DNA from: a virus
IMG/VR virus record: IMGVR_UViG_3300032236_000718
Location: 1 to 64,000 of that record
DNA length: 64,000 nucleotides
Direction: 5' to 3' (one strand)
In this document: positions 1 to 64,000 of the stretch, piece after piece
How positions within the stretch are numbered: the first letter of the stretch is position 1
Layout of the letters: every line of letters begins with the position of its first letter
The notes under the pieces: model-generated
The model's input: only the letters and a program-made list of their open reading frames with translations
Database searches by the model: none
Told to the model about the DNA's origin: nothing
Position numbers and translations under genes: made by a program

Positions 1-2
1 CA

Positions 3-29
3 TAAAAAAGGGGAGCCGAAGCTCCCCTT
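3..29 (-). terminator. Rho-independent terminator of the outer-membrane protein gene
   Basis: A perfect 9-bp stem with a UUCG-type tetraloop at 8-29 is followed on the minus strand by a T run (the A run at 4-9). It lies directly after the stop codon of the minus-strand gene at 36. The core stem and loop recur after the gp32 gene at 62911. Confidence 0.85.
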
Positions 30-35
30 AATATA

Positions 36-2297
36 TTAGAACTTGATAACTAAACCAGCCATTATGCTGGCATTATCATAGTTGTTACCGTGATCATAAC
101 CGGCAGTGATATTGATAGACACTTTATCGGTTAGGTTCTTTCTAGCAACAAGTCTTGCACCGGCAACTGCACCATACTGCTCGGTGTTAGTCACTCTACC
201 CTCCAATGAAATATTTTGGTTGATATCGTAACGTGCACCAGCGTATGGCATTGTGTATGTCTTATTGCTAGGAGCAAGATTGTTTGATAGAAGTGATGAT
301 CCTGACTCGACGATCGAACCGATATCACTATTCACTACTGTAGCGCCAGCAAATGGTCTCCAACCAGCAAATGTCTTAGCAGAGTAGAGTGTTAAGTCTC
401 CATAAGCTACTCTTTGTTCTACATTCTGATTATATGATAGACCAAAAGATGGTATGTTATTCTTTGTAGTAAGATCAGTTATACCATATCCTAAAGAACC
501 TTTAAACCATATAGGATCCATTCTATTAAGTACATATACTGTACCGCCATATGATGTACCGCTGACAGTGGAGCTTTGTAAGTTTTGGCTAGCCATCTGA
601 CCAGCACGACCTGCAATACCAGCAGTGATAGTTCCCTTTGTTGTCTGATATCCAAAGTCTAAGCTGCTGACACCAACATTGGTGCTTAGCGATCCACCTG
701 CAGTAGCCCATGAACCATCTGGTGTTGTCATAGGATCGATGATGTATGGATTAACAATATTATAATCAATAGCAGCTTGTGTACCACCGACATTAACATC
801 TTTCTTTTCATCGACGGAAGTAGATGTGTAAGAATCAAATGATTGGTCAGAAGATACTAATTGGTATACAGTCGAGTCAGTTGATGTTGGAGTTCCGTAT
901 GTTACGCTAATAACATTACCATTAGCATCTACTGTAGTCGTAGTAGGTGTGACTATAGTGGTAGTCGTTAGCGGAGTTGTCACGGTGGTAGTCACTGTAT
1001 ATGGATTGTCAGTGATTGTAGTTATATTCTTATTAACAGACACTGTGTTACCATCTCTTGACTTACTAAATGATATAAGATCAATAGAAGAAGATGGTAA
1101 GTTAGTAGTAGCAGTAGTAGTCACGGCAGTACCGCTAGCTGTACTGGTAGTAGGAACATTTACAGTAGTAGCGATACTCTGTAGAGCAGGTTGAGTCGTT
1201 GATACGACGTCTGTGCTCGTAGTACTCGTAGTAGTTACTGGTGTTCCGTTAACTGTTCTTGTTGTACCATCACTATACGTGTTAACAGTAACTGGTGTAG
1301 TAGTCGTGGTAGTCGTCGTAGGTGTCGTTACTGTAGTAGTTACAGTATAATATGTTGTTACTACTTGGTTGCCATTAGCATCTGTTGATGTGACAGAACT
1401 AGTGTTAGTTACAGTCGTTGATGTAGGAGTTCCAGTAGAACTACTTGTCGTCACCGAAGGAGTTCCTGGTGCCGAGCTTACGATAGTAGGAGCAGGAGGT
1501 GAACCACCACCGTTTGGATTCGATACGCTCATAGTTGAGTTATAACCACCAGGAGTACCTGATGATGTACCACCAGTAGAGCTAGGTCCACCACCGTTTT
1601 GATTAGCTACGAGACCGACAGTGTTTTGTCCTGGTGTACCGTTATTGTCAACGATACAGGCATTGCTTCCACCCCATGCACCTTGACACGCACCTAGTGC
1701 AGGACTTAATGTCCAACCCTGAGCATTTGTTCCATTATAAGGACCAAACTCTGGATTATAGAGTAAGTTAGCGCCACTGTTTAGTGTGAGTGTAGGAGCA
1801 CGATACCAAGGACCGTAGTCGCCTGCCCAGAAACTGCCGTCGACACCGTACATAGATACTTTAGCATATGCTACGTTAGCGCACGAGCCGCCGCAGTTTG
1901 TAGATGATATGCTTAGTGTAGTCCATGGAACAGCTGGATCAGCTTGTGGATTACCACTTAGTGTTAAACCTTGGCTATTCACGTTACCACTCTGTGTAGG
2001 TTGTGGTAGATTGTTTGAATAGCTGGTGTTTACTGTGCTTACCAGCGTATTGGAAGAATCATAGAATTGAATTTTTACGTTGGCGGTATCGCTTTGGCCG
2101 ACACGGCCACCGCCGTTGTGAGCTAATACACTAAAATTGAAAGTTCCACCAGCCTGCATTGTGCTGTCAAACACTACTGTCTGGCTGATTGTTGTTTGTA
2201 TATATGCTGTCGCGACGCTGTTATAAACGGCTGACTGCGCAAAGGCTGTTGTCATCATGGCAAATAATGCCATGATTGGTAATAATATTCTCTTCAT
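36..2297 (-). CDS. Autotransporter-like outer-membrane protein with Thr-rich passenger
   Basis: A 753-residue protein with a clear Sec signal peptide (residues 1-20, ending A-F-A before Q). The N-terminal quarter is a Gly/Asn/Ser-rich extracellular-type domain with two Cys-containing loops. Roughly residues 250-480 are low-complexity Thr/Ser/Val sequence. The last ~240 residues alternate polar and aromatic/hydrophobic residues and end in I-K-F, the terminal Phe signature of outer-membrane beta-barrels. AGGAG lies 6 bases before the ATG. No phage structural signature is visible, so it probably acts in the infected cell's outer membrane (receptor masking, adhesion or superinfection exclusion). 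A secreted tail adhesin is less likely because of the signal peptide. The function is inferred. Confidence 0.7.
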   Translation of the reverse strand: MKRILLPIMALFAMMTTAFAQSAVYNSVATAYIQTTISQTVVFDSTMQAGGTFNFSVLAHNGGGRVGQSDTANVKIQFYDSSNTLVSTVNTSYSNNLPQPTQSGNVNSQGLTLSGNPQADPAVPWTTLSISSTNCGGSCANVAYAKVSMYGVDGSFWAGDYGPWYRAPTLTLNSGANLLYNPEFGPYNGTNAQGWTLSPALGACQGAWGGSNACIVDNNGTPGQNTVGLVANQNGGGPSSTGGTSSGTPGGYNSTMSVSNPNGGGSPPAPTIVSSAPGTPSVTTSSSTGTPTSTTVTNTSSVTSTDANGNQVVTTYYTVTTTVTTPTTTTTTTTPVTVNTYSDGTTRTVNGTPVTTTSTTSTDVVSTTQPALQSIATTVNVPTTSTASGTAVTTTATTNLPSSSIDLISFSKSRDGNTVSVNKNITTITDNPYTVTTTVTTPLTTTTIVTPTTTTVDANGNVISVTYGTPTSTDSTVYQLVSSDQSFDSYTSTSVDEKKDVNVGGTQAAIDYNIVNPYIIDPMTTPDGSWATAGGSLSTNVGVSSLDFGYQTTKGTITAGIAGRAGQMASQNLQSSTVSGTSYGGTVYVLNRMDPIWFKGSLGYGITDLTTKNNIPSFGLSYNQNVEQRVAYGDLTLYSAKTFAGWRPFAGATVVNSDIGSIVESGSSLLSNNLAPSNKTYTMPYAGARYDINQNISLEGRVTNTEQYGAVAGARLVARKNLTDKVSINITAGYDHGNNYDNASIMAGLVIKF

Positions 2298-2370
2298 TAT
2301 ATTCTCCTAGTTGAAAGATCATACTTAAATCAATCATTCAATCATTGGATATATAAACATAAATTATTAA

Positions 2371-2445
2371 GCAGGTAGGTCGGCAAGGTGTCGAACCGCT
2401 CTCATAAGGCGCATAAGATTGGTTCGATTCCAATTACCTGCACCA
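2371..2445 (+). tRNA. tRNA, CAT anticodon (probably elongator Met)
   Basis: A cloverleaf can be drawn: acceptor GCAGGTA/TACCTGC, D-stem TCGG/TCGA, anticodon loop CTCATAA, T-arm ATTGG-TTCGATT-CCAAT, A73 and encoded CCA. The anticodon stem has one C-C mismatch at its base. It is one of three CAT tRNAs in the window, so Met versus Ile2 identity cannot be fixed from the sequence alone. Confidence 0.88.
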
Positions 2446-3006
2446 TTATAGCCAAGGTATAGTAAAGAAGTACCATATACCATTGGATAATAGAAGTGCT
2501 CCTAGCACGCCAAACATGATCGATGCAAATAGCATCTCCATGCTGACTGCTAGTATAGCTGTTGAGCTTAGCACTATAGCTATTTGAAGGAAAGCAGAAG
2601 CGAAGCTAAAGTAAGGTCCTCTGAGTTTGGCCTCGTCTCTCTCAGCCTCGAGAGCTTTACCTTTTTGATAGAGTTCTTTCTTTCCTTCATTAGTTGAAGG
2701 ATCAGACTCATAGCGATCAATTTTTGACTTTAGCTCTGCTGCTTTTGACATATTACCTATAGCAACTGCATCATTAAATGCTAGCTCAGCGATACCTTGC
2801 TTGATAGCTTTAGCCTGATAAAAAGACCAAGTGTCATTTGCCTTTAATGTATTTGTTAGAACCTTGCCACTATATGATGCAGAGACAAGAGTGCATATTG
2901 CTAATAGCGCAGCATAGATGGAGATCGTGATAGCACCACGGCCTTTCATTACAGCTTCACCCTCAGAGCGCGAGAGAATCTTACCAGTTTTATCTTTTAA
3001 TACCAT
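2446..3006 (-). CDS. DUF4337-like integral membrane protein
   Basis: A 186-residue protein with one transmembrane segment near residues 25-45 and two more at about 129-150 and 160-185. The central part is charged and helical. The N-D-T-W-x-x-Y-Q-A-K pattern at residues 57-66 is characteristic of DUF4337, a bacterial membrane family of unknown function. It is the last gene of a three-gene minus-strand operon (2446-3780) with almost no intergenic space; GGGGA precedes the ATG. The role in the phage is unknown. Confidence 0.7.
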   Translation of the reverse strand: MVLKDKTGKILSRSEGEAVMKGRGAITISIYAALLAICTLVSASYSGKVLTNTLKANDTWSFYQAKAIKQGIAELAFNDAVAIGNMSKAAELKSKIDRYESDPSTNEGKKELYQKGKALEAERDEAKLRGPYFSFASAFLQIAIVLSSTAILAVSMEMLFASIMFGVLGALLLSNGIWYFFTIPWL

Positions 3007-3007
3007 A

Positions 3008-3283
3008 TCATTTCCCCGTAAATTGTTTAACTATTCCGCCTATAGAACTAATTTGACTCATACTAACTGACCCACTAGAAAATCCGCTCGCTAACATCAT
3101 AGCTAGTCCACCTATTATTATAGCACCCATTATTAATATGATAATAGAAGCTATACCGAGATTGTCTTCTAACTCAGTCACTTTAGCTCTTAATAAATCT
3201 ATTCTTACATCGCTGTCTATCTTATTCCAAGATGCCAGCCAAGGATGACTCTGAATATCTTCTGATGATACTGGCTCAGCCAT
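3008..3283 (-). CDS. Small single-pass membrane protein
   Basis: 91 residues: a hydrophilic, helical N-terminus, one strongly hydrophobic segment near residues 43-65 and a short Gly/Ser-rich tail. The middle gene of the minus-strand membrane operon; its start overlaps the stop of the upstream gene by one base. No recognised family; it probably forms a membrane complex with its two neighbours. Confidence 0.65.
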   Translation of the reverse strand: MAEPVSSEDIQSHPWLASWNKIDSDVRIDLLRAKVTELEDNLGIASIIILIMGAIIIGGLAMMLASGFSSGSVSMSQISSIGGIVKQFTGK

Positions 3284-3780
3284 TAGTGACTACACAAGGC
3301 TTTAAGAAGAGGAACAAATCCCTTCATGTTATAGCAAGCCATTACATCGGACATTCCCCAGATAAGAAGACCAATCCATGCTATGAACGGTAAGAATACA
3401 AATAAGAATACGCAGAGCCAGACGAGTTCCATCATCTCCTCGTGCTTGATCTCGGCTTCTCTAGCGAGTCTCTTAGCTTCCTTGGCTGCCTCTGTCTTTG
3501 CCTTATAGAAAGCTTCTCTCTGTGCTGGAGACATCTTGGCGAGCATGTCACGCTCTTGCTCCGCAGCAATCTCGCGCATAGCCTGTTCACGTAACAGATT
3601 ATTGTTACGTACTACCTGATTGTTGATCTCGGTGATTTTGTTTTGGTTGATGATGCGCTGGTTATTGGCAGCCTTGATATTCTTGGCATTACGCACGTCA
3701 TCGACTATACCAAAGACTTGGTCACTCAGTCCCTTTCCAAGTGAACTACCTAGCTTTGCTGCGGACTTTGGGTCTAGCAT
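3283..3780 (-). CDS. Membrane-anchored coiled-coil protein
   Basis: 165 residues. Residues about 55-116 are highly charged (Ala/Glu/Lys/Arg) and predicted to be coiled coil; a transmembrane segment follows at 118-142 with a short Cys-containing tail. First gene of the membrane operon, downstream of a minus-strand TATAAATA box at 3855-3862, so probably expressed late. Family not recognised. Confidence 0.65.
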   Translation of the reverse strand: MLDPKSAAKLGSSLGKGLSDQVFGIVDDVRNAKNIKAANNQRIINQNKITEINNQVVRNNNLLREQAMREIAAEQERDMLAKMSPAQREAFYKAKTEAAKEAKRLAREAEIKHEEMMELVWLCVFLFVFLPFIAWIGLLIWGMSDVMACYNMKGFVPLLKALCSH

Positions 3781-3849
3781 TTAGTCATCTCCTAGCGATT
3801 TTTATTAAAAAATGTAACAAAAATTCACGTAAAATAACTAAAATTCATA

Positions 3850-3878
3850 TGTACTATTTATAGGTTATGGTGTATTAT
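3850..3878 (+). promoter_or_regulatory. Sigma70-like promoter TGTACT-N17-TATTAT
   Basis: A match to the phage's recurrent promoter (TGTACA-N17-TAnnnT), reading into the nucleotidyltransferase at 3901. Confidence 0.65.
3855..3862 (-). promoter_or_regulatory. T4-type late promoter box TATAAATA (minus)
   Basis: A perfect TATAAATA on the minus strand about 75 bases before the membrane operon's first ATG. It is embedded in the divergent early-type promoter, so the two would compete for RNA polymerase. Confidence 0.5.
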
Positions 3879-3900
3879 AGGAAGATAATGGAGGATGATT

Positions 3901-4323
3901 ATGACAAATGGATTTACCTGTAGTACATTTGACCTGCTTCATGCTGGTCATATTCTTATGCTAGAAGAAGCAAAACAACATTGTGACAAACTTATTGTAG
4001 GATTACAGACAGACCCCACAATAGATCGACCAGACACAAAGAATAAGCCCGTACAATCTATAGTAGAGAGGCAGATACAGCTAGAAGCTGTAGAATACGT
4101 AGACTATATTTTTATTTACGAGACAGAAAAGGATCTTATGGATCTACTAACGGTTCTAGATATTGATATCAGATTTGTCGGTGAAGAGTATAAGGACAAA
4201 GATTTTACAGGAAAACAGTACTGTATTGACAACGGGATAGAGATATTCTATAATTCCCGTAAACATAGGTTCTCTACAACCGAGTTAAGGAAGAGAGCTG
4301 GACTTCCCAAGACGGATATATAA
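3901..4323 (+). CDS. Cytidylyltransferase-like nucleotidyltransferase (TagD/HldE-C type)
   Basis: A 140-residue protein of the HIGH-superfamily nucleotidyltransferases. H-A-G-H is at residues 14-17 after the F-D-L-L motif, and the S-T-T-E-L-R-K-R motif is at 125-132. Relatives transfer CMP or AMP to glycerol-3-phosphate, FAD precursors or heptose-1-phosphate. I chose the ATG at 3901 over that at 3895 because GGAGG at 3890-3894 is correctly spaced only for 3901. The phage also encodes heptose-phosphate enzymes (39059, 40048), so activating a sugar phosphate is an attractive but unproven role. Confidence 0.8.
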   Translation: MTNGFTCSTFDLLHAGHILMLEEAKQHCDKLIVGLQTDPTIDRPDTKNKPVQSIVERQIQLEAVEYVDYIFIYETEKDLMDLLTVLDIDIRFVGEEYKDKDFTGKQYCIDNGIEIFYNSRKHRFSTTELRKRAGLPKTDI

Positions 4324-4358
4324 TAGACCTGTCCAATTCGGGATAGGCTAAAAACCGG

Positions 4359-4432
4359 AGCGCGGTAGTGAAACAGTATCACAGTGGAGTCATAATCCCC
4401 AATTCTAGGTGCAACTCCTAGCTGCGCAACCA
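4359..4432 (+). tRNA. tRNA-fMet-like (CAT), mismatched first pair
   Basis: The acceptor 5' strand AGCGCGG pairs with 3' CTGCGCA at positions 2-7 but leaves A1 opposite A72, followed by A73 and CCA. An unpaired 1:72 is the hallmark of bacterial initiator tRNA. The D-stem is GTGA/TCAC, the anticodon loop GTCATAA and the T-arm CTAGG-TGCAACT-CCTAG. It lacks two usual features: the three consecutive G-C pairs in the anticodon stem and GG in the D-loop. It may be an initiator mimic or a degenerate Met tRNA. Confidence 0.7.
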
Positions 4433-4447
4433 ACAGAAGGACAAAAC

Positions 4448-4882
4448 ATGAAGAAACCGCATTTAGTCCTAGCTATAGGACTACTTACGTTGTTTTCATT
4501 GAATTCGACTGGATATGCTCAAGACAAGTCGAGCATAATTGAATTAGTCAGTAAGAAAGCAACAGAACATAACGTACCTGTAGCGTTAGCGCAGGCCGTT
4601 ATTAGCCTGGAGTCAAACTACAGTACACACGTCACGGGAGTTCGGGGGGAATATGGCCTCGGACAGATTAGATGCTCAACAGCCAAGATGCTAGGCATGG
4701 TCGGAAAGTGTGATAAGCTTAATGATCCTGAGACTAATCTGGAATACTCCATGAGTTATCTCAAAGAGGGCTTAGATATCTCTAACGGCGATATAAGACA
4801 AGCCGTTAATTACTATGCGAGTGGCATACCAGGAATATCTAAGAATACCAGATACTACAAGGAGATAATGAAAAGATTATAA
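4448..4882 (+). CDS. Exported lytic transglycosylase (SLT domain)
   Basis: 144 residues with a Sec signal peptide (1-24). The SLT fold is recognisable: the catalytic Glu in the S-L-E-S-N-Y motif (Glu55), the G-E-Y-G-L-G-Q-I motif and the later A-V-N-Y-Y-A-S-G segment. The family cleaves peptidoglycan between MurNAc and GlcNAc. The ATG at 4448, with GAAGGA upstream, gives the signal peptide directly. Its own signal peptide would let it reach the periplasm without a holin. It sits between two tRNA genes. Confidence 0.85.
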   Translation: MKKPHLVLAIGLLTLFSLNSTGYAQDKSSIIELVSKKATEHNVPVALAQAVISLESNYSTHVTGVRGEYGLGQIRCSTAKMLGMVGKCDKLNDPETNLEYSMSYLKEGLDISNGDIRQAVNYYASGIPGISKNTRYYKEIMKRL

Positions 4883-4972
4883 GGAGTGCATGTCTAGCCG
4901 GGGATGCTAGCACCGCCTTGAAAGCGGTAGGAGCCGAAAGGCCAGGGGTTCGATTCCGCCATCACTCCGCCA
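4883..4972 (+). tRNA. tRNA-Ser (TGA)
   Basis: Acceptor GGAGTG/CACTCC, anticodon stem ACCGC/GCGGT with loop CTTGAAA, a long variable arm as expected for Ser, a TTCGATT T-loop, G73 and CCA. It begins at the base after the transglycosylase stop codon. Confidence 0.93.
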
Positions 4973-5009
4973 GTTAGCGCTGGTCCCGTCGCTTAAAACG
5001 GGACACCAA

Positions 5010-5756
5010 TTACTTTGATGGATCTATGTGTTCGATCTTCTCAGCGTATAAGCCAATGCTATGATCATCTAGACCATCTAAGAGACGACCTTGCTTCCAA
5101 GATCTCCAGTGTGCTCTACACTTATCCTTAAATCTCTGCCATTTTGTCAGCTCTCGTATATTACCATAGAAGTTAATATAGTGTAGCTTTCCGTGATGTT
5201 TGAAACCAAGGAATGGCGGAGGAACAGTAGTGACTATGTCATTGCAGTTTACAAAGCGATGGTGCTCTGTGTGGAAGTCTCTGACATAGTCATGGCTTCC
5301 AACTCTAGGGCTGCCATATGTGAATAGCATAGTTGGATTCATATTGGCATACTCCAACTCTTGAGTTATGTAGGTAGCCATTGCAGCCCCTAGACTATGC
5401 CCACAAAGCCAGATCTTGCGGTTGGGATATCTCTTGACATAAGCAAAGATAGGACCCATGATCTTACGAGCTTCTCTTCTAAAACCGGCATGTACAAATC
5501 CATTGCCGTGCGTTTTTGGAATAGTGTCTAGATCTGCTAGAAGGTCACTGGCTTGGGTTGGTTGTGTCCCTCTGCAAGAGATGATAATATCATCGTCATT
5601 GCTAGCAGCATGACCTTGAGCACCTTGACTATCAAAGAACGTATAGTTCTTTAATCCTATGTTTCTAAATTCCTGCTCACAGTTATCTTTATACGCGACA
5701 TCTGATAGAGTGGCAAATAAATGGGCTTTTTCTAAGAAGCTTAGATCTTGAATCAT
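5010..5756 (-). CDS. Class 3 (fungal-type) lipase/esterase
   Basis: A 248-residue alpha/beta hydrolase of the lipase_3 family. The nucleophile elbow is G-H-S-L-G with Ser121; Asp173 (in C-N-D-I-V) and His232 (in D-D-H-S) complete a plausible catalytic triad in the correct order. There is no signal peptide, so it would act in the cytoplasm or be released at lysis. The start at 5756 is preferred over 5771 because GGAG lies 7 bases upstream. A minus-strand TATAAATA at 5788-5795 suggests late expression, consistent with attack on host membrane lipids at lysis. Confidence 0.85.
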   Translation of the reverse strand: MIQDLSFLEKAHLFATLSDVAYKDNCEQEFRNIGLKNYTFFDSQGAQGHAASNDDDIIISCRGTQPTQASDLLADLDTIPKTHGNGFVHAGFRREARKIMGPIFAYVKRYPNRKIWLCGHSLGAAMATYITQELEYANMNPTMLFTYGSPRVGSHDYVRDFHTEHHRFVNCNDIVTTVPPPFLGFKHHGKLHYINFYGNIRELTKWQRFKDKCRAHWRSWKQGRLLDGLDDHSIGLYAEKIEHIDPSK

Positions 5757-5787
5757 AGTAATACTCCGCATATATAGATAATATGCA

Positions 5788-5795
5788 TATTTATA
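5788..5795 (-). promoter_or_regulatory. T4-type late promoter box TATAAATA (minus)
   Basis: A perfect late-promoter octamer 32 bases before the lipase start codon, giving a leader of about 25 nt. Confidence 0.6.
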
Positions 5796-5796
5796 A

Positions 5797-5872
5797 GGGT
5801 GGTTAGCTCAGATGGTAGAGCGTCTGTTTTACACGCAGAATGTCGGCGGTTCGATCCCGTCACCACCCACCA
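5797..5872 (+). tRNA. tRNA-Val (TAC)
   Basis: Acceptor GGGTGGT/ACCACCC, a standard D-arm with AGCTCAGATGGTAGAG, anticodon stem TCTGT/GCAGA with loop TTTACAC (anticodon TAC), T-loop TTCGATC, A73 and CCA encoded. First of a tandem of three tRNAs. Confidence 0.93.
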
Positions 5873-5873
5873 A

Positions 5874-5948
5874 GGGCTGTTAGTGATAACGGGAGCACAG
5901 TAGCTTTGCAAGCTTCGAGACGGGGTTCGATTCCCCGACAGTCCACCA
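5874..5948 (+). tRNA. tRNA-Ala (TGC)
   Basis: Acceptor GGGCTGT/ACAGTCC contains the G3-U70 pair that identifies Ala tRNAs. The anticodon loop is TTTGCAA, the T-arm CGGGG-TTCGATT-CCCCG, then A73 and CCA. One base separates it from the preceding tRNA-Val. Confidence 0.9.
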
Positions 5949-5949
5949 T

Positions 5950-6024
5950 TGGGGGGTCGTCTAACTGGTAGGACACCGGACTTTGACTCCGTCAACCTAG
6001 GTTCGAATCCTAGTCCCCCAGCCA
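5950..6024 (+). tRNA. tRNA-Gln (TTG)
   Basis: The acceptor starts with U as in bacterial tRNA-Gln (TGGGGGG/TCCCCCA). The anticodon loop CTTTGAC gives TTG, followed by T-loop TTCGAAT, G73 and CCA. The D-arm TCTAACTGGTAGGA is normal. Confidence 0.93.
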
Positions 6025-6034
6025 AAAATAGTTG

Positions 6035-6063
6035 TGTACATTATCCGAAAACTGGTTTAATAT
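6035..6063 (+). promoter_or_regulatory. Sigma70-like promoter TGTACA-N17-TAATAT
   Basis: A perfect recurrent -35 hexamer and 17-base spacer just after the tRNA-Gln gene, reading into the gene at 6092. Confidence 0.7.
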
Positions 6064-6091
6064 ATCTAAATGGTTAACGAGGGATATAAAT

Positions 6092-6310
6092 ATGAACCAG
6101 AGACCAGGTAAGACACACTCAGCGGTTCTCCGTGATGGAGACCGTATTGCACTACGTGATCTAGTAGATTTCTGTAAGTCCGCTAAAGAGGACTTGGAGA
6201 AGGAAGGCGACCAAGATGCCGCTTTCCGATTTGAGATGTTAGAGGAGTATCTTCGTACTGGTTACCAAGGAGGTAAACTGACATACAAGTCTAACATTCT
6301 CGGGCTCTAA
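6092..6310 (+). CDS. Hypothetical protein, 72 aa
   Basis: A small, mixed-charge, helical protein with no recognised motif, in an early-type unit with its own promoter at 6035-6063. The ATG at 6092 is preferred because an upstream in-frame Met would lie at or before the predicted transcription start. tRNA-Leu follows after two bases. Confidence 0.6.
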   Translation: MNQRPGKTHSAVLRDGDRIALRDLVDFCKSAKEDLEKEGDQDAAFRFEMLEEYLRTGYQGGKLTYKSNILGL

Positions 6311-6312
6311 CT

Positions 6313-6388
6313 GCCCACGTAACCCAACGGCAGAGGTAGGAGACTTAAAATCTCCAAAGTGTCAGTTCGAGTCTGACCGTGGGCACCA
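6313..6388 (+). tRNA. tRNA with Leu anticodon (TAA) but short variable loop
   Basis: Acceptor GCCCACG/CGTGGGC, anticodon stem GGAGA/TCTCC with loop CTTAAAA (anticodon TAA), T-arm GTCAG-TTCGAGT-CTGAC, A73 and CCA. The variable loop is only 5 nt (AAAGT), whereas bacterial Leu tRNAs have a long variable arm. A well-formed gene of unusual class. Confidence 0.88.
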
Positions 6389-6412
6389 ATATTATAAACC
6401 AAGGAGTACTAA

Positions 6413-7057
6413 ATGAAGAAGACCCTATTGACTATCGCCGCTCTTGTTGCTGCGACATCTGCATATGCTACTGACCTTCCTAACAAGAAGAAGGCACCAC
6501 TTCCAACCCCAGTTGCCGCTGCTGAAGCTCCAGCTACCGCTGATAGCCTATCTGTTGCATACGGGCAAGATCTAGGTAACAACTTCGGATCTAAGGTCGA
6601 CGATGCCTATCAGATTACCTACAAGCACAATCTTGGCGGTGGTCTAAGTGTCGGCGGTATGGCACAGACAACCCAGGTTCCTGGTTCTCAGCTCAACCAG
6701 AACCTTGAAGCCCAGGTTGGTTATGCTCTTCCAGCATTTGCTGGTGTGGCTGTAAGCGGTAAGGTTGGTGTAGGTGAGAAGCTCACAACAGCCAATTTCC
6801 CTTACTATGCTTTGTATGGCAATGCAGATTATAAACTAACTGACAACATTACATGGAATGCTGTACAGTATCGTTATCGCTCGGCTGTCGACACGGCAGC
6901 CTATGGATATCAGAGTCACCAGCTTGGTACCGGTGTCACTTATGACATCAACTCCAAGTACAGTGTCAATGCCAAGATTGCTCGTAATTATGATACGACA
7001 ACCAGTATGAATGCTACCGGTGACGTATTCATGGTCGGTCTAGCAGTCAAGTTCTAA
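6413..7057 (+). CDS. Small outer-membrane beta-barrel protein (porin-like)
   Basis: 214 residues: signal peptide 1-19, then a Lys/Pro/Ala-rich linker like those after the signal in rhizobial Omp25/Omp31-type proteins, then about 160 residues of alternating strands ending in V-K-F. The size suits an 8- to 10-stranded barrel. AAGGAG precedes the ATG and a strong terminator follows at 7076. Codon use is regular and close to the surrounding phage genes. Probably inserted into the host outer membrane during infection. Confidence 0.75.
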   Translation: MKKTLLTIAALVAATSAYATDLPNKKKAPLPTPVAAAEAPATADSLSVAYGQDLGNNFGSKVDDAYQITYKHNLGGGLSVGGMAQTTQVPGSQLNQNLEAQVGYALPAFAGVAVSGKVGVGEKLTTANFPYYALYGNADYKLTDNITWNAVQYRYRSAVDTAAYGYQSHQLGTGVTYDINSKYSVNAKIARNYDTTTSMNATGDVFMVGLAVKF

Positions 7058-7075
7058 TACTTCTGACATAAAAAA

Positions 7076-7111
7076 TAATAGCGCTGGGATCCGTCCTGGC
7101 GCTATTTTTTT
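7076..7111 (+). terminator. Rho-independent terminator after the porin gene
   Basis: The 7-bp stem ATAGCGC/GCGCTAT encloses a 14-base loop and is followed by a run of eight T residues. Confidence 0.85.
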
Positions 7112-7112
7112 A

Positions 7113-7141
7113 TGTACATTAATCTAAATATGGTGTACACT
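7113..7141 (+). promoter_or_regulatory. Sigma70-like promoter TGTACA-N17-TACACT
   Basis: Lies directly behind the porin terminator and reads into the gene at 7170. Confidence 0.7.
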
Positions 7142-7169
7142 GAGAATATAGCCAATGTGGAGATTGATC

Positions 7170-7388
7170 ATGTGGAACGAAGAAGATATGAACCGTTACT
7201 CTGCCCAGCTGGAACTTCAGGAGACACTGGTTCTACGGGCTATCCTGGAAGAGGGTCTTGGAGACGTACGTGACGTAGTTACATTTGTAGCTTCTCATAT
7301 AAATGACTATGACCTAGACTATATCGAATCGGTCTTTAATATGACTACCCAACCAGCCCGTATTCCACTTGACACTTTTGGAGTCTAA
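7170..7388 (+). CDS. Hypothetical protein, 72 aa
   Basis: A small acidic, helical protein. The ATG at 7170 is chosen because GGAG at 7159-7162 is correctly placed; an in-frame ATG at 7155 is not. It shares the promoter at 7113-7141 with the exported protein at 7390. Function unknown. Confidence 0.6.
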   Translation: MWNEEDMNRYSAQLELQETLVLRAILEEGLGDVRDVVTFVASHINDYDLDYIESVFNMTTQPARIPLDTFGV

Positions 7389-7389
7389 T

Positions 7390-7689
7390 ATGCGTAAGCT
7401 AGTTATTACCGCTGTATTATCCCTACTAGTTACCCCTGCAATGGCTGATGGTTATTATCGTCATGACCACTATCACTACAATCGTGGTGGTGGCGGTGGC
7501 GGTGGTGGAAATTGGGTTGCACCTCTAGTAGGTGGTATGATCTTGGGTGGAATCTTAGAGGGAATGAACCAGCCTAGATATGCACAGCCATATCAACAAC
7601 AATTCTTTGATGATCAGCCAATATGCCGCCGCGTCTTTGCTGGTTATGATTATTATGGAAGACCACATTTTCGCGTATTCTGCGATTAG
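7390..7689 (+). CDS. Exported Gly-rich small protein
   Basis: 99 residues: signal peptide 1-19, a His/Tyr/Gly-rich stretch with eight consecutive glycines, one hydrophobic Gly-rich segment that could insert in a membrane, and a C-terminal part with two Cys. Starts one base after the preceding stop codon, with GGAG in the end of that gene. It resembles small envelope proteins with glycine-zipper segments, which is only a structural analogy. Confidence 0.65.
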   Translation: MRKLVITAVLSLLVTPAMADGYYRHDHYHYNRGGGGGGGGNWVAPLVGGMILGGILEGMNQPRYAQPYQQQFFDDQPICRRVFAGYDYYGRPHFRVFCD

Positions 7690-7807
7690 TAAGAGATGTA
7701 TAACGTACGTGTTCGTATCTCTTCTCGAGGGAAGAGACAATACATTGTAACACGTAACGAACGAATCGTAATCATAACCAATTCGTTAATGGTAGCTAAT
7801 AGCTACA
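7690..7807 (+). other. Noncoding convergent region with three inverted repeats
   Basis: Between convergent genes. It contains TCTCTTC/GAAGAGA extended by GTAT/ATAC across a 3-nt bulge (about 7710-7742), AACGAAT/ATTCGTT (about 7759-7787) and GTAGCT/AGCTAC (about 7791-7804). No T run is present, so these are weak or Rho-assisted terminators or a small structured RNA. Confidence 0.4.
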
Positions 7808-8086
7808 TTACTTCTTCTCAACAGTCTTCTTTGCTTCCTCAAGATATTTCTTGATGGATGTAATACTGTTTTTACAGACACTGTTATTCTTGTTTAACTC
7901 AAACAGTACTTTTGCTACCTGAAGATCGGTAAGTGTTTTAGGATTTGGTAGACTACTAATTGTTGGACAGTTATACATCGAGTCACTAGGAGTTATAACA
8001 ACTTGCTCCTTGGTGGTAAGCATCTGTACATCAGCAGTCTGGCATCCTGAAAGAATTAATGCTATAACAGGGATTAACTTTTTCAT
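7808..8086 (-). CDS. Outer-membrane spanin lipoprotein (Rz1-like)
   Basis: 92 residues with a lipoprotein signal peptide and the lipobox L-S-G-C (acylated Cys15). The mature part is short and helical. Its start codon overlaps the stop of the inner-membrane spanin candidate (ATGA), the arrangement of overlapping spanin pairs. In this family the o-spanin bridges to the i-spanin and fuses inner and outer membranes at lysis. The assignment rests on architecture and context, not on a named family match. Confidence 0.7.
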   Translation of the reverse strand: MKKLIPVIALILSGCQTADVQMLTTKEQVVITPSDSMYNCPTISSLPNPKTLTDLQVAKVLFELNKNNSVCKNSITSIKKYLEEAKKTVEKK

Positions 8087-8424
8087 TTTGTATTTCCCTT
8101 CATCTGTGATACAGTATTCTTTAAGATTATGGTAGCAGGCTTCTCGAGCAGCTTTGTCTCTGCCGAGTATAAATAATCTTCGAGACTCTTCATCTTAATG
8201 CCGATCTCGTTATTCTGGGCAGTTAAGTCTTTTTCAAAGTCTTTTTGTTTGGAATTTAGCTCGTCCATCTTGGCTTGGAAAGCTTCCTGGTCTTTTAAGA
8301 CTTGCTCTATCTGCTTTTGATTATAAGCCATCAGAGCTTGTTTCTCTATCTGTGACTTCCAATATCCAAATGCACCAGATAATACGACAACAATAAAGAT
8401 GTATAGTTGTAATCTTGCTAACAT
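8083..8424 (-). CDS. Inner-membrane spanin (Rz-like)
   Basis: 113 residues: an N-terminal transmembrane anchor at about 7-21 and a long charged coiled coil to about residue 85. GGAGG lies 6 bases before the chosen ATG; an upstream in-frame Met at 8463 has no such site. A minus-strand TATAAATA box at 8444 gives a very short late leader. With the lipoprotein gene it forms a two-component spanin. Confidence 0.7.
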   Translation of the reverse strand: MLARLQLYIFIVVVLSGAFGYWKSQIEKQALMAYNQKQIEQVLKDQEAFQAKMDELNSKQKDFEKDLTAQNNEIGIKMKSLEDYLYSAETKLLEKPATIILKNTVSQMKGNTK

Positions 8425-8443
8425 AATAAACCTCCATTTTTTG

Positions 8444-8451
8444 TATTTATA
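8444..8451 (-). promoter_or_regulatory. T4-type late promoter box TATAAATA (minus)
   Basis: A perfect octamer 20 bases upstream of the i-spanin start, as expected for lysis genes. Confidence 0.65.
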
Positions 8452-8461
8452 GGAAATTGAC

Positions 8462-9133
8462 ATGAAAGTATATATTGGACCCTACGTTCCTCACTGGTCA
8501 ACACATGAATTTGAAAAATCATACTTGGCTATAATGCACAAGGTCGAGTACGGCTGGCAGGTCGAAGAGGAAGAGTACACTAAGCTGGATAAGGCTGTTA
8601 TCTGGTTGATCGATAAGTGGCAAGACGTACTAAATATCACAATCAATAAGTTCTTTGCATGGAAGAACCGTAAGATCAAGGTTCGTATTGATGACTATGA
8701 TGTATGGTCTGTGGATCACACTCTAGCCCATATAATTCATCCAATTCTTATTAAGTTAAGAGAGAACAAGCATGGATCACCATGGATAGACGATGAAGAT
8801 GTTCCTGATCATTTAAAGTCTACTGCTGCACCTCCAAAAGAGAATGAGTACGATACAGATGATAACCACCACAACCGTTGGGGCTGGGTTCTTGACGAGA
8901 TGATCTGGGCATTCTCTCAGATACTCGACGATAATGCCGACGCTCAGTTCCACACTGGTAAGTCTGATATTCAGTGGGAACAAACTGAGATCAACGGTAA
9001 GAAGATGTATGAGATGGTGCGTGGTCCAGAAGACACGCATGTGTTTGATAGAGAAGGATACGATAAGTGGAATGCTCGTATCTCTAATGGACTTATCCTT
9101 TTTGGTAAATACTATAGAGCGTTATGGGACTAA
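8462..9133 (+). CDS. Conserved phage protein of unknown function
   Basis: 223 residues beginning with a K-V-Y-I-G-P-Y motif and containing W-S-V-D-H-T-L-A-H-I-I-H-P, a His/Asp-rich W-x-x-D-H signature I associate with uncharacterised proteins of marine T4-like phages. It is rich in Trp and acidic residues. AGGAAA precedes the ATG. No enzyme family assigned. Confidence 0.7.
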   Translation: MKVYIGPYVPHWSTHEFEKSYLAIMHKVEYGWQVEEEEYTKLDKAVIWLIDKWQDVLNITINKFFAWKNRKIKVRIDDYDVWSVDHTLAHIIHPILIKLRENKHGSPWIDDEDVPDHLKSTAAPPKENEYDTDDNHHNRWGWVLDEMIWAFSQILDDNADAQFHTGKSDIQWEQTEINGKKMYEMVRGPEDTHVFDREGYDKWNARISNGLILFGKYYRALWD

Positions 9134-9154
9134 AAATAATAATAAGGAGTTCCA

Positions 9155-9388
9155 ATGGACACAGTCTATGGATTACGAATAAGTAACTTAAGAGTCATGC
9201 CTGAGGAGATGGTCATAAAGGCCGCCCAGGATATGGAGAAAGAAGACCCTGAGAATAACTTCTCAATGCTTCTTAAAGGTGCTCAGAGCTTCAGGATGGT
9301 TGGTCTGACACCGATATTTCTGTGTGATACAAACATGCAGAATCTAATGGTTACTACAGAAGAAAAACTACGAAAAAAATATCACTGA
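9155..9388 (+). CDS. Hypothetical protein, 77 aa
   Basis: A small Met-rich helical protein with a good AAGGAG 8 bases before the ATG. Co-directional with the gene at 8462. No recognised motif. Confidence 0.6.
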   Translation: MDTVYGLRISNLRVMPEEMVIKAAQDMEKEDPENNFSMLLKGAQSFRMVGLTPIFLCDTNMQNLMVTTEEKLRKKYH

Positions 9389-9393
9389 GGGGG

Positions 9394-9422
9394 TTACAAA
9401 ACTCACTACGGATACATATATA
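9394..9422 (+). promoter_or_regulatory. Possible promoter TTACAA-N17-TATATA
   Basis: A weaker match to the recurrent promoter in the gap before hsp20. A second TATAAT at 9450-9455 is also possible. An AACGG/CCGTT inverted repeat lies between. Confidence 0.35.
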
Positions 9423-9482
9423 ATATATGACGGTTCGCTTCGGGTTCCGTTATAATATCAACCTTGCTTTTAGGAGGTCTAC

Positions 9483-9974
9483 ATGACTAAATTTCTATTC
9501 GATCACACTTTCGCAGAACTTGATAAGTTCAATAAGTTCTTTGTCGGCGCAGACAAGTTTGCCGACCGTCTCACAGAGACAGCGAATTACCTAGCTAACT
9601 CAGCTATGGCTACATATCCACCATTCAACTTAAAGAAGACAGATGATAATGTCTATGTTATCGAGATGGCTGTTGCCGGCTTCGGTAAGCAAGACCTCGA
9701 GATGACACTTGAGGATAACAAGCTTATTGTTAAGGGTTCTACTACAGTCGATACACTAGTTGAAGATGGTGTTAATCAATCTTTCTTGCACAAGGGCATC
9801 TCTGATCGCCCATTCACTCGCTCGTTTACACTAGCCGATAATGTTGTTGTTAATAATGCTGCCTTAGTTAATGGTCTATTGAAGATTTGGCTTGAGCACA
9901 TCATTCCAGAAGACAAGAAACCCAAGAAGATCGACATCACAGAAGTCACTTCTACAGATAAAACTAAGGACTAA
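9483..9974 (+). CDS. Small heat-shock protein Hsp20 (IbpA-like)
   Basis: 163 residues. The alpha-crystallin domain spans about 45-150, with strand motifs V-I-E-M-A-V-A-G-F and H-K-G-I-S-D-R-P-F-T-R-S-F. The N-G-L-L-K-I-W-L signature precedes the I-P-E-D-K-K-P-K-K-I tail. Such ATP-independent holdases are common in T4-like phages of cyanobacteria and rhizobia. TAGGAGG gives a very strong ribosome site, so high expression is likely. Confidence 0.93.
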   Translation: MTKFLFDHTFAELDKFNKFFVGADKFADRLTETANYLANSAMATYPPFNLKKTDDNVYVIEMAVAGFGKQDLEMTLEDNKLIVKGSTTVDTLVEDGVNQSFLHKGISDRPFTRSFTLADNVVVNNAALVNGLLKIWLEHIIPEDKKPKKIDITEVTSTDKTKD

Positions 9975-9977
9975 AAA

Positions 9978-10145
9978 ATGACACAGATAATAGAAAAGAT
10001 AAACTCCTGGCTTAAGCGCGAGGAGAGAGCAAGACGCACGCGCGTAGAACTTAGTCAGCTAACAGATAGAGATCTTGCTGATATTGGTATTAACCGTTGT
10101 GATATCAACAGAATTTCTCGTGAGGCTGTTAATGTGGCCCTATAA
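9978..10145 (+). CDS. DUF1127 (YjiS-like) small regulatory protein
   Basis: 55 residues. The C-terminal half carries the DUF1127 signature L-x-x-L-x-D-R-D-L-A-D-I-G-I-N-R-x-D-I, preceded by an Arg-rich helix. Family members are abundant in alphaproteobacteria, where Arg-rich short forms influence phosphate and carbon metabolism and RNA turnover. It starts three bases after hsp20 and is probably cotranscribed. A clear host-type gene. Confidence 0.85.
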   Translation: MTQIIEKINSWLKREERARRTRVELSQLTDRDLADIGINRCDINRISREAVNVAL

Positions 10146-10188
10146 TGAAGATGAACTCGTAATCATCAATGAGGGATGCAAGTAATAA

Positions 10189-10219
10189 ATAATGGGGCGC
10201 AATGCCCCATTATCATTTT
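10189..10219 (+). terminator. Rho-independent terminator before the endolysin
   Basis: A stem of about 10 bp (AATGGGGC/GCCCCATT core) followed by TTATCATTTTT. It separates the hsp20-DUF1127 unit from the endolysin. An AATAAATA near-match to the late promoter lies at its 5' edge. Confidence 0.7.
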
Positions 10220-10231
10220 TGGAGAATTATT

Positions 10232-10843
10232 ATGATTACAAAAGATCATCTAGAGTCCTTCTTTGAGGACACAAAAGAATCTATTATAGATTCATTCGTT
10301 GAGCCACTTAACAAGGCATGTGATAAATTTGAAATTAATACACCACAAAGAATTGCTATGTTTCTTGCACAAGTTGGCCATGAGTCTGGTGGACTTAGTC
10401 ACACACAAGAGAATTTAAATTATAAGTCAGAAGGATTAACACGTACATTTCCAAAATATTTTCATGATGTAGATCCTGATGATTATGCCCATAATCCGGA
10501 GAAAATCGCTAATCGTGTCTATGCTAATCGTATGGGAAATGGTGATGAAGATTCTGGTGATGGATATAAGTTTAGGGGCCGTGGTCTTATACAGTTAACC
10601 GGAAAAACAAACTATTCTCATTTTGCAAAAGATTTGGGAATGTTAGTTGATGATGCTGTAGAATATCTTCAAACTGCAGAAGGTGCAGCAATGTCTGCCG
10701 GTTGGTTTTGGAGTGTAAATAATTTAAACGAATTAGCTGATAACGGTGACATTATTCATTGTACAAAACGTATCAATGGTGGTACTATAGGACTTGAAGA
10801 GCGCACTGCTCTATATGAAGAGGCACTTAAACTCTTCAGTTGA
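10232..10843 (+). CDS. Endolysin, glycoside hydrolase family 19
   Basis: 203 residues. The GH19 chitinase/lysozyme fold is shown by A-Q-V-G-H-E-S-G-G with catalytic Glu51, the N-R-V-Y-A-N-R motif and the F-R-G-R-G-L-I-Q-L-T-G-K-x-N-Y signature. It lacks a signal peptide, so it needs a holin to reach peptidoglycan. GGAG precedes the ATG at 10232. Codons are markedly more A/T-ending than in the adjacent polymerase gene, hinting at separate acquisition. Confidence 0.92.
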   Translation: MITKDHLESFFEDTKESIIDSFVEPLNKACDKFEINTPQRIAMFLAQVGHESGGLSHTQENLNYKSEGLTRTFPKYFHDVDPDDYAHNPEKIANRVYANRMGNGDEDSGDGYKFRGRGLIQLTGKTNYSHFAKDLGMLVDDAVEYLQTAEGAAMSAGWFWSVNNLNELADNGDIIHCTKRINGGTIGLEERTALYEEALKLFS

Positions 10844-10858
10844 TTAATTGGAGTTGTT

Positions 10859-13366
10859 ATGAAGTTTTACACAGACGTATTTCTCCGCGGTGGTAAAGTG
10901 TACTGCCGCGGATACGATATGGGTATCCGAACTAAAGAAGTCATAAAGTATAAGCCATATCTATTCCTTCCATCTGAGAAGGGTAAGTACAGGACACTAG
11001 ATGGTAAGTCTGTTGATAAGTTAAACTTTGATAGCGCGTATGAGGCCCGCGACTTTGTCAAGCGCTATGAGGGTGTAGACAATTTTGAGTATTATGGACT
11101 CACTAACTATCAGTATCTTTACATCTATGACACCTATAAAGGTGAGATACAATACGATCCTTCGACTATTAATATTGTATCACTCGATATCGAGTGTGCA
11201 TCTGACGATGGTTTCCCTAATATTCAAGTAGCTGACAAGGCTATCACTGCAATCACTCTTCGCAGCAAGGGTCAGTCAGCCGTGTTTGGCTGTGGCGACT
11301 TCTACACCAATGACCCTAAGATCTCCTATCTCAAGTGTGAGGACGAGTATGATCTCTTGCAGAAGTTCCTGCAAGTGTGGCAGTCTGACGCGTGGATGCC
11401 AGATATCTTGACTGGTTGGAATACTGAGTTCTTTGATATTCCCTATCTTGTCAATCGTATTCGACGTCTATTAGGCGATAAGGATGTTAACAAGCTATCG
11501 CCATGGGGGTTTGTACAGGAGCGTGAGATTACACGTGGTCAGTCAGTCGCTAATGGATCTGGTAAAAAAGATATCGTGTATGATATTGCCGGTATCGCCT
11601 CACTCGATTATCTAGAACTCTATAAGAAGTTTTCATTCTCAAATCAAGAGTCGTATAAGCTTGACTATATCGCACAAGTGGAACTCGGTGAGAAGAAGAT
11701 AGACTACTCTGAGCACGGGTCGCTGCTCGAGTTATATAAGAACGACTTTCAAAAGTTCATCGAGTATAATATACACGACTGCGTACTCGTAGACAAACTA
11801 GAGGACAAACTTAAACTCATCGAGCAGGTCATGGCTCTAGCGTACGATGCTAAGGTCAACTACAATGACACTATGGCGACTGTTAAGCCGTGGGATATTA
11901 TCATACACAACTATCTGCTAGATCAGAATATCGTCATCCCTCAATCTACAAAACACGCTATGCCTATGGCTTTAGTCGGTGGTCATGTTAAGGATCCTAA
12001 AGTAGGACTTAGTAAGTGGGTTGTATCATTCGACTTAAACTCACTGTACCCTCATCTTATCATGCAGTACAATATTAGTCCTGAGACTCTAGTTGCTAGG
12101 GCAGGTAACTTTCCTACAATTGATAGTCTATTGACAGGTGAACACAACTTTGTACCTAAAGATGAGAATGACATAGGTTTCTCAGTAGCTGCAAACGGAT
12201 GCTACTACAGAAGATCTAAACAAGGATTCCTCCCTGCACTGATGGAGAAGATGTATAATGACCGCTCGATGTATAAGAAAAAGATGCTCGAGGCCAAAAA
12301 GAAATATGAGAAAACCAAGTCTAGTGAAGATTCCAAGCTCGTCGCGCGTTACCACAATATGCAACTTGCGAAGAAAATTCAGCTTAACTCCGCTTATGGT
12401 GCACTGGGGAATGAATACTTCAGGTGGTTTAGCTTTAATAACGCTGAAGCGATAACCACATCAGGTCAACTCTCTATTCGCTGGATCGAGAAGAAGATGA
12501 ATGAGTTCTTGAACAAGATGCTCAAGACAAACAAAGACTACATCATCGCATCTGACACCGACTCTATCTATATCGAGCTCGACGGTCTCGTACAGTGGGC
12601 AGGTGAAAAGGATGAACTAAAGATCGTAAAGATGTTGGATGAGTTCATCGAGGCTCGCATTCAACCTTACATGAATGAGTGCTATCAACAGCTTGCCGAC
12701 ATGATGAACGCGCGTGAGCAGAAGATGCAGATGAAGCGTGAGACAATTGCTAGTAAGGGTATCTGGATCGCCAAGAAGATGTACATGCTAAATGCATGGA
12801 ACATCGAGGGTGTTCAATACGATGAGCCTAAGCTAAAGATCTCAGGTCTTTCTGCTGTTCGCTCATCTACTCCTTACTCTTGCCGTGAGAACATTAAGAA
12901 GGCACTCACTATCATCATGAATAAGTCTGAGGATGATCTTCAATTGTTTATCGAAGATTTCCGTGCTAAGTTTATGGAGTTGCCATTTGAGCAGGTGGCA
13001 TTCCCTCGTGGCATTAAGGGTATGGAGAAATATCGAAACTCTAGGACTATCTACGAGAAGGGTACACCTATACAGGTTAAAGGTGCACTACTGTTTAACC
13101 ATGCTATACAACGCAATCAGGTTAAGAATGTCGCGCCTATTAAGAACGGCGACAAGATTAAATTTGCGTATCTTAAATTCCCTAATCCTATTGGAGACAG
13201 TGTGATCTCTGCTCCTGACACACTGCCTCCTGAGTTAAACGTCGATAAGTACATTGATCGCAACATGCAGTTCGAGAAGGCCTTCCTTGATCCGCTTAAA
13301 TCTATCACTAACATTATCGGTTGGCAGACCGAGAAGGTCGCAAACTTGGAGAGCTTCTTTGGCTAA
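10859..13366 (+). CDS. 43: DNA polymerase, family B (T4 gp43 type)
   Basis: 835 residues. The 3'-5' exonuclease motif I is D-I-E at 110-112, followed by exonuclease motif N-T-E-F-F-D-I-P. Polymerase motifs are A (D-L-N-S-L-Y-P, near 390), B (N-S-A-Y-G-A-L-G, near 510) and C (S-D-T-D-S-I-Y, near 565). All catalytic acidic residues are present and the length is close to T4 gp43 (898). No intron or intein is visible. This is the replicative polymerase, upstream of UvsX and helicase. Confidence 0.97.
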   Translation: MKFYTDVFLRGGKVYCRGYDMGIRTKEVIKYKPYLFLPSEKGKYRTLDGKSVDKLNFDSAYEARDFVKRYEGVDNFEYYGLTNYQYLYIYDTYKGEIQYDPSTINIVSLDIECASDDGFPNIQVADKAITAITLRSKGQSAVFGCGDFYTNDPKISYLKCEDEYDLLQKFLQVWQSDAWMPDILTGWNTEFFDIPYLVNRIRRLLGDKDVNKLSPWGFVQEREITRGQSVANGSGKKDIVYDIAGIASLDYLELYKKFSFSNQESYKLDYIAQVELGEKKIDYSEHGSLLELYKNDFQKFIEYNIHDCVLVDKLEDKLKLIEQVMALAYDAKVNYNDTMATVKPWDIIIHNYLLDQNIVIPQSTKHAMPMALVGGHVKDPKVGLSKWVVSFDLNSLYPHLIMQYNISPETLVARAGNFPTIDSLLTGEHNFVPKDENDIGFSVAANGCYYRRSKQGFLPALMEKMYNDRSMYKKKMLEAKKKYEKTKSSEDSKLVARYHNMQLAKKIQLNSAYGALGNEYFRWFSFNNAEAITTSGQLSIRWIEKKMNEFLNKMLKTNKDYIIASDTDSIYIELDGLVQWAGEKDELKIVKMLDEFIEARIQPYMNECYQQLADMMNAREQKMQMKRETIASKGIWIAKKMYMLNAWNIEGVQYDEPKLKISGLSAVRSSTPYSCRENIKKALTIIMNKSEDDLQLFIEDFRAKFMELPFEQVAFPRGIKGMEKYRNSRTIYEKGTPIQVKGALLFNHAIQRNQVKNVAPIKNGDKIKFAYLKFPNPIGDSVISAPDTLPPELNVDKYIDRNMQFEKAFLDPLKSITNIIGWQTEKVANLESFFG

Positions 13367-13601
13367 GAAACCTGTAGTTAAACCTAATGATGATTTTGGA
13401 TTTAGTCTCGTATCAGAGGCAGATCTCAAACAACAAGAGCAACAGACAATCGATAAAGTTCGTGGGCTAAGAGATATGATTATGCCCTTCCTTAATAATC
13501 TGACAAAGAATCCAGAGAAGGAATACATCATGTGGCCAGATCGTGCAAAGAAGGTCGAAGAGTTTATCAAGAAGATTAATGACTATGTAGATAGCGAATA
13601 A
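13359..13601 (+). CDS. Conserved small protein, TTG start, overlaps polymerase
   Basis: 80 residues. The frame is open only from within the polymerase C-terminus. The best start is TTG at 13359, with GGAG at 13348-13351, giving a product that begins M-A-K-K-P and contains D-D-F-G-F-S-L-V-S. This small protein occupies the same position (between polymerase and uvsX) in other T4-like phages as I recall. Function unknown; probably translated by coupling to the polymerase. Confidence 0.7.
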   Translation: MAKKPVVKPNDDFGFSLVSEADLKQQEQQTIDKVRGLRDMIMPFLNNLTKNPEKEYIMWPDRAKKVEEFIKKINDYVDSE

Positions 13602-13604
13602 CTG

Positions 13605-13633
13605 TTTACAAATATATGATACTGTGATATACT
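13605..13633 (+). promoter_or_regulatory. Sigma70-like promoter TTTACA-N17-TATACT
   Basis: Near-consensus promoter 29 bases before the uvsX start codon; GGAG lies within the leader. Confidence 0.75.
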
Positions 13634-13661
13634 GAATAATGATGTAATATTGGAGATATAA

Positions 13662-14711
13662 ATGTCACTACGCGATAAACTTATTAAGAACTCAACGATT
13701 GATATGACTGCCACATTAACTGATAGTAAGATCTTTACTAAGAAGGATATCATCTCGACATCAGTTCCTATGATTAACGTTGCACTGTCTGGATCAGTCG
13801 ATGGCGGATTGACTCCGGGTCTAACGATGTTGGCCGGTCCCTCAAAGCATTTTAAGACTGGCTTCGCGCTCTTGATGGCGTCTGCATTCTTGAAGAAGTA
13901 TAAGGACGGGATTGTCTTGTTTTATGACTCTGAGTTCGGTACACCTCAAGCATACTTTAACACATTTAATATACCATTCGACTCGGTTGTTCATACTCCT
14001 ATTACTGATATTGAAGAGTTAAAGTTTGATATCATGCAGCAGATGAAAGAGCTAAATCGTGGCGAGCATGTCATGATCGTCATTGACTCTATCGGCAATC
14101 TTGCCTCTAAGAAGGAAGTTGAAGATGCTCTCGATGGTAAGTCAGTTGCTGACATGTCACGCGCTAAGCAGCTTAAGTCGCTGTTCCGCATGATCACACC
14201 TCACTTGACTTTAAAGGATATTCCTATGGTCGTGATCAACCATACCTATAAGACTATCGAGATGTACTCAAAAGACGTTGTAGGCGGTGGTACTGGTTCT
14301 TATTATGGATCTGATAACATCTGGATCTTAGGTCGTCAACAAGATAAAGATGACAAGGAGATTAAGGGTTATCATTTTGTCATCAACGTGGAGAAGTCGC
14401 GCTATGTTAAAGAAAAATCAAAGATCCCAATTACTATCTCTTATGAGGGTGGTATCAATAGATGGTCTGGCCTTCTTGACATCGCTGTTGATGGTGGTTA
14501 TATTATTAAGCCAAAAGTTGGCTGGTATGCTACAGTAAACAAAGAGACTGGTGAAGTACACACACCTAGTATGCGTGCTGGAGATATTGTTGATAATAAA
14601 GAGTTCTGGATAAAGCTCTTTAAGGAAACAGACTTCGCCAAGTATATTGAAGACCGTTATATGATTGGTTCAAGTGGTGCAATCTTGGGTGATGAAGACG
14701 ACGCAGAATGA
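13662..14711 (+). CDS. uvsX: UvsX RecA-like recombinase
   Basis: 349 residues. The Walker A motif has the UvsX form G-P-S-K-H-F-K-T (59-66) and Walker B is V-M-I-V-I-D-S-I. It forms the presynaptic filament on ssDNA for recombination-dependent replication and strand exchange. It overlaps the helicase start by ATGA and has its own promoter. Confidence 0.96.
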   Translation: MSLRDKLIKNSTIDMTATLTDSKIFTKKDIISTSVPMINVALSGSVDGGLTPGLTMLAGPSKHFKTGFALLMASAFLKKYKDGIVLFYDSEFGTPQAYFNTFNIPFDSVVHTPITDIEELKFDIMQQMKELNRGEHVMIVIDSIGNLASKKEVEDALDGKSVADMSRAKQLKSLFRMITPHLTLKDIPMVVINHTYKTIEMYSKDVVGGGTGSYYGSDNIWILGRQQDKDDKEIKGYHFVINVEKSRYVKEKSKIPITISYEGGINRWSGLLDIAVDGGYIIKPKVGWYATVNKETGEVHTPSMRAGDIVDNKEFWIKLFKETDFAKYIEDRYMIGSSGAILGDEDDAE

Positions 14712-16093
14712 GTATTGAAAAACTAATATTCAGTAACTTGATACTAAATCAGGATTACGGACGCAAAGTAATACCGTTTCTGAAAGATGAATACTTCTCT
14801 GACTTTACAGATAAGAATGTATTCAAACTCATCAACGTGTATGTCGACAAGTATAACTCCTTTCCTACTAAAGAGGCTTTACTTGTCGACCTTCGTAATC
14901 AAGACAGCATCAGCCAAGAGACGTATGATAAGTCAAAGGAGTTAATCGATGAGTTATCGATTGATGGTAAAACAAAGATTGACTGGCTACTCGACCAAAC
15001 AGAAAAGTTCTGTCAAGAGAAAGCCGTATACAACGCCATCATGGCCGGCATTCAGATCTTGGATGACAAGTCAGGAACAAAGTCGAAGGGTGCAATTCCA
15101 CAGATACTCTCAGATGCCTTGGCTGTATCATTTGACACTCATATCGGGCATGACTTCCTTGAAGACGCGGATGGCCGTTTTGAGTTTTACCACGCAAAGG
15201 AAGTCCGCATACCCTTCGACCTCGACTACTTTAATAAGATTACGCAAGGCGGTCTTCCGCGCAAGACACTCAACATCGCTCTCGCCGGCACTGGTGTTGG
15301 CAAATCGCTCTTTATGTGTCATTGCGCATCGGCTAACCTCATGGCTGGTCTCAATGTTCTATACATCACGCTAGAGATGTCCGAAGAGAAGATAGCTGAG
15401 CGCATCGATGCTAACTTACTTGACATTGATATCGCACAGCTTAAAGATATGCCTAAGGATATGTACGATCGTAAGGTACTCAAGCTTCGTGAGAAGACTA
15501 AGGGTAAGCTTATCATCAAGGAATATCCTACAGCGTGTGCCGGCTCTGGTAACTTTAGGCACTTACTCAATGAGCTAAAGATCAAGCGTAACTTTATGCC
15601 TGATGTCATATATGTCGATTATCTAAATATATGTATGTCGACACGCCTTAAGGCTGGTGCTAACGTTAACTCATACACATATGTCAAGGCTATTGCCGAG
15701 GAGCTTCGTGGTCTAGCAGTAGAGTTTAATGTTCCACTCATATCAGCAACACAGACCACAAGGTCTGGTTACTCTAACAGTGATGTTGGACTCGAGGATA
15801 CCTCGGAGTCTTTTGGTCTTCCTGCAACAGCCGATCTGATGTTTGCCCTCATCTCTACCGATGAGTTGGCAGAGTCAAGTCAGATTATGGTCAAGCAGCT
15901 AAAGAATCGCTATGCTGATCCTAACAGCATAAAGAAGTTTGTGTTGGGTGTTGACAGGAGTAAGATGAGATTATTTGATACAGACGAAGCAGATATTGAC
16001 GTGCCTATCATGGATACAACTAAATTCGGCCATGAAGACAATGAGAGATCTAAACCTAAGTTCGATAAATCAAAGTTTGCGGGGTTCAAATGA
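14708..16093 (+). CDS. 41: Replicative DNA helicase (T4 gp41/DnaB type)
   Basis: 461 residues. A DnaB-like N-terminal domain is followed by the RecA-type core with Walker A A-G-T-G-V-G-K-S (193-200) and Walker B I-Y-V-D-Y-L-N. The later S-A-T-Q-T-T-R-S-G motif is the DnaB H3/H4 region. It unwinds the fork with primase (26538). Translationally coupled to uvsX and to the next small gene. Confidence 0.95.
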   Translation: MSIEKLIFSNLILNQDYGRKVIPFLKDEYFSDFTDKNVFKLINVYVDKYNSFPTKEALLVDLRNQDSISQETYDKSKELIDELSIDGKTKIDWLLDQTEKFCQEKAVYNAIMAGIQILDDKSGTKSKGAIPQILSDALAVSFDTHIGHDFLEDADGRFEFYHAKEVRIPFDLDYFNKITQGGLPRKTLNIALAGTGVGKSLFMCHCASANLMAGLNVLYITLEMSEEKIAERIDANLLDIDIAQLKDMPKDMYDRKVLKLREKTKGKLIIKEYPTACAGSGNFRHLLNELKIKRNFMPDVIYVDYLNICMSTRLKAGANVNSYTYVKAIAEELRGLAVEFNVPLISATQTTRSGYSNSDVGLEDTSESFGLPATADLMFALISTDELAESSQIMVKQLKNRYADPNSIKKFVLGVDRSKMRLFDTDEADIDVPIMDTTKFGHEDNERSKPKFDKSKFAGFK

Positions 16094-16302
16094 CGGCCTA
16101 TAAAGTAAAGAAGTTCGATTCGTTGTATGGTGTAGTCGAGAGTGCAACGAACCATATACTCTTTGAGAGTAATGACGAGCACAAGGCAAAGACCATGTCT
16201 CGTAAATTAAACTTTGGTGCAGCATTTGATGGATGGACACCTAACTTTTTTACAAAAAAAGTAAACGTGGATCAGATTTTTGCTAGGGTTTCTGATAAAT
16301 AA
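16090..16302 (+). CDS. Conserved hypothetical protein, 70 aa
   Basis: A small protein with mixed beta/alpha character and a W-T-P-x-F-F motif. It overlaps the helicase stop (ATGA), so it is translated with the replication genes. It looks like the small proteins found after gp41 in related phages, but no function is known. Confidence 0.65.
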   Translation: MTAYKVKKFDSLYGVVESATNHILFESNDEHKAKTMSRKLNFGAAFDGWTPNFFTKKVNVDQIFARVSDK

Positions 16303-16420
16303 CTGCAAAGAATGGTATGTTTTGCTTGTGCACAGCAAAGAGGCAAGTCGTAAAATTCGAGGAATAGCTGGGAGAAAACGGTGGGGTTCCGCCCGGCCAT
16401 ACTATTTTTATAACACTGAG

Positions 16421-16453
16421 AAGGGGTGGACTCATAGGGTCCACCCCTTTTTA
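16421..16453 (+). terminator. Rho-independent terminator of the replication unit
   Basis: An 11-bp perfect stem (AAGGGGTGGAC/GTCCACCCCTT) with a 7-nt loop, then TTTTT. It ends the polymerase-uvsX-helicase transcript immediately before a late promoter. The gap 16303-16420 holds no gene I can support. Confidence 0.9.
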
Positions 16454-16455
16454 AT

Positions 16456-16463
16456 TATAAATA
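16456..16463 (+). promoter_or_regulatory. T4-type late promoter box TATAAATA
   Basis: A perfect octamer just after the replication terminator and 19 bases before the start codon at 16482. Confidence 0.7.
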
Positions 16464-16481
16464 CCCAAACGGGAGAATATT

Positions 16482-17555
16482 ATGCTTACACCACAACAAC
16501 AGAAAGACCTTTATCGAAAAGTAGAAGAGATTCTAAACGTTATTGGTGCTGGTTATAACTTTAAAGTAGGAGCTAATAAGCCTGCTTCTGACGGTAGTGG
16601 TGGCCGCGAGTATAGAATGCAACTCGTTAATATACAAAATGATACATCAGGTGAATTAAAGACTAATCTACCAACTAAATTAATGGAGATTGAGAATATA
16701 AAAGATGTTAAGTTTAATCAACTATCTCCTAATAGTTCAAAATACTCCTCAGTATCATTCACACTAGAATCAATTAAGTTCGATGCAGTTATTGCAAAAG
16801 GTGCTAATAACGGAGAGAAGTTTGAGAAGACTGTAGTCAATGATCTACAGAGATATTTTCAAAATGCTCAGGTATCTACGGACTATAAGACGTTGATTGA
16901 TAAACTTATCAAGGCAAATCCTGCCTTTGGAAAGAATGAGATAATTAGTGTTAGGCAGAGAACCGGTAGCACTCTTAAAGAAGGTGTTGCTATTGAGAAT
17001 CTAGGAGCTATTATTGGTGATATTATATTAACTGATAGTGCAAATAAACAATGGTTTATATCTCTAAAGGATGTTAATGGAGATACATTTAGCTCATACT
17101 CTGGAGCTGCAACTCTTATAGACTCTACTGGTAAATTAAATGATAGTTCTGCTGGTGCAGACTTTTTATTAGCTTTTGGCGTTAATCTAGATCAAGTTCA
17201 AAAAGGATTTGATGATAGAAAGAATAAAAAGGTTGTAAGACTTCCTTATAGAAAAGCTAATTTAGATACACAAAAGACAAAGAGCATCTTCGAGAGAGCA
17301 TGGGGTATGAACTACTTCTATGTTCGCAAGACAAGTGATGGATGGAAAGTATTTTGGATAGATAGAACTGTGCTAAATAACTTAGCGTCTGCAATTTCAA
17401 TAGAGAGAATTGGTTATCCATCTATGACCACAAAGCAAATAACTATTGATTGTAAAAATAGTTTTGCTAGTTATAAAATAGAAATTAGAAACAGTAAGGG
17501 CGATGAGTACCCTAACGACATAAAATTTAAGGTGAAGAGTTTAAGTCTAACATGA
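16482..17555 (+). CDS. Late protein, possible PD-(D/E)XK-type nuclease
   Basis: 357 residues, A/T-rich codons unlike the helicase gene. G-E-K-F-E-K-x-V-x-x-D-L followed about 60 residues later by I-G-D-I-I-L and W-F-I-S-L-K-D could be the E...GD...(S)xK core of a PD-(D/E)XK nuclease, but conservation is not obvious enough to be sure. A late promoter and GGGAG precede the ATG, and it overlaps the next gene by four bases. It could equally be a virion protein. Confidence 0.6.
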   Translation: MLTPQQQKDLYRKVEEILNVIGAGYNFKVGANKPASDGSGGREYRMQLVNIQNDTSGELKTNLPTKLMEIENIKDVKFNQLSPNSSKYSSVSFTLESIKFDAVIAKGANNGEKFEKTVVNDLQRYFQNAQVSTDYKTLIDKLIKANPAFGKNEIISVRQRTGSTLKEGVAIENLGAIIGDIILTDSANKQWFISLKDVNGDTFSSYSGAATLIDSTGKLNDSSAGADFLLAFGVNLDQVQKGFDDRKNKKVVRLPYRKANLDTQKTKSIFERAWGMNYFYVRKTSDGWKVFWIDRTVLNNLASAISIERIGYPSMTTKQITIDCKNSFASYKIEIRNSKGDEYPNDIKFKVKSLSLT

Positions 17556-19585
17556 TAACATTCAAAACATTTTTAGTAGAGTCATTAGATGTCGATAAGC
17601 TCAAGCATCTTGAGCACGCCGAGGATCACATAATCCATGGTGGCCATGAAGGCGTAGGACACGCAGCAGATACTCTCGATGACATCGATAACTTCCTTAA
17701 GACAGGTGCTGGCGGTTCTACTATTACTACAAAATATGATGGATCTCCATCGATCGTGTTTGGTATTAATCCAGAGAATGGTAAATTCTTTGTCGGATCA
17801 AAGTCCGTCTTTAACAAAGAGCCGAAGATCAACTATACTGTTAAAGATATTGAAAACAATCATGGCCATGCTCCTGGTCTTGTAGCTAAGCTTAAAGCCG
17901 CGTTAGAGCATTTACCAAAGATCATGCCAAAGAATGAGAAGGGTAAACCTGAGGGAGTCTATCAAGGGGACTTTATGTATGATAAAGGAGATCTATCAGG
18001 GGATGAAAACTCAAGCGATTATAGCTTTACTCCTAACACGATCACTTACTCTGTTCCTAAGAATGGTCCTGAAGGCCGTAAGATTAATAAGTCTGAAATG
18101 GGATTTGTCGTACACACGAAGTATGAAGGTAAAAGCTTGGATGACATGAAAGCTGGTTTTGATGTCGATCAAGACGCTTTCCAAAAAGATCCTGATGTCA
18201 ATATAATCAATCCACAAATTGACCAGTCTAAGACGCGCTACTCTTCCTCGATGCAGAAAGAGTTTGAGAAGCATAAAGAAGAAGCTGCAAAAGTATACTC
18301 TGAGATGGATCCTGCAACTCTAGATGATCTAGAGAAGCATGAGACAACAATGAAGACATATATTAACTCGACAGTTCGTGATGATACCATTCCTTCTATC
18401 GGAGGATATATACAGTTCCTTGAAGCTAAGAAAAAGAAAGATGTGGATAAGGCTAAGTCTGATAAAGGCAAGCAGAAAATAGCAGCTGCTGCAGACGAGG
18501 TTATAGACCATGCTAAAGAAAAGAAAGACGAGTTTAAGAAACTCTTTGAGATGCATAGTCATTTACAAAAGGCTAAAGATGTTCTTGTGAAGGCTATAGG
18601 AAACCCTACACCATATAAGCACACTGTCGGCGGTAAAGAAGTTAAGCCAGAAGGATTTGTTGCTACACGCAATGGTAGACCTACAAAGCTTGTGGATCGT
18701 GCAGAGTTTAGTAAGAATAATTTTGCTAATAATCGTGGTAAGGGTGATCCTGATGCTACTCCTGCAGAGGAGTCAGATACTAAGAACCCGCATGTCATGG
18801 CATTTGGCCGTATGAATCCACCAACCGCTGGCCATAAAGTACTTACTGATAAGGTACTTGAGTTAGCTAAGGATAGAAAAGCTGGTCACTCAGTTGTGCT
18901 ATCAGCTACACAAGATCCTGAGAAAAATCCACTTACTCCAGAGCAAAAAGTAAAACATGCTAAGCGTATGTTCCCTGGTGTTAATGTCGAAGCTGCAAGT
19001 AAAGATGCACCTACAGTCATTGAGCAAGCAAAGAAGCTAGCTGCCAAGGGCATCGACCATCTTATATTGGTTGCTGGATCAGATCGTGTCGATGAGTTTA
19101 AGAAGCTTCTCGATACATATAACGGTAAAGAGTATAACTTTAAGAGAATAGATGTTGTCTCAGCAGGAACAAGAGACCCCGACGCTGATGCAGAGGATCC
19201 TTCAAGTGTATCAGCGACAAGACAGAGATCACACGCTATCAATAATAAGTTTGGCGAGTTTAAGAAGGGTCTTCCTAAAGATATGCAAGATGAGCATGCT
19301 AAGGAATTGTTTAATGATATCAAGCAGGGTATGGACATCAAGATCGATCAGGATACCAGTGGAATATCACTTGCAAGATATGCTAAGCGTGATGACGTTA
19401 TTGGTGTGAAAGCTAGAAAAGAGCAACAGCGCAGAGAGATTATGAAAGAGATGGAAAAGAAAAACAATAAACTAAGGGGTACACCGGCTGCAACAAAGCC
19501 TGCTGCACCGGCACAAAAGACTGCGCCTGCACAAAAACCGCTAGCAACTAAGAAACCACCTAAACCAAAGCGTACCAAACTATAA
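17552..19585 (+). CDS. Ligase-like / NMNAT-like nucleotidyltransferase fusion
   Basis: 677 residues. The N-terminal half contains T-K-Y-D-G-S at about 62-67, which resembles motif I (KxDG) of covalent nucleotidyltransferases such as RNA and DNA ligases; Y-Q-G-D-F-M-Y and G-F-V-V-H-T-K-Y-E-G could be motifs III and IV. From about residue 412 a second domain has G-R-M-N-P-P-T-A-G-H, V-A-G-S-D-R and V-S-A-T, the HxGH-superfamily (NMN adenylyltransferase-like) motifs. The tail is Ala/Pro/Lys-rich. Relatives in T4-like marine phages are known only as conserved proteins. The ligase-like reading is my inference; the NMNAT-like half is firmer. Confidence 0.75.
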   Translation: MITFKTFLVESLDVDKLKHLEHAEDHIIHGGHEGVGHAADTLDDIDNFLKTGAGGSTITTKYDGSPSIVFGINPENGKFFVGSKSVFNKEPKINYTVKDIENNHGHAPGLVAKLKAALEHLPKIMPKNEKGKPEGVYQGDFMYDKGDLSGDENSSDYSFTPNTITYSVPKNGPEGRKINKSEMGFVVHTKYEGKSLDDMKAGFDVDQDAFQKDPDVNIINPQIDQSKTRYSSSMQKEFEKHKEEAAKVYSEMDPATLDDLEKHETTMKTYINSTVRDDTIPSIGGYIQFLEAKKKKDVDKAKSDKGKQKIAAAADEVIDHAKEKKDEFKKLFEMHSHLQKAKDVLVKAIGNPTPYKHTVGGKEVKPEGFVATRNGRPTKLVDRAEFSKNNFANNRGKGDPDATPAEESDTKNPHVMAFGRMNPPTAGHKVLTDKVLELAKDRKAGHSVVLSATQDPEKNPLTPEQKVKHAKRMFPGVNVEAASKDAPTVIEQAKKLAAKGIDHLILVAGSDRVDEFKKLLDTYNGKEYNFKRIDVVSAGTRDPDADAEDPSSVSATRQRSHAINNKFGEFKKGLPKDMQDEHAKELFNDIKQGMDIKIDQDTSGISLARYAKRDDVIGVKARKEQQRREIMKEMEKKNNKLRGTPAATKPAAPAQKTAPAQKPLATKKPPKPKRTKL

Positions 19586-19588
19586 ATA
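19581..19588 (+). promoter_or_regulatory. T4-type late promoter box TATAAATA
   Basis: A perfect octamer overlapping the preceding stop codon, about 66 bases before the start at 19654. It would drive the block of late genes to about 26280. Confidence 0.65.
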
Positions 19589-19653
19589 CAAATGCTGCAG
19601 AAAGCTACGGCAATCCTGCGTTGTTGTTTGGTTTAAGCCTAAGGGAAACACCA

Positions 19654-20319
19654 ATGTCGAAAGAAATAAGTCTCCAATCTAGTCCTCAGCTAGTTTTCGT
19701 AGAGCAACAGGGGGTTGCCGTAGCCCCTTCGCATAAGCAAATAATCTCCCTATACAAGAAGTCAGAGCAGAGTGGCATTCCTTTTGACACCATCTTAGAG
19801 GTGTACAAGAGAGGCTTTGCTGCGTCTCTGGACGAGCAGACTGCGTTTAATAGGGTCAACTCATTCATAGCCGGTGGAGCTGCAACAAACATGGATAAAG
19901 ATCTATTAGAGAAGCGTGGTCTTTGGGATAATATTCACGCTAAGAGAGAAAGAATTAAGCACGGATCTGGTGAGCACATGCGCAAGCCTGGATCAAAGGG
20001 AGCTCCATCAAAGCAGGACTTTGTTGATTCTCAATCTAAAAAAGAAGAGTATACCGGTGCCGAGAAGGTATCACATAATTCGGACGAACCGTCCAGTAGA
20101 TTTATGGGCACAACTGCTCTAACAGATGTGTACAAAAGCCAGACTCCAGGTTATAGTAAGACCCTATCGACAATTAAGAGAGTTGTCAAGGAAATGTATG
20201 TTAGAGATGCTTCAGGCAAGAAGATTCCTGTTGAAAAGAAGAAGTTTAGAGGCGCAGACATGAAGATGCACTCAGCTTATCCAGGTAAGAGCTCTAGCTC
20301 GGGCGACGGTGGAGAATGA
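19654..20319 (+). CDS. Conserved phage protein with GLWDNIHAKR motif
   Basis: 221 residues. The central G-L-W-D-N-I-H-A-K-R-x-R-I-K-x-G-S-G-E-x-M-R-K-P-G motif recurs in many uncharacterised small proteins of marine and T4-like phages. The N-terminus is helical; the C-terminus is Lys/Ser-rich. The ATG at 19654 is preferred because AGGGA precedes it and an upstream in-frame Met is in the untranslated leader. It overlaps the next gene by four bases. Function unknown. Confidence 0.7.
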   Translation: MSKEISLQSSPQLVFVEQQGVAVAPSHKQIISLYKKSEQSGIPFDTILEVYKRGFAASLDEQTAFNRVNSFIAGGAATNMDKDLLEKRGLWDNIHAKRERIKHGSGEHMRKPGSKGAPSKQDFVDSQSKKEEYTGAEKVSHNSDEPSSRFMGTTALTDVYKSQTPGYSKTLSTIKRVVKEMYVRDASGKKIPVEKKKFRGADMKMHSAYPGKSSSSGDGGE

Positions 20320-20651
20320 AGAGTTTTATAGAGTTCTCAAACTTATTTGAGTGTAACGGCAACTGCACTTGTGGCAAGCACTTAGAAGAGTTAAACAAGA
20401 AGGATCAGAATCCTTCTGGAGGTATGTCTAAAGCCGGTGTTGATAGATACAATAGAGAGAATCCAGGGCACCATCTTAAGACTGCAGTCACTGCAGAGCC
20501 TTCTAAGTTAAAGGCTGGTAGTAAGGCTGCAAATCGTCGTAAGTCATTCTGCGCAAGAATGGGTGGAATGAAGAAAAGACTCACGGGATCTAAGACTGCT
20601 CATGATCCCGACTCAAGGATAAATAAAGCATTAAGAAAGTGGCACTGTTAA
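20316..20651 (+). CDS. DUF6321-like Cys-containing basic protein
   Basis: 111 residues. The C-terminal block G-S-K-A-A-N-R-R-K-S-F-C-A-R-M-G-G-M followed by D-P-D-S-R-I-N-K-A-L-R-K-W-x-C is the signature of a widespread basic phage domain (DUF6321 as I recall). The N-terminus has C-N-G-N-C-T-C-G, a possible metal site. ATGA overlap with the upstream gene. Probably nucleic-acid or virion associated. Confidence 0.75.
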   Translation: MKSFIEFSNLFECNGNCTCGKHLEELNKKDQNPSGGMSKAGVDRYNRENPGHHLKTAVTAEPSKLKAGSKAANRRKSFCARMGGMKKRLTGSKTAHDPDSRINKALRKWHC

Positions 20652-20663
20652 GTGGAGATTAAA

Positions 20664-20912
20664 ATGAACGAGAACTTTGAAATACTGTTAGTTGTAGCAT
20701 TTATAGCACTAGCTGGATGGGGTCTAACTCGTCTAATGAGTGTTAAAGAGACTGTAAAAGCTCAGCCAGAGCAACCTAAAGAACCTGAAGCTGCACCTGC
20801 ACCTGAAGTTGTAGAAGAGCCAGTTAAGCCTAAGAGAGGCAGAAAGAAAGCTGTACAAGCTACTCCTGCACCTGTTAAGCCTAAGAGAATTACAAAGAAG
20901 GTAACGAAGTAA
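20664..20912 (+). CDS. Membrane-anchored Pro/Lys-rich protein
   Basis: 82 residues: a transmembrane helix at about 5-22 followed by a Pro/Glu/Ala then Lys/Arg-rich tail with K-P-K-R-G-R-K-K, an AT-hook-like basic patch. GGAG before the ATG at 20664 supports that start over the in-frame one at 20652. It overlaps the Dps gene by one base. Function unknown; a membrane-tethered DNA contact is possible. Confidence 0.6.
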   Translation: MNENFEILLVVAFIALAGWGLTRLMSVKETVKAQPEQPKEPEAAPAPEVVEEPVKPKRGRKKAVQATPAPVKPKRITKKVTK

Positions 20913-21352
20913 TGGATGAACTGATTGAACAGATGAAAGTTTGCTTGGCCAGCGTGTTTGCGCTGTACCTAAAGACACACTATTTCCATTGGAATGTGGA
21001 GGGTCCAAACTTTTATAGCAATCATAAGTTCCTTCAAAAGATGTATGAAGATCTCTTTGAGTCAGTCGATAGACATGCCGAAGAGATTAGAACATCAAAT
21101 GGATATGCTCCTGGATCTTTTATTAGATTCAGCGAGCTATCTATCGTTAAGGATGAGACTAATATCCCACCTCCTATGTCTATGATGACAAAATTGATGG
21201 ATGACAATCTTAACGTCATTAAGCTATTAAAAGACACAAAAGATCTTGCAGAGAAGCAAAACTCTGTAGGCTATTCTAACTTTCTACAAGATAGAATAGA
21301 TATACACTATAAGCATCATTGGATGCTAAGATCCATAACAAAGGCTGTCTAA
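20912..21352 (+). CDS. Dps/ferritin-like DNA-protection protein
   Basis: 146 residues. The Dps helix-B/C pattern is clear: T-H-Y-F-H-W-N-V-E-G then N-H-K-F-L-Q-K-M-Y, followed by D-R-H-A-E-E-I-R. The two His, Asp and Glu correspond to the intersubunit ferroxidase ligands, so iron oxidation should be possible. Dps dodecamers oxidise Fe(II) with H2O2 and can bind DNA. There is no long basic N-terminal tail. It lies in the late block, so it may protect DNA late in infection or be packaged; that is inference. Confidence 0.88.
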   Translation: MDELIEQMKVCLASVFALYLKTHYFHWNVEGPNFYSNHKFLQKMYEDLFESVDRHAEEIRTSNGYAPGSFIRFSELSIVKDETNIPPPMSMMTKLMDDNLNVIKLLKDTKDLAEKQNSVGYSNFLQDRIDIHYKHHWMLRSITKAV

Positions 21353-21353
21353 G

Positions 21354-22043
21354 ATGGAAAATAAGTTTAAGTCGCTAGAGTCCGTCATCAGAGAGATGGC
21401 TATGAATCGCAACTCGAAGATCCGTATGAAGGATGTCGAGAATGTTGATCGTGAGACATTTAATAAGCGTAATCCAAAGCACATGGATGACAATGTTATG
21501 TCTCCTAAGTCAGAGCTAGCAAAGCAAGGCGAGATTAAGACTAAGATCATAGACGAAGCCAAAGATAAGAACTTTGATGATGTAGAGGTCACTGACAAGA
21601 AGAATTCAACATCTCCTAGCTCAAAAAAGACAAAACCTACTGACAGTGAAGATCATGATCTTGATGACGCAAAAAAGGTCAAGGGTGGAACTACAGAGGT
21701 CGAGCTTAATCCAAAGACAGATGACAAGGTTAACTCAGAGACAGATGAGGATGACTCTGCTAAGAAGGGTCGCAAGAAGGCCAATAAAGAGATCGGACAG
21801 AAAGGTGCACCTATGAAGGAAGAGGTTATCTTTGAGGGTTATCACGTCAAGGATCATGCTACATTCGGTAAAGTGTTAGCTAAGGATGGTAATACCCACC
21901 TAGTAGACTATGACACGGCAGATAAGATCTCTGATAAGCATAAAGGTTCGTCTGTCATAAAGACACTAGATAGAAAAAAGTACATTGTCAAGATGCCTGA
22001 GCACATGAAACACGGTCAACAAGTAGAAGTAGAAGGATACTAA
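21354..22043 (+). CDS. Highly charged late protein
   Basis: 229 residues, over a third Lys/Asp/Glu, mostly disordered in appearance, with a more ordered C-terminal 70 residues (V-K-D-H-A-T-F-G-K-V-L-A onward). Tight spacing with Dps and the EF-hand gene. It may be a scaffold-type or virion-associated protein; no family recognised. Confidence 0.6.
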   Translation: MENKFKSLESVIREMAMNRNSKIRMKDVENVDRETFNKRNPKHMDDNVMSPKSELAKQGEIKTKIIDEAKDKNFDDVEVTDKKNSTSPSSKKTKPTDSEDHDLDDAKKVKGGTTEVELNPKTDDKVNSETDEDDSAKKGRKKANKEIGQKGAPMKEEVIFEGYHVKDHATFGKVLAKDGNTHLVDYDTADKISDKHKGSSVIKTLDRKKYIVKMPEHMKHGQQVEVEGY

Positions 22044-22044
22044 C

Positions 22045-22542
22045 ATGCTAAAATCAAATGGAAATTTAGGTCTATCGGAAGCCATGATTGCGGCTGCTAG
22101 AGAGATCCTTGAGAAGAAACTAACTCCTGCACAAGAGAAGAATATCGATAAGAACCATAATGGTAAGATCGATAAGGGTGACTTTGAGATTCTTCATAAA
22201 AAGAAGAAGATGATGGAAGCTAAGTGCCCATCATGCGGTAAGTCACCTTGCATGTGTGAGAGCGTAAAGAAAGAAGAAGTTGAACTTGATGAAGCAATTA
22301 AATTAGGTTCTAAAGTTAAGATACATAATCCTGGTAAAAAAAACCATGGTGAAGAAGGTACTGTTGGTGAAATTCGTCGTGGTTTACCTGGAGTCAGACC
22401 ACCATACTATACAGTAGATCATAGCGGCACATCATCTCAACTTCCTAAAGAAAACTTAAGAATCGTAAAAGAAAAAGTCGAGTTCTCTGATGCTGAGTTA
22501 GAAATGATTGCATCAATTGCACAACAGCATGAAGTAGAATAA
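22045..22542 (+). CDS. EF-hand and Cys-motif protein
   Basis: 165 residues. D-K-N-H-N-G-K-I-D-K-G-D-F at about 35-47 fits a Ca-binding EF-hand loop. C-P-S-C-G-K-S-P-C-M-C follows at about 61-71 and may bind zinc. A KOW-like segment (G-S-K-V-K-I-H-N-P-G...G-T-V-G-E-I) occupies about 89-112. Overlaps the next gene start. Function unknown. Confidence 0.65.
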   Translation: MLKSNGNLGLSEAMIAAAREILEKKLTPAQEKNIDKNHNGKIDKGDFEILHKKKKMMEAKCPSCGKSPCMCESVKKEEVELDEAIKLGSKVKIHNPGKKNHGEEGTVGEIRRGLPGVRPPYYTVDHSGTSSQLPKENLRIVKEKVEFSDAELEMIASIAQQHEVE

Positions 22543-23684
22543 TGAATATATTTGAAAAAGTCATGGGCAGGAAGAAGAGAGAGCCCATAGATAAGCCTAC
22601 AGTCGGTAACGGTACTGGTCGCCAAAACGGTGACCAGTCCGGTTACAATGATAAGGGTAACGTCACTGACTATACGATCAGTGATGAGTACATTGCCGAG
22701 TTGTCCCCTGAGCTTGTAGGTGCAGTGAATAAAAAGAGAGCACTAGGTGACCTTAAAAAAGGAACACCACCTGTTCCACACAAGACCGAGGCAGGATATC
22801 ACACGCTTAAGCGCGCAGTTGATAAAGCTGCAGGTGTTAAGAAGCCTGGACCATACCAGCTTCCTAAAGTCACAGAGGGTGTTAATGCAGCGACTAGTGC
22901 AGGCGGTAAGCAAGTCACTCAGAAGGCTCCTGTTGGATCTATAGCAAGAAATGCTCCTGCTAGTGCTAGAGCATTACAGACTGCAGCCAATGCTAGAGTT
23001 TCTAACAAAGAAGTTAATGCTGATAAGCAAAAAGATACACAGCATAGCGATATGCAAAAAGAGATTCAAAAAAGACAACAGGCATCTAAAAAGACATTGG
23101 AGAAGGACATGAGCACGATAAGCAAAGAAGAGATCGATCACGTTAACTCAGTATTCGCTAAGAATCTAGAAGAGGGTTATCTTCGTCTGGATGAGAAGAA
23201 GTGGATAGCTAACGCTATTAAGAAGCCAGGCGCTATGACTGCAGCTGCTAAGCGTGAGGGCGTGTCTAACTCCGAGTACGAGAAAGAGCACATGCACGAC
23301 AGTGGTAAGGCTGGCAAGCGCGCTCGTCTTGCTATGACTCTTAAAAAGATGCACGAGGAAAAGACCGATAAAGCTGATGGGGCAAAGCTTGGTCGTCCTT
23401 CCACTCAGGATGATCATCCAATTGCACAAGCCCGTAAAGTTATCTCAATGCGCGGTCAGCACAAGTTTACTCACAAGAGTGGTGAGAAGCACATGATGGA
23501 TCCTAAGGTTGCACACCAAATTCTTCACAAGCATGATAACATGAAGACATCTGCTGAGAAGGATGAGTTTGCACATCGCGTACATCACAGCAAGAAGTCA
23601 ATGGAAGATGCTTTAGCAGGTAAGCCAGCTGAGAAGAAGCCTAAGGTTAGCCTTGCTGGTAAGATCACGGGAACACAGAAATAA
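22542..23684 (+). CDS. Conserved late phage protein
   Basis: 380 residues, Lys/Ala-rich. A block near residues 215-265 (W-I-A-N-A-I-K-K-P-G-A-M-T-A-A-A-K-R-E-G) followed by K-x-A-R-L-A-M-T-L-K-K-M recurs in many phage proteins of unknown role. A G-R-P-S-T patch and His-rich C-terminus follow. Overlaps both neighbours by one base. Possibly DNA-binding or internal virion protein. Confidence 0.65.
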   Translation: MNIFEKVMGRKKREPIDKPTVGNGTGRQNGDQSGYNDKGNVTDYTISDEYIAELSPELVGAVNKKRALGDLKKGTPPVPHKTEAGYHTLKRAVDKAAGVKKPGPYQLPKVTEGVNAATSAGGKQVTQKAPVGSIARNAPASARALQTAANARVSNKEVNADKQKDTQHSDMQKEIQKRQQASKKTLEKDMSTISKEEIDHVNSVFAKNLEEGYLRLDEKKWIANAIKKPGAMTAAAKREGVSNSEYEKEHMHDSGKAGKRARLAMTLKKMHEEKTDKADGAKLGRPSTQDDHPIAQARKVISMRGQHKFTHKSGEKHMMDPKVAHQILHKHDNMKTSAEKDEFAHRVHHSKKSMEDALAGKPAEKKPKVSLAGKITGTQK

Positions 23685-23914
23685 TGGCACTTAATGCTAA
23701 CACTATAGTTCAAGCACCTAAGGTTGAGCAGCCTGCTAAAGCAGCAACTCCACCTAAAGATAAGAAAGCCTTAAATGCTGGATCTATAGTTGTAAAGAAT
23801 AAGAGACCGCTGAAGCCTAAGTATGTTACTCCTGAAGCTGGTGCACTAACACCTGTAAAGAAGAAATTAGACCGTAGGCCATCTAAGTACATTATTGACA
23901 TGATGACTCCCTAA
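23684..23914 (+). CDS. Small Pro/Lys-rich late protein
   Basis: 76 residues, low complexity, with two copies of a L-N-A-x-x-I-V motif (residues 3-9 and 30-36). Overlaps the previous stop by one base. Function unknown. Confidence 0.55.
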   Translation: MALNANTIVQAPKVEQPAKAATPPKDKKALNAGSIVVKNKRPLKPKYVTPEAGALTPVKKKLDRRPSKYIIDMMTP

Positions 23915-23965
23915 TCTTTAAGAACAATAAATAATAAAAACCAATTCTCTAGGAGGAATAATACA

Positions 23966-24916
23966 ATGGCACAATGGGGTAGAAACGATCGTGGTGTTAG
24001 TGCTAATAGCACTACGACTACAGAAACATCCAACGGCGCACCGATCGGAACCTACGCCTTGGTCAAGGGCGACCAGGTTAACCGTGCAGATGCTGCAAAT
24101 GCTCACTTCGGTAATACATCGGTTGGCTCGAGAGCTTATACCGACGTTAACATGTTTGGTAACACCACGGTCGGTGCTTTCCAACCTAATAAGGCTGTAG
24201 GCGTATTTGCTGTTAATACAGCTCAACTACAAGTATCTGGAGGTAACGTAGTTATCTCCTATGTTACATTTGGTGGTTCAGGATATAACGCAAATGCAAA
24301 CGTATCATTTGTCTCCACAAATGGTGGATCTGGTGCCGCTGCTAATGCTCAGGTAGCTGGCGGTAGAGTAACAGCAATTAATATCACTGCTGGCGGTAAC
24401 AGCTATGTCACCGCTCCTACTATTACAATCACACCTCCAAATACTCTTGCAGTTAATGGTAATACTGCGATCAGCAACGATACGATCACGTTTACTTCAG
24501 CTAATAGCTACTTCCTTGTAAACGATCAGCTTACTATCTCGTCTAATGCATCTTCATTGCCTGGTGGATTAACTAATGGTGGTACATATTATGTCGTACT
24601 ATCAAATACAACAGCATTTAAGATATCGACTGCGCAAGGTGGCACACCTATTGCAATGACAAAAGCTAGCGGAAATAGTACAACTGCTGCTGGTTTTGGC
24701 TTTTATGGTACAACAGCAACTGGATATGTCGACACTAACAGTGTTCTTCCACAAGTAACTCATGCTGGTTGGGTTCTACGCACAGAGGGAACCGGTGGTC
24801 GTGCAGGTCGTATACAATATGAGACACTAGTTGCTATGGGATCACTTGGTGAGACCGACGGTAAGTATGGTACACCTGCTTCTATATCTTCAAACACCGT
24901 TGACCAATACGTCTAA
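23966..24916 (+). CDS. Probable virion protein with HAGW-RTEGTGGRAGR motif
   Basis: 316 residues of Gly/Asn/Thr/Ser-rich beta structure. Two G-G-S-G-Y/G-G-N-S-Y blocks followed by A-P-T-I-T-I resemble repeats in phage tail and adhesin proteins. The C-terminal H-A-G-W-x-L-R-T-E-G-T-G-G-R-A-G-R motif is widespread in T4-like phages, where it is annotated as structural. AGGAGG is 12 bases upstream; an AATAAATA near-match to the late promoter lies at about 23926. Confidence 0.75.
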   Translation: MAQWGRNDRGVSANSTTTTETSNGAPIGTYALVKGDQVNRADAANAHFGNTSVGSRAYTDVNMFGNTTVGAFQPNKAVGVFAVNTAQLQVSGGNVVISYVTFGGSGYNANANVSFVSTNGGSGAAANAQVAGGRVTAINITAGGNSYVTAPTITITPPNTLAVNGNTAISNDTITFTSANSYFLVNDQLTISSNASSLPGGLTNGGTYYVVLSNTTAFKISTAQGGTPIAMTKASGNSTTAAGFGFYGTTATGYVDTNSVLPQVTHAGWVLRTEGTGGRAGRIQYETLVAMGSLGETDGKYGTPASISSNTVDQYV

Positions 24917-24932
24917 GATTGGATTATAGATA

Positions 24933-25313
24933 ATGGCGAATAACGCAAAAAGAATATCTGAGCTCGGTGTACCTACTACTCTGACAGCAAATGACAGAGT
25001 AGTGGTCCTCACCGGGCCAGGAACACCGATTGCCAACGTGCAATCGATATTGCTGCCTAATTTTGGAACAGCACTCGCACAAAATAACTTTCCTAAAGCT
25101 AATAGTACATCAGTAGGAATCATTGCCATTGGCGATAGTCTCTCAATTGATGCCAATACAGGTATAACTAGCGTAGCTGTATCATCATCGGGTATACCTT
25201 CAACATCAGTGTCGACTGGTTACCCCGGACAATTAAAAGTTAGTACTACTCACCTATACGTGTGTGTGGCATTAAATGTATGGAAGAGAGTTCCGCTAGA
25301 CGCAGCATTCTAA
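24933..25313 (+). CDS. Small fibre-like structural protein
   Basis: 126 residues. The C-terminal Y-P-G-Q-L...H-L-Y-V-C-V-A...W-K-R-V-P-L motif is common at the ends of phage fibre and neck-associated proteins. The start I-S-E-L also resembles small fibre proteins. It follows the 23966 gene after 16 bases. Confidence 0.7.
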   Translation: MANNAKRISELGVPTTLTANDRVVVLTGPGTPIANVQSILLPNFGTALAQNNFPKANSTSVGIIAIGDSLSIDANTGITSVAVSSSGIPSTSVSTGYPGQLKVSTTHLYVCVALNVWKRVPLDAAF

Positions 25314-25326
25314 TTATGGTACAGTG

Positions 25327-25719
25327 ATGAATTATGAGAGACTAACTGATGATAACTTTTTAATCTACTGCGCCAGACACTATGATAATCCGCAATGCTA
25401 CTCCACTGAGGAGTTCATCGAGGATCTAAAGCGAATTAGATATATCAAGAAATTATTGACAAGATACATAGAGAATGGAGACTTGAAGGAGAGGTTAATA
25501 CTCAATCACGTCATCATTCTCTGTAACGTTTTTACAGCTGAGCATCTTTGCCGTATACTATATTTAAAGATGAAAGCACAATTTAGTTACGTTAAGCCTT
25601 TTTTGATTCTATTAAATATTATGCCAGAACGAATATACAATATTAAAGACGAAGACAATATAGACTTAAGTATGATACCGATGGATGAACGAATAATCGA
25701 CGCATTAAGGAAACTATAA
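25327..25719 (+). CDS. Conserved phage protein of unknown function
   Basis: 130 residues, helical, with Y-D-N-P-x-C and E-E-F-I-E-D-L-K-R-I-R-Y-I-K-K-L-L motifs recalled from many T4-like cyanophage proteins next to neck/holin genes. A GTG three bases upstream is the alternative start. Its stop overlaps the next ATG. Confidence 0.7.
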   Translation: MNYERLTDDNFLIYCARHYDNPQCYSTEEFIEDLKRIRYIKKLLTRYIENGDLKERLILNHVIILCNVFTAEHLCRILYLKMKAQFSYVKPFLILLNIMPERIYNIKDEDNIDLSMIPMDERIIDALRKL

Positions 25720-25877
25720 TGACTGAATCCGCAGTACCAGCAAATGCGATGGGCCCATCGAGTTCTACTTCAGGACCGATACAGACTATCGACCCTATTC
25801 TTCAAAGAGAGAAGAAAAAGAAACTACGCGACATAGCCCCTACACCTATGGTTAAAAGGCTAGTTCCAAATGGTTGA
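25719..25877 (+). CDS. Short conserved late peptide, 52 aa
   Basis: A short frame with overlapping start (TAATG) and stop (its last bases contain the next gene's ATG). It contains M-G-P-S-S-S-T-S-G-P-I-Q-T-I-D-P-I, a motif I recall from small proteins at this place in other T4-like phages, then a basic tail. Position and overlaps on both sides support it. Confidence 0.65.
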   Translation: MTESAVPANAMGPSSSTSGPIQTIDPILQREKKKKLRDIAPTPMVKRLVPNG

Positions 25878-26274
25878 AGATAGCGGATGGATCAACAATA
25901 GATTCGACAAGATTGATAACTGGATGCAGAGACTGACTGAGGTCTCTGTAGATCTTAAAAGCATGTTAGCTGTACATGAGCAGAGATTATCACAGCATGA
26001 TAAGCAGCAAGATTATATGGAAGACATAGTCGAGCAGCGTAGAGTACAAATGGACAAACAAATAGATGATGTGTATAATACGATGAGAGAACAGGATAAC
26101 AAGATTTTAGACGAGATTCATACTCTCAGAACTGAGTCAAATAAGCAGCACCAAGAGATGTCGAGCAAGATATCCAAGATGGAGCAGTTTATGTGGATGG
26201 CTATCGGAGGTGGTATGGTTGGTGTTTGGTTATTATCGTACGTAGCAAATTATTTCAAGATATTAGGACATTGA
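25870..26274 (+). CDS. Coiled-coil protein with C-terminal TM (holin/XhlA-like candidate)
   Basis: 134 residues. About 95 residues of predicted coiled coil are followed by one transmembrane segment (about 108-127) and a short tail. Topology is like XhlA-type membrane proteins that assist holins. No classical holin is otherwise evident in the window, although several tiny membrane proteins exist. Lies at the end of the late block. Confidence 0.6.
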   Translation: MVEDSGWINNRFDKIDNWMQRLTEVSVDLKSMLAVHEQRLSQHDKQQDYMEDIVEQRRVQMDKQIDDVYNTMREQDNKILDEIHTLRTESNKQHQEMSSKISKMEQFMWMAIGGGMVGVWLLSYVANYFKILGH

Positions 26275-26275
26275 T

Positions 26276-26479
26276 ATGGAAAAGCTAGCACATCTTATCG
26301 GTAAGACATTCGCCGAGTCATCAGACGTGATTAACGCATTCTCAGTATCTGTAGGTTGCCAAGCACTACCATGGCCGGAGGGAATTGGACTGGTCAGTGA
26401 GGATCCAGGCACGGTCATTGTGTACATAAACAATGATATCGACGACATTATTACAGGATTTAAGTTCGTCGCCCCATAA
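26276..26479 (+). CDS. Hypothetical protein, 67 aa
   Basis: A small protein with alternating hydrophobic strands, starting two bases after the coiled-coil gene. No recognised motif; the last gene before the primase promoter. Confidence 0.55.
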   Translation: MEKLAHLIGKTFAESSDVINAFSVSVGCQALPWPEGIGLVSEDPGTVIVYINNDIDDIITGFKFVAP

Positions 26480-26487
26480 AATAATTG

Positions 26488-26515
26488 TTTACAAATCCTT
26501 CGATTAGTGTATAAT
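26488..26515 (+). promoter_or_regulatory. Sigma70 promoter TTTACA-N16-TATAAT
   Basis: A perfect -10 and near-consensus -35, 23 bases before the primase start; the strongest-looking promoter of the window. Confidence 0.85.
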
Positions 26516-26537
26516 AGGACTATATTGGAGAGTAAAC

Positions 26538-27560
26538 ATGAACTGGTTAGACCAGAAATACGTCGGTCTATTGTCACACCGACTAGACAGATTCACACGA
26601 AAATCATCAGGTAAGTTTAACTTCCGCTGCCCAGTCTGCGGGGACTCACAGTCTAGTAAGTACAAGGCCAGAGGTTGGATCTATGACAAGCAGGGGCATG
26701 GTGTATTCCACTGCTTCAACTGTGAAGTGTCTATGGGTGTGCCTAAGTTCATCAAGATGCTTGACCAGGGGTTATACAATGAGTATAACATGGAGAAGAT
26801 TAGCCAGACCAAGACTCCGGAACAGGTCGATTTAGAGACGTTCGTAAACAAGATGAAGCCGCCTGTATTCCGTAAGGAAGGTATATTGAAAGGCCTCAAG
26901 AAGATTAGTCAGTTATCTCCTGACGATCCGCTGAAGAAGTATGTGGTCAATCGTCTGATACCTAATCCATATCATGCCAAGCTGTTTAAGTGCCCTAACT
27001 TCTACTCTTTTGTGAATGACTTAGTGCCTGATAAGTTCTCTAAAGAGTCACTAGACCATGACGAGACACGATTACTCATTCCTTTCATAAACAAGGAAGG
27101 TAAGGTGCACGCTGTTCAGGGTAGATCGCTGAAGAGCACTGGTGTAAAGTATATAACTATAGTGTTAGACGAGAGTGTGGAGAAACTATATGGTCTGGAT
27201 ACCGTTGACTTTACTCGCAGCTATTATGTTCTGGAAGGACCCATTGACAGTATGTTTATCCCTAACAGTATCGCTACTGCTGGTGGTGATATTGTTTCCG
27301 CACTACCTAGTGCTTACAAATCAAACGCCGTCGTTGTGTATGACAACGAGCCAAGATCTAAAGATACGATAAAGAAGATCGATAAAGCTATTATGCAAGG
27401 TTTTAAGGTCTGTATATGGCCTGAAAATTTAGAGCATAAAGATGTTAATGATATGGTAAAATCGGGCCTCAGCGCAGAGTTTATCAGATATATAATAGAC
27501 CAAAATACATATAAAGACCTAGCAGCTAAGATGGCTCTCACTAAATGGAGTAAGAGATGA
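26538..27560 (+). CDS. 61: DNA primase (T4 gp61 type)
   Basis: 340 residues. The N-terminal zinc motif is C-P-V-C-G...C-F-N-C (residues about 32-63). A Toprim-like core follows (E-G-P-I-D-S-M-F and V-V-V-Y-D-N-E). It makes RNA primers with the gp41-type helicase. The next gene overlaps by ATGA. Confidence 0.92.
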   Translation: MNWLDQKYVGLLSHRLDRFTRKSSGKFNFRCPVCGDSQSSKYKARGWIYDKQGHGVFHCFNCEVSMGVPKFIKMLDQGLYNEYNMEKISQTKTPEQVDLETFVNKMKPPVFRKEGILKGLKKISQLSPDDPLKKYVVNRLIPNPYHAKLFKCPNFYSFVNDLVPDKFSKESLDHDETRLLIPFINKEGKVHAVQGRSLKSTGVKYITIVLDESVEKLYGLDTVDFTRSYYVLEGPIDSMFIPNSIATAGGDIVSALPSAYKSNAVVVYDNEPRSKDTIKKIDKAIMQGFKVCIWPENLEHKDVNDMVKSGLSAEFIRYIIDQNTYKDLAAKMALTKWSKR

Positions 27561-28213
27561 ATACAGCGAATATTATAGGTGTGACGAGACCAACAAGCGG
27601 ACTGGGTGTGGATGAGTTCATATCGTATGTCGCGCGTGTGTCTAACCCATCTAATCAAAATAACAAAGAGACATCGCAGAAACTGCTGAAGTATCTTATT
27701 AAGAATAAGCACTGGTCACCATTTGAGATGGTGCACATAGTCATGGAGATTAATACAACTCGTGATATCGCTCGTCAAATCCTTAGGCATCGCTCTTTCT
27801 CCTTTCAGGAGTTCAGCCAGCGATATGCAGACCCCACAGCCGACATGGGTTTCCAGACTCGTGAGGCACGTCTACAAGATACTAAGAACAGACAAAACTC
27901 TATAGAGACAGACGATGAGCGGCTTGAAGTTGAATGGCAGTTTAAACAATCACAACTCATATTACAGGCTAAACACGCGTATGCTTGGGCGATTGATAAT
28001 GGCATTGCAAAAGAACAGGCTCGTGCAGTATTGCCAGAAGGTCTTACTTCTTCTCGTCTTTACATGGCTGGTTCTCTTAGAAGTTGGATACACTATTGTG
28101 AGCTACGCATGGGTAATGGTACACAGAAAGAACATAGAGAAATAGCAAGGGATGCGTGGTATCAAATAACAGCAGAGTTTCCCTCGTTAAAGGATACACT
28201 AGAGGTCGTATAA
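27557..28213 (+). CDS. thyX: Flavin-dependent thymidylate synthase ThyX
   Basis: 218 residues. The ThyX motif R-H-R-S-F-S-F-Q-E-F-S-Q-R is at 77-89. It methylates dUMP to dTMP using methylene-folate, FAD and NADPH. Translationally coupled to primase and nine bases before nrdA, forming a DNA-precursor operon. Confidence 0.96.
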   Translation: MNTANIIGVTRPTSGLGVDEFISYVARVSNPSNQNNKETSQKLLKYLIKNKHWSPFEMVHIVMEINTTRDIARQILRHRSFSFQEFSQRYADPTADMGFQTREARLQDTKNRQNSIETDDERLEVEWQFKQSQLILQAKHAYAWAIDNGIAKEQARAVLPEGLTSSRLYMAGSLRSWIHYCELRMGNGTQKEHREIARDAWYQITAEFPSLKDTLEVV

Positions 28214-28222
28214 GGAGATAAG

Positions 28223-30496
28223 ATGATATCGGTAGTAAAAAGAAACGGAACAAAAGAAGCATTAGACCTCAATAAATTTCATAAAGTCGTAGAGTGGGCA
28301 TGCGAGGGTATAACAGGAGTATCAGAGAGTGAGATCGAGATTAAGTCTCAGATCCAGTTCTTTAATGGTATGAAGACCACTGATATTCAAGAGACACTCA
28401 TCAAGGCAGCCGCAGATCTTATCTCTGAGGATACACCTAATTATCAATATGTCGCTGGCAACTTAATTAATTACAACTTGAGAAAGGAAGTATACGGTGA
28501 TTTTAATCCAATTGATCTTGCTACTCATATTAAACAAGTTGTTGATGGAGGATATTATGACCCTGAGATCCTATCATGGTACGGACCAGACGATCTGCGA
28601 TTACTCAACAGCTATATTGATCATAAGCGCGATTTCACTCTTACGTATGCTGGTATGGAACAGTTTCGTGGTAAGTACCTAGTCAAAAATCGTGTTACTA
28701 GTAAATACTACGAGACACCTCAGATGACTTTTATGCTCATCGCAATGGTGCTCTTTAGAGACTATAAAGAAGACCGCTTAAAATGGATTAAAGAACTATA
28801 TGACTCAGTTTCTAATTTCGAGATATCGCTTCCTACGCCAATCATGGCTGGACTACGTACACCACAAAAGCAATTTAGCTCTTGTGTTCTTATCGAGACA
28901 AACGACAGCCTTGACTCTATTAATGCTACGAGCTCTTCGATTGTTAAGTACGTTTCTCAAAAAGCTGGTATTGGCATTGGCGCAGGTCGCATTCGCGCTG
29001 TTGGTAGTCCTATTCGTAATGGTGACGCGTCTCACACTGGCGTTATTCCGTTCTATAAGCATTTTCAGTCAGCAGTTAAGTCATGCAGCCAAGGAGGTGT
29101 ACGAGGTGGTGCAGCTACTCTTTACTATCCTGCATGGCATCTGGAAGTAGAAGACATTTTAGTATTAAAAAACAACAAAGGAACAGAGGATAATCGTGTT
29201 AGACACCTTGATTACGGAGTACAGTTTAACCGAGTTTTATATGAACGTCTGCTTACAGGCGGCAATATTACTCTATTCAGCCCTTCTGATGTACCTGATC
29301 TTTACGATGCGTTCTTCACTGACGTGGACAAGTTTAAAGAACTCTATGAAAAGTACGAGCGCTCTAAAGTTCGCAAGAAAGTAGTATCGGCTATCGACTT
29401 ATTCTCTGCGTTCATGCAAGAGCGTAAGGATACAGGTCGCATTTACCTACAAAACGTAGATCATGCGAATGATCACGGTTCCTTCATCAAGGAGTTAGCA
29501 CCTATTCGCATGAGCAACCTGTGCTCAGAGATCGACTTGCCTACTAAGCCACTCAACGATCTTAATGATCCTGATGGTGAGATCTCACTGTGCACACTAG
29601 CAGCAATTAATTGGGGGAAGATTAAAGATCCAAATGATTTTGAGCGTCCTTGTACTCTTATTGTCCGTGCTCTCGATGAGCTACTTAGTTATCAAGACTA
29701 TCCTGTCCTTGCAGCCAGAAACTCAACCATGGCACGAAGACCCCTTGGTGTGGGCATTATTAATCTCGCTTATTGGTTGGCTCGCAATGATCTTACTTAT
29801 CAGCATATCGACACTGAAGGTTTAAAGAAAGTTCATGAGTACGCCGAAGCTTGGTCTTACTATCTCATTAAAGCCTCGATTGATCTCGCAGCTGAAAAGG
29901 GAGCTCCTTCCAAGTCTAACCAGACCAAGTACTCCCAAGGCATCATGCCTATCGACACCTATAAGAGAGAAGTAGATGAACTTGTAACTCCTGATTACAA
30001 GTTGGATTGGAACTTATTACGTGAAAGGGCTAAACAGTATGGCATTCGTAACTCCACCCTCATGGCACTCATGCCAGCGGAGACCTCTGCTCAGATATCA
30101 AACTCGACAAACGGCATCGAGCCGGTTAGGTCTCTCATCACTGTTAAGCAGAGCAAAGACGGTGTTCTCAAGCAAGTCGTACCAGAGATCAGACGTCTTA
30201 AGAGAAAGTACGATCTGCTTTGGGAGCAAGTTTCCCCGGAAGGCTATATTAAGATCGCTAGCGTGCTGCAAAAGTTTATCGATCAGGGAATATCAGTAAA
30301 CACATCATATAATCCTAAGTTCTATGATGAGGAGCAGATACCTATGTCGACAATGCTGCAGCACATGCTGATGTTCTATAAGTATGGTGGAAAGCAACTC
30401 TACTACTTCAATACAAACGATCAGGCAGGCGAGATTGATCTAGGATCTCCACTCGGTGAGCTTGACGACGAGGACTGCGAGGCTTGTAAGATATGA
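28223..30496 (+). CDS. nrdA: Ribonucleotide reductase class Ia, large subunit
   Basis: 757 residues, full length. An ATP-cone-like N-terminus is followed by the reductase barrel with active-site C-V (in S-S-C-V-L-I) and N-L-C-S-E, and P-A-E-T-S-A-Q-I-S-N. The C-terminal redox pair is C-E-A-C-K-I, the shuttle cysteines as in bacterial NrdA. No intron or intein. Works with NrdB (31471) and glutaredoxin (35767). Confidence 0.97.
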   Translation: MISVVKRNGTKEALDLNKFHKVVEWACEGITGVSESEIEIKSQIQFFNGMKTTDIQETLIKAAADLISEDTPNYQYVAGNLINYNLRKEVYGDFNPIDLATHIKQVVDGGYYDPEILSWYGPDDLRLLNSYIDHKRDFTLTYAGMEQFRGKYLVKNRVTSKYYETPQMTFMLIAMVLFRDYKEDRLKWIKELYDSVSNFEISLPTPIMAGLRTPQKQFSSCVLIETNDSLDSINATSSSIVKYVSQKAGIGIGAGRIRAVGSPIRNGDASHTGVIPFYKHFQSAVKSCSQGGVRGGAATLYYPAWHLEVEDILVLKNNKGTEDNRVRHLDYGVQFNRVLYERLLTGGNITLFSPSDVPDLYDAFFTDVDKFKELYEKYERSKVRKKVVSAIDLFSAFMQERKDTGRIYLQNVDHANDHGSFIKELAPIRMSNLCSEIDLPTKPLNDLNDPDGEISLCTLAAINWGKIKDPNDFERPCTLIVRALDELLSYQDYPVLAARNSTMARRPLGVGIINLAYWLARNDLTYQHIDTEGLKKVHEYAEAWSYYLIKASIDLAAEKGAPSKSNQTKYSQGIMPIDTYKREVDELVTPDYKLDWNLLRERAKQYGIRNSTLMALMPAETSAQISNSTNGIEPVRSLITVKQSKDGVLKQVVPEIRRLKRKYDLLWEQVSPEGYIKIASVLQKFIDQGISVNTSYNPKFYDEEQIPMSTMLQHMLMFYKYGGKQLYYFNTNDQAGEIDLGSPLGELDDEDCEACKI

Positions 30497-30864
30497 CACT
30501 AAAGGTTAGAACATACTTAGCTGAAGTAGATGGTCGTGGTATTGGTCTCTTTGCAGACCAAGATATTAGGGAAGGTGCACTCGTGTGGGTGCACGATCCT
30601 ATCATCGATGGTTGGTTACCTGATCCTGAAGACTATCCATATGATGATATTACCAGAGAGACATTTACATGGATGTACTGCTATGACAAGACACTTAAAA
30701 AGTTTATCATGTTTGCAGACAATGTCAGGTTTATAAATCACAGTGAAGATCCTAACCTCGATTGTCCTACTAAATATATACACTATGCAGCTAGAGACAT
30801 CATGGCTGGTGAGGAGATTACCTGCAACTATAACGATGTCTGCGATAACGGATTAGGATTCTAA
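30493..30864 (+). CDS. SET-domain protein (putative lysine methyltransferase)
   Basis: A 123-residue minimal SET domain. G-R-G-I-G-L-F-A (14-21), R-F-I-N-H-S-E-D-P-N (79-88) and G-E-E-I-T-C-N-Y (106-113) match the AdoMet-binding and catalytic motifs of SET methyltransferases. No pre-SET or post-SET zinc cluster. ATGA overlap with nrdA shows it is translated with the reductase. Substrate unknown; a host or phage protein lysine is likely. Confidence 0.88.
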   Translation: MTLKVRTYLAEVDGRGIGLFADQDIREGALVWVHDPIIDGWLPDPEDYPYDDITRETFTWMYCYDKTLKKFIMFADNVRFINHSEDPNLDCPTKYIHYAARDIMAGEEITCNYNDVCDNGLGF

Positions 30865-30865
30865 G

Positions 30866-31087
30866 ATGAAACAACTGGACGTACCCTTGTGTTTCTGGAC
30901 ACCAAAGGGAAAAGCATGGGCTCACTTTGTCATCGACTATGGCATGGAGCATGATCTACTCTGGGTATGTTTTCAAAATGATACAGGTGAGTGTTGGACC
31001 TGGAATAATAGAGATATAAGACTCGATCAAAACTTTACTTATGGAAGAAAATATGAAAAACCAATTCTCGATGACAAAGCTGGTTGA
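30866..31087 (+). CDS. Conserved hypothetical protein, 73 aa
   Basis: Trp-rich small protein (H-D-L-L-W-V-C-F and G-E-C-W-T-W-N-N motifs) between the two reductase genes. The W-x-W-N-N-x-D-I-R pattern is found in small phage proteins near nrd genes as I recall. Function unknown. Confidence 0.65.
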   Translation: MKQLDVPLCFWTPKGKAWAHFVIDYGMEHDLLWVCFQNDTGECWTWNNRDIRLDQNFTYGRKYEKPILDDKAG

Positions 31088-31259
31088 CTACCTAAAAAAC
31101 TCTGACATCATTATCACTATTCTGCTAAATCCATCTAGATGGTCATTTTATTTTGACTATAGTACACACAGCGATCAAGATCCTGGATTAGTACTCGACT
31201 TAATTGTGAAGTTAGGTTTTATTAAGTTTTATATGTTTATAGATGATGGGAGATGGTGA
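31053..31259 (+). CDS. Hypothetical protein, 68 aa
   Basis: Overlaps the previous gene by 35 bases in another frame. The chosen ATG (31053) has GGAAG a few bases upstream. Helical with a hydrophobic C-terminal third. Stop overlaps the next start. Confidence 0.5.
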   Translation: MKNQFSMTKLVDYLKNSDIIITILLNPSRWSFYFDYSTHSDQDPGLVLDLIVKLGFIKFYMFIDDGRW

Positions 31260-31471
31260 TGGATGAACAAACTACTAAGGATCTTAAGGCTTACAAAGAA
31301 GGCTTTAAGGATGGATACAACGAGGCAGTGAGATTTTATATTACTAATCCAATGCTTAATATGCGTCCAAAAGACAATCCTTGGTCACATGGATGCCCAG
31401 TGTGTGGCAGAACTGGACCTGATGCTATGGTCTGCTATTCTTCTAATTGTCCAACAAGAGTAACCTGCTAA
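31259..31471 (+). CDS. Small zinc-ribbon protein
   Basis: 70 residues. The C-terminus is C-P-V-C-G-R-T-G then C-Y-S-S-N-C and a final C, a likely zinc ribbon. The start at 31259 fits GGGAG at 31248-31252 better than the in-frame ATG at 31253. Overlaps nrdB by one base. It might help the reductase or act in regulation; no direct evidence. Confidence 0.65.
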   Translation: MDEQTTKDLKAYKEGFKDGYNEAVRFYITNPMLNMRPKDNPWSHGCPVCGRTGPDAMVCYSSNCPTRVTC

Positions 31472-32586
31472 TGTCAGTATTTGATGCAACTAATCATAAA
31501 GATCCAACTAAAGTCAAAGCATTCTTTGATGATCCTGTAACTATCGCACGTTACGATAAGCAGAAGTATCCATTTCTCGAGAAGCTTACACAGTCTCAAC
31601 TTGGTTTCTTTTGGAGACCTGAAGAGATTGATGTATTCCGTGACTCTAAAGACTTTAAAGCATTGACGAAGCATGAGCAACACATCTTTACCTCCAATCT
31701 TAAGAGACAAATCCTTCTCGACTCTGTACAAGGACGTGCACCAACAGCAGCATTCAGTCCTATCTGCTCACTTCCTGAGCTCGAGAACTGGATCCTTACA
31801 TGGGCATTCAGCGAATCTATCCACTCACGTAGTTACACTCACATCATTCGGAACGTATACGCTGATCCGTCAGTCATCTTCGACGGAATGATGGACATGA
31901 AAGAGATTGTAGACTGCGCTGGTGACATCAGCAAGTACTACGATAATCTGATTATGTTGAACAATTTCCACGAATTGAGTGGATATAAAATAGATGCTGG
32001 TATTTCAGATTATAGTGATCTTTATAAACACAAGAAAGCTTTGTGGCTTACTCTCATGTCAGTTAATATTCTAGAAGGTGTTCGCTTCTATGTAAGCTTT
32101 GCCTGCTCTTGGGCTTTTGCTGAGGTAAAGAAGATGGAGGGTAATGCTAAGATCATCAAGCTAATTGCCCGTGATGAGAACCTTCATCTTGCAGGTACAC
32201 AGCAACTACTTAAGGTACTACCGACTGATGATCCTGACTTTGCTAAGATACGTGAAGAGACAAAGGATGAGTGCATCAAGATGTTTGTTGACGCAGTCAA
32301 TCAAGAGAAAGCATGGGCTAACTATCTATTCAAGGATGGCTCAATGATAGGCTTAAATGAAGCTCTTTTGGTTGAATATATAGAGTGGATAGGGCACAAG
32401 AGAATGACCGCAGTCGGTCTTCCATGTCCTTATAAAACCGGGTCTAATCCTCTGCCGTGGACGCAGAAGTGGATCAGCGGTGCTGAAGTTCAAGTAGCTC
32501 CACAAGAAACTGAGATCACCAGCTATATTGGCGGTGGCGTTAAGAAGGATGTTAATAATGATTCGTTTAAAGGTTTTTCTCTTTAG
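31471..32586 (+). CDS. nrdB: Ribonucleotide reductase class Ia, small subunit
   Basis: 371 residues from the ATG at 31471. The di-iron and radical motifs are present: L-L-D-S-V-Q-G-R, W-A-F-S-E-S-I-H-S-R-S-Y-T-H-I (Glu, His and the radical Tyr) and R-D-E-N-L-H-L. Provides the tyrosyl radical to NrdA. Overlaps the zinc-ribbon gene by one base and the nuclease start by 29 bases. Confidence 0.95.
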   Translation: MSVFDATNHKDPTKVKAFFDDPVTIARYDKQKYPFLEKLTQSQLGFFWRPEEIDVFRDSKDFKALTKHEQHIFTSNLKRQILLDSVQGRAPTAAFSPICSLPELENWILTWAFSESIHSRSYTHIIRNVYADPSVIFDGMMDMKEIVDCAGDISKYYDNLIMLNNFHELSGYKIDAGISDYSDLYKHKKALWLTLMSVNILEGVRFYVSFACSWAFAEVKKMEGNAKIIKLIARDENLHLAGTQQLLKVLPTDDPDFAKIREETKDECIKMFVDAVNQEKAWANYLFKDGSMIGLNEALLVEYIEWIGHKRMTAVGLPCPYKTGSNPLPWTQKWISGAEVQVAPQETEITSYIGGGVKKDVNNDSFKGFSL

Positions 32587-33361
32587 TCTATTAATCGCTG
32601 CATCAGCGTATGCTGCTGATCAGCAACCACCAAAACCAGTTGATACTTGTAAAGTACAGGTACCCTACGGACAACCATCAACAGTTTCAGGTCATCCTGT
32701 TATTTGTCGTAATGCTTACATACTCGAATCCGATCCCGTTGCCAAGATTCCTAACTGGGTCGCATGGACACTTACACCTGACCATGCCATCGGTTGTGTT
32801 GCTCGTACTAATGCTTTCGCAACTGACCAATCTCTTTTAACAGTTGGTCACGCAACGCCAGCTGACTATGCAGGATCTGGTTATGACCAAGGTCACTTAG
32901 CTAATGATGCAGACATGTCATGGGATCCACAAGTAGAGCATGAGTCATTCTATATGTCTAACATGAGTCCACAGTTACCATCAGTTAATCGTGGCACATG
33001 GAAGAACCTTGAGTCTGCTGAGCGCGCATGGGTGTATAAGCTTAAGCATCCATTCACTATAATTGCTGGTAATATCTACTCAGCTAATGATAAGACTATT
33101 GGTCTTAATAAAGTTGTAGTTCCTGACTATCTCTTTAAGATTGTTACTGATGACACTACTAAGCAGACATATGCATTTTTGTTTCCACACAAAGATGGAC
33201 TAGACGCCGATTTCACTAAATACCAGGTGACGGTTGCCGACGTAGAGAAGGCGAGCGGTATCACATTCTCTATTCCTGATGCTAAGACAGTGAAGAACAA
33301 GGTCCCAGAAACGGATCTCAAGACTCTCGCAGACGACAAGAAAAAGCAATGTAAGGAGTAA
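32558..33361 (+). CDS. Exported DNA/RNA non-specific endonuclease
   Basis: 267 residues with a Sec signal peptide (1-19). The NUC1/EndA motif reads D-Q-G-H-L-A-N-D-A-D-M (catalytic His113; the usual Arg is Gln), and S-N-M-S-P-Q...N...W...E supplies the Mg ligands. GGAT-type spacing supports the ATG at 32558. It should cleave nucleic acid in the periplasm or outside the cell. Lying after nrdB, it could feed nucleotide scavenging or destroy incoming phage DNA. Confidence 0.88.
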   Translation: MIRLKVFLFSLLIAASAYAADQQPPKPVDTCKVQVPYGQPSTVSGHPVICRNAYILESDPVAKIPNWVAWTLTPDHAIGCVARTNAFATDQSLLTVGHATPADYAGSGYDQGHLANDADMSWDPQVEHESFYMSNMSPQLPSVNRGTWKNLESAERAWVYKLKHPFTIIAGNIYSANDKTIGLNKVVVPDYLFKIVTDDTTKQTYAFLFPHKDGLDADFTKYQVTVADVEKASGITFSIPDAKTVKNKVPETDLKTLADDKKKQCKE

Positions 33362-33364
33362 CAA

Positions 33365-33619
33365 ATGGCCGACATAGAAATGGAAGACCTCATCAACATT
33401 CTTAAGGATACTGTTGATGATGAAGCGCAACGCACCAACATTTACCACGACCTAATCAACCTCTTCATCTCTGAAGGTGAAGACGACTTCGGCGACGTAG
33501 TCGGCATGGATGATGCATTTGATACCGCTCATGATGAAATCGAAGCTAATATGACTATTGAAGAGTCAGACTACGATGAAGAAGATGAGGAAGAACTCGA
33601 CGAAGAAGACGAAGAGTAA
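33365..33619 (+). CDS. Very acidic small protein
   Basis: 84 residues with a C-terminal run of almost only Asp/Glu. The strong negative charge is compatible with a DNA-mimic inhibitor or a histone-like binding partner, but no family is recognised. Follows the nuclease gene after three bases. Confidence 0.6.
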   Translation: MADIEMEDLINILKDTVDDEAQRTNIYHDLINLFISEGEDDFGDVVGMDDAFDTAHDEIEANMTIEESDYDEEDEEELDEEDEE

Positions 33620-33624
33620 TACTC

Positions 33625-34383
33625 GTGAATAGGTATCGCACCGTCTTTATATCTGACACTCATCTTGGAACTAAGATGAGCCAGTCTAGATTCCTATTAG
33701 ACTTTCTTAAATCATTTGAGTGCGATACCTTATATCTTGTTGGCGATATTATCGATGGCTGGGCGATGCACAAGAGCTTCTACTGGCCACAAGAGCATAA
33801 TGACGTTATACAGAAATTAATGCGTAAGGCTCGTAAGGGCACCAAGATAGTCTATCTTCCTGGTAACCATGACGAGTTCTTACGCAGTTTCTGTGACACC
33901 ACATTTGGTGAGATATCACTTGTAGATAAAGATATTCACACCGGTGTAGATGGCAAGAAGTATCTGGTCATGCACGGTGATCAGTTCGACGTTGTAGTAA
34001 ACAACATGAAGTGGTTATCACACCTTGGTAGCTGGGCATATGACGTGACTATTGACATTAATGTCCTATTGTCAAAGTTTAGATCCATGCTAGGCAGACC
34101 ATACTGGTCACTCAGCGCGTGGGCAAAGTACAAGGTAAAGACCGCAGTCAACTTTATAGGTGACTACGAAGAGAACCTAACATCCTATGCTAATAGCAAG
34201 GGAGCAGATGGTATAATCTGTGGGCACATTCATCATCCAAACATACGTGACATCGACGGAATTACATATATAAACTGTGGCGACTGGTGTGAGACCTGTA
34301 GCGCTGTAGTCGAGCACCTCGATGGTACGATGGAAGTGATAATGTGGAATGAGTTACGAGAATCCATGGACGTTCAACAATAA
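33625..34383 (+). CDS. LpxH-like metallophosphoesterase
   Basis: 252 residues with all calcineurin-type motifs: D-T-H-L-G, G-D-I-I-D-G-W, G-N-H-D-E, H-G-D-Q-F-D and G-H-I-H-H-P. The overall layout matches the UDP-2,3-diacylglucosamine diphosphatase-like (LpxH-type) proteins of alphaproteobacteria, which hydrolyse a lipid A precursor. GTG start. Overlaps the GIY-YIG gene. Could alter lipid A synthesis in the infected cell; substrate not proven. Confidence 0.85.
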   Translation: MNRYRTVFISDTHLGTKMSQSRFLLDFLKSFECDTLYLVGDIIDGWAMHKSFYWPQEHNDVIQKLMRKARKGTKIVYLPGNHDEFLRSFCDTTFGEISLVDKDIHTGVDGKKYLVMHGDQFDVVVNNMKWLSHLGSWAYDVTIDINVLLSKFRSMLGRPYWSLSAWAKYKVKTAVNFIGDYEENLTSYANSKGADGIICGHIHHPNIRDIDGITYINCGDWCETCSAVVEHLDGTMEVIMWNELRESMDVQQ

Positions 34384-34768
34384 TGTAGTCGACTCAGAGA
34401 TCCTAGAGAACTATATAGGATTTGTATACATTATCACGAACCTCACAAACAATAAGAAATATATAGGCAAGAAGCTTCTAAAGAAGTCAAAGACACGCCA
34501 AGTTAAGGGTAAAAAGAAGCGCTCACAAGTTGAGTCTGACTGGAAAGACTACTATGGATCCAATAAAGATCTATTAGTCGAGTTGAACAGCGAGGGCATG
34601 GCTGCTGGTAACTTTAAGCGTGAGATACTCAGACTCTGTAAGACCAAGGGTGAGTGCACTTACTATGAAGCTAAAGCACAGTTCGATGCAGACGTGCTAA
34701 ATAAAGATGACTATTATAACGGTTGGATCATAGCCAAGGTTAGTAGGAGTCATCTACCAAAGAATTAG
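34349..34768 (+). CDS. GIY-YIG family endonuclease-like protein
   Basis: 139 residues starting M-S-Y-E-N-P-W, the conserved start of a T4-like phage family. G-F-V-Y-I-I-T-N...K-Y-I-G-K-K is the GIY-YIG core, followed by the basic K-G-K-K-K-R and E-S-D-W-K-x-Y-Y-G-S. It may be a stand-alone (homing-type) nuclease or a domesticated relative. It starts 35 bases inside the previous gene and ends on the first base of tRNA-Ser. Confidence 0.8.
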   Translation: MSYENPWTFNNNVVDSEILENYIGFVYIITNLTNNKKYIGKKLLKKSKTRQVKGKKKRSQVESDWKDYYGSNKDLLVELNSEGMAAGNFKREILRLCKTKGECTYYEAKAQFDADVLNKDDYYNGWIIAKVSRSHLPKN

Positions 34769-34857
34769 GAGAGTTGGCCGAGCGGCTTAAGGCACCTCAC
34801 TGCTAACGAGACGTACTAGAGATAGTACCGAGAGTTCGAATCTCTCACTCTCCGCCA
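34768..34857 (+). tRNA. tRNA-Ser (GCT)
   Basis: Acceptor GGAGAGT/ACTCTCC, anticodon loop CTGCTAA, a long variable arm with GTACTA/TAGTAC, T-arm GAGAG-TTCGAAT-CTCTC, G73 and CCA. Confidence 0.93.
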
Positions 34858-34858
34858 C

Positions 34859-34866
34859 TATAAATA
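34859..34866 (+). promoter_or_regulatory. T4-type late promoter box TATAAATA
   Basis: A perfect octamer two bases after the tRNA-Ser CCA and 24 bases before the start at 34890. Confidence 0.65.
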
Positions 34867-34889
34867 GATGATCTAAGAGGGGTACATCT

Positions 34890-35648
34890 ATGAAGTCACT
34901 AATAAAAACCATGAAGAAGGTTGTACGTGAAGAGCGCGGCCTTCCACTCAATGAGACCAAGATTAGTCTTGAGTACCATGATGAACTTAATCCAAAGTTA
35001 TGGAATGGCTGGGAACTAAAGCCAGAAGTCAGACAGAAACTCTTAGACTTTGCCAAGACATGGGCTTTGTTTGCCAAGATACAACCAAGCATGATTAAAG
35101 ATATCATCATGATCGGTGGCAACACGAACTATAACTACACTCCTAAATCAGATATCGATGTGCACCTCGTGATAGATAGAAACAAGGTTAATCCTGATCG
35201 TGAGTTTGTCGATGAGTACCTACAGGCCAAAAAGGTATTATGGACGATGACACACAACGTCACAGTACTTGGTTATCCTATTGAGCCGTATGCTCAGGAC
35301 TCAGAGCAGTCACACGCAGCAGGCCAAGGTGTGTTCAGCCTCAAGAGAAACATGTGGATTCAGAAGCCTAATCATCAGAAGCTGGACTTTAAGTCTGATA
35401 AGAATCTCAAGAAGAAGGTCATGTTCTATGCCCACATGATCGATGATATGATTAAGAATAAGATGGATGCAGACGTATTCAATGACCTAAGGAAAAAGAT
35501 GGCAGACATGAGATCTGCCGGTATCGCCAAGGGTGGTGAGTTTAGCTTCGAGAATCTGGTATTCAAGGAGCTCCGTAACCGTGGATATCTTGACAAGATG
35601 AATAACTACGAGAAGACAATGAAGGACCAGCAACTTAGCCTAAAATAA
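34890..35648 (+). CDS. Nucleotidyltransferase-fold protein (MNT/Pol-beta type)
   Basis: 252 residues. G-G-N-T-N-Y-N-Y-T-P-K-S-D-I-D-V-H-L is the G-[GS]...D-x-D motif of the Pol-beta-like nucleotidyltransferase superfamily. The rest is helical and resembles conserved T4-like phage proteins. Such enzymes transfer NMPs to proteins, RNAs or antibiotics; the target is unknown. Late promoter directly upstream. Confidence 0.75.
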   Translation: MKSLIKTMKKVVREERGLPLNETKISLEYHDELNPKLWNGWELKPEVRQKLLDFAKTWALFAKIQPSMIKDIIMIGGNTNYNYTPKSDIDVHLVIDRNKVNPDREFVDEYLQAKKVLWTMTHNVTVLGYPIEPYAQDSEQSHAAGQGVFSLKRNMWIQKPNHQKLDFKSDKNLKKKVMFYAHMIDDMIKNKMDADVFNDLRKKMADMRSAGIAKGGEFSFENLVFKELRNRGYLDKMNNYEKTMKDQQLSLK

Positions 35649-35651
35649 AGG

Positions 35652-35680
35652 TGTACATTATGAAAATTATGATATATAGT
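35652..35680 (+). promoter_or_regulatory. Sigma70-like promoter TGTACA-N17-TATAGT
   Basis: Fits the recurrent pattern exactly and would drive glutaredoxin and following genes. Its -10 lies inside the small frame at 35660. Confidence 0.6.
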
Positions 35681-35770
35681 GAACTTGAGATGCTAGTTAG
35701 GGAAGACATGATGAGAAATGGTTTTGACCCTGACACAGAGATTGAATTATATTGGAGTACTAGACTATGA
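35660..35770 (+). CDS. Short peptide coupled to glutaredoxin, 36 aa (or 20 aa)
   Basis: A Met-rich short frame whose stop overlaps the glutaredoxin ATG (ATGA), suggesting coupling. The promoter at 35652 predicts a transcription start near 35687, so transcripts from it could only use an internal ATG (35708, with AGGGA upstream), giving 20 residues. Existence as a peptide is uncertain. Confidence 0.4.
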   Translation: MKIMIYSELEMLVREDMMRNGFDPDTEIELYWSTRL

Positions 35771-36036
35771 TCAACCATGTTGAACTATACACAAAGCCTG
35801 ACTGTCCTTACTGCACGCGTGCAAAGCACCTGCTAAAGACTATGAACATCCCATTTAATGAGCAGATGCTCGACCGAGACTTTACGCGTGAGATTCTTCT
35901 AGAGAAGTTCCCTCACGCTAAGTCGTATCCACTAGTAGTGATCGATGGATTCCATATCGGTGGTTACTCTCAGCTTGAAGAGAAGATCAACGAGGAATAC
36001 AAGAGTGACAAGCAATTGCTTAATGAGGGAGAGTGA
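35767..36036 (+). CDS. grx: Glutaredoxin
   Basis: 89 residues, thioredoxin fold, active site C-P-Y-C at 13-16, cis-Pro motif S-Y-P-L-V-V-I and G-G-Y-S. It reduces NrdA's C-terminal disulfide as part of the phage reductase system. Confidence 0.95.
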   Translation: MINHVELYTKPDCPYCTRAKHLLKTMNIPFNEQMLDRDFTREILLEKFPHAKSYPLVVIDGFHIGGYSQLEEKINEEYKSDKQLLNEGE

Positions 36037-36037
36037 C

Positions 36038-36313
36038 ATGACGATGCAGTATACAAGGCAGAACCTATTGAATGACTTGAAGCTTCACGCTATTGAAGTT
36101 CGATTCACTAAGGTCAATGGCGAGAAGCGTGTCATGCACTGCACTCTGCAGCCACACTTACTTCCTCCTCAGACTGATATTCAGAAGCTTGAGGAGGCAC
36201 ACGACAAGAACAGCAACACAGACACTATTGCTGTGTGGGACTTACAAAATGGCGGTTGGCGCTCATTCCGTGTAGACTCGGTTGAGTATGTTCAAGCAAT
36301 TGATGGATATTGA
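36038..36313 (+). CDS. SH3-like DUF2693-type phage protein
   Basis: 91 residues. V-R-F-T-K-V-N-G-E-K-R-V-M-H-C-T-L and W-D-L-Q-N-G-G-W-R-S-F-R-V-D-S-V are the signatures of a widespread T4-like phage domain (DUF2693, beta-barrel). The ATG at 36038 has GGAGAG upstream. Function unknown. Confidence 0.8.
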   Translation: MTMQYTRQNLLNDLKLHAIEVRFTKVNGEKRVMHCTLQPHLLPPQTDIQKLEEAHDKNSNTDTIAVWDLQNGGWRSFRVDSVEYVQAIDGY

Positions 36314-36314
36314 T

Positions 36315-36650
36315 ATGGCTAAGAAACTCGTGTTAGTTACTACTATCAGCACATTTGCTCACTCATACGTCTTTAGTGAAGAAGAGGGTGTTCCTAGTGA
36401 ATTAGTGCTGGACTTTATTGGTGATGATTCAGTCACTGAGATGTCGCAAACATGGATCGGTGAGCAAGTTATTGGACACCGAGACATTACATTTGAAGAG
36501 TACTTGCAGTTGTTTGACAAAGAGAATGACTATCTTAAGGACTGGACTACTGAGCAAAAGCTTAAGTTTATCATGGATCCAGAAGAGTTAGAACAAAAAA
36601 TGCAGGATCGTGTGAAAGAGCAGATGGTATCTGTGGCTATAGGATTATAA
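36315..36650 (+). CDS. Conserved hypothetical protein, 111 aa
   Basis: Starts two bases after the previous stop. N-terminal strand L-V-L-V-T-T-I-S-T-F followed by E-E-E-G-V-P and helical C-terminus. No recognised enzyme motif; looks like a small phage alpha/beta protein. Confidence 0.6.
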   Translation: MAKKLVLVTTISTFAHSYVFSEEEGVPSELVLDFIGDDSVTEMSQTWIGEQVIGHRDITFEEYLQLFDKENDYLKDWTTEQKLKFIMDPEELEQKMQDRVKEQMVSVAIGL

Positions 36651-36651
36651 C

Positions 36652-37614
36652 ATGACAAATAAAATATGGGGTCAATCTTTTGGCTATCACTATACAGTAG
36701 AGGGATCTAACTGTGATGTAGATAGTCTTAAATCATTTGACAAAGCACAACAGTTTTTAACAGAACTGTTGTTAGTTTATTCTGCTTATCCGATCATGGC
36801 ATCAGGTTATCCAAATGTTTTTAAGTATGCTCCGGACTCTGATGCATTAGCTATACACCAAGCTTTAGTCACTGGCATGATTAGTATCTACACTAATCCA
36901 AGTGATGCTACAATCTATTTTGACATGATGGTTAATAGGTCATTTAATCCAGAACCTGTAATAGAGATGCTGGCCAAGTATTTTGGTATGAAAGTCTATA
37001 AGACTAATCATATGCGTCGTCAAGCAGATCTTAAACATATATTCACTGGTAAAAATGAAGATGATATCATAAATCATATCATCACTGGACCTAATGTGAC
37101 GTTTAATGATATATTTGCGAGAGCATTACCAGATGGTCTCGTACTTGAGTTTGGTGTTGCGGAGGGTAAGTCTATTAGAGAGATGGCTGCAGCGGCACCA
37201 GATAGAAAGATCTGGGGATTTGACTCATTCCAAGGATTGCCAGAAGACTGGAAAGAAGATGTTGGCAAGGGTGCTTTTGCTTGTGATCCACCAACAGACT
37301 TAGCTGACAATGTCGAGTTAGTCGTCGGTTGGTTTAATGAGACACTAGAGCAATGGGCTGCAAATAATCCAGGCCATTTGTCTGTCATTCATCTTGATGC
37401 AGACCTATACTCATCGACAGACTATGTGATGCGTACACTCGAGGACAGGTTCGTCGATGGTACAATCATCGTATTTGACGAGATACACGGGCATCCTGAC
37501 CATAAAGACCACGAGTATAAGAACTTCCTAGAGTTCCTAGATCGCACTGGCTTTAAGTGGGAATGCTTAGGGCAACGCACGGGCGAAGCAGCCGCCTTTA
37601 GGATCTATAAATAA
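36652..37614 (+). CDS. Inactive SpeD-like domain fused to TylF-type methyltransferase
   Basis: 320 residues in two domains. Residues about 8-125 align end to end with the SpeD-like protein encoded next (G-Y-H-Y-T-V-E and the later strands). At the three catalytic positions it has Gly75 for the pyruvoyl-forming Ser, Tyr80 for His and Asn95 for Cys, so it cannot self-cleave. Residues about 145-320 are a TylF/MycF-type AdoMet methyltransferase: E-F-G-V-A-E-G-K-S (166-174), W-G-F-D-S-F-Q-G-L-P, H-L-D-A-D-L-Y and F-D-E-I-H-G. The dead domain may bind AdoMet or activate SpeD. The acceptor of the methyl group is unknown; sugars are typical. Confidence 0.85.
   Translation: MTNKIWGQSFGYHYTVEGSNCDVDSLKSFDKAQQFLTELLLVYSAYPIMASGYPNVFKYAPDSDALAIHQALVTGMISIYTNPSDATIYFDMMVNRSFNPEPVIEMLAKYFGMKVYKTNHMRRQADLKHIFTGKNEDDIINHIITGPNVTFNDIFARALPDGLVLEFGVAEGKSIREMAAAAPDRKIWGFDSFQGLPEDWKEDVGKGAFACDPPTDLADNVELVVGWFNETLEQWAANNPGHLSVIHLDADLYSSTDYVMRTLEDRFVDGTIIVFDEIHGHPDHKDHEYKNFLEFLDRTGFKWECLGQRTGEAAAFRIYK
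37606..37613 (+). promoter_or_regulatory. T4-type late promoter box TATAAATA
   Basis: A perfect octamer overlapping the last Tyr, Lys and stop codons of the methyltransferase; 38 bases before the SpeD start. Confidence 0.5.
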
Positions 37615-37650
37615 AATCACCTTAAACAATGTACATAGGAGTACTGATAA

Positions 37651-38031
37651 ATGAGTGACTACTGGGGATATCACCTCGTTCTTGACGCATCAGGTTGTGA
37701 TGCAGCATCTATCGCATCTGCTGAGAATATCACAGCCTTTGCAAAGCAATTAGTTGTAGACATCGACATGGTTCCATATGGTGAGCCACAGGTTGTTAAC
37801 TTTGGTAGTGGTAACAAGCAAGGTTATACTCTCGTTCAACTCATTGAGACGTCAAATATCTGCGCACACTTTGTAGAAGAGAATAATACATTCTATCTCG
37901 ACGTGTTCTCGTGTAAGCCATACGATCCTGTAATCGTTATTGAGTTGACAAAGCAATACTTCAAGCACACTAACTATCGCACTGCGTTCCTTGAACGACA
38001 GGCACCACCTTCGGTAGAACCTACCAACTGA
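37651..38031 (+). CDS. speD: AdoMet decarboxylase-family proenzyme (SpeD-like)
   Basis: 126 residues. W-G-Y-H-L-V-L-D-A-S-G-C-D and E-T-S-N-I-C-A-H-F...L-D-V-F-S-C match SpeD. Ser68 (pyruvoyl precursor), His73 and Cys88 keep the spacing of the bacterial catalytic triad. SpeD makes decarboxylated AdoMet for spermidine; some phage relatives are reported to decarboxylate ornithine or arginine instead, so the substrate is open. The His after the cleavage Ser is Asn here. Confidence 0.88.
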   Translation: MSDYWGYHLVLDASGCDAASIASAENITAFAKQLVVDIDMVPYGEPQVVNFGSGNKQGYTLVQLIETSNICAHFVEENNTFYLDVFSCKPYDPVIVIELTKQYFKHTNYRTAFLERQAPPSVEPTN

Positions 38032-38051
38032 TAAACACTTTTGAGGATGAT

Positions 38052-39059
38052 ATGACTGAACAATATAATGCTTTTGAAGAGAATGAAATTTCAAAGAACT
38101 CACAAGGCGGCACAGAGATCACTAAGCGATCAATTGCTGCCTTGGTTGATCCAGAGTTAGCCAGTAACTTCCAGGTTATTCCTGCACGAGTTCGTGAGCT
38201 ACAAGACGATAAGATCCGTGTATACTGGCTGCATGACTTGGCTGAAGATCCTGAGGCTAATCACTTACAGAATGCCAATAGCCGTGATCGCTTCCATAAG
38301 TTTGTGTTCTCGAGCAACTGGCAATACCAACAGTATGTCGATAAGCTTGGCTTTCCACAAACAGTAGATGCTATCGTACTTGAGACACCTATCGAACCAT
38401 TCGAGCGTGTAGAGAAGAGCAAGGATGAAGTGCGTCTTATCTATTTCTCAACACCACACCGTGGATTAGAGTTGTTAGTTCCTGTGTTTGAGGAACTCGC
38501 AAAGCATCACGATAACATTCATCTCGATGTTTTCTCTAGCTATAAGATCTATGGTTGGGAAGATGCAGATGAGAAGTACGAGGCACTATTCGATCGTATC
38601 CGCAATCATCCAAAGATGACTTATCATGGATTCCAGCCTAATGACGTATTGCGTGATGCTGTCAGCAAGGCACACGTCTTAGCATATCCATCTATTTGGG
38701 CTGAGACGAGCTGCCGCGTATTGATGGAGTCGATGAGTGCCGGTCTGTTGTGTGTGCATCCTAACTTCGGTGCATTGGCTGACACGTCTGGTGGACTGAC
38801 ATCAATGTATCCATATGACACTAATCCAAATACTCACGCCAATATCTTCTACGCACATCTCAATGAGGCAGTCAACATTGTCAACACTGAGAATGCGCAG
38901 AACTATCTTGGCTTTGTTAAGTCATACGCTGATGCACGATTCAATATTCAAAAGGTATCTAGCCAATGGAATGCAATGATGCAGGGTCTATTGAAGCAAT
39001 ACCCAGACGCAGAGTCTAGAGCATTGAAGAAGAAAGAGATGTTTAGGTATAAAGTCTAA
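38052..39059 (+). CDS. Glycosyltransferase, GT-B fold (GT4-like)
   Basis: 335 residues. The nucleotide-sugar-binding C-terminal motif Y-P-S-I-W-A-E-T-S-C-R-V-L-M-E-S-M-S-A-G (Glu-x7-Glu type) is typical of GT4 enzymes. The N-terminal domain contains V-Y-W-L-H-D. GAGGAT precedes the ATG. Its stop overlaps the heptose kinase start, and with the two following genes it forms a sugar module. The acceptor is unknown. Confidence 0.88.
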   Translation: MTEQYNAFEENEISKNSQGGTEITKRSIAALVDPELASNFQVIPARVRELQDDKIRVYWLHDLAEDPEANHLQNANSRDRFHKFVFSSNWQYQQYVDKLGFPQTVDAIVLETPIEPFERVEKSKDEVRLIYFSTPHRGLELLVPVFEELAKHHDNIHLDVFSSYKIYGWEDADEKYEALFDRIRNHPKMTYHGFQPNDVLRDAVSKAHVLAYPSIWAETSCRVLMESMSAGLLCVHPNFGALADTSGGLTSMYPYDTNPNTHANIFYAHLNEAVNIVNTENAQNYLGFVKSYADARFNIQKVSSQWNAMMQGLLKQYPDAESRALKKKEMFRYKV

Positions 39060-40051
39060 TGATTGTTACAAAGACTCCGTTAAGGATATCTTTCTTTGGA
39101 GGTGGAAGTGACATACCGCAGTACTACAACAAGTATCCGGGTATGGTCATCTCCACCTCTATTGATAAGAACATATACATCGCAGCCAATAAATGTCAGG
39201 CTAATCACTTCAAGATCATCTACTCACAGCTCGAGCTGACTAATCATAGGGTAGATATCAAGCATGATCGCATCAAGGCAATCATGGAATACTTTAATGT
39301 GTATGGCAATGTAGAGCTATGCAGCTTCTCTGATATTGACACAAGAGGTAGCGGACTCGGATCATCATCTACGTTTACTGTTGGTAGCCTACATGCTATG
39401 TTCGAGATGCTTGGCAAGAAGACTAATCGTCTTGAGTTAGCTGAGCTCGCGTCACATATCGAGATTAATATGTGCGGTGAGCCGATTGGTAAGCAGGACC
39501 AATATGCTGCAGCGTTTGGTGGTTTTAATGTGATTAGGTTCAACTCATCAGGAGTTGAGGTGAGACCTGTCTTTATTAAGCCATCTGTTGTTGAGGAGCT
39601 AAACGATAACTTATTGTGCTTCAACACTGGTGTCACAAGAGCAGCGTCTTCTGTGCTGAAAGAGCAGGTCAAGGGACTAGAGGGTGGCATTACGCAGAAC
39701 ACAACAATCAATCAGACATCCAGTCTTGTAGATATAGCTGAGGTAGCACTCAAGTATATAGAGAATGGACACTTAGATGACTTTGGTGCACTACTCGATA
39801 CATCATGGCGCATCAAGAAGAAGTTGGCTAAAAGCATATCAAATCCTATCATAGATATAATGTATGAGCAGGGAATGAGCTGCGGTGCACTAGGTGGCAA
39901 GCTGCTCGGTGCAGGAGGCGGTGGCTACATGCTGTTCTATATACCGAAGAGTAAACAGGCACAACTCAGAGAGACTATGGCTGAAGAGGGATATAAACAG
40001 ATGGACTTTAAGTTTACAGACAAGGGATCGACAGTGGAGCTATCAATATGA
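39059..40051 (+). CDS. hddA: GHMP kinase, heptose-7-phosphate kinase-like (HddA)
   Basis: 330 residues. P-L-R-I-S-F-F-G-G-G-S-D (N-terminal), G-S-G-L-G-S-S-S-T (ATP-binding GLGSSS), G-K-Q-D-Q-Y and G-G-K-L-L-G-A-G-G-G-G-Y are the GHMP motifs in the D-glycero-D-manno-heptose-7-phosphate kinase pattern. It phosphorylates the product of the isomerase encoded by the overlapping next gene. Confidence 0.9.
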   Translation: MIVTKTPLRISFFGGGSDIPQYYNKYPGMVISTSIDKNIYIAANKCQANHFKIIYSQLELTNHRVDIKHDRIKAIMEYFNVYGNVELCSFSDIDTRGSGLGSSSTFTVGSLHAMFEMLGKKTNRLELAELASHIEINMCGEPIGKQDQYAAAFGGFNVIRFNSSGVEVRPVFIKPSVVEELNDNLLCFNTGVTRAASSVLKEQVKGLEGGITQNTTINQTSSLVDIAEVALKYIENGHLDDFGALLDTSWRIKKKLAKSISNPIIDIMYEQGMSCGALGGKLLGAGGGGYMLFYIPKSKQAQLRETMAEEGYKQMDFKFTDKGSTVELSI

Positions 40052-40638
40052 TTTTAAGCAAATACATTCACTATCTTAATCAAGCATTAGACACTATCGA
40101 CCAAGGCGATCATGCCGGTATGGTCTTTCATCTAACACACGCTGCTCGCACAAATAAGCCAGTCTATGTGTTTGGTAACGGAGGATCAGCTTCGACAGCA
40201 GACCACTTCGCGTGTGACCACTCAAAGGGTGTTTTAACAGACACAGACTTTATTCCTAATGTTATCAGCTTGAGCTCGAACATGGCATTGTTCTCCGCTC
40301 TAGCTAATGATATCGGTTATGACAGTGTGTTTAGTCACCAGCTCAGACACTTTCCTCGTGATAATGGAATAGCCATCGGTATATCAGCCAGCGGCAACTC
40401 ACAGAACGTACTTAATGGATTAAATCAGGCAAGAGAGATGGGATTCACAACCATTGGTTTGGTTGGATTTGATGGCGGTAAGATGAAGAGCGATAAAATA
40501 TGTGATATGCTAATCCATGTTAAGTCGACAAACTATGGGATTGTTGAGGACTGCCACTCGATCATCATGCATACCACATCTCAGGAGATACGTACAAGCA
40601 ATCTTAAGGGTGACCCTGACCATATCCCCAAACTATAA
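40048..40638 (+). CDS. gmhA: Sedoheptulose-7-phosphate isomerase (GmhA-like)
   Basis: 196 residues, SIS domain: F-G-N-G-G-S-A-S-T-A-D-H-F-A-C-D and G-I-S-A-S-G-N-S-Q-N-V fit GmhA. It converts sedoheptulose-7-P to heptose-7-P, the first step to activated heptose. ATGA overlap with HddA. Stop codon coincides with a TATAAATA box. Confidence 0.92.
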   Translation: MILSKYIHYLNQALDTIDQGDHAGMVFHLTHAARTNKPVYVFGNGGSASTADHFACDHSKGVLTDTDFIPNVISLSSNMALFSALANDIGYDSVFSHQLRHFPRDNGIAIGISASGNSQNVLNGLNQAREMGFTTIGLVGFDGGKMKSDKICDMLIHVKSTNYGIVEDCHSIIMHTTSQEIRTSNLKGDPDHIPKL

Positions 40639-40641
40639 ATA
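40634..40641 (+). promoter_or_regulatory. T4-type late promoter box TATAAATA
   Basis: A perfect octamer overlapping the gmhA stop codon, immediately before a sigma70-like promoter; possibly dual control of the gene at 40684. Confidence 0.45.
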
Positions 40642-40645
40642 ACTG

Positions 40646-40674
40646 TGTACATTATTGCAGACTTGATTTAATAT
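40646..40674 (+). promoter_or_regulatory. Sigma70-like promoter TGTACA-N17-TAATAT
   Basis: Only 9 bases separate the -10 from the ATG at 40684, so the transcript would have almost no leader. Confidence 0.7.
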
Positions 40675-40683
40675 AGGAATATT

Positions 40684-41082
40684 ATGGATAACATCATTAA
40701 GTTCCCTAACAAAAAGACACCATATACCGGTGAGCCAAAGTCCATTCAGGACGTGGAAAACATGGTCGATGAGTTAAAGATGCACCATGTCTATGAGACT
40801 TTACAGGTTTTATTGCCTATGTTGTTTACTAGACTAGACGCTGCAGGCTTTGACTTCGGTGTTGAGGAGGGAGAAGAGGATCCATTCATCAAGGACGGCG
40901 CGTTCGCTGTCGAGGCAATACGTGCCATGCTGTGTAAGTATCACGGCTTATATCACCCATTCTCAGACATCGCAGAGCATATATTTGTACCAGACGATGA
41001 GGATGAGTACGGCACATTAAAGATCGTTGAGGCGATAACAGTTAAGTTTAAAGACACCAACGCAGAGGAAGGAAACGGCTAA
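40684..41082 (+). CDS. Conserved phage protein of unknown function
   Basis: 132 residues: a Lys/Pro-rich start, a helical core (L-P-M-L-F-T-R-L-D-A-A-G-F) and acidic tail. Similar proteins sit before RNase H in T4-like marine phages as I recall. The predicted transcription start is about 3 bases before the ATG. Confidence 0.7.
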   Translation: MDNIIKFPNKKTPYTGEPKSIQDVENMVDELKMHHVYETLQVLLPMLFTRLDAAGFDFGVEEGEEDPFIKDGAFAVEAIRAMLCKYHGLYHPFSDIAEHIFVPDDEDEYGTLKIVEAITVKFKDTNAEEGNG

Positions 41083-41094
41083 GGCCGATATATC

Positions 41095-41940
41095 ATGATT
41101 ATAGTTGACCTATCACAGGTAATGCTATCCAACCTAATGATGCAGTTAGGCAATCACACTAACGCACAGGTTGAGGAGAATATGGTTCGGCACATGGTGT
41201 TGAACTCTCTTAGATCATATCGCAGTAAGTTTGCCGATGAGTACGGCGAGTTAGTCATCGCGTGTGACAACAAGAACTACTGGCGCAAGCAGACATTCCC
41301 ATACTATAAGGCTAATCGCAAGAAGAATATCGAGAAGTCAGAGCTTGACTGGGCTAGCATCTTCGACTGCATGAATAAGATTCGTGCTGAGTTGAAGGAG
41401 TTTTTCCCATACAAGGTGATCGATATCGAGACGTGCGAGGCAGACGACATCATAGCTACGCTGGTCGGTACTAGCGTGGACGATGACGTGTTGATCCTAT
41501 CAGGTGACAAGGACTTCATTCAGCTACAGAAGTTTGATAACGTCAAGCAGTATGATCCTGTGCGTAAGAAGTGGATCACTCATGACAATCCAGCACGCTA
41601 TCTCGACGAGCATATCTTGAAGGGTGATAGCGGTGACGGTATTCCTAACGTGTTGTCGCCCGACGACGTGTTTGTGACAGGTGGCAGACAGAAGCCGCTG
41701 ACTCAGAAGAAGATCGACGCGTTCATTGAGTTGAGCATAGAGACCAAGTTCGACCATCCACAGTGGCGTAACTACTGGCGTAACAAGACTTTGATCGATC
41801 TTACTATGATTCCTAAAGAAGTACAGGAGAAGATCTTGGCTGAATACAATGGTCAGGAAGTAAAGACCAGAGACAAGTTGTTTGATTATTTTAATGCTCA
41901 CAGGTTAAAGCACCTAGTAGAGCACATTCAGGAGTATTAA
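41095..41940 (+). CDS. rnh: RNase H / 5'-3' exonuclease (T4 Rnh, FEN-1 family)
   Basis: 281 residues. Metal-binding motifs: V-D-L-S at the start, C-D-N-K-N-Y-W-R, E-A-D-D-I-I and L-S-G-D-K-D-F, then G-D-S-G-D-G-I-P-N. It removes RNA primers from lagging-strand fragments together with gp32. Confidence 0.93.
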   Translation: MIIVDLSQVMLSNLMMQLGNHTNAQVEENMVRHMVLNSLRSYRSKFADEYGELVIACDNKNYWRKQTFPYYKANRKKNIEKSELDWASIFDCMNKIRAELKEFFPYKVIDIETCEADDIIATLVGTSVDDDVLILSGDKDFIQLQKFDNVKQYDPVRKKWITHDNPARYLDEHILKGDSGDGIPNVLSPDDVFVTGGRQKPLTQKKIDAFIELSIETKFDHPQWRNYWRNKTLIDLTMIPKEVQEKILAEYNGQEVKTRDKLFDYFNAHRLKHLVEHIQEY

Positions 41941-41941
41941 T

Positions 41942-42406
41942 ATGGGTATGGTTATAGGTGTGGCTGAGTTCCTCGAGAAGGTCTCTAAGCTAAAGTCACG
42001 TAAAGAGAAGGTCGAGGCACTAAAGGCTAATGACTTCTTCTCACTAAAGACGGTATTACAGGGTGCATTCCATCCTAATCTCGAGTGGTTATTGCCGCCG
42101 GGGCAACCACCATTCAAGCCTAACGAGCTGCAAGACCAAGAGAACATGCTTCACAAAGAGGCGCGTAGACTCGTGTATTTTGTGAAGAACGGTCAGCCTG
42201 TAAGGTCACAGACACAGCGCGAGGCTATGTTCATCGAGTTGCTTGAGGCAGTCACACCAGCCGACGCTCTGTTGCTGTGTGCCATCAAGGAGAAGAAATT
42301 GCCGTACAAGGGGATCACGGCAGACATCGTAGCAGAAGCATTCCCTGGTCTATTAGGAGAGGAGCCAAAAAAGTCAGATGGGCAAGTCGAAGCACAGCAA
42401 GCATAA
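41942..42406 (+). CDS. DUF6433-like conserved phage protein
   Basis: 154 residues, helical, with L-E-W-L-L-P-P-G-x-P-P-F and T-P-A-D-A-L-L-L-C-A-I-K-E-K-K-L-P-Y; I recall this family (DUF6433) next to RNase H genes. Overlaps the next gene by 29 bases. Function unknown. Confidence 0.75.
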   Translation: MGMVIGVAEFLEKVSKLKSRKEKVEALKANDFFSLKTVLQGAFHPNLEWLLPPGQPPFKPNELQDQENMLHKEARRLVYFVKNGQPVRSQTQREAMFIELLEAVTPADALLLCAIKEKKLPYKGITADIVAEAFPGLLGEEPKKSDGQVEAQQA

Positions 42407-42647
42407 CGACCGCTATGCGGACCGTGAGTATATGGACGGTTACGGCGTTACGAAGAGCAATAAGGAAAGTCGCAAAGAGAAGCGCGTAGAGTATCTACTA
42501 CGAACTAAGAATATCGACAACCTTATAGAGGAAGAGGATCAAGGACTTGACCCGATGGACTATGACTATCTCGAGGAGCTAGAGCTTCTCGACCTATTAG
42601 ATGAGAAAGGCTTGAGGCATGCCCACCTACAACTTGATGAACACTAA
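42378..42647 (+). CDS. Conserved charged protein, 89 aa
   Basis: A basic N-terminus (K-H-S-K-H-N-D-R, R-K-E-K-R) and acidic C-terminus, overlapping both neighbours. Comparable charged proteins lie between RNase H and late-gene regulators in T4-like phages. Function unknown. Confidence 0.65.
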   Translation: MGKSKHSKHNDRYADREYMDGYGVTKSNKESRKEKRVEYLLRTKNIDNLIEEEDQGLDPMDYDYLEELELLDLLDEKGLRHAHLQLDEH

Positions 42648-42855
42648 GACAAATGAGGAGTTTGAGATGTTCATGAGCTACTCAGAGTTAGAGAAGTATT
42701 TGGCAGAGAACCCACAGGTTCAGCAGCAGGTCTCTGCACCAGCAATTGTGTCAGGCATAGCGACCAAGCCTGACGCAGGATTTCGTGATGTACTTAAGAG
42801 GATCAAGAGAGAGAACTCTCGCGGCTTTAAGAGGAGCACTGTGAATACCTTTTAA
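42619..42855 (+). CDS. Conserved phage protein, FmdB-like N-terminus
   Basis: 78 residues beginning M-P-T-Y-N-L-M-N, with F-R-D-V-L-K-R-I-K and ending in V-N-T-F. The start resembles FmdB zinc-ribbon proteins but no Cys remain. A conserved T4-like family member of unknown role. Confidence 0.7.
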   Translation: MPTYNLMNTKTNEEFEMFMSYSELEKYLAENPQVQQQVSAPAIVSGIATKPDAGFRDVLKRIKRENSRGFKRSTVNTF

Positions 42856-42879
42856 CACTAACCAATAAGAAGAATACCT

Positions 42880-43626
42880 ATGGAAACAACCGAGCGTCTA
42901 ACGAGAAAACAAAGAAGAATAGCAAGACAGCAGGGAATTAAGCCGGAAGAGAACATAGTCAAGTTAAATTTTAGGCTCAAGTATATCGAGCCGATGACTA
43001 AGAACCAGCAGCGTGCGTTCGAGGCATACGAGGACGGTAAGAACATGATGCTACATGGTATAGCAGGGACAGGTAAGTCCTTCATATCATGCTATATGGC
43101 GATGAGAGAGATCATCGACGGTTCTGACAGGTTTAAGAAGTTGGTTATTGTTAGGTCGGTCGTGCCGACTAGAGATATGGGATTCCTACCAGGTAATAAC
43201 AAGGAGAAGACCAAGGTATACGAGGCACCGTATCAGTCTATATTCACAGAGTTGTTTGGAAGGGCAGATGCTTATGAGTATCTTAAGCAAAAGGGATTTG
43301 TCGACTTTATATCTACCTCATTTATTAGGGGTGTTACTCTTAACGACTGTATCGTGGTTGTGGATGAGATTGCTAACCTTACTATTCATGAGCTTGACTC
43401 AGTTATAACCAGAGTCGGCAAGAACTGTAAGATCTTATTCTGCGGTGACTTCAGGCAGTCAGACTTCACTAGGTATGCCGACCGAGAGGGACTAAAGGAC
43501 TTCATGAAGATCATCAATAAGATGAAGAGCTTCGAGTTCGTGGAGTTCGACGAGAACGACATCGTTCGATCCAGCATGGTCAAGGAGTATATTATAGCCA
43601 AGGATCGGTTGGGGATCATGGCCTAA
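42880..43626 (+). CDS. phoH: PhoH-like ATPase
   Basis: 248 residues. Walker A is G-I-A-G-T-G-K-S and Walker B V-V-V-D-E; R-S-V-V-P-T-R-D-M-G-F-L-P-G is the PhoH signature. PhoH is very common in large phages and may act as an RNA helicase/ATPase under stress. A promoter follows it. Confidence 0.94.
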   Translation: METTERLTRKQRRIARQQGIKPEENIVKLNFRLKYIEPMTKNQQRAFEAYEDGKNMMLHGIAGTGKSFISCYMAMREIIDGSDRFKKLVIVRSVVPTRDMGFLPGNNKEKTKVYEAPYQSIFTELFGRADAYEYLKQKGFVDFISTSFIRGVTLNDCIVVVDEIANLTIHELDSVITRVGKNCKILFCGDFRQSDFTRYADREGLKDFMKIINKMKSFEFVEFDENDIVRSSMVKEYIIAKDRLGIMA

Positions 43627-43634
43627 AATAGTTG

Positions 43635-43663
43635 TGTACATTAATTTTATTATGTGATAGGAT
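43635..43663 (+). promoter_or_regulatory. Sigma70-like promoter TGTACA-N17-TAGGAT
   Basis: The -10 ends 6 bases before the ATG at 43670, so transcription should begin at or near the start codon. Confidence 0.65.
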
Positions 43664-43669
43664 TATAGA

Positions 43670-44320
43670 ATGAGAAGAGTATTCGAGCACGAGCCGCTGT
43701 CAGCGATGTCGGTCACCAGAGTGACACTGCACGACAAGCGGTACTACGAGTGTCCGACCGGCACCTATCAGTCGGTCACCACCATCATCGGCGACCATAT
43801 GGGCAAGGAGCATCTCGACGCGTGGAGGGCTCGTGTCGGTGAGGAGCAGGCTAGCAAGATCACGACTCAGGCAGCTAATAGAGGGACTGCGGTTCACGAG
43901 TTGTGCGAGAACTACCTGAACAACCATGAGGATTTCGCTCGCAGGGCAATGCCGTCAAATATACTGACTTTCAATGGTATTCGACCAGTTCTTGACCAGC
44001 ATATAGGCAAGATATATGGTATAGAGCACATGCTATACTCACCGACGCTTAAGGCAGCAGGAACCTCTGACCTGATAGCAGAGTATGACGGCGTCAACTC
44101 GATCATCGACTTCAAGACATCTCTTAAGCCAAAACGTGAAGAGTGGATCACTAATTACTTTCTTCAGTCGACCGTGTATGCTATGATGGTGGAGGAGATG
44201 TATGGTATACCTGTCCCCCAGTTTGTGATTATTATAGCCGTTGACCATGAGGAACCACAGGTATTCGTGAAGCAGAAAGACCAGTTTGTGGACACAGTGA
44301 AGGATATATTCATTCGATGA
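43670..44320 (+). CDS. PD-(D/E)XK exonuclease (Cas4/RecB-like)
   Basis: 216 residues. G-T-S-D-L-I-A-E-Y-D...I-I-D-F-K-T-S is the GxxD...DxK core, with R-G-T-A-V-H-E-L-C upstream and Q-S-T-V-Y-A downstream, as in RecB-like phage exonucleases. No ribosome site precedes the ATG and the promoter predicts a leaderless mRNA. Probably recombination or host DNA breakdown. Confidence 0.88.
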   Translation: MRRVFEHEPLSAMSVTRVTLHDKRYYECPTGTYQSVTTIIGDHMGKEHLDAWRARVGEEQASKITTQAANRGTAVHELCENYLNNHEDFARRAMPSNILTFNGIRPVLDQHIGKIYGIEHMLYSPTLKAAGTSDLIAEYDGVNSIIDFKTSLKPKREEWITNYFLQSTVYAMMVEEMYGIPVPQFVIIIAVDHEEPQVFVKQKDQFVDTVKDIFIR

Positions 44321-44634
44321 CAAAGACTCATAAGATCTTAGAGTTGAAGGACGCACCGAAGGACTCGGTGAAGTTAGCCGACCTGTTGTTTAAGGCGGCT
44401 TACGAGTATTTCTGTGCCTGTATACCAGAGCAGCCGCACGACTATATACTGAAGGTTGCTCAGGACTCGGCTAACGACAAGATCAAGAATGCTATAGAGA
44501 ACTTTAAGACATATGACTGGCCGGTGTTCGAGAGTCTAGTCAATGAGATCAACACGTACCGTAAGCTGGCATCGATGAACGACACGGCTCACATGACTTA
44601 CGTCAATCCAAACAAGACGCGCTGGTCACATTAG
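44317..44634 (+). CDS. Hypothetical protein, 105 aa
   Basis: Helical, ATGA overlap with the nuclease gene, so cotranslated. Ends W-S-H. No recognised motif. Confidence 0.6.
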   Translation: MTKTHKILELKDAPKDSVKLADLLFKAAYEYFCACIPEQPHDYILKVAQDSANDKIKNAIENFKTYDWPVFESLVNEINTYRKLASMNDTAHMTYVNPNKTRWSH

Positions 44635-44637
44635 TAT

Positions 44638-44666
44638 TGTACAAAATCTATACATCGTGTTAGAGT
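44638..44666 (+). promoter_or_regulatory. Sigma70-like promoter TGTACA-N17-TAGAGT
   Basis: The -10 ends 6 bases before the ATG at 44673: another predicted leaderless transcript. An alternative TATACT abuts the ATG but has a 23-base spacer. Confidence 0.6.
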
Positions 44667-44672
44667 TATACT

Positions 44673-44921
44673 ATGAGAACATATGACATAACTAGAGTAT
44701 CATACGACACAAAGTTAGGCTACGCGTGGCAGTTGACCTTGCGCGAGGGGACTAATACTAGGACACAGTACCTGTATACTTACGAGAAGGCAGAGGCTGA
44801 AGGTAAAGCGTTTAGTCAGTTTAAGTATTACTATACTCACGACATGTTTAAGCTGACAGACGAGGAGCGAATACTTAAGGAACGGCATCAACAGAGAATA
44901 GCAGCTGGCGTCTACAATTAG
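44673..44921 (+). CDS. Hypothetical protein, 82 aa, possibly leaderless
   Basis: Tyr/Thr-rich beta-like N-terminus and helical end. No ribosome site; promoter directly against the ATG. Followed by the strongest terminator of the array. Function unknown. Confidence 0.6.
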   Translation: MRTYDITRVSYDTKLGYAWQLTLREGTNTRTQYLYTYEKAEAEGKAFSQFKYYYTHDMFKLTDEERILKERHQQRIAAGVYN

Positions 44922-44948
44922 GTCCACTTCTGGACCTAATTTTTTTTT
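44917..44948 (+). terminator. Rho-independent terminator, AGGTCCA family
   Basis: Perfect 10-bp stem ATTAGGTCCA/TGGACCTAAT with CTTC loop and nine T residues. The same arms recur at 45622 and 46055. Confidence 0.92.
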
Positions 44949-44969
44949 GCACACCAGCGCATTTTTTTA

Positions 44970-44998
44970 TGTACATTATCCCATTCTTATCGTACTGT
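44970..44998 (+). promoter_or_regulatory. Array promoter TGTACA-N17-TACTGT
   Basis: Canonical member of the array; followed by AAGAATATAAGC, shared by most members. Confidence 0.8.
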
Positions 44999-45017
44999 AA
45001 GAATATAAGCTAACCAA

Positions 45018-45233
45018 ATGGATGAACGAATGTACGACTTAGAGCACGTCCTCTCCCTCACGAGATCTATACTCTCCAACGACAAGCACCAGCAGCTCAA
45101 CGCTGTGTTGGTAGCCAATATCGTAGACAAGAGTCACTGCGGTGACGGTTACTTCTCGTGGGACGGCATACTAGACGACCTGTCAGAGATACTCGGCTAC
45201 GATCGTGCAGCCGAGATACTAGCCAACTCCTAA
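45018..45233 (+). CDS. Hypothetical protein, 71 aa
   Basis: Small acidic helical protein (H-C-G-D-G-Y-F-S-W-D motif). First gene of a promoter cassette; the gene at 45245 follows after 11 bases. Confidence 0.6.
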   Translation: MDERMYDLEHVLSLTRSILSNDKHQQLNAVLVANIVDKSHCGDGYFSWDGILDDLSEILGYDRAAEILANS

Positions 45234-45244
45234 TAGGATCACGC

Positions 45245-45616
45245 ATGATAACACTACCAGCAGGCCGATACCTGATCGGCGACCTATGCTATCGCGACGA
45301 GTACGTGTGGGACCAGATGATCTCCACTAAGGGAATGAGTGGCACAGTACACATCCCATACGAGGGAACAGACCACTCCTTCGTCATTCTCAACACAAAA
45401 TACGGTGACGGTGCCTACGAGGACAACAACCAAAATGTCTATTATGTAGACAGCGGAACGATCGGTATCATGAGTTGGGATGAAGGCACAGGGTATAACT
45501 CACCTATGGCCAGAGTCTTCGAGTTTACAGAAAGCTTTCAGGTATACAATGACAAGGGAAAGCTGCACTTCGGCAATATCGTCATCGACACGGATCCAGC
45601 TCTAGTGCAGTCTTAA
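45245..45616 (+). CDS. Conserved hypothetical protein with VDSGTIGI motif
   Basis: 123 residues. L-I-G-D-L-C-Y near the start, Y-G-D-G-A-Y-E-D and Y-V-D-S-G-T-I-G-I are hallmarks of a small beta-rich family widespread in phages and bacteria; function unknown. The ATG at 45245 with AGGAT upstream is preferred over an upstream in-frame start that overlaps the previous gene. Confidence 0.7.
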   Translation: MITLPAGRYLIGDLCYRDEYVWDQMISTKGMSGTVHIPYEGTDHSFVILNTKYGDGAYEDNNQNVYYVDSGTIGIMSWDEGTGYNSPMARVFEFTESFQVYNDKGKLHFGNIVIDTDPALVQS

Positions 45617-45620
45617 CCAA

Positions 45621-45644
45621 AATAGGTCCATATTAGGACCTAAT
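45621..45644 (+). terminator. Degenerate AGGTCC-family hairpin
   Basis: TAGGTCC/GGACCTA with a 6-nt loop but no T run. The 209-base gap to 45825 also holds a short GTCCA/TGGAC hairpin (about 45692-45704) and ACCGC/GCGGT (about 45709-45723), then a promoter. Confidence 0.5.
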
Positions 45645-45757
45645 TAAAACCGCATTAAATTAAACAAACGCGAGGTAAGGCTTCGCAAAAGCGTCCACAA
45701 TGGACCTAACCGCCCCTAGCGGTGCGTAAAAAAGTTCGTGTCAGGCGCATCTTTTTG

Positions 45758-45786
45758 TGTACATAAGCCACAAATCATCGTACTGT
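45758..45786 (+). promoter_or_regulatory. Array promoter TGTACA-N17-TACTGT
   Basis: Canonical member, 40 bases before the gene at 45826. Confidence 0.8.
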
Positions 45787-45825
45787 AAGAATATAAGCTA
45801 AAGCAAACACACACGGAGACACACG

Positions 45826-46053
45826 ATGAGCAATACATTCTCGGTAGCCTTAACCTTTAAGATCTCTGACTACACGCAGAGCATGCTGGACAACCTCGAC
45901 GGCTATGAGGACTACGCGGTCGAGGAGATCTCTCAGCTGTTCCAAGATCTATTAGAGCGTGAGCTGAAGCGTCAAGGCAGGACTCCTGAGCGGTTCATTC
46001 AAGATATCTGCATCAAGACGGCAGACACGATGAACGAGCTGATCGGAGAGTAA
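45826..46053 (+). CDS. Hypothetical protein, 75 aa
   Basis: Helical acidic protein alone in a complete promoter-gene-terminator cassette. GGAG lies within the leader. No recognised motif. Confidence 0.65.
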   Translation: MSNTFSVALTFKISDYTQSMLDNLDGYEDYAVEEISQLFQDLLERELKRQGRTPERFIQDICIKTADTMNELIGE

Positions 46054-46054
46054 G

Positions 46055-46082
46055 ATAGGTCCATTGTGGACCTATTTTTTTT
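46055..46082 (+). terminator. Rho-independent terminator, AGGTCCA family
   Basis: Perfect 9-bp stem ATAGGTCCA/TGGACCTAT with TTG loop and eight T residues. Confidence 0.92.
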
Positions 46083-46103
46083 ATGTCACAGCGAAAATAG
46101 TTG

Positions 46104-46132
46104 TGTACATTATTCTCAACTTATCGTACTGT
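46104..46132 (+). promoter_or_regulatory. Array promoter TGTACA-N17-TACTGT
   Basis: Canonical member with the AATAGTTG upstream context shared by several copies. Confidence 0.8.
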
Positions 46133-46168
46133 AAGAATATAAGCTGTGGTTACACTATGGAGACTGTC

Positions 46169-46333
46169 ATGAACATGTACACTAAGATGATCGCTGAGGT
46201 TGTAGGCTGTGACACGGATCGGGCACTGCGCATTCAGGACTATATGGAGTCTGACATGGATGTAGACTTCTCTGAGTCGTCTGAGCGTGCGCTGAAGACG
46301 CTGATCAAGATGGCTGCGGAGTCTGTGCAATGA
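46169..46333 (+). CDS. Hypothetical protein, 54 aa
   Basis: Met-rich acidic helix protein. The ATG at 46169 matches the GGAGACT-NNN-ATG leader of its neighbours; longer in-frame starts would lie within the promoter. Overlaps the next gene by ATGA. Confidence 0.6.
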   Translation: MNMYTKMIAEVVGCDTDRALRIQDYMESDMDVDFSESSERALKTLIKMAAESVQ

Positions 46334-46575
46334 GTCAGGAACTGATGATGCTGGAGCGGCTGCCTCTGGAGCGTGGCAAGCAGGTACTGAAGGAGCACCT
46401 GACTGAGGTGATCACTGATCCTGTTCAGCTGAAGATGATGCTGAACGACATCGACAGGAACTGCCGCAAGCCGTATGACGTGATGCGCATGTACTGGAAC
46501 AGCCGTCTGTCCTCTGAGGGTATGGGCGTGGCCAACTCTAGCTGGAGCCAGCGTAAAAAAGTTGTCGTGGGATAA
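46330..46575 (+). CDS. Hypothetical protein, 81 aa
   Basis: Helical, coupled to the 54-aa gene by ATGA overlap. R-K-K-V-V-V-G tail. No recognised motif. Confidence 0.6.
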   Translation: MSQELMMLERLPLERGKQVLKEHLTEVITDPVQLKMMLNDIDRNCRKPYDVMRMYWNSRLSSEGMGVANSSWSQRKKVVVG

Positions 46576-46584
46576 AAATAGTTG

Positions 46585-46613
46585 TGTACATTATTCTTAT
46601 TATATCGTACTGT
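46585..46613 (+). promoter_or_regulatory. Array promoter TGTACA-N17-TACTGT
   Basis: Canonical member; its 3' part lies in a 50-base perfect repeat (see 46603). Confidence 0.8.
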
Positions 46614-46652
46614 AAGAATATAAGTTGAACACACACACTGGAGACTACCATG
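46603..46652 (+). repeat. 50-bp perfect direct repeat, copy 1 (promoter -10, leader, ATG)
   Basis: Identical base for base to 47111-47160. It carries TACTGT, the initial transcribed region, a CA repeat, the GGAG ribosome site and the start codon. Confidence 0.9.
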
Positions 46653-47069
46653 TCCACACGCTCGATGATCGCAGTCAATGATGAGACCGGCACCAAGGCA
46701 ATCTACTGCCACTTTGATGGATACCTTGAGAATGTCGGCATGAAGCTGCTGAATAACTGGAACACTCCTGAGCTCGTGAGTCAACTGATGGAGCTGGGAG
46801 ATCTCTCATCGCTGGGCACAGAGATCGGTGAGAAGCAAGACTTCGACCTACCTACCAACAGGGATTGGTGCCTAGCATACGGCCGTGACCGCAACGAGAA
46901 GGGAACAGAGGCAGGAACGTTCCACTCGCTCTTCTATGCCGAGGGAACTCACAAGGCAGTCGACTACTTCTATGTCTTTGAGAACGGCGAGTGGTCGTTT
47001 AAGCGCAATGGATACAAGTTCGGGTACTCATCCCTGAGAGAGTATGCCGAGGAACTAGCACAAAAATAA
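46650..47069 (+). CDS. Conserved hypothetical protein, 139 aa
   Basis: Begins M-S-T-R-S-M-I-A-V and contains A-I-Y-C-H-F-D-G-Y-L and W-C-L-A-Y-G, the pattern of a family widespread in phages and bacteria with no known function. Expressed from the array promoter and GGAGACTACC leader. Confidence 0.75.
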   Translation: MSTRSMIAVNDETGTKAIYCHFDGYLENVGMKLLNNWNTPELVSQLMELGDLSSLGTEIGEKQDFDLPTNRDWCLAYGRDRNEKGTEAGTFHSLFYAEGTHKAVDYFYVFENGEWSFKRNGYKFGYSSLREYAEELAQK

Positions 47070-47092
47070 TTCGCATGACACTAAAATAGTTG

Positions 47093-47121
47093 TGTACATA
47101 ATCAGAAGATTATCGTACTGT
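47093..47121 (+). promoter_or_regulatory. Array promoter TGTACA-N17-TACTGT
   Basis: Canonical member; second copy of the repeated leader follows. Confidence 0.8.
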
Positions 47122-47160
47122 AAGAATATAAGTTGAACACACACACTGGAGACTACCATG
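47111..47160 (+). repeat. 50-bp perfect direct repeat, copy 2
   Basis: Identical to 46603-46652, 508 bases downstream; the genes attached to the two copies are unrelated. Confidence 0.9.
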
Positions 47161-47472
47161 AATAAAGACCGTACTCTCGCCCTCACCTACATCCTCACTG
47201 AAGCCGGTATCGATGACCTCAATGCAGTCTATGAGGCTGTGAAGGTTCGCCGTGAGGAGCTCGCCAAGCAAGTCAAGTACAGCATCGCCAAGGGCACCAA
47301 GGTGACATTCACCGCAAAGGGATCCCTCTACAAGGGTGTGGTCCTGTCCGTGAAGGTCAAGAACGCCGTGGTGGAGTGCGAGGTACCGGGCACTGCCTAC
47401 AACGGCAAGATGCAGAAGATCCCCAACACCATCGCCTATAACGTACCACTCAGCATGTTGAAGGTCGCATAA
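47158..47472 (+). CDS. Hypothetical protein with SH3-like C-terminus, 104 aa
   Basis: A helical N-terminal 35 residues followed by a K-G-T-K-V-T-F...G-V-V-L-S-V-K-V-K beta segment, like small KOW/SH3 folds. Codons are more G/C-ending than in the replication genes. Confidence 0.6.
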   Translation: MNKDRTLALTYILTEAGIDDLNAVYEAVKVRREELAKQVKYSIAKGTKVTFTAKGSLYKGVVLSVKVKNAVVECEVPGTAYNGKMQKIPNTIAYNVPLSMLKVA

Positions 47473-47499
47473 AAAGTTTGTGTGACCCGCACTTTTTTG

Positions 47500-47528
47500 T
47501 GTACATTATCTTATTCTTATCGTACAGT
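47500..47528 (+). promoter_or_regulatory. Array promoter TGTACA-N17-TACAGT
   Basis: Canonical -35; one change in the -10. Drives the three overlapping genes 47556-48060. Confidence 0.78.
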
Positions 47529-47555
47529 AAGAATATAAGCTGAATGGAGATTGAC

Positions 47556-47660
47556 ATGCTTACAGTGATCCTTGCCTACGCCCCCTTCATAGAGATAGCA
47601 CTCGGCGGCATTGCCGTCTGTGCAGTGTACGAGTTCTTCTTCATGGGAGACGCACAATGA
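47556..47660 (+). CDS. Tiny membrane peptide, 34 aa
   Basis: A single hydrophobic helix (A-Y-A-P-F-I-E-I-A-L-G-G-I-A-V) with GGAG upstream and ATGA overlap with the next gene. Function unknown; size and shape suit a membrane effector. Confidence 0.6.
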   Translation: MLTVILAYAPFIEIALGGIAVCAVYEFFFMGDAQ

Positions 47661-47869
47661 ACGTATCACAAGCCAGTCAGGTCATTGACAACCTTCGCAA
47701 CCGGTATAACTTCGGTCTCTTGGAGATGCTGGAGATCATGACAGACGAGTATGAGTCTGGTGGCCTCAGCTACTTCCGTCAGGTGTACAGCCTAGAGGAG
47801 CGTCAGGCATACAACGTCCTGATGGATGGCTTCCGCACCATGTTCCACGGCGATGAGGTGGCAGCATGA
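47657..47869 (+). CDS. Hypothetical protein, 70 aa
   Basis: Helical protein coupled to both neighbours by ATGA overlaps. No recognised motif. Confidence 0.6.
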   Translation: MNVSQASQVIDNLRNRYNFGLLEMLEIMTDEYESGGLSYFRQVYSLEERQAYNVLMDGFRTMFHGDEVAA

Positions 47870-48060
47870 TGCAGTCATACGTCATCATTGAGGTAGATCC
47901 TACCTACCGTGAGTCCCATGTAGTGGCAGTCTTTGACGATGAGGACGCTGCGTTTGAGGCCCGCAAGATCACTGAGGGCCGTCTCAGCGAGTCCATGAAG
48001 GACCGTGGTGTGTACCATAAGATCACGGTGTTTGAGACCAACAAGCTATACCGTGGGTGA
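47866..48060 (+). CDS. Hypothetical protein, 64 aa
   Basis: Alpha/beta small protein beginning with a strand Y-V-I-I-E-V-D-P. Third gene of the coupled set; ATGATG offers two starts three bases apart. Confidence 0.6.
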   Translation: MMQSYVIIEVDPTYRESHVVAVFDDEDAAFEARKITEGRLSESMKDRGVYHKITVFETNKLYRG

Positions 48061-48084
48061 ATAGCTGCTATGACAAGAATAGTG

Positions 48085-48113
48085 TGTACATAATCCGCAT
48101 TATGTCTTACTGT
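48085..48113 (+). promoter_or_regulatory. Array promoter TGTACA-N17-TACTGT
   Basis: Canonical member preceded by ATAGCTGCTATGAC, a short sequence also seen before the promoter at 48632. Confidence 0.78.
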
Positions 48114-48142
48114 AAGAATATAATGATTATGGAGATTGAGAT

Positions 48143-48286
48143 ATGACTACCGTGTTTACTGGCCAGAAGGCCTACGTCACCCGCAAGGTTCGGGACTACC
48201 ACAAGCGTGGTTGGGCTGTCACCAAGTGCCACAAGCACCCAGACGGCTCTGAGACTTACGTGATGACGTATGTAGGAAAGCGGTAA
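48143..48286 (+). CDS. Basic small protein, 47 aa
   Basis: Lys/Arg/His-rich beta-like peptide (R-K-V-R-D-Y-H-K-R-G-W-A-V). GGAG upstream, own promoter. A hairpin GGTGC/GCACC follows at about 48299-48317. Possibly nucleic-acid binding. Confidence 0.6.
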   Translation: MTTVFTGQKAYVTRKVRDYHKRGWAVTKCHKHPDGSETYVMTYVGKR

Positions 48287-48329
48287 GACCGCGCGCCCGG
48301 TGCGACTAGAGAGCACCCAGTAGGGGATC

Positions 48330-48593
48330 ATGGCTAGCCGTGCTTCAGCGATTGATAAGCACCGGGCAAACATTTTGGAGATGATGATGAAGTACGACTA
48401 TCTAAGCATCGAGCAGCTTCGGTCTGCTCTGGACCACATGGAAGCCAACTACTCTGCCGCCATGGACGGTGGGGCATACGGCTTGGCTGACGCCTTCCTT
48501 GACAAGATCACCGGTCTTGCCAATGAGCTGGCACACCGCTTCGACCACCTCATAGAGCAGGATAGCTACTCCCTTGAGGAGACCTTCGCCTGA
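48330..48593 (+). CDS. Hypothetical protein, 87 aa
   Basis: Helical protein (I-E-Q-L-R-S-A-L-D-H-M-E-A-N-Y). GGGGA upstream of the ATG. No recognised motif. Confidence 0.6.
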   Translation: MASRASAIDKHRANILEMMMKYDYLSIEQLRSALDHMEANYSAAMDGGAYGLADAFLDKITGLANELAHRFDHLIEQDSYSLEETFA

Positions 48594-48631
48594 TAAGCAC
48601 CTGGGGTATAGCTGCTATGACGAGAATGGTG

Positions 48632-48660
48632 TGTACATAATTGGTTTGATGAGATACATT
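48632..48660 (+). promoter_or_regulatory. Array promoter TGTACA-N17-TACATT
   Basis: Canonical -35, more divergent -10; 26 bases before the gene at 48687. Confidence 0.7.
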
Positions 48661-48686
48661 GGTATTATAAGCAATGGAGATACAAA

Positions 48687-48896
48687 ATGACTCTCATCAA
48701 AATCACCCTTCCCACCGACACCACCCTCTTCGACTTCCTCGACTTCCTCAACGCCTACTCCGCTAAACTCGTATCATCCGACAACCTCAATATCGACTTA
48801 CCTACCCAAACTGTAACTCTTGAATTCCCATCCAAACAATCCGCTCTCTCCGCACTCGACGAGATCGGATATCCACACCAAAACGTTTTTATCTAA
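48687..48896 (+). CDS. Hypothetical protein, 69 aa
   Basis: A beta-alpha-beta small protein (I-K-I-T-L-P-T-D...V-T-L-E-F-P-S). C-ending codons dominate. Function unknown. Confidence 0.6.
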   Translation: MTLIKITLPTDTTLFDFLDFLNAYSAKLVSSDNLNIDLPTQTVTLEFPSKQSALSALDEIGYPHQNVFI

Positions 48897-48920
48897 ACAC
48901 ACACATTAGGAGACACTACA

Positions 48921-49874
48921 ATGGCACACAATATCGAGATGGTCAACGGCAAGGCCCAGATGGCATACGTTGGCGAGACCCCATGGCACGGCCTTGGCAC
49001 ATCAGTCCCTGCAGACTTGACCCCAGCACAGATGCTGGAAGCAGCAGGCCTTGACTGGACTGTCCGCAAGGTTCCTGCCTTCGCTGAGGTTGCAGGCGAG
49101 AAGATCGCCGTGGGCAAGTCTGCCCTGGTACGGTCCTTCGACGACGCCCTCATCGACGTGGTCTCTGACGACTGGAACCCAGTGCAGAACCAGGAAGCGT
49201 TTGAGTTCTTCAACGACTTCGTGGCAGCTGGTGACATGGAGATGCACACTGCTGGATCCTTGCAGGATGGCAAGATCGTGTGGGGCATGGCCAAGATCAA
49301 GGACTCCTTTGAGCTCTTTGGTGGCGACAAGGTCGAGGGGCACCTGCTCTTCAGCAACTTCCACAAGTATGGCTACTCCACCGACGTTCGCTTTACCCCT
49401 ACCCGCGTGGTGTGCAACAACACCTTGGCTGTGGCTCTGGGTGAGGGCACCAACAACTTCTGCAAGATCTCTCACCGCAACAAGTTCGACGGTGACAACG
49501 TGAAGCAGATGCTGGGCATCGCCTCAGACAAGCTTGCCACCTACAAGGAGATGGCTGCTTACCTGGGTGCCAAGCGCTTCAATGACGAGTCGATCGTGGA
49601 GTACTTCACACGGGTGTTCCCTGTGACCTCCTCTGACTCCAAGAAAGAGAAGTCACGCAACGCTGAGTTGGCCATGCACGTCTTGCACGACCAGCCAGGG
49701 GCTAACTACGCAGAGGGTTCATGGTGGCAGGCATTCAACGCCGTCACGTACATGACGGACCACCTGATGGGTCGCAACTCAGACAGCCGCTTGTCGTCTG
49801 CCTGGTACGGCTACAACAAGGGCCTCAAGACAAAGGCCTTAGAGACTGCGATTGAGTTCGCAGAGGCAGCATAA
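48921..49874 (+). CDS. DUF932 phage/plasmid-like protein
   Basis: 317 residues. Starts M-A-H-N-I-E...A-Y-V-G-E-T-P-W-H-G-L-G and contains R-F-T-P-T-R-V-V-C-N-N-T-L-A-V-A-L, the DUF932 signature found in phages, plasmids and prophages. Function unknown. Codons are strongly G/C-ending compared with the rest of the window. GGAGACACTACA precedes the ATG. Confidence 0.9.
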   Translation: MAHNIEMVNGKAQMAYVGETPWHGLGTSVPADLTPAQMLEAAGLDWTVRKVPAFAEVAGEKIAVGKSALVRSFDDALIDVVSDDWNPVQNQEAFEFFNDFVAAGDMEMHTAGSLQDGKIVWGMAKIKDSFELFGGDKVEGHLLFSNFHKYGYSTDVRFTPTRVVCNNTLAVALGEGTNNFCKISHRNKFDGDNVKQMLGIASDKLATYKEMAAYLGAKRFNDESIVEYFTRVFPVTSSDSKKEKSRNAELAMHVLHDQPGANYAEGSWWQAFNAVTYMTDHLMGRNSDSRLSSAWYGYNKGLKTKALETAIEFAEAA

Positions 49875-49894
49875 TGTTTAAACAGGAGAAGACT

Positions 49895-50221
49895 ATGTCA
49901 CGCAGACAACGCATCATCAGCCACATCAAGCGCAACTACAGCAATGGGCAGGAGTTCCACTCCACCCGAGTGTCCCAGGAGATGGGCATCGACGTCAGCT
50001 TGGTCTCAGCCGTCATTGGCGAGATCCGTGACCAGGGCATGTTGACCATGGTACGGTCAGAGGCCGGACAGGGTGGACGCCGCCTTCGACACGTGTACGT
50101 CATGGCAAACGCCAAGTCGTCATTTGCCAAGAAGGTGTTGCAGACGATCGGCCACAAGACTCTGTCAGACTACTCGGATGAGGACATCTTGGCAGAGATC
50201 CAGCGGCGCATTGCAGCATGA
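49895..50221 (+). CDS. Winged-helix-like DNA-binding protein
   Basis: 108 residues. H-S-T-R-V-S-Q-E-M-G-I-D-V-S-L-V-S-A-V-I and the following G-M-L-T-M-V...R-H-V-Y-V-M look like a helix-turn-helix and wing. AGGAG upstream of 49895 favours it over the in-frame ATG at 49874. Possible regulator of the array. Confidence 0.65.
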   Translation: MSRRQRIISHIKRNYSNGQEFHSTRVSQEMGIDVSLVSAVIGEIRDQGMLTMVRSEAGQGGRRLRHVYVMANAKSSFAKKVLQTIGHKTLSDYSDEDILAEIQRRIAA

Positions 50222-50400
50222 GGCAGCTGCTAGTACCACGGCTGGAGACCCTTCGTGAGATGTGGTCTTTGGCACTTGACCTATACACGGCTGCGGAGAC
50301 AGTGGAAGCTCCTCCCAAGACTATGCTAGTGTTGAACACCCTGATGGATGACATCGCCGAGATGATTAAGGAGATCGAGAGTGAAGAAGATCATAGTTGA
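50218..50400 (+). CDS. Hypothetical helical protein, 60 aa
   Basis: ATGA overlap with the winged-helix gene; acidic C-terminus. No recognised motif. Confidence 0.55.
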   Translation: MRQLLVPRLETLREMWSLALDLYTAAETVEAPPKTMLVLNTLMDDIAEMIKEIESEEDHS

Positions 50401-50575
50401 GTATATACTAACGCCACTGGTGATGGTAGGCCCCTTCTTGTTGCTGGGGTTCATCATCTACGACTCCTACGAGCAGGAGAAGAGCCTGAGGTTTGCCTGT
50501 GAGACGCTGGGTGGGGTCTATGTCGACCACACGATCTGCATCGAGGGCAAGAACTTATTTGTAGGTGTCAAGTGA
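50381..50575 (+). CDS. Small single-pass membrane protein, 64 aa
   Basis: GTG start with AAGGAG six bases upstream. One transmembrane helix (about 8-27) followed by a domain with two Cys, probably periplasmic and disulfide-bonded. Overlaps both neighbours. Confidence 0.6.
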   Translation: MKKIIVEYILTPLVMVGPFLLLGFIIYDSYEQEKSLRFACETLGGVYVDHTICIEGKNLFVGVK

Positions 50576-51012
50576 GTGTCGTGGTGTTTGACATCGACGG
50601 CACTATCGCCGACAACAGCCACCGCCAGCACCACCTCATGGGTGGCAAGAAGGACTGGAAGAGCTACAACGCCACCATGCTGGATGACGGCAAGATCTTT
50701 GACGTCGCCTTGTTGCTGATGGAGTTGTCCGAGAAGCACCCCATCATTCTCTGTACTGGCCGTGAGGAGGACTACCGTCCTGTCACTTGGACTTGGCTGG
50801 AGAGGAATGGTCTGGACTCGTATGTGCACGACATCTACATGCGACCACACTTGGACTATCGCTCAGATGCTATTGTCAAGGTCGAGCTCCTCAACCGTAT
50901 CAAGGAAGACTATGGTACTCCATTCCTCTGGTTCGATGATCGCCAGAAGGTGGTGGATTCTATTAGGGCACAGGGCATTCGCGTCATGCAGGTAGCCCCT
51001 GGGGACTTCTAA
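50572..51012 (+). CDS. HAD phosphatase (PNK 3'-phosphatase-like)
   Basis: 146 residues. D-I-D-G-T at 7-11 (nucleophile Asp7), C-T-G-R-E and W-F-D-D-R are the HAD motifs, arranged like the 3'-phosphatase domain of T4 polynucleotide kinase; the kinase domain is absent. GTG start overlapping the previous stop. May heal RNA or DNA 3' ends, or act as a nucleotidase. Confidence 0.82.
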   Translation: MSVVVFDIDGTIADNSHRQHHLMGGKKDWKSYNATMLDDGKIFDVALLLMELSEKHPIILCTGREEDYRPVTWTWLERNGLDSYVHDIYMRPHLDYRSDAIVKVELLNRIKEDYGTPFLWFDDRQKVVDSIRAQGIRVMQVAPGDF

Positions 51013-51052
51013 GCTATACTGAAACGGTATAGCAGCTATGCAGCAGGGTGGG

Positions 51053-51081
51053 TGTACTTAATGCCCGCCCTGTAATACTAT
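51053..51081 (+). promoter_or_regulatory. Array promoter TGTACT-N17-TACTAT
   Basis: Variant member with an inverted repeat (GGGTGGG...CCCGCCC) around the -35. Confidence 0.65.
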
Positions 51082-51106
51082 CAGAATATAAGCTATGGAG
51101 ATAAAC

Positions 51107-51214
51107 ATGCTAGAGATCGGACCCAACTTAATGGTGGCTATTCAGACACTCTGTGGAGTGCTAGGCGTGTGCGCCTTGTTGTTTTTCATGTACAGACTGG
51201 TGAGTGATAACTGA
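51107..51214 (+). CDS. Tiny membrane peptide, 35 aa
   Basis: A single hydrophobic helix with GGAG upstream; its stop shares a base with the next ATG. Similar in size and position to the 47556 peptide. Confidence 0.6.
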   Translation: MLEIGPNLMVAIQTLCGVLGVCALLFFMYRLVSDN

Positions 51215-51516
51215 TGACTAAGATCGTATACAACGCGTGCTTCGGCGGCTTTGGGCTGTCAGACAAGGCAGTCGCTCGCTACTGGGAGATCAAGGGATTG
51301 CCAGCGCCTGACAACTTCTCTCGGTTCGATCTGGAGGATGATCGTGCAGACCCCATCTTGGTGCAGGTAGTCGAGGAGCTGGGTCAGGATGCAGGCGATG
51401 CGTTCTCTGACCTGTATATACGCGAGCTCCCTGAGGGGACTCTGTACCGCATCGACGAGTATGACGGCATGGAGACTGTCATGACGCAGGACGAGTACAC
51501 ATGGAAGGTGGCGTGA
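51214..51516 (+). CDS. Conserved phage hypothetical protein, 100 aa
   Basis: Starts M-T-K-I-V-Y-N-A-C-F-G-G-F-G-L-S, a conserved beginning in many phage small proteins, and contains Y-R-I-D-E-Y-D-G. Function unknown. Confidence 0.75.
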   Translation: MTKIVYNACFGGFGLSDKAVARYWEIKGLPAPDNFSRFDLEDDRADPILVQVVEELGQDAGDAFSDLYIRELPEGTLYRIDEYDGMETVMTQDEYTWKVA

Positions 51517-51833
51517 TGGGTGCAAGAGAGGACATACACGAGCTGCGTGCCGTCATAGCTACGCACGACGTGGTCTATGGTGACAGGATCAAAAGACTTG
51601 AAGAAGAGCGCGAGATGTTAATCGAAGCTTTATGGCAAGTACTTGATGATATGGGTTCTGAGGGTAAGTCTGTTTGTGGTGGAACAAAAGCAGAAGCAAG
51701 GTATGCTCTGGGTTATAATATTGATCCAGAATTAGATCATTATCCTCTTGATCGTGCTATTTCTGTTTTGGTTGAAATTGGTGACTATGAATCTGCCGAG
51801 CAAGCTTATGCAAGACTGGAAAGGTTTAAGTGA
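51516..51833 (+). CDS. Hypothetical protein, 105 aa, mosaic codon use
   Basis: Starts on the stop of the previous gene. The first ~25 codons are G/C-ending like the upstream genes; after about 51590 codons become A/T-ending and stay so to about 52330. The N-terminus is coiled-coil; the rest is helical. Confidence 0.6.
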   Translation: MGAREDIHELRAVIATHDVVYGDRIKRLEEEREMLIEALWQVLDDMGSEGKSVCGGTKAEARYALGYNIDPELDHYPLDRAISVLVEIGDYESAEQAYARLERFK

Positions 51834-52102
51834 TGTTTGATTACTATTACAGCATTAACGAGAAGGTAGAAAACATTGTTTTTGCAGAATGTAAGACAAT
51901 GCCTGAAGTTCAAAAAGATGAGCGTGACTTTGAGTTGATGGCTGAGATAATTGTCGATGAATATGAAATGCACTCAGAGGTGTTCTCTATGCATGAGCCT
52001 GTATTTGTGCATTTTTGGAATGATAAATTCGAATATATCGGTGAGTACATTGTCAATATTCACACGACAAGATTGTATTATGCTAGCAAGGTTAGAAATT
52101 GA
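51833..52102 (+). CDS. Hypothetical protein, 89 aa
   Basis: Acidic alpha/beta protein (F-V-H-F-W-N-D-K-F). A GTG three bases upstream is an alternative start. A/T-ending codons. Its stop overlaps the next start. Confidence 0.6.
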   Translation: MFDYYYSINEKVENIVFAECKTMPEVQKDERDFELMAEIIVDEYEMHSEVFSMHEPVFVHFWNDKFEYIGEYIVNIHTTRLYYASKVRN

Positions 52103-52341
52103 TGCACATCGACGGCTTCGTGATTGTTCCTCCTCTCAATCCTTGGGATAAGAATAACAAAGATATTGTACCACACATGTCTTATGATACTTTCGGCTTA
52201 ACAGCAACGGAAGCTTGGGCTAGACATGCTCAGGCGCAACCAAGTGAGGATGACTTCTCACGGAGAGTTCAAGCTTGGCATGACAAAGGATATCGCCTCA
52301 GAGAAGCCACACTAACCATCAAGGAAAGCCCATCAGAATAA
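52102..52341 (+). CDS. Conserved hypothetical protein, 79 aa
   Basis: F-G-L-T-A-T-E-A-W-A-R-H and V-Q-A-W-H-D-K-G-Y-R-L-R-E-A are a pattern I recall from small phage proteins. Starts one base inside the previous stop. Confidence 0.6.
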   Translation: MHIDGFVIVPPLNPWDKNNKDIVPHMSYDTFGLTATEAWARHAQAQPSEDDFSRRVQAWHDKGYRLREATLTIKESPSE

Positions 52342-52344
52342 CTG

Positions 52345-52373
52345 TGTACAAAATTCCCGATAAGGTATACAGT
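52345..52373 (+). promoter_or_regulatory. Array promoter TGTACA-N17-TACAGT
   Basis: Canonical member; TATACA with a 15-base spacer is an alternative -10. Confidence 0.75.
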
Positions 52374-52398
52374 GGGTCTATGATCAACGGAGGTAAAC

Positions 52399-52857
52399 AT
52401 GCACCCCACAGAGTACGAAGTAAATCGAATACTAATATGGATCTCTAGCCCCCAGGCAGATAAACCGTTTACGCGAGATACCATAATCAACCAGCTGGCG
52501 CCTATCAGCTTTAGACTCGTCGACTATATCCTTAATCGGGAGGTCAAGAGGGGCAGCATCTATAAGAGTGGCCCGACAGGTACGTACTACATGAGAAAGG
52601 ACTCAAACATGATGAGCGATATTGATAAGCGTCTGAGCGATCTAGAGGTCAAGTACAAGTGGCTCGAGGGAGTCGTGGCAAAGATGCACGGGAAGAAGCC
52701 AGAGAAGCAGCGACTGTGGAGTGCCACCGCCCCAATCCCTCGCGAGGTCGAGTATATCGACATCATGTACACTGACGGTCGTGTCGTTGAGAACCACTAC
52801 ATCGGTAAGATGCCTCTCGTGGGAAGTGACGTGCTGGCGTGGCGGGAGGCTAAGTGA
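52399..52857 (+). CDS. Hypothetical protein with helical/wHTH-like N-terminus
   Basis: 152 residues. Residues 1-65 resemble a winged helix (I-I-N-Q-L-A-P-I-S-F-R-L-V-D-Y-I-L), followed by a short coiled coil (S-D-I-D-K-R-L-S-D-L-E) and a beta-rich end. GGAGG upstream. Possible DNA-binding protein. Confidence 0.6.
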   Translation: MHPTEYEVNRILIWISSPQADKPFTRDTIINQLAPISFRLVDYILNREVKRGSIYKSGPTGTYYMRKDSNMMSDIDKRLSDLEVKYKWLEGVVAKMHGKKPEKQRLWSATAPIPREVEYIDIMYTDGRVVENHYIGKMPLVGSDVLAWREAK

Positions 52858-53018
52858 TGAATATCAGGGTCTTACACTTCTTGATGACAGTAGTATTCGT
52901 GGTGCTGGGATGCACTCTACTGGGTTACGGAACAAACTGGCAGGTAGGCACAGGCACCTTCTTCATCATATGGGGAGCTGGCGGTCTACTAGAGGTCTTA
53001 TCGAATAAGGTGCAATAA
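52857..53018 (+). CDS. Small two-helix membrane protein, 53 aa
   Basis: Two hydrophobic segments (about 6-24 and 30-46) separated by a short loop. GGGAGG upstream and ATGA overlap with the previous gene. Holin-like in size and topology, but so are many small phage membrane proteins. Confidence 0.6.
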   Translation: MNIRVLHFLMTVVFVVLGCTLLGYGTNWQVGTGTFFIIWGAGGLLEVLSNKVQ

Positions 53019-53019
53019 C

Positions 53020-53283
53020 ATGGATGAGGAAGTAAAAAAGCTCTGTGACGACCTGTGCACCGAGTGGGTCAAGAGCAATACAAACACCCCTATCCGCATG
53101 TATGAGTACACGCTCTCGGGTCGCGCTGAGAATAAGCTAGCCAGTCTCGGTAATGAAGTAGGTCGCCTACGCCGAGAGGCCGTTGTACTCAAGACAGAGT
53201 CCGAGACCTGGAAGCAGTGCTACCTCGAGCAGGTGAGAGAGAACGTATTGATGCAGGCATCTATCCTTAAAGGAGATAAGTAA
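53020..53283 (+). CDS. Hypothetical coiled-coil protein, 87 aa
   Basis: C-terminal half predicted coiled coil (L-R-R-E-A-V-V-L-K-T-E-S-E). Overlaps the next start by one base. Confidence 0.6.
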   Translation: MDEEVKKLCDDLCTEWVKSNTNTPIRMYEYTLSGRAENKLASLGNEVGRLRREAVVLKTESETWKQCYLEQVRENVLMQASILKGDK

Positions 53284-53429
53284 TGAGCAACGATAAGATC
53301 GAGGAGTTTGCCATTCGAGTTGCTCTGGGCAACAACGGCGGCAAGTGGGCTACCCACTACAACGAGGACCAGAAAGAGCACTGGCGTCAGTTCATACGTG
53401 ACCTAATCAAGGAGTTAGACAATGAATAA
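53283..53429 (+). CDS. Hypothetical protein, 48 aa
   Basis: A short frame between overlapping neighbours (TAATG start; its end overlaps the next ATG). AAAGGAG upstream. W-A-T-H-Y-N-E-D-Q-K-E-H-W pattern. Confidence 0.6.
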   Translation: MSNDKIEEFAIRVALGNNGGKWATHYNEDQKEHWRQFIRDLIKELDNE

Positions 53430-53841
53430 CCTATCACTAGTGATCTACCTAGCAGAGGTGATACCAAATATCGGTGGCATCTTTCTGTTCACGACGATCT
53501 TTTCTGTAATCGTGACGGTCATATCTGGCATCGTCTATCTAGTAAGTCGAACAGAGGCATATGAGTCTGAGCGTATGGGGCACAAGCACTTCCGCCTACA
53601 GGAGGAAAAGAATGCGGCCTTGGGTGCTAGGATCTTCCGATGGGCAACAGTGGCATTCTGCGTGTCAGTCATTCCAGCCAACATAATTCCCAAGCGCGAC
53701 ACCATCATGATGATCGCTGCGTCCGAGTTTGGCGAGACCGCCCTGAAGAGCGACGACGTTCAGGAGATCGTCAACCCTGCCAAGAAGATCCTCAAGAACT
53801 GGATCAACGACCAGCTCGCCCAGTCGGAGAAGAAGAAATGA
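53422..53841 (+). CDS. Two-TM membrane protein, 139 aa
   Basis: Transmembrane segments near 18-42 and 73-90, charged cytoplasmic C-terminus. Overlaps both neighbours. It resembles a small structural membrane protein found in T4-like phages; function unknown. Confidence 0.65.
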   Translation: MNNLSLVIYLAEVIPNIGGIFLFTTIFSVIVTVISGIVYLVSRTEAYESERMGHKHFRLQEEKNAALGARIFRWATVAFCVSVIPANIIPKRDTIMMIAASEFGETALKSDDVQEIVNPAKKILKNWINDQLAQSEKKK

Positions 53842-54110
53842 TGGTGCACACGACAGACGACGATGACTTATGGTTCAAGAAAAGAAAGCTTGAGGGTAGC
53901 AAGCTTACACTCGAGGTGTCTCAGAGAGTAGTCGAGAAGTTCCAACGGCTCATTGGGTATTTGAGTCCTAATGACTGGCAAGAGCTCGACGCTAAATTGA
54001 TCGACTTCTCCGAGAAGATGGAGTATAAGTACCGCGTGAGCGAGTGGAAGTGCCCTATTAATATGAAGGGATGCAAGAGCAACTGTGGAGACTATGGCTG
54101 TGGCAACTGA
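53838..54110 (+). CDS. Hypothetical protein with Cys-rich tail, 90 aa
   Basis: ATGA overlap with the membrane protein. The C-terminus C-P-I-N-M-K-G-C-K-S-N-C-G-D-Y-G-C has four Cys that may bind metal. Start assigned at the first of two adjacent ATGs. Confidence 0.6.
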   Translation: MMVHTTDDDDLWFKKRKLEGSKLTLEVSQRVVEKFQRLIGYLSPNDWQELDAKLIDFSEKMEYKYRVSEWKCPINMKGCKSNCGDYGCGN

Positions 54111-54330
54111 TATCCCTGAGGAGTTCAAGATCGTATCTGAGGACGTCGACGCCTACCTTGAACGGCTGAAGAAGATCCTATCACTAGAGCAGCGTAACGG
54201 CAGGTACCGTGACTTCGTCATGTCCTTCGCCAACGAGCCCATGGAGATGAGCTTCGAGAAAGTTCCTGTACAGTACGACTACTGGAGGAGAATGGCTCGT
54301 CAACTATTAAATGAGTTGGAAGATGAATAA
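54094..54330 (+). CDS. Hypothetical protein, 78 aa
   Basis: Helical, acidic. GGAG lies close to the ATG at 54094; a GTG at 54085 is the alternative start. Overlaps the end of the previous gene. Confidence 0.55.
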   Translation: MAVATDIPEEFKIVSEDVDAYLERLKKILSLEQRNGRYRDFVMSFANEPMEMSFEKVPVQYDYWRRMARQLLNELEDE

Positions 54331-54334
54331 GATG

Positions 54335-54362
54335 TGTACAAAACCACAGATCTGTGTATAAT
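54335..54362 (+). promoter_or_regulatory. Array promoter TGTACA-N16-TATAAT
   Basis: A perfect -10 with a 16-base spacer; drives the gene at 54395 and following. Confidence 0.8.
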
Positions 54363-54394
54363 AGATATATCAAACAGCAAACAGTGAGTACATC

Positions 54395-54655
54395 ATGAAC
54401 AAGCGTAAACTAGTGACAAACAGAGAGGACTACAATATGGAAGACTATGACAACTACCACGTAGACTGCAGCTTCAGCTTCAACCAGACTGGGCACCACG
54501 ACGAGCGTTTCCCTGACACCAACATGATTATGACCTTTGACGCCACAGACGCTACTATCGACACGATGTGCCGCCAGTTCGAGACCCTTCTCAGGGCAAT
54601 GGGTTATGTCTTTGACGGTCGCCACCTCGCAATGGTCGACGGAGACCCGATGTGA
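54395..54655 (+). CDS. Hypothetical protein, 86 aa
   Basis: Acidic alpha/beta protein (M-I-M-T-F-D-A-T-D-A-T). Overlaps the next GTG start. Confidence 0.6.
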   Translation: MNKRKLVTNREDYNMEDYDNYHVDCSFSFNQTGHHDERFPDTNMIMTFDATDATIDTMCRQFETLLRAMGYVFDGRHLAMVDGDPM

Positions 54656-54915
54656 GACTCGCAGAGCGAATGCTAGAGATGAGCCGCGGCATCGACCTAG
54701 ACCTTCGGGAGCTAGCTCGAGCCGCCTACTACATCGATCAGCTAGAGGCTAAGGTCGCGCAGCTGACAGCCGAGCTGGACAGCTATACTGTAAAGGATGT
54801 TACAGAAGAGGTCATGGACGTGGCCTACTACGATAACCTTCTCAAGCCTGTAATTACAGACGATGAGGAGAGACTCGCTAAGGCCAAGGAGTATGCTGAG
54901 AAGGGAATAGGATAA
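54652..54915 (+). CDS. Hypothetical coiled-coil protein, 87 aa
   Basis: GTG start overlapping the previous stop, GGAG upstream. Coiled coil near 30-46 (L-E-A-K-V-A-Q-L-T-A-E-L). Overlaps the next gene by one base. Confidence 0.6.
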   Translation: MRLAERMLEMSRGIDLDLRELARAAYYIDQLEAKVAQLTAELDSYTVKDVTEEVMDVAYYDNLLKPVITDDEERLAKAKEYAEKGIG

Positions 54916-55205
54916 TGAACCGTCGTAGTCTATTTGGTGCTATTGCACTATCACCGCTCATGGTGGCTACCTCCTTTGCTAAGGAAGAGGTAACTGGTCA
55001 ACCGCTGAGTGAGTCTGTCAACCTCACACTACTCGCCGCTAAGAAGCCTGACGGTGAGATGATGCGACTCAGTAACGGACCACTTGTATCTTTTAATATG
55101 CCTCAAACTGATCCGGACAAAGCTGTATCTATGGCGGTAGGAGACGACGGTAACCTCTGGCTAAAGCGTAAAGACGGCCAGTGGAAGAGAGTAGCCACCG
55201 AGTAA
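54915..55205 (+). CDS. Exported protein with twin-Arg-type signal, 96 aa
   Basis: The N-terminus M-N-R-R-S-L-F-G followed by a hydrophobic stretch and A-T-S-F-A-K resembles a Tat signal peptide, though Sec use is also possible. The mature part is a small beta domain with G-D-D-G-N-L-W-L-K-R-K-D. Function unknown. Confidence 0.65.
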   Translation: MNRRSLFGAIALSPLMVATSFAKEEVTGQPLSESVNLTLLAAKKPDGEMMRLSNGPLVSFNMPQTDPDKAVSMAVGDDGNLWLKRKDGQWKRVATE

Positions 55206-55210
55206 TAAAT

Positions 55211-55226
55211 ATCCCCGAAAGGGGAT
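55211..55226 (+). promoter_or_regulatory. Hairpin covering the ribosome site of the next gene
   Basis: ATCCCC/GGGGAT stem with GAAA loop. The only purine-rich ribosome site before the ATG at 55231 lies in its 3' arm, so translation may be structure-controlled. Confidence 0.4.
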
Positions 55227-55230
55227 TATC

Positions 55231-55464
55231 ATGCCTGTCACCTGCGACTACCTCGCAGTGCAGTGGGATAATACAACATGGGTACGGCACGAGATGTGCC
55301 AATTCGCCAAGAGACAAGACGGCGTTGACGGTGTCTATATAGGTGCACGCTTAGAGTTTAGACCTATACTGTCAATGGACCAGGGCAAGTGCGTGGACAT
55401 GGACAAGCAGACCCATGCTCGTTACAAGATAGGTGACGTGGAGTGGGTTTGCGTAGTTAGGTAA
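55231..55464 (+). CDS. Hypothetical protein, 77 aa
   Basis: Beta-rich protein with three Cys (C-D-Y-L, M-C-Q-F, K-C-V-D). A small hairpin precedes the ATG. Function unknown. Confidence 0.55.
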   Translation: MPVTCDYLAVQWDNTTWVRHEMCQFAKRQDGVDGVYIGARLEFRPILSMDQGKCVDMDKQTHARYKIGDVEWVCVVR

Positions 55465-55473
55465 GGTATATTA

Positions 55474-56643
55474 ATGGCGCTATACATAGACCCAGATAGG
55501 GTAAGAGAGATCTCCAAGAAACTAAAGACCGGTAAAGTGTACTCTATACAGTCGACCGATGTTGTAGAACACGCCTCCGCATATGCTGCATATAGGGAAG
55601 TCGGAGGACGCGTAATGGTATTGCCTCCACATCTTACGAACGAGTACAAACAATTTGTTCAGGAATATGTCGATGACGAGTCGCAGTACGGGACTAGTGG
55701 TGTTATCGTCATGACTTCCGGTACGACTGGAAACCCCAAGATAGTAATACACAACCTAGATTCTTTTCAAAGTTGTGATATCATGATCTCGGAGTGGGGA
55801 ATAGATGAGCACACTAATGTAATAGCTACTCCTCCACCATTCACCTCTTTTTTCTGGGCCTTAATGCATGCATCATACAACTTAAACGGTTGCTCTAGAG
55901 CTATTCACGCTACTAGAGATACATTAGTAGACATTGTTGAGGAGTCTAGAGGTAGTAAATTCATCATGTTAGCCTCTCCAGGATTATTAGACTTACTAGA
56001 GGCGTCTTCTACTCACATTGACTTCTCTGGTATGGAGAGGATGATGATGGGTGGAAGTAAGATGCTAGATAGACATGTAGACATTGCTTTTAGCAGAGGT
56101 GTCAACAAGATCGTATATCAATATGCTAGCACAGAGATTATTGGTGGCCTGTACAGCTATATCCATAAAGATACTCCCAGAGAGCACTATGAGACTCTGA
56201 GTGAATCCTCAATGGGTAAGACAATACGTATAGTAGATGGTCTTCTCATGGTAAAGGGTATTGGACTAGCCAAAAATCTTCATCTTGACGATCAGGGATA
56301 CTATAACACTGGAGATATGTTTAATGTCGAGAGTGATGGTCGATATAGGTTCTTGGGCCGTGTCGACGACATGATAAAGCTAAATGGACTAAAGTGCTTC
56401 CTTACTAAGATTGAGGAGGAGTGTGAGAGGATTGGTCTTATAAACACTCTCGCAGTACCGAGACAGAGGATGGGCGTAGAATATATAGAATTACAATATA
56501 CAGACTCTACTAGGACTATCGATATCCTCTCTCTAAAGAGGGAGTTAAAGGACCTGTTATTAGACCAAGAGATACCTCGAGCCTACACTAAGGTCGACAG
56601 CATTAAAAAGACTCCTCTCGGTAAGAAGATTAGGAGACTTTAA
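55474..56643 (+). CDS. Adenylate-forming (ANL superfamily) enzyme
   Basis: 389 residues. Core motifs in order: A3 M-T-S-G-T-T-G-N-P-K (80-89), A5 Y-A-S-T-E, A7 Y-N-T-G-D, A8 F-L-G-R-V-D-D-M-I-K-L-N-G and A10 K-T-P-L-G-K-K (catalytic Lys about 384). All catalytic residues for acyl-AMP formation are present. The N-terminal part before A3 is about 100 residues shorter than in acyl-CoA ligases, so substrate binding must differ. No carrier protein or CoA gene is adjacent. A rare activity for a phage; the substrate is unknown. Confidence 0.88.
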   Translation: MALYIDPDRVREISKKLKTGKVYSIQSTDVVEHASAYAAYREVGGRVMVLPPHLTNEYKQFVQEYVDDESQYGTSGVIVMTSGTTGNPKIVIHNLDSFQSCDIMISEWGIDEHTNVIATPPPFTSFFWALMHASYNLNGCSRAIHATRDTLVDIVEESRGSKFIMLASPGLLDLLEASSTHIDFSGMERMMMGGSKMLDRHVDIAFSRGVNKIVYQYASTEIIGGLYSYIHKDTPREHYETLSESSMGKTIRIVDGLLMVKGIGLAKNLHLDDQGYYNTGDMFNVESDGRYRFLGRVDDMIKLNGLKCFLTKIEEECERIGLINTLAVPRQRMGVEYIELQYTDSTRTIDILSLKRELKDLLLDQEIPRAYTKVDSIKKTPLGKKIRRL

Positions 56644-56651
56644 AATAGTTG

Positions 56652-56680
56652 TGTACAAAATCCCCATCTTGGTATAATAT
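56652..56680 (+). promoter_or_regulatory. Array promoter TGTACA-N17-TAATAT
   Basis: TATAAT with a 15-base spacer overlaps as an alternative -10. Drives the gene at 56707. Confidence 0.75.
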
Positions 56681-56706
56681 CAAAATATAACCAAGGAGAC
56701 ACACAC

Positions 56707-57813
56707 ATGGTCAGAGGCGTAAATCTAAAGGGTAAGCCCAAGCAGAAGGTAGCTCGTAAGACAAAGTCCGAGCAGTACCTCGTTAACTTCAAGTATCTAG
56801 GCGACGAGCCAGACTCCAACTTCAAGACAGTGTCCGATCAGATCCGTGCCTTTAACTGGTACAACGCCATGTGTGAGATGGATGAGGCACGCGCGTATCT
56901 TAACGACTACCTGACAATCACGAACCGTACAGACCTATCCAAGAAACTGGATAAGGTCCCAGACTCGTTCTTCCCTACCACAGCCGCGTGGATGGCACGT
57001 ATCGCGCAGCGCAAGAAGTCCTCCATCGAGCCGCACGAGTATGACAAGTTCATGGGCCTAATCGAGACCTCTATCTCTCACGTCAAGGAAGAGAAGGCAG
57101 AGACTAAGAAGGTCGACAAGCCAAACATTCAGGATCGTATTCGCGAGCGTGGTTACGACATCATCGGCGACATCGAGGAGATGATTGATAAGGGAGAGGC
57201 ATTCTCGCTATATGAGTGGCTCAAGAAAAATGAGATCCCTGCTATGTACGCTACAAAGATTGGCGACTACTATGGCGCTGTCTGGAAAGAGATCGTCGAT
57301 GCCCAGTCAGGAACTATCGACGGCTACGAGAAGTGGACAAAGGCTCAGCTCAAGGCACGAGTAGCTTTCTACCTACAACTCATCGACGACGCTGAGCGAT
57401 ATGGCGACAACACTAAGAAGACACGAGCACCTCGTAAGAAGAAAGCTCCGACTACAGAGAAGCTGCTCAAGAACTTCAAATATCAGAAAGAGAGCAATGA
57501 GCATAAGCTTACATCTATTAATCCGGAGTCTATCATTGGTGCAAAGACTCTTTGGACTTTTAATACGAGGTATAGCACTCTTAGTGTTTATAATGCTATG
57601 GGTCCCAGTGGTCTCAGTGTTCGCGGCACTACCCTTACTAATTTTGATGAGTCAAGTTCTAAGGCTATTCAAATAGGTCGTAAGACACAAGAGCGCATCG
57701 AGACTGTACTGAAAGGTGGCAAGATCGTAGTCAAGCGTCTCATTGAGGAGATGAAGAATGACGTTAATGGTCGCATCAATGAGAATACTATTCTATTAAA
57801 GGTGATCAAATGA
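56707..57813 (+). CDS. Conserved T4-like phage protein
   Basis: 368 residues, Lys-rich. The C-terminal L-W-T-F-N-T-R-Y...L-S-V-R-G-T-T-L and K-x-R-K-T-Q-E-R-I motifs match a large uncharacterised family in T4-like marine phages. Codons shift to A/T-ending at about 57480-57680. Overlaps the next gene. Function unknown. Confidence 0.75.
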   Translation: MVRGVNLKGKPKQKVARKTKSEQYLVNFKYLGDEPDSNFKTVSDQIRAFNWYNAMCEMDEARAYLNDYLTITNRTDLSKKLDKVPDSFFPTTAAWMARIAQRKKSSIEPHEYDKFMGLIETSISHVKEEKAETKKVDKPNIQDRIRERGYDIIGDIEEMIDKGEAFSLYEWLKKNEIPAMYATKIGDYYGAVWKEIVDAQSGTIDGYEKWTKAQLKARVAFYLQLIDDAERYGDNTKKTRAPRKKKAPTTEKLLKNFKYQKESNEHKLTSINPESIIGAKTLWTFNTRYSTLSVYNAMGPSGLSVRGTTLTNFDESSSKAIQIGRKTQERIETVLKGGKIVVKRLIEEMKNDVNGRINENTILLKVIK

Positions 57814-58244
57814 AGATACTAAATGAGTGTAGCTTTATCAAGCCAGAGAACATCGCTAAGATTGAGGAGCAATATAAGGCTACGTACGTGTTCGAGACGT
57901 GCCTGCGTGCACGTGAGGGCGGGTGGGCAAACTTCCCTGCAGCGGTCTTCTATCAAGAAGAGATTTATCCTGGTGGTTCGAACTACTTTGCCCTGTATTA
58001 CGACATGGATGGTAAACTATACATCACTGACGCCGGTCCCTCTATCATCGATGAGGAGTTTACAGGCCTAGAGGCTGAGGGCGAGGTAGTATACTCTCGC
58101 TATAGACACGACTATCGTGCAGGAAAGAATGGAGCATATGTAGACGGTGGACGAGATTATTTTAAGTATGGGGGCGATTCTTTTGATGATTACAATATTG
58201 TCAAGTTTAAAGTGGTAGACGATCACCTTGAAATTGTAAAATAA
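57810..58244 (+). CDS. Hypothetical protein, 144 aa
   Basis: Aromatic, beta-rich protein (N-Y-F-A-L-Y-Y-D...L-Y-I-T-D-A). ATGA overlap with the previous gene. No recognised family. Confidence 0.6.
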   Translation: MKILNECSFIKPENIAKIEEQYKATYVFETCLRAREGGWANFPAAVFYQEEIYPGGSNYFALYYDMDGKLYITDAGPSIIDEEFTGLEAEGEVVYSRYRHDYRAGKNGAYVDGGRDYFKYGGDSFDDYNIVKFKVVDDHLEIVK

Positions 58245-58247
58245 GTG

Positions 58248-58276
58248 TGTACAAAATATCACACTGTGTGTTATAA
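58248..58276 (+). promoter_or_regulatory. Sigma70-like promoter TGTACA-N17-TTATAA before tmRNA
   Basis: Canonical -35; the -10 (TTATAA or TATAAA) overlaps a late TATAAATA box at 58272. Confidence 0.6.
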
Positions 58277-58279
58277 ATA
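58272..58279 (+). promoter_or_regulatory. T4-type late promoter box TATAAATA before tmRNA
   Basis: A perfect octamer; predicted transcription start near 58285 coincides with the expected 5' end of the acceptor RNA. Confidence 0.55.
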
Positions 58280-58284
58280 ATATA

Positions 58285-58600
58285 TGCTGTTGTTGATGAC
58301 GAAAGCAGAATAGACATACTGGACGCGGGGGCGGTACCCGCCCGGTCCACCATGGATACACAAACACCCTGCGAGATTGTTGCTTTAGGGTAGGGTGACA
58401 AGAAATAGAACAGCAACTAATACTTGTTTTATTTGTGTATCTTTGATGGGCCGGAAATTAGGATCGACAGGTGTGTTAAAAGCGGACCGAGACAGAAGCA
58501 TAAATAAGTTATCTGCAAACGATAATTCACCTATTGAAATGCGCCTAGCGGCATAATTTCTTGGGTTGGCAACTTACCTCGAAACAGAAAAGTTGCACTT
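58285..58600 (+). ncRNA. ssrA: tmRNA, circularly permuted two-piece
   Basis: The acceptor RNA (to 58352) ends in acceptor strand CCGGTCC, A73 and CCA. The coding RNA starts at 58448 with GGGCCGG, which pairs with it and includes G3-U70, the Ala identity pair. AGGATCGACAGG follows as in alphaproteobacterial tmRNA; GTGTGTT pairs with GACATAC (helix P2). The resume codon is GCA at 58515 and the tag reads A-N-D-N-S-P-I-E-M-R-L-A-A-stop (to 58556). A GCAACTT/AAGTTGC stem closes the 3' end (58569-58596). The T-loop is aberrant (GGCGGTA). tmRNA rescues stalled ribosomes with SmpB, presumably from the host. Confidence 0.93.
58355..58441 (+). other. Intervening segment of the permuted tmRNA
   Basis: The segment between the two tmRNA halves is closed by a perfect 10-bp helix, GATACACAAA (58355-58364) with TTTGTGTATC (58432-58441). 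It would hold the precursor together for processing; the middle should be removed. Confidence 0.75.
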
Positions 58601-58629
58601 CACACAAACAACAAACACAGGAGACTACA

Positions 58630-58845
58630 ATGACAAAAACACCTTTTGAGATTCGTTTTGATCTTCTCAACTATGCGATGAGCCAGCTAACTGGCGAGTA
58701 TTATGCAGCCTTGGAGCGCATACGAGAGTCAACACAAGAAAATTCACCAGCTCGAAACGATGCGGTAAATCAATTAAAATATCCTACTAAGAGTGACATC
58801 ATCCTTTTAGCAGAGGATTTAAAAGCCTTCATTGACAAAAAGTAA
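58630..58845 (+). CDS. Hypothetical protein, 71 aa
   Basis: Helical small protein (I-R-F-D-L-L-N-Y-A-M). GGAGACTACA lies before the ATG, as in the array genes. Adjacent to the tmRNA and one base before tRNA-Arg. Function unknown. Confidence 0.6.
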   Translation: MTKTPFEIRFDLLNYAMSQLTGEYYAALERIRESTQENSPARNDAVNQLKYPTKSDIILLAEDLKAFIDKK

Positions 58846-58846
58846 T

Positions 58847-58923
58847 GGTCTCATAGCTCAGCTGTATAGAGCAGCCGCCTTCTAAGCGGCAGGTCGTTGG
58901 TTAGAGTCCAACTGAGATCACCA
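58847..58923 (+). tRNA. tRNA-Arg (TCT)
   Basis: Acceptor GGTCTCA/TGAGATC, anticodon stem GCCGC/GCGGC with loop CTTCTAA, T-arm GTTGG-TTAGAGT-CCAAC, A73 and CCA. Reads AGA, a frequent codon in the phage genes here. Confidence 0.92.
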
Positions 58924-58939
58924 ATGTGGAGTTCTGGGT

Positions 58940-59110
58940 ATGAATGACTTGAGTAACTACTCCGTCGATGTCTTAAAGAAGACATGCTTTCAAGATGAGT
59001 TGTCAAGCTTAAGAGTTAAGTACCCAGAACCCGATAATTTAACACGCATCATTATGGATTACCTTGATCAGCGCATCAAGGAGATCGACAAAAAATATAA
59101 GATAAAGTGA
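58940..59110 (+). CDS. Hypothetical protein, 56 aa
   Basis: A small, charged helical frame starting 16 bases after tRNA-Arg, with GGAG at 58928. Its stop lies just before the carbamoyltransferase ribosome site. No recognised motif. Confidence 0.55.
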   Translation: MNDLSNYSVDVLKKTCFQDELSSLRVKYPEPDNLTRIIMDYLDQRIKEIDKKYKIK

Positions 59111-59121
59111 AAGGATACCTT

Positions 59122-60669
59122 ATGAAGTTCTTGAGCATTCGCGATGGACATGACTGCAATATCTCCTACTCTGATGGCAAGACCGTAAGGTACATCAAGT
59201 TCGAGCGCAACTATCAGAAGAAGCACTACAACTGGGGCCACGAGGAAGGCGACCAGATGGAGTTCTTACTTAAAGAAGCTCAGCGTATCTGGGGTATCGA
59301 CTTCCGCGATCTCAACGGCATCGCTCTAGTAAACGACAACGCTCATCATAAGCTCGATCGCGACATCGCTCTCAATGAGATGTATTACGTTATCGACAAA
59401 GAGAAGAACCCATTCTGGGCACAGTTCAACTGTCAAGTCTTTAAGATCGATCACCACTACGCACACATGATGAGTTGCTGGCCACTTGTAAATGTACAAG
59501 ACGTGCGCACTCACTTTGTCGTCGACGGTCTAGGTGACCATGCTCGTAACACCGCAGTGTTCCAAGATAACGATCTTGTCGACTTCATCGATCGCTCTCA
59601 GAACCTTGGCATCTCTGTCATTCTCGAGCACATCGGTCAAAACTATGGCATGAAGGGAATGGTTCTCGACATCTCTGGTAAGGTTATGGCTCTCAAGTCG
59701 TATCATCAGGTTCCGGACCAATTAGCATTCGACGCTATGAACCTTGCTAAGTATCTTGGCCTTCGTAACCTCAACCACTTCATTGAGATCTCTAAGCAGC
59801 TTCAAGGATATATTGATCCACTACCGAGCGAGCAACAGCAGCTAGTCAACCTAGCTTATCTCTTGCACGTGTTTGGTGAGGAGAAGATGCCACAGTACTT
59901 CCGTCAGTTCGCTAAGCGCGATGAGGTCATTACGTATTCTGGTGGCACTGCACAGAACACTGTCATCAACACAAAGATCAAGGAAGCTTTCCCTAACTCT
60001 CATATTCCTCCTCACTGCTACGATGGTGGTCTGTCGCTTGGCGGTGTTGAGTTCCTTCGCCAACTATTTCAACAGGATCTATTTGATAACTCTAACTTCC
60101 CTTACTGGCAGTCAGATGAGGCTCCTGCCTCTACTCCATCTGCTGCTACTATCGATAAAACTGCTGAGCTTCTAGCTCAGGGTAAGATCGTTGGTTGGTA
60201 TCAGGGCAATGGTGAGATTGGCCCTCGCGCACTCGGTAATCGCTCGATCTTGATGGATCCATCTATTAAGGATGGTAAAGACATCATCAATACAAAAGTA
60301 AAGAAGCGTGAACCATATCGACCTTTCGGAGCATCTGTTCTCGCGAAATATGCTGGACAACACTTCGATGTCGACTATGAGTCTCCCTACATGCTCCACG
60401 TAGTCAATTGCCTCACCGATGACTTCCCTTCAATTCAACATGTTGACAAGACCTGCCGTATCCAGACAGTCAATGAGGATTCACAGTACTCTGTCTATCA
60501 TTCCATCATCGATAAGTTCCGCGAGAAGACTGGCATTCCTATGCTACTCAATACGAGCTTGAACGTTGATGGTAAGCCTATTGCTGGCTACATGGAAGAT
60601 GCTAAGACCTTGTTTAATGACTCTGACCTAGATGCAGTAGTCATTGGTGACGATATTATGGTTAAATAA
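59122..60669 (+). CDS. Carbamoyltransferase (NodU/CmcH/TobZ family)
   Basis: 515 residues. The N-terminal Kae1-like domain has D-H-H-Y-A-H-M-M (metal His) and V-D-G-L-G-D-H. The C-terminal domain has G-E-I-G-P-R-A-L-G-N-R-S-I-L-M-D-P and P-Y-R-P-F-G. The family carbamoylates sugars or antibiotics from carbamoyl phosphate via carbamoyl-AMP. AAAGGA seven bases upstream supports 59122. In rhizobia NodU modifies Nod factors; here a phage, virion or LPS sugar is the likelier target. Confidence 0.92.
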   Translation: MKFLSIRDGHDCNISYSDGKTVRYIKFERNYQKKHYNWGHEEGDQMEFLLKEAQRIWGIDFRDLNGIALVNDNAHHKLDRDIALNEMYYVIDKEKNPFWAQFNCQVFKIDHHYAHMMSCWPLVNVQDVRTHFVVDGLGDHARNTAVFQDNDLVDFIDRSQNLGISVILEHIGQNYGMKGMVLDISGKVMALKSYHQVPDQLAFDAMNLAKYLGLRNLNHFIEISKQLQGYIDPLPSEQQQLVNLAYLLHVFGEEKMPQYFRQFAKRDEVITYSGGTAQNTVINTKIKEAFPNSHIPPHCYDGGLSLGGVEFLRQLFQQDLFDNSNFPYWQSDEAPASTPSAATIDKTAELLAQGKIVGWYQGNGEIGPRALGNRSILMDPSIKDGKDIINTKVKKREPYRPFGASVLAKYAGQHFDVDYESPYMLHVVNCLTDDFPSIQHVDKTCRIQTVNEDSQYSVYHSIIDKFREKTGIPMLLNTSLNVDGKPIAGYMEDAKTLFNDSDLDAVVIGDDIMVK

Positions 60670-60673
60670 TATT

Positions 60674-60765
60674 GGGGGTGGGTGTTGGTACACAGGGAGG
60701 CCTTATAAGCCTTTCAGCGGCAGATTACCGTTCTCGAGGGGGTTCGAATCCCTCCACCCCTACCA
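60674..60765 (+). tRNA. Class II tRNA with TAT anticodon, shortened D-arm
   Basis: Acceptor GGGGGTG/CACCCCT, D-stem GTGT/ACAC with only a 4-nt loop, anticodon stem GAGGC/GCCTT with loop CTTATAA (anticodon TAT), a long variable arm (CGG/CCG), T-arm GGGGG-TTCGAAT-CCCTC, A73 and CCA. The anticodon predicts Ile (AUA), but a long arm is typical of Leu, Ser and Tyr, so identity is uncertain. Confidence 0.75.
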
Positions 60766-60782
60766 AATTCTAGGAGATAGTT

Positions 60783-61079
60783 ATGCCGACTATTACTACT
60801 GATGTTGATTTTGATCTAGACAACATCGATGACTATGAGCTCATAGATGAGCTAGAGAGTCGTGGATATGATGTTATTGAGAGAGGTAGATCAGATGAGG
60901 ACCTCATAGAGATTCTAGAAGGTCATGGATTTACAGTATACGGCACGGGTCATAAGCCAAACATTACAAGATACTATGTCGAAAAGCTCTATGATACATA
61001 CAAGACAATGTCTCCCGAGTTTTTTCAGAAAGAGCTAAAGAAATTCTTTCGTGAACATCTAGAAACGACAGATTACTAA
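60783..61079 (+). CDS. Hypothetical acidic protein, 98 aa
   Basis: Two D-E-L-E-S-x-G-Y/I-L-E-G-H-G-F segments suggest a short internal repeat, then a basic end. AGGAGA upstream. Lies between two tRNAs. Function unknown. Confidence 0.6.
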   Translation: MPTITTDVDFDLDNIDDYELIDELESRGYDVIERGRSDEDLIEILEGHGFTVYGTGHKPNITRYYVEKLYDTYKTMSPEFFQKELKKFFREHLETTDY

Positions 61080-61082
61080 TTC

Positions 61083-61158
61083 GGGGCTATAGCTCAATGG
61101 TTAGAGCCGGCCGCTCATAACGGTCTGGTTCCAGGTTCGAGTCCTGGTGGCCCCACCA
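61083..61158 (+). tRNA. tRNA, CAT anticodon (Ile2-like or elongator Met)
   Basis: Acceptor GGGGCTA/TGGCCCC, normal D-arm (AGCTCAATGGTTAGAGC), anticodon loop CTCATAA, T-arm CCAGG-TTCGAGT-CCTGG, A73 and CCA. Its body resembles bacterial tRNA-Ile2, where C34 becomes lysidine, more than elongator Met; not provable here. Confidence 0.9.
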
Positions 61159-61174
61159 AAATTAAAGGAATGAC

Positions 61175-61402
61175 ATGAAGGTAAATTTCGATCTATCTAA
61201 GTTCATGGAAGATATTGACACCATGAGACGCAGAACCAATGTCGAGTACATTGATGCTGTTGTTTTCTGGTGTGAGAAGAATAATGTTGAGGTTGAGTAT
61301 GTTGCATCTGTCATTAAGAAAGATCCAGTCTTCAAATCAAAAATACTCATGGAGGCTGAGGAGCTTAACTTTATAAAGAAAACCGCTAGCTTACCTTTCT
61401 AG
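61175..61402 (+). CDS. 33: Late transcription coactivator (gp33-like)
   Basis: 75 residues. R-R-R-T-N-V-E-Y-I-D-A-V-V-F-W-C-E-K-N-N-V matches the conserved core of T4-type gp33, which links the late sigma factor-RNA polymerase to the sliding clamp. Presence of TATAAATA late promoters supports it. AAAGGA upstream of the ATG. Confidence 0.7.
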   Translation: MKVNFDLSKFMEDIDTMRRRTNVEYIDAVVFWCEKNNVEVEYVASVIKKDPVFKSKILMEAEELNFIKKTASLPF

Positions 61403-61431
61403 TGTACATATCTACAACAGCGTGATATATT
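61403..61431 (+). promoter_or_regulatory. Sigma70-like promoter TGTACA-N17-TATATT
   Basis: Begins one base after the gp33-like stop codon; drives the zinc-protease gene and perhaps gp32. Confidence 0.75.
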
Positions 61432-61450
61432 AAGATTATAGGAGACATGC

Positions 61451-61903
61451 GTGTTGATAGAGATCAAGGGTAAGGCAAAACATCTTAAGAAAAAAGATAT
61501 ACGTAAAGCAGCTGAGCTGTATGCAGAGTATCTTTTATCTGAAAAGCTTAGCTCACAGATTGAGCTAAAGATTATCCTATCTAAGAAGCATCTAGCTAAA
61601 GGTATTGATGGATACTGTGACTGGATGGATAATAATAAGTCACCTCGCATATTTGAGATAGTAGTAAGACCTTCTCTAAAAGCTGAAGATCTATTGCAAC
61701 TACTAGCTCATGAGATGGTTCATCTTAAGCAGTTCGCTAAGAATGAATTATTTGACTACTCGCGTGGTTCGAAGTGTCGCTTTAATGGAAAGATCTATGA
61801 TCGCGACGAGATAGACTACTGGTTCCTTCCTTGGGAGATTGAGGCTTACGGGCGCGAGCGTGGGCTTTATATGAAATATCTCGACTCTAAGAAGGATAAA
61901 TAA
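61451..61903 (+). CDS. SprT-like zinc metallopeptidase
   Basis: 150 residues. H-E-M-V-H (His87-Glu88...His91) in A-H-E-M-V-H-L-K-Q-F, and a downstream E-I-E-A-Y-G-R-E for the third ligand. GTG start with GGAG six bases upstream; the nearby ATG at 61447 is out of frame. Such small SprT-like proteins are common in T4-like phages before gp32; substrate unknown. Confidence 0.82.
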   Translation: MLIEIKGKAKHLKKKDIRKAAELYAEYLLSEKLSSQIELKIILSKKHLAKGIDGYCDWMDNNKSPRIFEIVVRPSLKAEDLLQLLAHEMVHLKQFAKNELFDYSRGSKCRFNGKIYDRDEIDYWFLPWEIEAYGRERGLYMKYLDSKKDK

Positions 61904-61927
61904 GTTTGAGCGCTACACAGCTCAAAC
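61904..61927 (+). promoter_or_regulatory. Stem-loop upstream of gp32 (possible autoregulatory operator)
   Basis: A perfect 8-bp stem GTTTGAGC/GCTCAAAC with an 8-nt loop, with no T run, followed by about 40 A/U-rich, unstructured bases that contain the gp32 ribosome site (CGGAG). The layout parallels the T4 gene 32 translational operator. Confidence 0.5.
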
Positions 61928-61966
61928 AATAAAATACGATCAATATTATTAATACGGAGAATACAT

Positions 61967-62884
61967 ATGGACTTTAGTCAACTTAAATCAAATTCAGGTA
62001 AGTCGTCACTCGAGCGTCTTACCGCAGAGCTAACAAAGCTCCAAACCGGCGGTAAAACAGAGAACCGCAAAGATGACCGCTTCTGGTACCCTAATGTAGA
62101 TAAGGCAGGCAACGGCTATGCAGTTATCCGCTTCTTACCACCTCCTCAGGGCGAGGATATGCCATTCGTTCGCCTCTTCGAGCACGGATTTAAGGGTCCA
62201 ACCGGTTCATGGTACATCGAGAATTCACTTACGACACTCGGCAAACAAGACCCAGTCGGTGAACTTAATTCTCAGCTCTGGAACTCAGGACTCGACTCAG
62301 ACAAAGAGATAGCTCGCGCACAGAAACGTAAGCTCAACTTTATCTCTAACGTCTATGTCATTACTGACCAACAGAACCCCGAGAACGAAGGCAAGGTGTT
62401 CTTGTTCAAGTATGGCAAGAAGATCTTTGATAAGCTCAATGAGGCAATGAACCCAGAGTTTGCCGATGAAGACGCTATGAACCCATTTGACTTATGGGCT
62501 GGTGCTAACTTCAAGCTTAAGATTCGTAATGTCGAGGGATATCGTAACTACGATAAGTCAGAGTTTGCTAAGCCAGGTCCTCTCGCTGAAGATAGTGAGA
62601 TGGAGTCAATCTGGAAGCAGGAACACTCTCTTCAAGAGTTTCTTGACCCCAAGAACTTCAAGTCTTATGATGAACTCAAGGCTAAGTTAAACAAGGTGCT
62701 TGGTCGCGACGACTCGACACTCGGTATGACTCCAGCAGCTGCTCGCGCTAAGGCTGCACCTTCTCTCGGTGATGACTATGATGCGCCGGAGACGTCTGCT
62801 CCAGCATTTAAGTCCGCACCTGCTCCTATCGCAGATGACGATGACGATGATGGATTGGAGTTCTTTAAGAGCTTAGCTAGGTGA
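61967..62884 (+). CDS. 32: Single-stranded DNA-binding protein gp32
   Basis: 305 residues. N-terminal cooperativity motif (S-S-L-E-R-L-T-A-E-L-T-K-L), OB-fold region with F-W-Y-P-N-V-D-K-A-G-N-G-Y-A-V-I-R-F-L-P, and an acidic tail of six Asp ending in F-F-K-S-L. It contains no Cys, so it lacks the T4 zinc site, as in cyanophage homologues. Coats ssDNA and coordinates polymerase, UvsX and helicase. Confidence 0.95.
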   Translation: MDFSQLKSNSGKSSLERLTAELTKLQTGGKTENRKDDRFWYPNVDKAGNGYAVIRFLPPPQGEDMPFVRLFEHGFKGPTGSWYIENSLTTLGKQDPVGELNSQLWNSGLDSDKEIARAQKRKLNFISNVYVITDQQNPENEGKVFLFKYGKKIFDKLNEAMNPEFADEDAMNPFDLWAGANFKLKIRNVEGYRNYDKSEFAKPGPLAEDSEMESIWKQEHSLQEFLDPKNFKSYDELKAKLNKVLGRDDSTLGMTPAAARAKAAPSLGDDYDAPETSAPAFKSAPAPIADDDDDDGLEFFKSLAR

Positions 62885-62910
62885 TTTGTTCCTTTAACAC
62901 CTAGGACACT

Positions 62911-62933
62911 GGGGAGCTTCGGCTCCCCTTTTT
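62911..62933 (+). terminator. Rho-independent terminator after gp32
   Basis: A 7-bp GGGGAGC/GCTCCCC stem with a UUCG tetraloop and a T run; the same core hairpin as at 8-29. It also separates the convergent minus-strand tail gene. Confidence 0.9.
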
Positions 62934-64000
62934 ATTTCTGTAGTCCTGCGGACTCTTTTAGTCTATAAGCTAATGGGTAGTCCTTACCAGGGACAAATGC
63001 TATAGTGTCTGTGTCAGCCTTAGCTCCACTAGAATTCTGTAGAATTATAGGAAGAGCTGTATTCTTCTTACTCTGTTCATATGCTGCTGTCACTGCTGCG
63101 GCATTGCCCATGATGTTACCATCATTCTTATTAGAAGTTACTAGAGTAGAAGACTTATTACCGATATTATAGATGCTCTGGGCATAATTCGGATCAGTTG
63201 CATATCCGGCCGCGGCTATAGCTGTTGCAGCCTCAGCAAACGACTTGGCATTTAATACACCAGCGTATCTATTATTCTTAGTGATAAAGTCTACATATCC
63301 CTCGGCTGACTCCTCGAGACTATTATATGCAGCAAAGCTTTGTGACATGCTCGTGTAGCCGCCACCCGAGAACTCACTGGTCATTGCTGAGACACTTCCT
63401 GCGGTGCCCTGACCCTTTATTCCAAAGGCATTGTTGCCCACCATATGTCGACCATACCCAGTCTCCTGCGCGCTCTGTGCGGCGCCAAGCTGTGCTATGA
63501 TCTCAGGATTTGGTAGACCCTTAGCTTTTGCAGCAGCCAGCACTGAGTTATACATTTTATTGTACCACTCACCCTGGCTTCCATTAAATGGTGTGCTCTT
63601 GACATTTGTGTCCAGTGTTGGGTTACCATAACTTGCTCCCACGGACCCGCCCGTGAGGCCAGATAAATTACTAGACCCTGACATGTTTAGACTACTAGAT
63701 ATACCAGAGAATGGGTTACTAAATGAAGCAGTTGCTCCACCCGAGACTACACCTTCACTACTAGAGCCAACAACAGAAGTCTTCTCAGAGCTTCCCTCAC
63801 CATAGTCGAATATGAATGACTTAGCGTTGAACTCAATATTTTTAGCATTAAAGTTCAGGCTTGTTAGTCTCTCGCTCTCACTAGCAGACAGTGGTATTAT
63901 AAGTTCACGACCATGTAGAGTGACAGGGTATCCTTCCTCAGGACCATCAGATATACCACCGTCTCTGAAACCTTTAGTTATAGTATCGAGTAAAGTTCCT
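62932..64000 (-). CDS. Tail protein with C-terminal GH73 glucosaminidase (partial)
   Basis: The frame is open without interruption from the stop at 62932 to the right edge, so only the last ~356 residues are seen. G-F-R-D-G-G-I-S-D-G...G-Y-P-V-T-L-H-G-R-E-L-I-I-P-L is typical of tape-measure or baseplate-hub proteins. The last 220 residues form a GH73/FlgJ-type domain: A-Q-S-A-Q-E-T-G-Y-G (catalytic Glu), N-N-A-F-G-I-K-G, Y-x-S-x-x-x-S-F-A-A-Y and Y-V-D-F. It would cut peptidoglycan on DNA entry. The Met at 63684 is internal, not the start. Confidence 0.85.
   Translation of the reverse strand, partial: GTLLDTITKGFRDGGISDGPEEGYPVTLHGRELIIPLSASESERLTSLNFNAKNIEFNAKSFIFDYGEGSSEKTSVVGSSSEGVVSGGATASFSNPFSGISSSLNMSGSSNLSGLTGGSVGASYGNPTLDTNVKSTPFNGSQGEWYNKMYNSVLAAAKAKGLPNPEIIAQLGAAQSAQETGYGRHMVGNNAFGIKGQGTAGSVSAMTSEFSGGGYTSMSQSFAAYNSLEESAEGYVDFITKNNRYAGVLNAKSFAEAATAIAAAGYATDPNYAQSIYNIGNKSSTLVTSNKNDGNIMGNAAAVTAAYEQSKKNTALPIILQNSSGAKADTDTIAFVPGKDYPLAYRLKESAGLQK

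Follow-up and report, generated by a model that had tools for sequence, protein, structure and literature searches.

A catalytically dead decarboxylase-fold domain fused to a TylF-type methyltransferase in a phage: a candidate dimerising scaffold beside a probable ornithine decarboxylase

Gene organisation of the locus

The DNA analysed here, called the window below, is a stretch of 64,000 nucleotides from IMG/VR virus record IMGVR_UViG_3300032236_000718 and forms part of a virus record of 164,428 bases. Phage replication and nucleotide genes surround a gene that encodes a two-domain fusion protein (Table 1). The fusion gene begins one base beyond the preceding gene's stop, with an AGGA just upstream, and 36 bases separate its end from the start of the next gene, an intact gene with an AGGAG of its own that encodes a SpeD homologue. 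The glycosyltransferase gene found near the intact gene is retained in many relatives, and the slot between these two genes is variable, being occupied in relatives (loci L014-L045) by different unidentified genes between conserved flanks.

Table 1. Features of the fusion locus, in window coordinates.
Feature	Position	Strand	Basis
Fusion ORF, 320 aa, ATG start	36652..37614	+	ORF as given in the earlier note
Dead AdoMetDC-fold domain, fusion residues 1-131 (predicted)	36652..37044	+	Pfam AdoMet_dc, profile against shuffles, signature counts, AF2
Linker and methyltransferase N-terminal lead, residues 132-160	37045..37131	+	Gap between the Pfam matches
TylF/MycF/NovP-type class I O-methyltransferase domain	37132..37611	+	Pfam TylF and Methyltransf_24, PDB sequence matches, Foldseek, motifs
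TATAAATA, at the fusion gene end, 45 bases 5' of the intact gene	37606..37613	+	Motif counts
Intact SpeD homologue, 126 aa, predicted pyruvoyl-dependent L-ornithine decarboxylase	37651..38031	+	Alignments, counts, tree, published signature
Glycosyltransferase, group 1 family, same gene block	38052..39059	+	Pfam
GHMP kinase, best match D-glycero-D-manno-heptose 7-phosphate kinase HddA, under curated cut-off	39059..40051	+	
SIS-domain protein, best match sedoheptulose 7-phosphate isomerase GmhA, under curated cut-off	40048..40638	+	

The motif TATAAATA occurs 11 times in the window against 3.42 expected, a count reached by none of 100 shuffles. It lies at most 100 bases 5' of the intact gene in 5/5 fusion sequences, compared with 1/34 of the others. 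It resembles the core of T4-type late promoters, and the copy in which the fusion gene ends could provide a separate late transcript for the intact gene.

The N-terminal domain is a pseudo-decarboxylase

The homology of the N-terminal domain to SpeD, proposed in an earlier note made from the DNA sequence, is confirmed by profile searches. Pfam AdoMet_dc (PF02675, cut-off 25 bits) matches fusion residues 13-123 with an E-value of 3e-8, scoring 34.4 bits on the whole protein and 37.3 bits on residues 1-133. A profile of 69 intact relatives only gives 40.3-50.2 bits for the five distinct dead domains, whereas 5000 shuffled versions of the window's dead domain score 13.2 bits at most.

In an alignment of 80 rows (five dead, 69 intact, and six canonical AdoMetDC-type), Gly75, Tyr80, and Asn95 of the window occupy the columns that otherwise hold the pyruvoyl Ser, the His, and the Cys, so that the replacements read by the earlier note are correctly placed. 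Gly75 and Tyr80 are common to all five dead rows, while position 95 is Asn in two and Asp in three; the intact rows display Ser, His, and Cys in 69/69 cases. The three residues of active decarboxylases (positions 63, 68, and 83 in T. maritima) are absent from the fusion N-domain in 5/5 distinct sequences, which supports its assignment as a true pseudo-decarboxylase domain with three catalytic residues lost.

The AF2 model of residues 1-135 has a pLDDT of 89.9, its alignment including 75 decarboxylase-homologue rows that steer the fold. Its top PDB matches are the T. maritima AdoMetDC entries 1vr7, 1tlu, and 1tmi (Z 15.2-15.6 over 115-116 residues), with 1vr7 reaching Z 15.6 over 116 residues and a Foldseek E-value of 1.6e-6; A. 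aeolicus 2iii follows at Z 14.7. Next come human AdoMetDC and human spermine synthase (3c6k, Z 10.1 over 106 residues, Foldseek rank 11), and matches at Z 8.0 or below, such as Mediator and ribosomal S6, were taken as reflecting a common arrangement. A full-length AF2 model built from five close rows only has a mean pLDDT of 55.9 and no AdoMetDC fold in its N-domain. As modelled with the deeper alignment, the first ~125 residues are predicted to adopt the class 1b AdoMetDC fold, in keeping with the earlier note. The spermine synthase match, weaker than the AdoMetDC matches, shows in this model a shared fold, and hence a precedent rather than a kinship of the whole proteins.

The intact neighbour resembles ornithine decarboxylases

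The protein encoded at 37651 had been regarded as a live SpeD. It is catalytically intact, with Ser68, His73, and Cys88 and a Pfam AdoMet_dc score of 75.8 bits, but the label SpeD probably does not fit it. Li et al. 2023 (PMC10407285) describe Gln, Thr, Phe, and Tyr residues as diagnostic of SpeDC, the pyruvoyl L-ornithine decarboxylase. All four are present at Gln63, Thr67, Phe74, and Tyr82 of the 37651 protein, the columns being matched from the wording of that paper. Across the aligned intact set, Gln is found in 69/69, Thr in 69/69, Phe in 68/69, and Tyr in 69/69, and the canonical rows have none of them (6/6). With 38.5 bits, the 37651 protein also stays below the cut-off of 75.65 of the NCBIfam adenosylmethionine decarboxylase family TIGR03330, and the tree groups it with bacterial SpeDC, the canonical rows lying across a 99/98 branch. 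It is thus best described as a SpeD homologue with an ornithine-decarboxylase signature.

Five phage homologues, some of freshwater origin, have been reported to possess ornithine decarboxylase activity, the one exception in their clade being a true AdoMetDC from a Sinorhizobium phage (PMC9992855). At the position of the SpeDC Thr, the phiN3 protein carries Asp, and the 37651 protein therefore follows the rule rather than the exception. Most probably it is a separate pyruvoyl-dependent ornithine decarboxylase that supplies putrescine, and no AdoMet decarboxylase. If so, phage genes annotated "SpeD" next to such fusions are likely to encode ornithine decarboxylases. Spermidine synthase (PF01564, Spermine_synth) has no match in the virus's own 164,428-base record, which is possibly incomplete. 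Elsewhere, Microcystis phage MaAM05 (L156, 1486-4264) is annotated with a cluster consisting of speE, speB, and two speH, a near-complete polyamine pathway.

Descent and retained residues of the dead domain

The dead domain bears the marks of both branches of the family. Three of the SpeDC signature residues (Gln70, Thr74, and Tyr89) are kept in 5/5 dead domains and are absent from 6/6 canonical rows, while the Phe is replaced by Thr81 in 5/5. Thr81 and Pro83 are AdoMetDC-like positions, this Pro being conserved in true AdoMetDCs, and the Glu that follows it in the canonical HTWPE motif is Ser or Ala in the dead domains. In a mixture-model tree of 55 rows, the dead domains are nested among the phage SpeDCs (clade support 97/96), their branch measuring 3.2 changes per column; an LG+G4 tree places them at the base of SpeDC plus the phiN3 group. 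Grouping them with canonical AdoMetDCs is not rejected by the AU test (p 0.151). Descent from SpeDC is favoured, mainly by the residues.

A recent duplication of the window's own intact gene was also considered and is not the favoured origin: the mixture-model tree sets the dead domains beside the intact gene of another locus (L030), although holding them with the intact genes of the window and L010 is not rejected either (p 0.239).

These data bear on a proposal of the earlier note, that the domain is an AdoMet-sensing module; by binding AdoMet it would meter the supply of cofactor to the methyltransferase. The AdoMetDC-like Thr81 and Pro83 and the AU test that leaves the canonical grouping standing would suit such a sensor. 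They are set against three SpeDC-like residues in every dead domain, a best tree that nests these domains in SpeDC, and the loss of the HTWPE Glu, and the sensor now appears highly improbable. With four SpeDC diagnostics in the neighbour and three in the dead domain, AdoMet would no longer tie the dead domain to the methyltransferase; judging from these residues, it is probably the ligand of neither the dead domain nor the neighbour.

If not AdoMet, the old active site might hold ornithine, putrescine, or a related amine whose binding gates the methyltransferase. Such a ligand switch would account for Gln70, Thr74, and Tyr89 staying unchanged in all five sequences while the catalytic residues are gone. 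However, the signature Phe is lost in every one, and of the 26 columns with at least 90% conservation among intact SpeDCs, 17 have changed in one or more of the five dead domains, so that we hold this switch to be quite improbable.

The methyltransferase domain

The intact AdoMet methyltransferase noted behind the dead domain is borne out by profiles and motifs. It scores 52.4 bits with Pfam TylF (cut-off 23) and 43.4 bits with Methyltransf_24, and its motifs (EFGVAEG at residue 166, HLDADLY at 247, and VFDEIHG at 274) are conserved in 5/5 distinct sequences. Invariant in the same five are Asp249, Asp251, Asp276, and Glu277, which may correspond to the metal-binding acidic residues of TylF-type methyltransferases. 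Spermine_synth is not among the Pfam matches of this domain up to an E-value of 1. By sequence, the PDB matches are the sugar O-methyltransferases CalS11, NovP, MycF, and SpnH; by Foldseek, the C-terminal part of the full-length model, of modest confidence, matches CalS11 and MycF at the top of the list, and NovP and SpnH as well.

These PDB relatives, together with the neighbouring glycosyltransferase and the HddA-like and GmhA-like proteins (the latter two under curated cut-offs), suggest a sugar substrate, which probably belongs to a glycan that the phage encodes or modifies. Putrescine was also considered as the methyl acceptor, but was dropped because the structurally solved TylF relatives act as O-methyltransferases on sugars.

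Distribution, exchange, and selection

Besides the window's own virus, 52 viral loci were found with the intact gene. The fusion lies directly 5' of it at seven of them; homologues of the window's upstream genes (35945 or 36282) adjoin the intact gene without the fusion at 30, and the surroundings differ at the remaining 15. The intact enzyme therefore does not need the fusion. The two-domain order, which the earlier note had proposed to seek in other phages, is thus found in seven viral loci, and together with the window these hold five distinct fusion sequences, all with an open frame. Whether the query was the whole fusion or its dead domain, IMG/VR profile scans returned the same seven contigs, which a methyltransferase-only scan also found; these scans rely on short peptide patterns and so reach close relatives only.

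By tblastn at 80% coverage, the fusion was found in 0/116 matching phage records and 0/35 plasmid records, and among the best 80 of 531 confirmed bacterial SpeDC loci no methyltransferase match lies on a SpeD-like frame. No published description of a SpeD- or SpeDC-methyltransferase fusion came up in the searches made of the open-access literature. Mycobacteriophage matches over residues 63-308 were rejected as fusions, since they correspond to a standalone O-methyltransferase with small ORFs upstream. At one fusion-free viral locus (L025), a separate methyltransferase of 46% identity is encoded downstream.

The fusion gene also moves on its own. In L011, the upstream stretch is window-like and the fusion gene resembles that of L010 (90-97% across the comparison windows), while the DNA over 37631-38618, intact gene included, is 100% identical to L005. 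From this mosaic it follows that the fusion gene was exchanged apart from the intact gene. Being shuffled among phages with different intact alleles, the fusion offers a natural test of an interaction between the two proteins.

The long branch and the three lost catalytic residues might be expected of a decaying gene-fusion remnant devoid of its own function. The coding sequence argues otherwise. In 9/10 pairs the dead domain has a dN/dS of 0.075-0.163 (about 0.1), the tenth pair being saturated. The frame is open in 5/5, and over 131 residues the dead domains are still 70-90% identical to that of the window, although 32-78% of silent sites differ between pairs. The intact gene has a dN/dS of 0.047-0.108 in 9/10 pairs, with the tenth identical. 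The fusion gene is under purifying selection, and decay is a most unlikely explanation.

A dimerising scaffold as the preferred reading

We propose that the non-catalytic, SpeDC-derived domain dimerises a sugar O-methyltransferase, a reading whose chances we judge to be evenly balanced. The product of the fusion gene would be a two-domain O-methyltransferase whose TylF-type C-domain acts on a glycan sugar. Its N-domain would have arisen as a copy of a small pyruvoyl decarboxylase, most likely of the SpeDC branch. From the known roles of the lost residues in homologues, where Ser, His, and Cys are needed for making the cofactor and for the reaction, it should be unable to decarboxylate. It would be kept for its shape, pairing sheet to sheet with a second copy and thereby holding the methyltransferase as a dimer.

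The proposal builds on precedent. The N-domain of human spermine synthase takes no catalytic part and provides the greater share of the dimer interface; when it is deleted, both the dimer and the activity are lost (PMC4730321). This N-domain has been described as a fusion of a bacterial AdoMetDC that lost its AdoMetDC function and was retained for dimer formation (PMC12803844). Furthermore, bacterial AdoMetDCs dimerise via their sheet faces (PMC5201418). A self-contained enzyme also fits a fusion gene that is its own recombination unit, absent from the 30 loci with the same upstream genes. Several observations count against the proposal, among them the weaker spermine synthase match and the poor full-length model described above. 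A pure scaffold has no need of the three out of four ornithine decarboxylase signature residues that are kept, and leaves unexplained why the intact paralogue is always directly downstream (7/7). Moreover, phage relatives of the methyltransferase do without the N-domain, being standalone or fused to a glycosyltransferase.

The constant adjacency is better accommodated if the dead domain forms a regulatory pair with the 37651 enzyme, whereby ornithine decarboxylation would be coupled to the methylation of glycans. The two share a fold and probably an ancestor, and they are direct neighbours in the window and in 7/7 viral fusion loci. Dead SpeDC halves also adjoin live SpeD halves in bacterial fusions, as in V. 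vadensis (PMC10407285), and SpeDC/SpeD pairs are common: among the best 80 of the 531 confirmed SpeDC loci of bacteria, 27 have a canonical SpeD nearby, an arrangement described by Li et al. (PMC10407285), and so do 4/52 viral loci. In these four (L049, L050, L052, and L054), a canonical SpeD with the ESHxSIHTWPE motif lies directly 5' of the SpeDC-type gene, and some phages thus seem to encode both decarboxylases.

Pairing with the 37651 enzyme is nevertheless unlikely in our view. The intact gene occurs without the fusion at the 30 loci with the same upstream genes, and the two genes recombine apart, an L005-identical intact gene accompanying an L010-like fusion in L011. The expected geometry is also unfavourable. 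Human AdoMetDC C-half residues 173-287 overlie model residues 10-123, an offset of ~163 taken from the range ends only, and His243 of the human enzyme then falls near Tyr80 of the dead domain. In a face-to-face dimer of one live and one dead subunit, and provided that the bacterial dimer has the corresponding architecture, the live site would probably receive Tyr80 in place of the His needed for processing. Since the catalytic His probably comes from the partner subunit, a dead partner is likelier to block, as an antizyme would, than to activate in the manner of a prozyme. The corresponding version, in which a pseudo-ornithine-decarboxylase with its methyltransferase attached forms mixed dimers with the phage's pyruvoyl ornithine decarboxylase and acts as an antizyme-like joint switch unrelated to the prozyme, we rate as rather unlikely. 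If true, polyamine synthesis and glycan methylation would be switched together by the enzyme's own fold.

The earlier note had proposed activation of SpeD in the manner of the trypanosome prozyme as one of its two readings. It is abandoned here as the leading explanation, on distribution and on mechanism: the neighbour is probably of SpeDC type, the 30 loci lack the fusion, Tyr80 would probably stand for the His, and the prozyme mechanism needs a domain that bacterial enzymes lack (PMC5201418). The dead domain is unusual, but a new regulatory principle is probably not at work.

If the preferred reading of a dimerising scaffold is right, the fusion would add a second example, now in a phage, of a transferase preceded by a dead AdoMetDC-fold domain that serves as a structural module. 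It would suggest that this fold is readily recycled as a dimeriser, here apparently from the ornithine decarboxylase branch.

Relation to known systems

Human and animal spermine synthases come close to the fusion in that a dead class 1b AdoMetDC-fold N-domain precedes a transferase domain (fold match Z 10.1). Their C-domain, however, is an aminopropyltransferase (Spermine_synth) and not a TylF O-methyltransferase, and the fusion differs further by the SpeDC-like character of its dead domain and by the intact paralogue that adjoins it. SpeDC-type domains that have lost active-site residues within a larger protein are common to the fusion and to the proteins described in PMC10407285; in the latter, the partner in the same chain is an active AdoMetDC, in contrast to the methyltransferase found here.

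The phage pyruvoyl ornithine decarboxylases LBP and UCP01-UCP04, several from freshwater (PMC9992855), are phage SpeD homologues like the 37651 protein, a likeness drawn from the published SpeDC signature. The available part of PMC9992855 makes no mention of a dead paralogue or a methyltransferase fusion for them. The trypanosome AdoMetDC prozyme, like the fusion N-domain, is a dead paralogue of an AdoMetDC-family enzyme. It is, however, a full-length class 2 protein that acts through its N-terminal helix and a dimer region arranged edge to edge, both missing from bacterial-type halves (PMC5201418), whereas the fusion N-domain has ~131 residues, the size of a single class 1b half, and lacks that full-length form. 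Finally, the methyltransferase family is common to the fusion, to mycobacteriophage glycosyltransferase-methyltransferase proteins (phrog_8858), and to standalone phage methyltransferases (phrog_6608). The N-terminal partner is annotated as a glycosyltransferase in the first of these phrogs and does not exist in the second; in the fusion it is the dead decarboxylase domain.

Other features of the window

Further downstream, the window (58249-58647, + strand) harbors a tmRNA that is permuted according to ARAGORN and matches both the permuted and the alphaproteobacterial tmRNA families of Rfam; its type hints at an alphaproteobacterial host. On either side, an AMP-binding ligase-like protein of 389 aa (55474-56643, + strand) and a NodU-like carbamoyltransferase (59107-60669, + strand) are encoded, each under its curated cut-off. 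Both are odd cargo for a phage and are perhaps involved in the same glycan or small-molecule modification.

Follow-up and report, generated by a model that had tools for sequence, protein, structure and literature searches.

The gene at positions 55474 to 56643 (+ strand) of our window, which is the whole 64,000-nucleotide stretch analysed (positions 1 to 64,000 of IMG/VR record IMGVR_UViG_3300032236_000718), encodes a compact adenylate-forming (ANL) enzyme of 389 aa. We propose, with the case about evenly balanced, that it is a catalytically competent member of a clade known so far only from T4-like phages, which probably converts an acid other than an α-amino acid to an acyl-AMP and passes the acyl group to a thiol or amine for acyl tailoring. 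The gene itself is genuine: it starts with an ATG 7 nt downstream of a Shine-Dalgarno-like sequence, AGGTAAGG (55459 to 55466, + strand), which overlaps the end of the upstream gene, and it is the only PF00501 gene in the phage record. Its product scored 44.5 bits against Pfam AMP-binding (cut-off 29.9 bits). An earlier note on this DNA had reported motifs A3, A5, A7, A8, and A10 in order together with the C-terminal Lys, and this proved correct. On the + strand we find the A3 P-loop TSGTTGNPK (residues 81 to 89; 55714 to 55740), A5 YASTE (residues 217 to 221; 56122 to 56136), A7 YNTGD (residues 277 to 281; 56302 to 56316), the A8 hinge FLGRVDDMIKLNG (residues 293 to 305; 56350 to 56388), and A10 TPLGKK (residues 380 to 385; 56611 to 56628), whose catalytic Lys384, in alignment with other ANLs, falls on their GK. 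The protein thus has the sequence and structural features that define the ANL superfamily, namely a P-loop of the form TSGTTGxPK, A5, A7, and A8 in order, the A10 lysine, and a two-part fold. As phmmer gave 53 matching PDB sequences and the structural model aligned over 379 residues to MenE (5gtd), we concluded that the ANL identity lies far beyond chance. The Pfam score, the motifs, the model, and conservation within the clade all uphold the earlier description of the gene as one for a complete adenylate-forming enzyme carried by a phage.

The AlphaFold model, made with the clade alignment as input, had a pLDDT of 79.7 and contained the entire ANL fold. VIA-align placed model residues 1 to 389 on MenE residues 22 to 476 with a Z of 31.7 and an rmsd of 3.1; DltA (Z 28.9) and McbA (Z 28.2) followed, and MatB was also among the nearest folds. 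The phage protein is indeed shorter than the MenE chain (389 aa versus 484 residues), and to that extent the earlier statement that about 100 N-terminal residues are missing was right; however, since the model aligns from residue 1 and spans MenE 22 to 476, the shortening is better viewed as compaction of loops and of much of the region preceding A3, giving a compacted N-terminal subdomain with no whole N-terminal domain lost. In the profile search against ANL subfamilies that the earlier note had suggested, the protein reached no curated NCBIfam cut-off among the subfamilies listed here. The best score was for the long-chain fatty-acid CoA ligase subfamily of acyl-CoA synthetases (NF004837; 75 versus a 476-bit cut-off), and the scores for the MenE family (TIGR01923; 51 versus 330 bits) and the DltA family (NF003417; 55 versus 476 bits) were also far too low, so that the enzyme is not assignable to acyl-CoA synthetase, MenE, or DltA. 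MenE (o-succinylbenzoate-CoA ligase; 5gtd, 5bus) shares the whole fold and all core motifs with the phage enzyme, but the two are only 17% identical, and no menaquinone gene was recognised near the phage gene. DltA (D-alanine-carrier protein ligase; 7vhv) resembles it in a further respect: in the A8 region, where aligned bacterial CoA ligases show GGEN..P.E, the phage enzyme has KLNGLK and DltA also lacks the CoA-ligase pattern. The phage record, in contrast, has no detected carrier protein.

The A4 stretch of the phage enzyme (residues 114 to 134) contains no Asp or Glu, whereas the NRPS-like L123 has FDMS there. With no acidic residue in this stretch to anchor an α-amino group, the acid is probably not an α-amino acid. 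The features of an NRPS adenylation domain were not found, as the A4 Asp is absent and a PF00550 search for carrier proteins gave no match in the phage record, which may be incomplete; the earlier observation that no CoA or carrier-protein gene is adjacent is supported as well.

Relatives of the enzyme surfaced in profile scans only; searching viral and genome contigs with the protein sequence alone yielded none. Profile scanning of 2.9 million viral contigs (IMG/VR) gave nine loci, six of them distinct, which belong to the same compact clade (E 4e-41 or better) and are 30–33% identical to the phage ANL across its full length; after these there was an E-value gap down to generic ANLs at E 1e-12, and a rescan with the clade profile recovered the identical nine loci. 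With the clade profile, 84,980 bacterial and archaeal species gave generic ANLs only (best E 4e-12), and the plasmid and isolate-phage collections gave no clade member. As judged by sequence searches of these collections at the sensitivity used, the clade appears so far to be phage-only. The sole isolate-phage match, MT835484.1 (L002), is labelled bacteriophage but carries ileS, glmU/glmM-like, and other bacterial housekeeping genes, and we therefore regard it as bacterial DNA. A quick tree built from 92 ANLs, in which branches were long, placed the phage ANL and its nine relatives (L014 to L022) on one side of a branch with an SH-aLRT of 99 and no bacterial member; the ANL of this phage (G000) was the outermost and most divergent of the clade, with an end branch of 1.49. 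The key residues of A3, A5, A8, and A10, including K384, are invariant across the clade, and A7 retains T279 and D281. The earlier note had named a degenerate catalytic Lys or ATP-binding motif in all relatives as evidence against its reading; no such degeneration was found. The ANLs of L019 and L021 are 74% identical with a dN of 0.18 and saturated dS, which demonstrates strong purifying selection. A literature search, with incomplete journal coverage, found no report of this clade.

The survey of phage homologues and their neighbours, also suggested earlier, revealed a setting of GNAT-like and radical-SAM genes. In the clade relatives the ANL gene lies within islands that have 5–9 radical-SAM genes per record and also hold class-III aminotransferase and methyltransferase-like genes, and a GNAT-like gene begins inside or beside the ANL stop codon. 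An adjacent GNAT is common in the clade, not universal, being absent from L017 and L018. When viral contigs were scanned independently for the GNAT-like gene, seven loci were found on seven contigs, and an ANL gene of this clade was immediately upstream in all seven. The GNAT fold of this linked acyltransferase was assigned by Foldseek from a model of low confidence (pLDDT 54.7). A homologue of it (hhalign 96.6%) occurs two genes behind the ANL of another phage lineage, one with a flavin halogenase and a ketosynthase; for an acyltransferase-sized gene of a third group (L062, L077, and L090), comparison did not establish homology to the ANL-linked GNAT. The presence of ANL and acyltransferase together in radical-SAM islands suggests a virus-encoded tailoring pathway. 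Radical-SAM cassettes are also reported from pelagimyophages, where they occupy a hypervariable host-recognition region and have no known function (PMC7029224). Those phages, like the clade relatives with ANL in such an island, are T4-like; on the other hand, the passages on those cassettes mention no ANL gene, and no radical SAM was detected in the present phage. Note that a DUF2061-like membrane protein gene lies near ANL in two lineages (L086:10415-10834 and L019:8899-9318, with a Pfam match for L019 only).

The arrangement typical of the clade, a GNAT downstream of ANL within a radical-SAM island, does not occur in this phage, in which no radical SAM, GNAT homologue, or carrier protein was detected. 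Here the ANL gene forms a single-gene cassette (55453 to 56640, + strand) that is missing from the sibling contig L230/L179 (about 92% nucleotide identity) and from L229. In L230/L179 the flanks, equivalent to window positions 55231 to 55452 and 56641 to 58756 (about 92–95% identity), are only 4 nt apart. Because the sibling has the same neighbours joined without the ANL, we concluded that this stretch of the genome is variable and that the ANL gene alone makes up the cassette. The 77-aa gene upstream (55231 to 55464, + strand) and the phage gene phrog_11903 downstream (56707 to 57813, + strand) are kept in siblings without ANL and represent cassette flanks, not partners. A NodU/NolO-like carbamoyltransferase gene (window 59107 to 60669) was considered as a partner and set aside: it is kept by the sibling without ANL, and PF16861 is absent from the seven related records fetched (mostly fragments), so that a partnership is not likely. 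Scavenging of host fatty acids released by the phage lipase at 5010, as the earlier note had suggested, gained no support, since the lipase gene lies on the opposite strand at a distance of 50 kb and the fetched loci of relatives (partial contigs) contain no lipase homologue. A role for the ANL in defence was also considered, and PADLOC gave no match.

We strongly infer that the phage ANL carries out adenylation, and we infer its activity, acid, acceptor, and biological role to be as follows. The enzyme would bind ATP and a carboxylic acid, probably no standard α-amino acid, and form the acyl-adenylate from the two; the C-terminal domain would then turn about the A8 hinge, and the acyl group would be transferred to a thiol, on CoA or a host carrier protein, or straight to an amine. 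In the relatives the GNAT-like acyltransferase would be the next enzyme, within the radical-SAM island. This linkage is the reason for proposing an acyl-tailoring pathway, and the clade would most likely feed the tailoring of a small molecule or surface glycan that is produced in the course of infection. In the present phage the gene would be a solitary, horizontally acquired cassette, whose acceptor would have to be supplied by the host or by some phage gene that has escaped recognition. Transfer to some acceptor, which the earlier note had raised, may occur, as amide-forming Cfl is the PDB sequence nearest to the clade profile and in the relatives the ANL is coupled to an acyltransferase of GNAT fold. 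ANL enzymes control entry into fatty-acid, nonribosomal peptide, and aryl-acid chemistry. If a compact clade of them is indeed restricted to phages and has a linked acyltransferase of its own, phages would run dedicated acyl chemistry in place of borrowed host steps. Such a clade would also provide biochemistry with a minimal ANL scaffold of about 390 aa, and a defined entry step would make the radical-SAM cassettes of aquatic T4-like phages, which are so far unexplained, open to testing.

Several other functions could be imagined for such an enzyme. McbA functions without a carrier, and a Cfl- or McbA-like amide-bond synthetase, joining the adenylated acid to an amine (amino acid, polyamine, amino sugar, or protein) without CoA or carrier, would agree with a record in which no carrier protein was detected. 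Cfl coronafacate ligase (7a9j) was the top match when the clade profile was compared with PDB sequences (E 8e-24, profile positions 76 to 390), and the McbA fold (6sq8) trails the best one by no more than 3.5 Z units. Generic ANL similarity could, however, yield an identical ranking; Cfl is a 537-aa protein, McbA is 18% identical to the phage enzyme and has no context in common with it, and a linked GNAT, as in the relatives, normally implies a thioester donor. We therefore consider this function rather doubtful. An acyl-CoA synthetase that makes acyl-CoA from a host or environmental acid for ordinary metabolism, as an auxiliary metabolic gene with no phage-specific product, seems to us a little less probable still. 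The CoA ligases MenE and MatB are among the nearest folds and a long-chain fatty-acid CoA ligase subfamily gave the top NCBIfam score, but that score is far under the cut-off, as are all the others, the A8 region departs from that of the aligned bacterial CoA ligases, and the relatives are linked to GNAT and radical SAM, not to β-oxidation genes.

An acyl-ACP synthetase that loads a host acyl carrier protein would have a parallel in another phage lineage, where the start of a compact ANL gene is overlapped or directly adjoined by an ACP gene in L023, L024, L030, L031, L033, L038, and L078 (with a Pfam match in L033) and the ANLs appear to act in this manner. These ACP-linked enzymes are nevertheless a different lineage, and ACP was not detected in the present phage record; we regard this function as unlikely. 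Finally, the insertion of a single gene missing in siblings, with a GC content of 42% versus 45–53% in its neighbours, would fit a recently acquired passenger without a role, or an assembly artefact. This explanation we find quite improbable, in view of the homologues in six other distinct phage loci, the strong purifying selection, the retained catalytic residues, the intact reading frame with its Shine-Dalgarno-like site, and the continuous phage sequence on both flanks. Our preferred reading remains that of a competent phage enzyme for acyl tailoring.

Three further groups of phage ANLs suggest that acyl activation recurs among such phages. Members of the second group (454–469 aa) occur with halogenase and GNAT genes and with a ketosynthase or desaturase gene: in L025:9581-15195, L040:9617-14420, and L067:9617-14932, an ANL of 454–467 aa precedes a tryptophan-halogenase family gene and a GNAT homologue, accompanied by a ketosynthase (L025 and L040) or a desaturase (L067). 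Records labelled as Listeria and Staphylococcus "phage" also gave matches of this group; these appear to be contaminating bacterial DNA and were set aside. In the third group, a tryptophan-halogenase family gene, a compact ANL of about 330 aa (330–333 aa), an unclassified 195–197-aa gene, and a fatty-acid desaturase gene form a cassette (L062:6573-10540 and L077:8329-12259) that adjoins T4 replication genes; the adjoining genes are sliding-clamp and clamp-loader-like. The fourth group (317–368 aa) occurs with an acyl carrier protein, a DegT-type gene, and a hexapeptide transferase, the ACP gene directly preceding the ANL in L033:9667-10915 and L030:9595-10903, within a DegT/hexapeptide transferase/SDR/glycosyltransferase cluster. 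Phage flavin halogenases have been reviewed (PMC10452541); tryptophan-halogenase family genes lie beside some of these other ANL lineages, but not in the clade of the present ANL. Isolate phages with such halogenases are known, and the isolate-phage search gave no ANL of these lineages. Tentatively, and with less confidence than for the enzyme itself, we suggest that T4-like phages may own acyl-activation systems, in which several compact phage-specific ANL lineages with differing partner sets (GNAT and radical SAM; flavin halogenase and ketosynthase or desaturase; ACP and sugar genes) would together make acylated natural products or glycans, encoded by the virus, in the course of infection, the present gene being a mobile one-gene module.

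The phage record, a virus contig of 164,428 bases that was analysed as far as position 164000, has T4-like genes, among them one for a gp32-like protein. Its terminase is closest to those of Sinorhizobium phages phiN3 and phiM12 (57%). The record contains a permuted tmRNA of the alphaproteobacterial type (RF01849; window 58249 to 58647), with several tRNA genes close by, and on the basis of this tmRNA the host is probably an alphaproteobacterium. Elsewhere in the window (38052 to 40638 and 3895 to 4323) are genes for a glycosyltransferase, a GHMP kinase, and a SIS-domain isomerase and a cytidylyltransferase-like gene, possibly a sugar-nucleotide pathway. A small secreted protein encoded at window positions 6413 to 7057 resembles an alphaproteobacterial outer-membrane β-barrel, and an outer-membrane protein gene lies directly upstream of ANL in clade relatives (L021:9327-9977).

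Follow-up and report, generated by a model that had tools for sequence, protein, structure and literature searches.

The locus holds a circularly permuted two-piece tmRNA gene of the alphaproteobacterial type, preceded by a T4-type late promoter element (Table 1). The gene order after it is a 71-aa ORF, tRNA-Arg, a carbamoyltransferase gene and gp32. The window, i.e., the whole stretch of 64,000 nucleotides analysed here (positions 1 to 64,000 of IMG/VR record IMGVR_UViG_3300032236_000718), is part of a 164,428-base virus contig that is T4-like; it is classed as linear and may be incomplete. The contig encodes T4-like DNA polymerase, UvsX, gp41, gp32 and ribonucleotide reductase. Because the nearest named DNA polymerases, mostly those of T4-like cyanophages, are about 50% identical, the contig lies outside the named isolates. 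The carbamoyltransferase, encoded at 59107–60669 between tmRNA/tRNA-Arg and gp32, is Nol-like. The 71-aa ORF stands where Melnitz has gp33; its identity as gp33 is unproven, as it has no Pfam or PHROG match and a single weak phage match.

Table 1. Features of the tmRNA locus, in window coordinates.
Feature	Position	Strand	Basis or remark
T4-type late promoter element TATAAATA, exact match	58272-58279	+	also kept in the relatives L002-L005
Circularly permuted two-piece tmRNA gene, alphaproteobacterial type	58285-58600	+	ARAGORN, Rfam
Acceptor piece, about 68 nt: P2 5' strand, T-arm, acceptor 3' half, A73, CCA	58285-58352	+	exact 5' end inferred
GGAC and T-arm GCGGG-GGCGGTA-CCCGC, T-loop as in the alphaproteobacterial model	58321-58341	+	Rfam alignment
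3' acceptor strand CCGGTCC (58342-58348), A73 (58349), encoded CCA (58350-58352)	58342-58352	+	sequence pairing
Intervening spacer, 95 nt, presumed removed	58353-58447	+	sequence reading, fold
5' acceptor strand GGGCCGG, carries G3 of G3-U70	58448-58454	+	sequence pairing
mRNA-like piece, about 150 nt: acceptor strand, P2 3' strand, tag frame, 3' region	58448-58600	+	ARAGORN, Rfam; 3' end inferred
Tag reading frame ANDNSPIEMRLAA, then stop	58515-58556	+	ARAGORN; identical in L002-L005
71-aa ORF downstream of the tmRNA, kept in related phages	58630-58845		no family match

ARAGORN calls a permuted tmRNA at 58259–58647, and two Rfam covariance models match above their gathering cut-offs: alpha_tmRNA (RF01849) with 88.4 bits (E 1.3e-22; cut-off 50) and tmRNA_permuted (RF04321) with 75.1 bits (E 1.4e-12; cut-off 47). 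These matches bear out the original prediction, which had proposed a phage-encoded permuted two-piece tmRNA of this type and had named the covariance-model search, now run, as a check. At 88 bits, the gene scores well below the bacterial tmRNA loci that were taken, which reach about 143–313 bits. Folded as a single strand, the tmRNA is more stable than its shuffles (z = -3.7). The two acceptor strands pair at 7/7 positions in permuted order and include the alanine identity pair G3-U70, with coordinates and pairing as first given. The P2 helix that joins the two pieces is ACATAC/GTGTGT in the window, in a register that is not exactly certain. The spacer is closed by the stem GATACACAAA / TTTGTGTATC, and the window's own 95-nt spacer contains no substantial ORF. 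The tag frame reads GCA AAC GAT AAT TCA CCT ATT GAA ATG CGC CTA GCG GCA TAA; it opens with the resume codon and closes with a hydrophobic AA-type tail, and the peptide A-N-D-N-S-P-I-E-M-R-L-A-A had been read correctly at the outset.

Four close relatives (L002–L005) have the tmRNA gene in the same slot, with an identical tag, and are nearly identical to the window from the P2 strand to beyond the tag. The spacer that separates CCA from the 5' acceptor strand, by contrast, is hypervariable among close relatives, although its two ends are conserved and form the closing stem. Such variation inside a spacer whose ends stay the same fits a precursor that would be cut into two RNAs. The acceptor stems vary on both sides together, being GGGCCGG/CCGGTCC in the window, GGGGGCG/CGCCTCC in L002, L004 and L005, and GGGCCAG/CTGGTCC in L003. 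Over 58342–58454 the spacer of L004 is almost that of the window, yet the acceptor stems of the two differ by three base pairs, on both sides; gene conversion around a site used by a homing endonuclease in relatives is possibly the origin of this difference.

The pairing is a general property of the phage genes. The acceptor stem is 7/7 paired in 104/104 non-redundant phage tmRNAs, via 14 stem types, and the mean number of acceptor pairs is 7.0, against 5.9 with shuffled partners; positions 1–3 are set by the search patterns, and the free pairing evidence is that of positions 4–7. P2 pairing across the same 104 tmRNAs is 0.67, compared with 0.52 after shuffling (maximum of 1000 shuffles, 0.56). 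That the acceptor stem stays fully paired through 14 sequences indicates an RNA under selection.

Two-piece phage tmRNAs were reported in 2022 with phage Melnitz: public phage genomes contained 53, of which 50 were marine or aquatic (PMC9004378). The window gene belongs to this already described kind. A single T-arm pattern matches at least 120 times in IMG/VR viral contigs, and together these counts overturn the earlier statement that tmRNA is rare in phages, as far as the two-piece form is concerned. The permuted model used here is described in the expanded tmRNA database paper (PMC11915505). Melnitz and the related pelagimyophages share with the present contig the T4-like myophage background and a permuted two-piece tmRNA of alphaproteobacterial kin (PMC9004378). 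For Melnitz, the ssrA gene has been reported to come with an early promoter and a glutamine riboswitch, whereas the window has a late-type element and, among Rfam families searched over 57801–59300 with E up to 1, no glutamine riboswitch of the Melnitz type, nor any riboswitch above Rfam thresholds. With bacterial alpha_tmRNA (RF01849, e.g., Caulobacter), the gene shares the permuted order, the T-arm and T-loop, G3-U70, the encoded CCA, the ANDN start and the LAA-type end; it differs in its lower model score, its phage late-type promoter and its place in a phage-only tree group.

Seven isolated phages have a permuted tmRNA by ARAGORN: Ruegeria phages DSS3P8, V10 and DSS3_MAL1, Phaeobacter phage MD18, Rhodobacter phage RcXuper, Erythrobacter phage vB_EliS-L02 and Mesorhizobium phage Cp1R7A-A1. 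Their tags are of the ANxN or VNDN type and differ from that of the window, e.g., ANENFAPMEMRLAA in RcXuper, and none of the seven is among the closest DNA-polymerase matches of the window contig. The gene is annotated in DSS3_MAL1 only and is unannotated in DSS3P8, vB_RpoS-V10, RcXuper, MD18, vB_EliS-L02 and Cp1R7A-A1 (L130, L331–L335). ARAGORN also misses some genes: several relatives had a tmRNA by Rfam scan, and absence from the ARAGORN calls does not equal loss.

In a FastTree tree of tmRNAs from phages (111) and bacteria (103), built on a short alignment and with a base composition that is not the same in the two sets, the host/phage label switches 4 times, against 72 in shuffles. The window's gene falls in a cluster of 105 sequences, all from phages; supports inside the group are 0.75–0.98, and its outermost node has none. 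The tree hints at, without proving, a long-standing phage tmRNA lineage, apart from the sampled alphaproteobacterial ones. As for the host, the tmRNA type suggests one that is probably alphaproteobacterial. It is known from Melnitz, a Methylophilales phage, that an alphaproteobacterial-type tmRNA can be carried by a phage whose host belongs to another class (PMC9004378). Assigning the host from similar DNA or from the polymerase was given up, as the nearest polymerases are so distant and mostly from cyanophages.

When would the gene be expressed? An exact TATAAATA lies 30–55 nt upstream of the T-arm in 78 of 123 non-redundant viral permuted tmRNAs and in 0 of 111 bacterial ones; the viral counts are drawn from related sequences and do not represent independent events. 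In the window the distance is 49 nt, and transcription is expected to start near 58285. The window has 11 TATAAATA sites, against about 3.3 expected, several of them directly upstream of a start codon. A gp55-like late sigma factor is encoded at 141679–142098 of the contig (49% identity to gp55); that is, both the TATAAATA element and the gp55-type sigma of a T4-type late unit are present. Among the isolates, TATAAATA was not seen upstream in DSS3P8, V10 and RcXuper, the three with enough flank.

The upstream element might instead be a mere sigma-70 -10 box; the tmRNA would then be expressed early, which is what has been proposed for Melnitz. TTGACA, with at most 1 mismatch, precedes TATAAATA in 57 of the 78 viral genes, at a spacing of 17 nt in 56, the arrangement of a sigma-70 promoter. 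The same hexamer is rare before the other TATAAATA sites of these loci (4/136), and the -35 box of the window and of the relatives closest to it has decayed to TGTACA, 18 nt away, while all 8 TATAAATA bases are kept. Moreover, a scan for consensus sigma-70 promoters finds none at the position of the tmRNA gene, and the contig encodes the gp55-like sigma. A purely early gene is thus considered unlikely here. In most of the TATAAATA-bearing phages we read the arrangement as a putative composite early/late (sigma-70/T4-late) promoter. In the window, the weak -35 box and intact TATAAATA favour late expression; with the -35 box so weak, it is TATAAATA that would carry the late timing.

In a number of relatives the spacer contains genes. 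A gene for a 77–78-aa hydrophobic, membrane-like protein, with a Shine-Dalgarno-like sequence, is found in L461–L489 (e.g., L462:1983–2246), L222, L275, L277 and L321. By a strict test, the gene is nested after CCA and before the 5' acceptor strand at 26 of the 34 loci concerned, the other 8 being unplaced. Summed over pairs, its codon differences number 1244 synonymous and 1248 non-synonymous, and such near equality indicates purifying selection on the gene. In L487–L489 the spacer is longer, and the 77–78-aa gene is preceded by additional coding-like sequence. A second gene, at L144:1210–1653 inside a 514-nt tmRNA spacer and also in L160, L161, L251 and L495–L497, encodes a 148-aa HNH homing-endonuclease-like protein (Pfam HNH, E 2.6e-5; PHROG homing endonuclease, E 7e-15). 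Three contigs from the wider group to which the window belongs have the 514-nt spacer with the HNH gene, in a tmRNA gene with the tag ANDNSLLEMRLAA and an acceptor stem of the window's GGGCCGG type.

A broader proposal is that phages of alphaproteobacteria have a long-established tmRNA lineage of their own, with a composite promoter active throughout infection and a spacer that serves as a slot for nested genes (for the membrane protein or the homing endonuclease), the mRNA of which would be cut from the precursor. The window's gene would then be a member with an empty spacer and, of the promoter, mainly the late element. We offer this proposal tentatively, at somewhat less than even odds. No description of the composite promoter or of spacer-nested genes was found in the open-access literature text, and what the nested genes suggest for the relatives is a spacer use for which no description was seen there.

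The tag bears on what the phage might gain. Its design, with the host architecture ANDN...LAA, appears from the sequence to be that of a normal ClpXP-type tag. In a comparison in which hosts and phages are unmatched and a few host genomes were picked via the tag pattern, ALAA is the commonest tag end in host and phage samples alike, RLAA ends make up 14 of 115 alphaproteobacterial host tags and 18 of 109 phage-contig tags, AVAA ends are found in 21/115 hosts and 1/109 phages, and two tags are exactly common to both samples. The idea of a phage-specific RLAA tag was dropped, given the similar rates. A scan for ANDNxxxxMRLAA, a pattern that omits AGR arginine codons and the TGA stop, finds 15 places in 84,980 species genomes and at least 119 in viral contigs, the latter not dereplicated. 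The species-genome places that were read are ANDNVGMEMRLAA (Methylobacterium group), ANDNFAPEMRLAA and ANDNFAEDMRLAA; the exact tag ANDNSPIEMRLAA is absent from all 15. Unusual tags without the LAA end, e.g., AKKAHNDNINYSAMKIAA and AKTASNDNVPYSAMKVAA, occupy the same slot in L132, L141, L146, L149, L155, L158, L159 and L166.

Could the phage be reprogramming the tag, i.e., replacing that of the host so that tagged products escape proteolysis or meet a changed one, or so that host proteins are degraded for amino-acid recycling? Amino-acid recycling via host-protein degradation has been suggested for the Melnitz tmRNA (PMC9004378). The absence of ANDNSPIEMRLAA from the species-genome places, the abundance of its pattern in viral contigs, the near absence from phages of the AVAA end common in hosts, and the quite different tags of relatives in the same slot, such as AKKAHNDNINYSAMKIAA in L132, speak for reprogramming. 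Against it, ANDN...LAA, which the tag retains, is the architecture most often seen in hosts; RLAA ends are about as frequent in hosts as in phages, the two samples have exact tags in common, and the phage-rich counts come from contigs that are not dereplicated and samples that are unmatched. Reprogramming is therefore held to be doubtful, and the original suggestion that the host tag is replaced to give a different protease fate is unsupported. Much the least probable alternative is that of a captured host ssrA fragment or functionless remnant: host ssrA is a known integration site, with fragments in prophages (PMC9004378), but the gene is complete, its stem changes are compensatory over 104 phage copies, its promoter element is conserved (78/123 viral genes), the mRNA-like domain is near-identical in relatives despite the diverged spacer, and in the tree the phage copies stand separate from the host ones instead of falling next to individual hosts.

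The preferred reading is that of a functional alphaproteobacterial-type permuted tmRNA of a T4-like phage, which would rescue ribosomes with host partners late in infection; we put its probability at roughly 80%. The proposed course is as follows. With the gp55-type sigma of the phage bound to it, host RNA polymerase would transcribe the precursor late. Host tRNA-processing enzymes would then release an acceptor piece of about 68 nt with its end at CCA 58352, and an mRNA-like piece of about 150 nt that begins at 58448; the acceptor stem and P2 would bring the two together again. The two-piece tmRNA would be charged by host AlaRS via G3-U70, and host SmpB and EF-Tu would bring it to stalled ribosomes, where AANDNSPIEMRLAA would be added to the stalled protein. 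The tagged protein would be degraded by host ClpXP-type proteases. Neither SmpB nor SspB was found in the contig, possibly incomplete as it is, so these partners would be the host's. The original proposal that the phage supplies its own ribosome rescue is thus plausible for the RNA, with host SmpB being needed. The benefit to the phage would lie in keeping ribosomes free during virion protein synthesis.

The seven isolated phages with permuted tmRNA genes have cultivable hosts, and the conserved late or composite promoter makes the need for, and the timing of, phage trans-translation directly testable. Ribosome rescue would be no rare host scrap but something that many aquatic phages bring with them, with its own promoter signal and its own tag.
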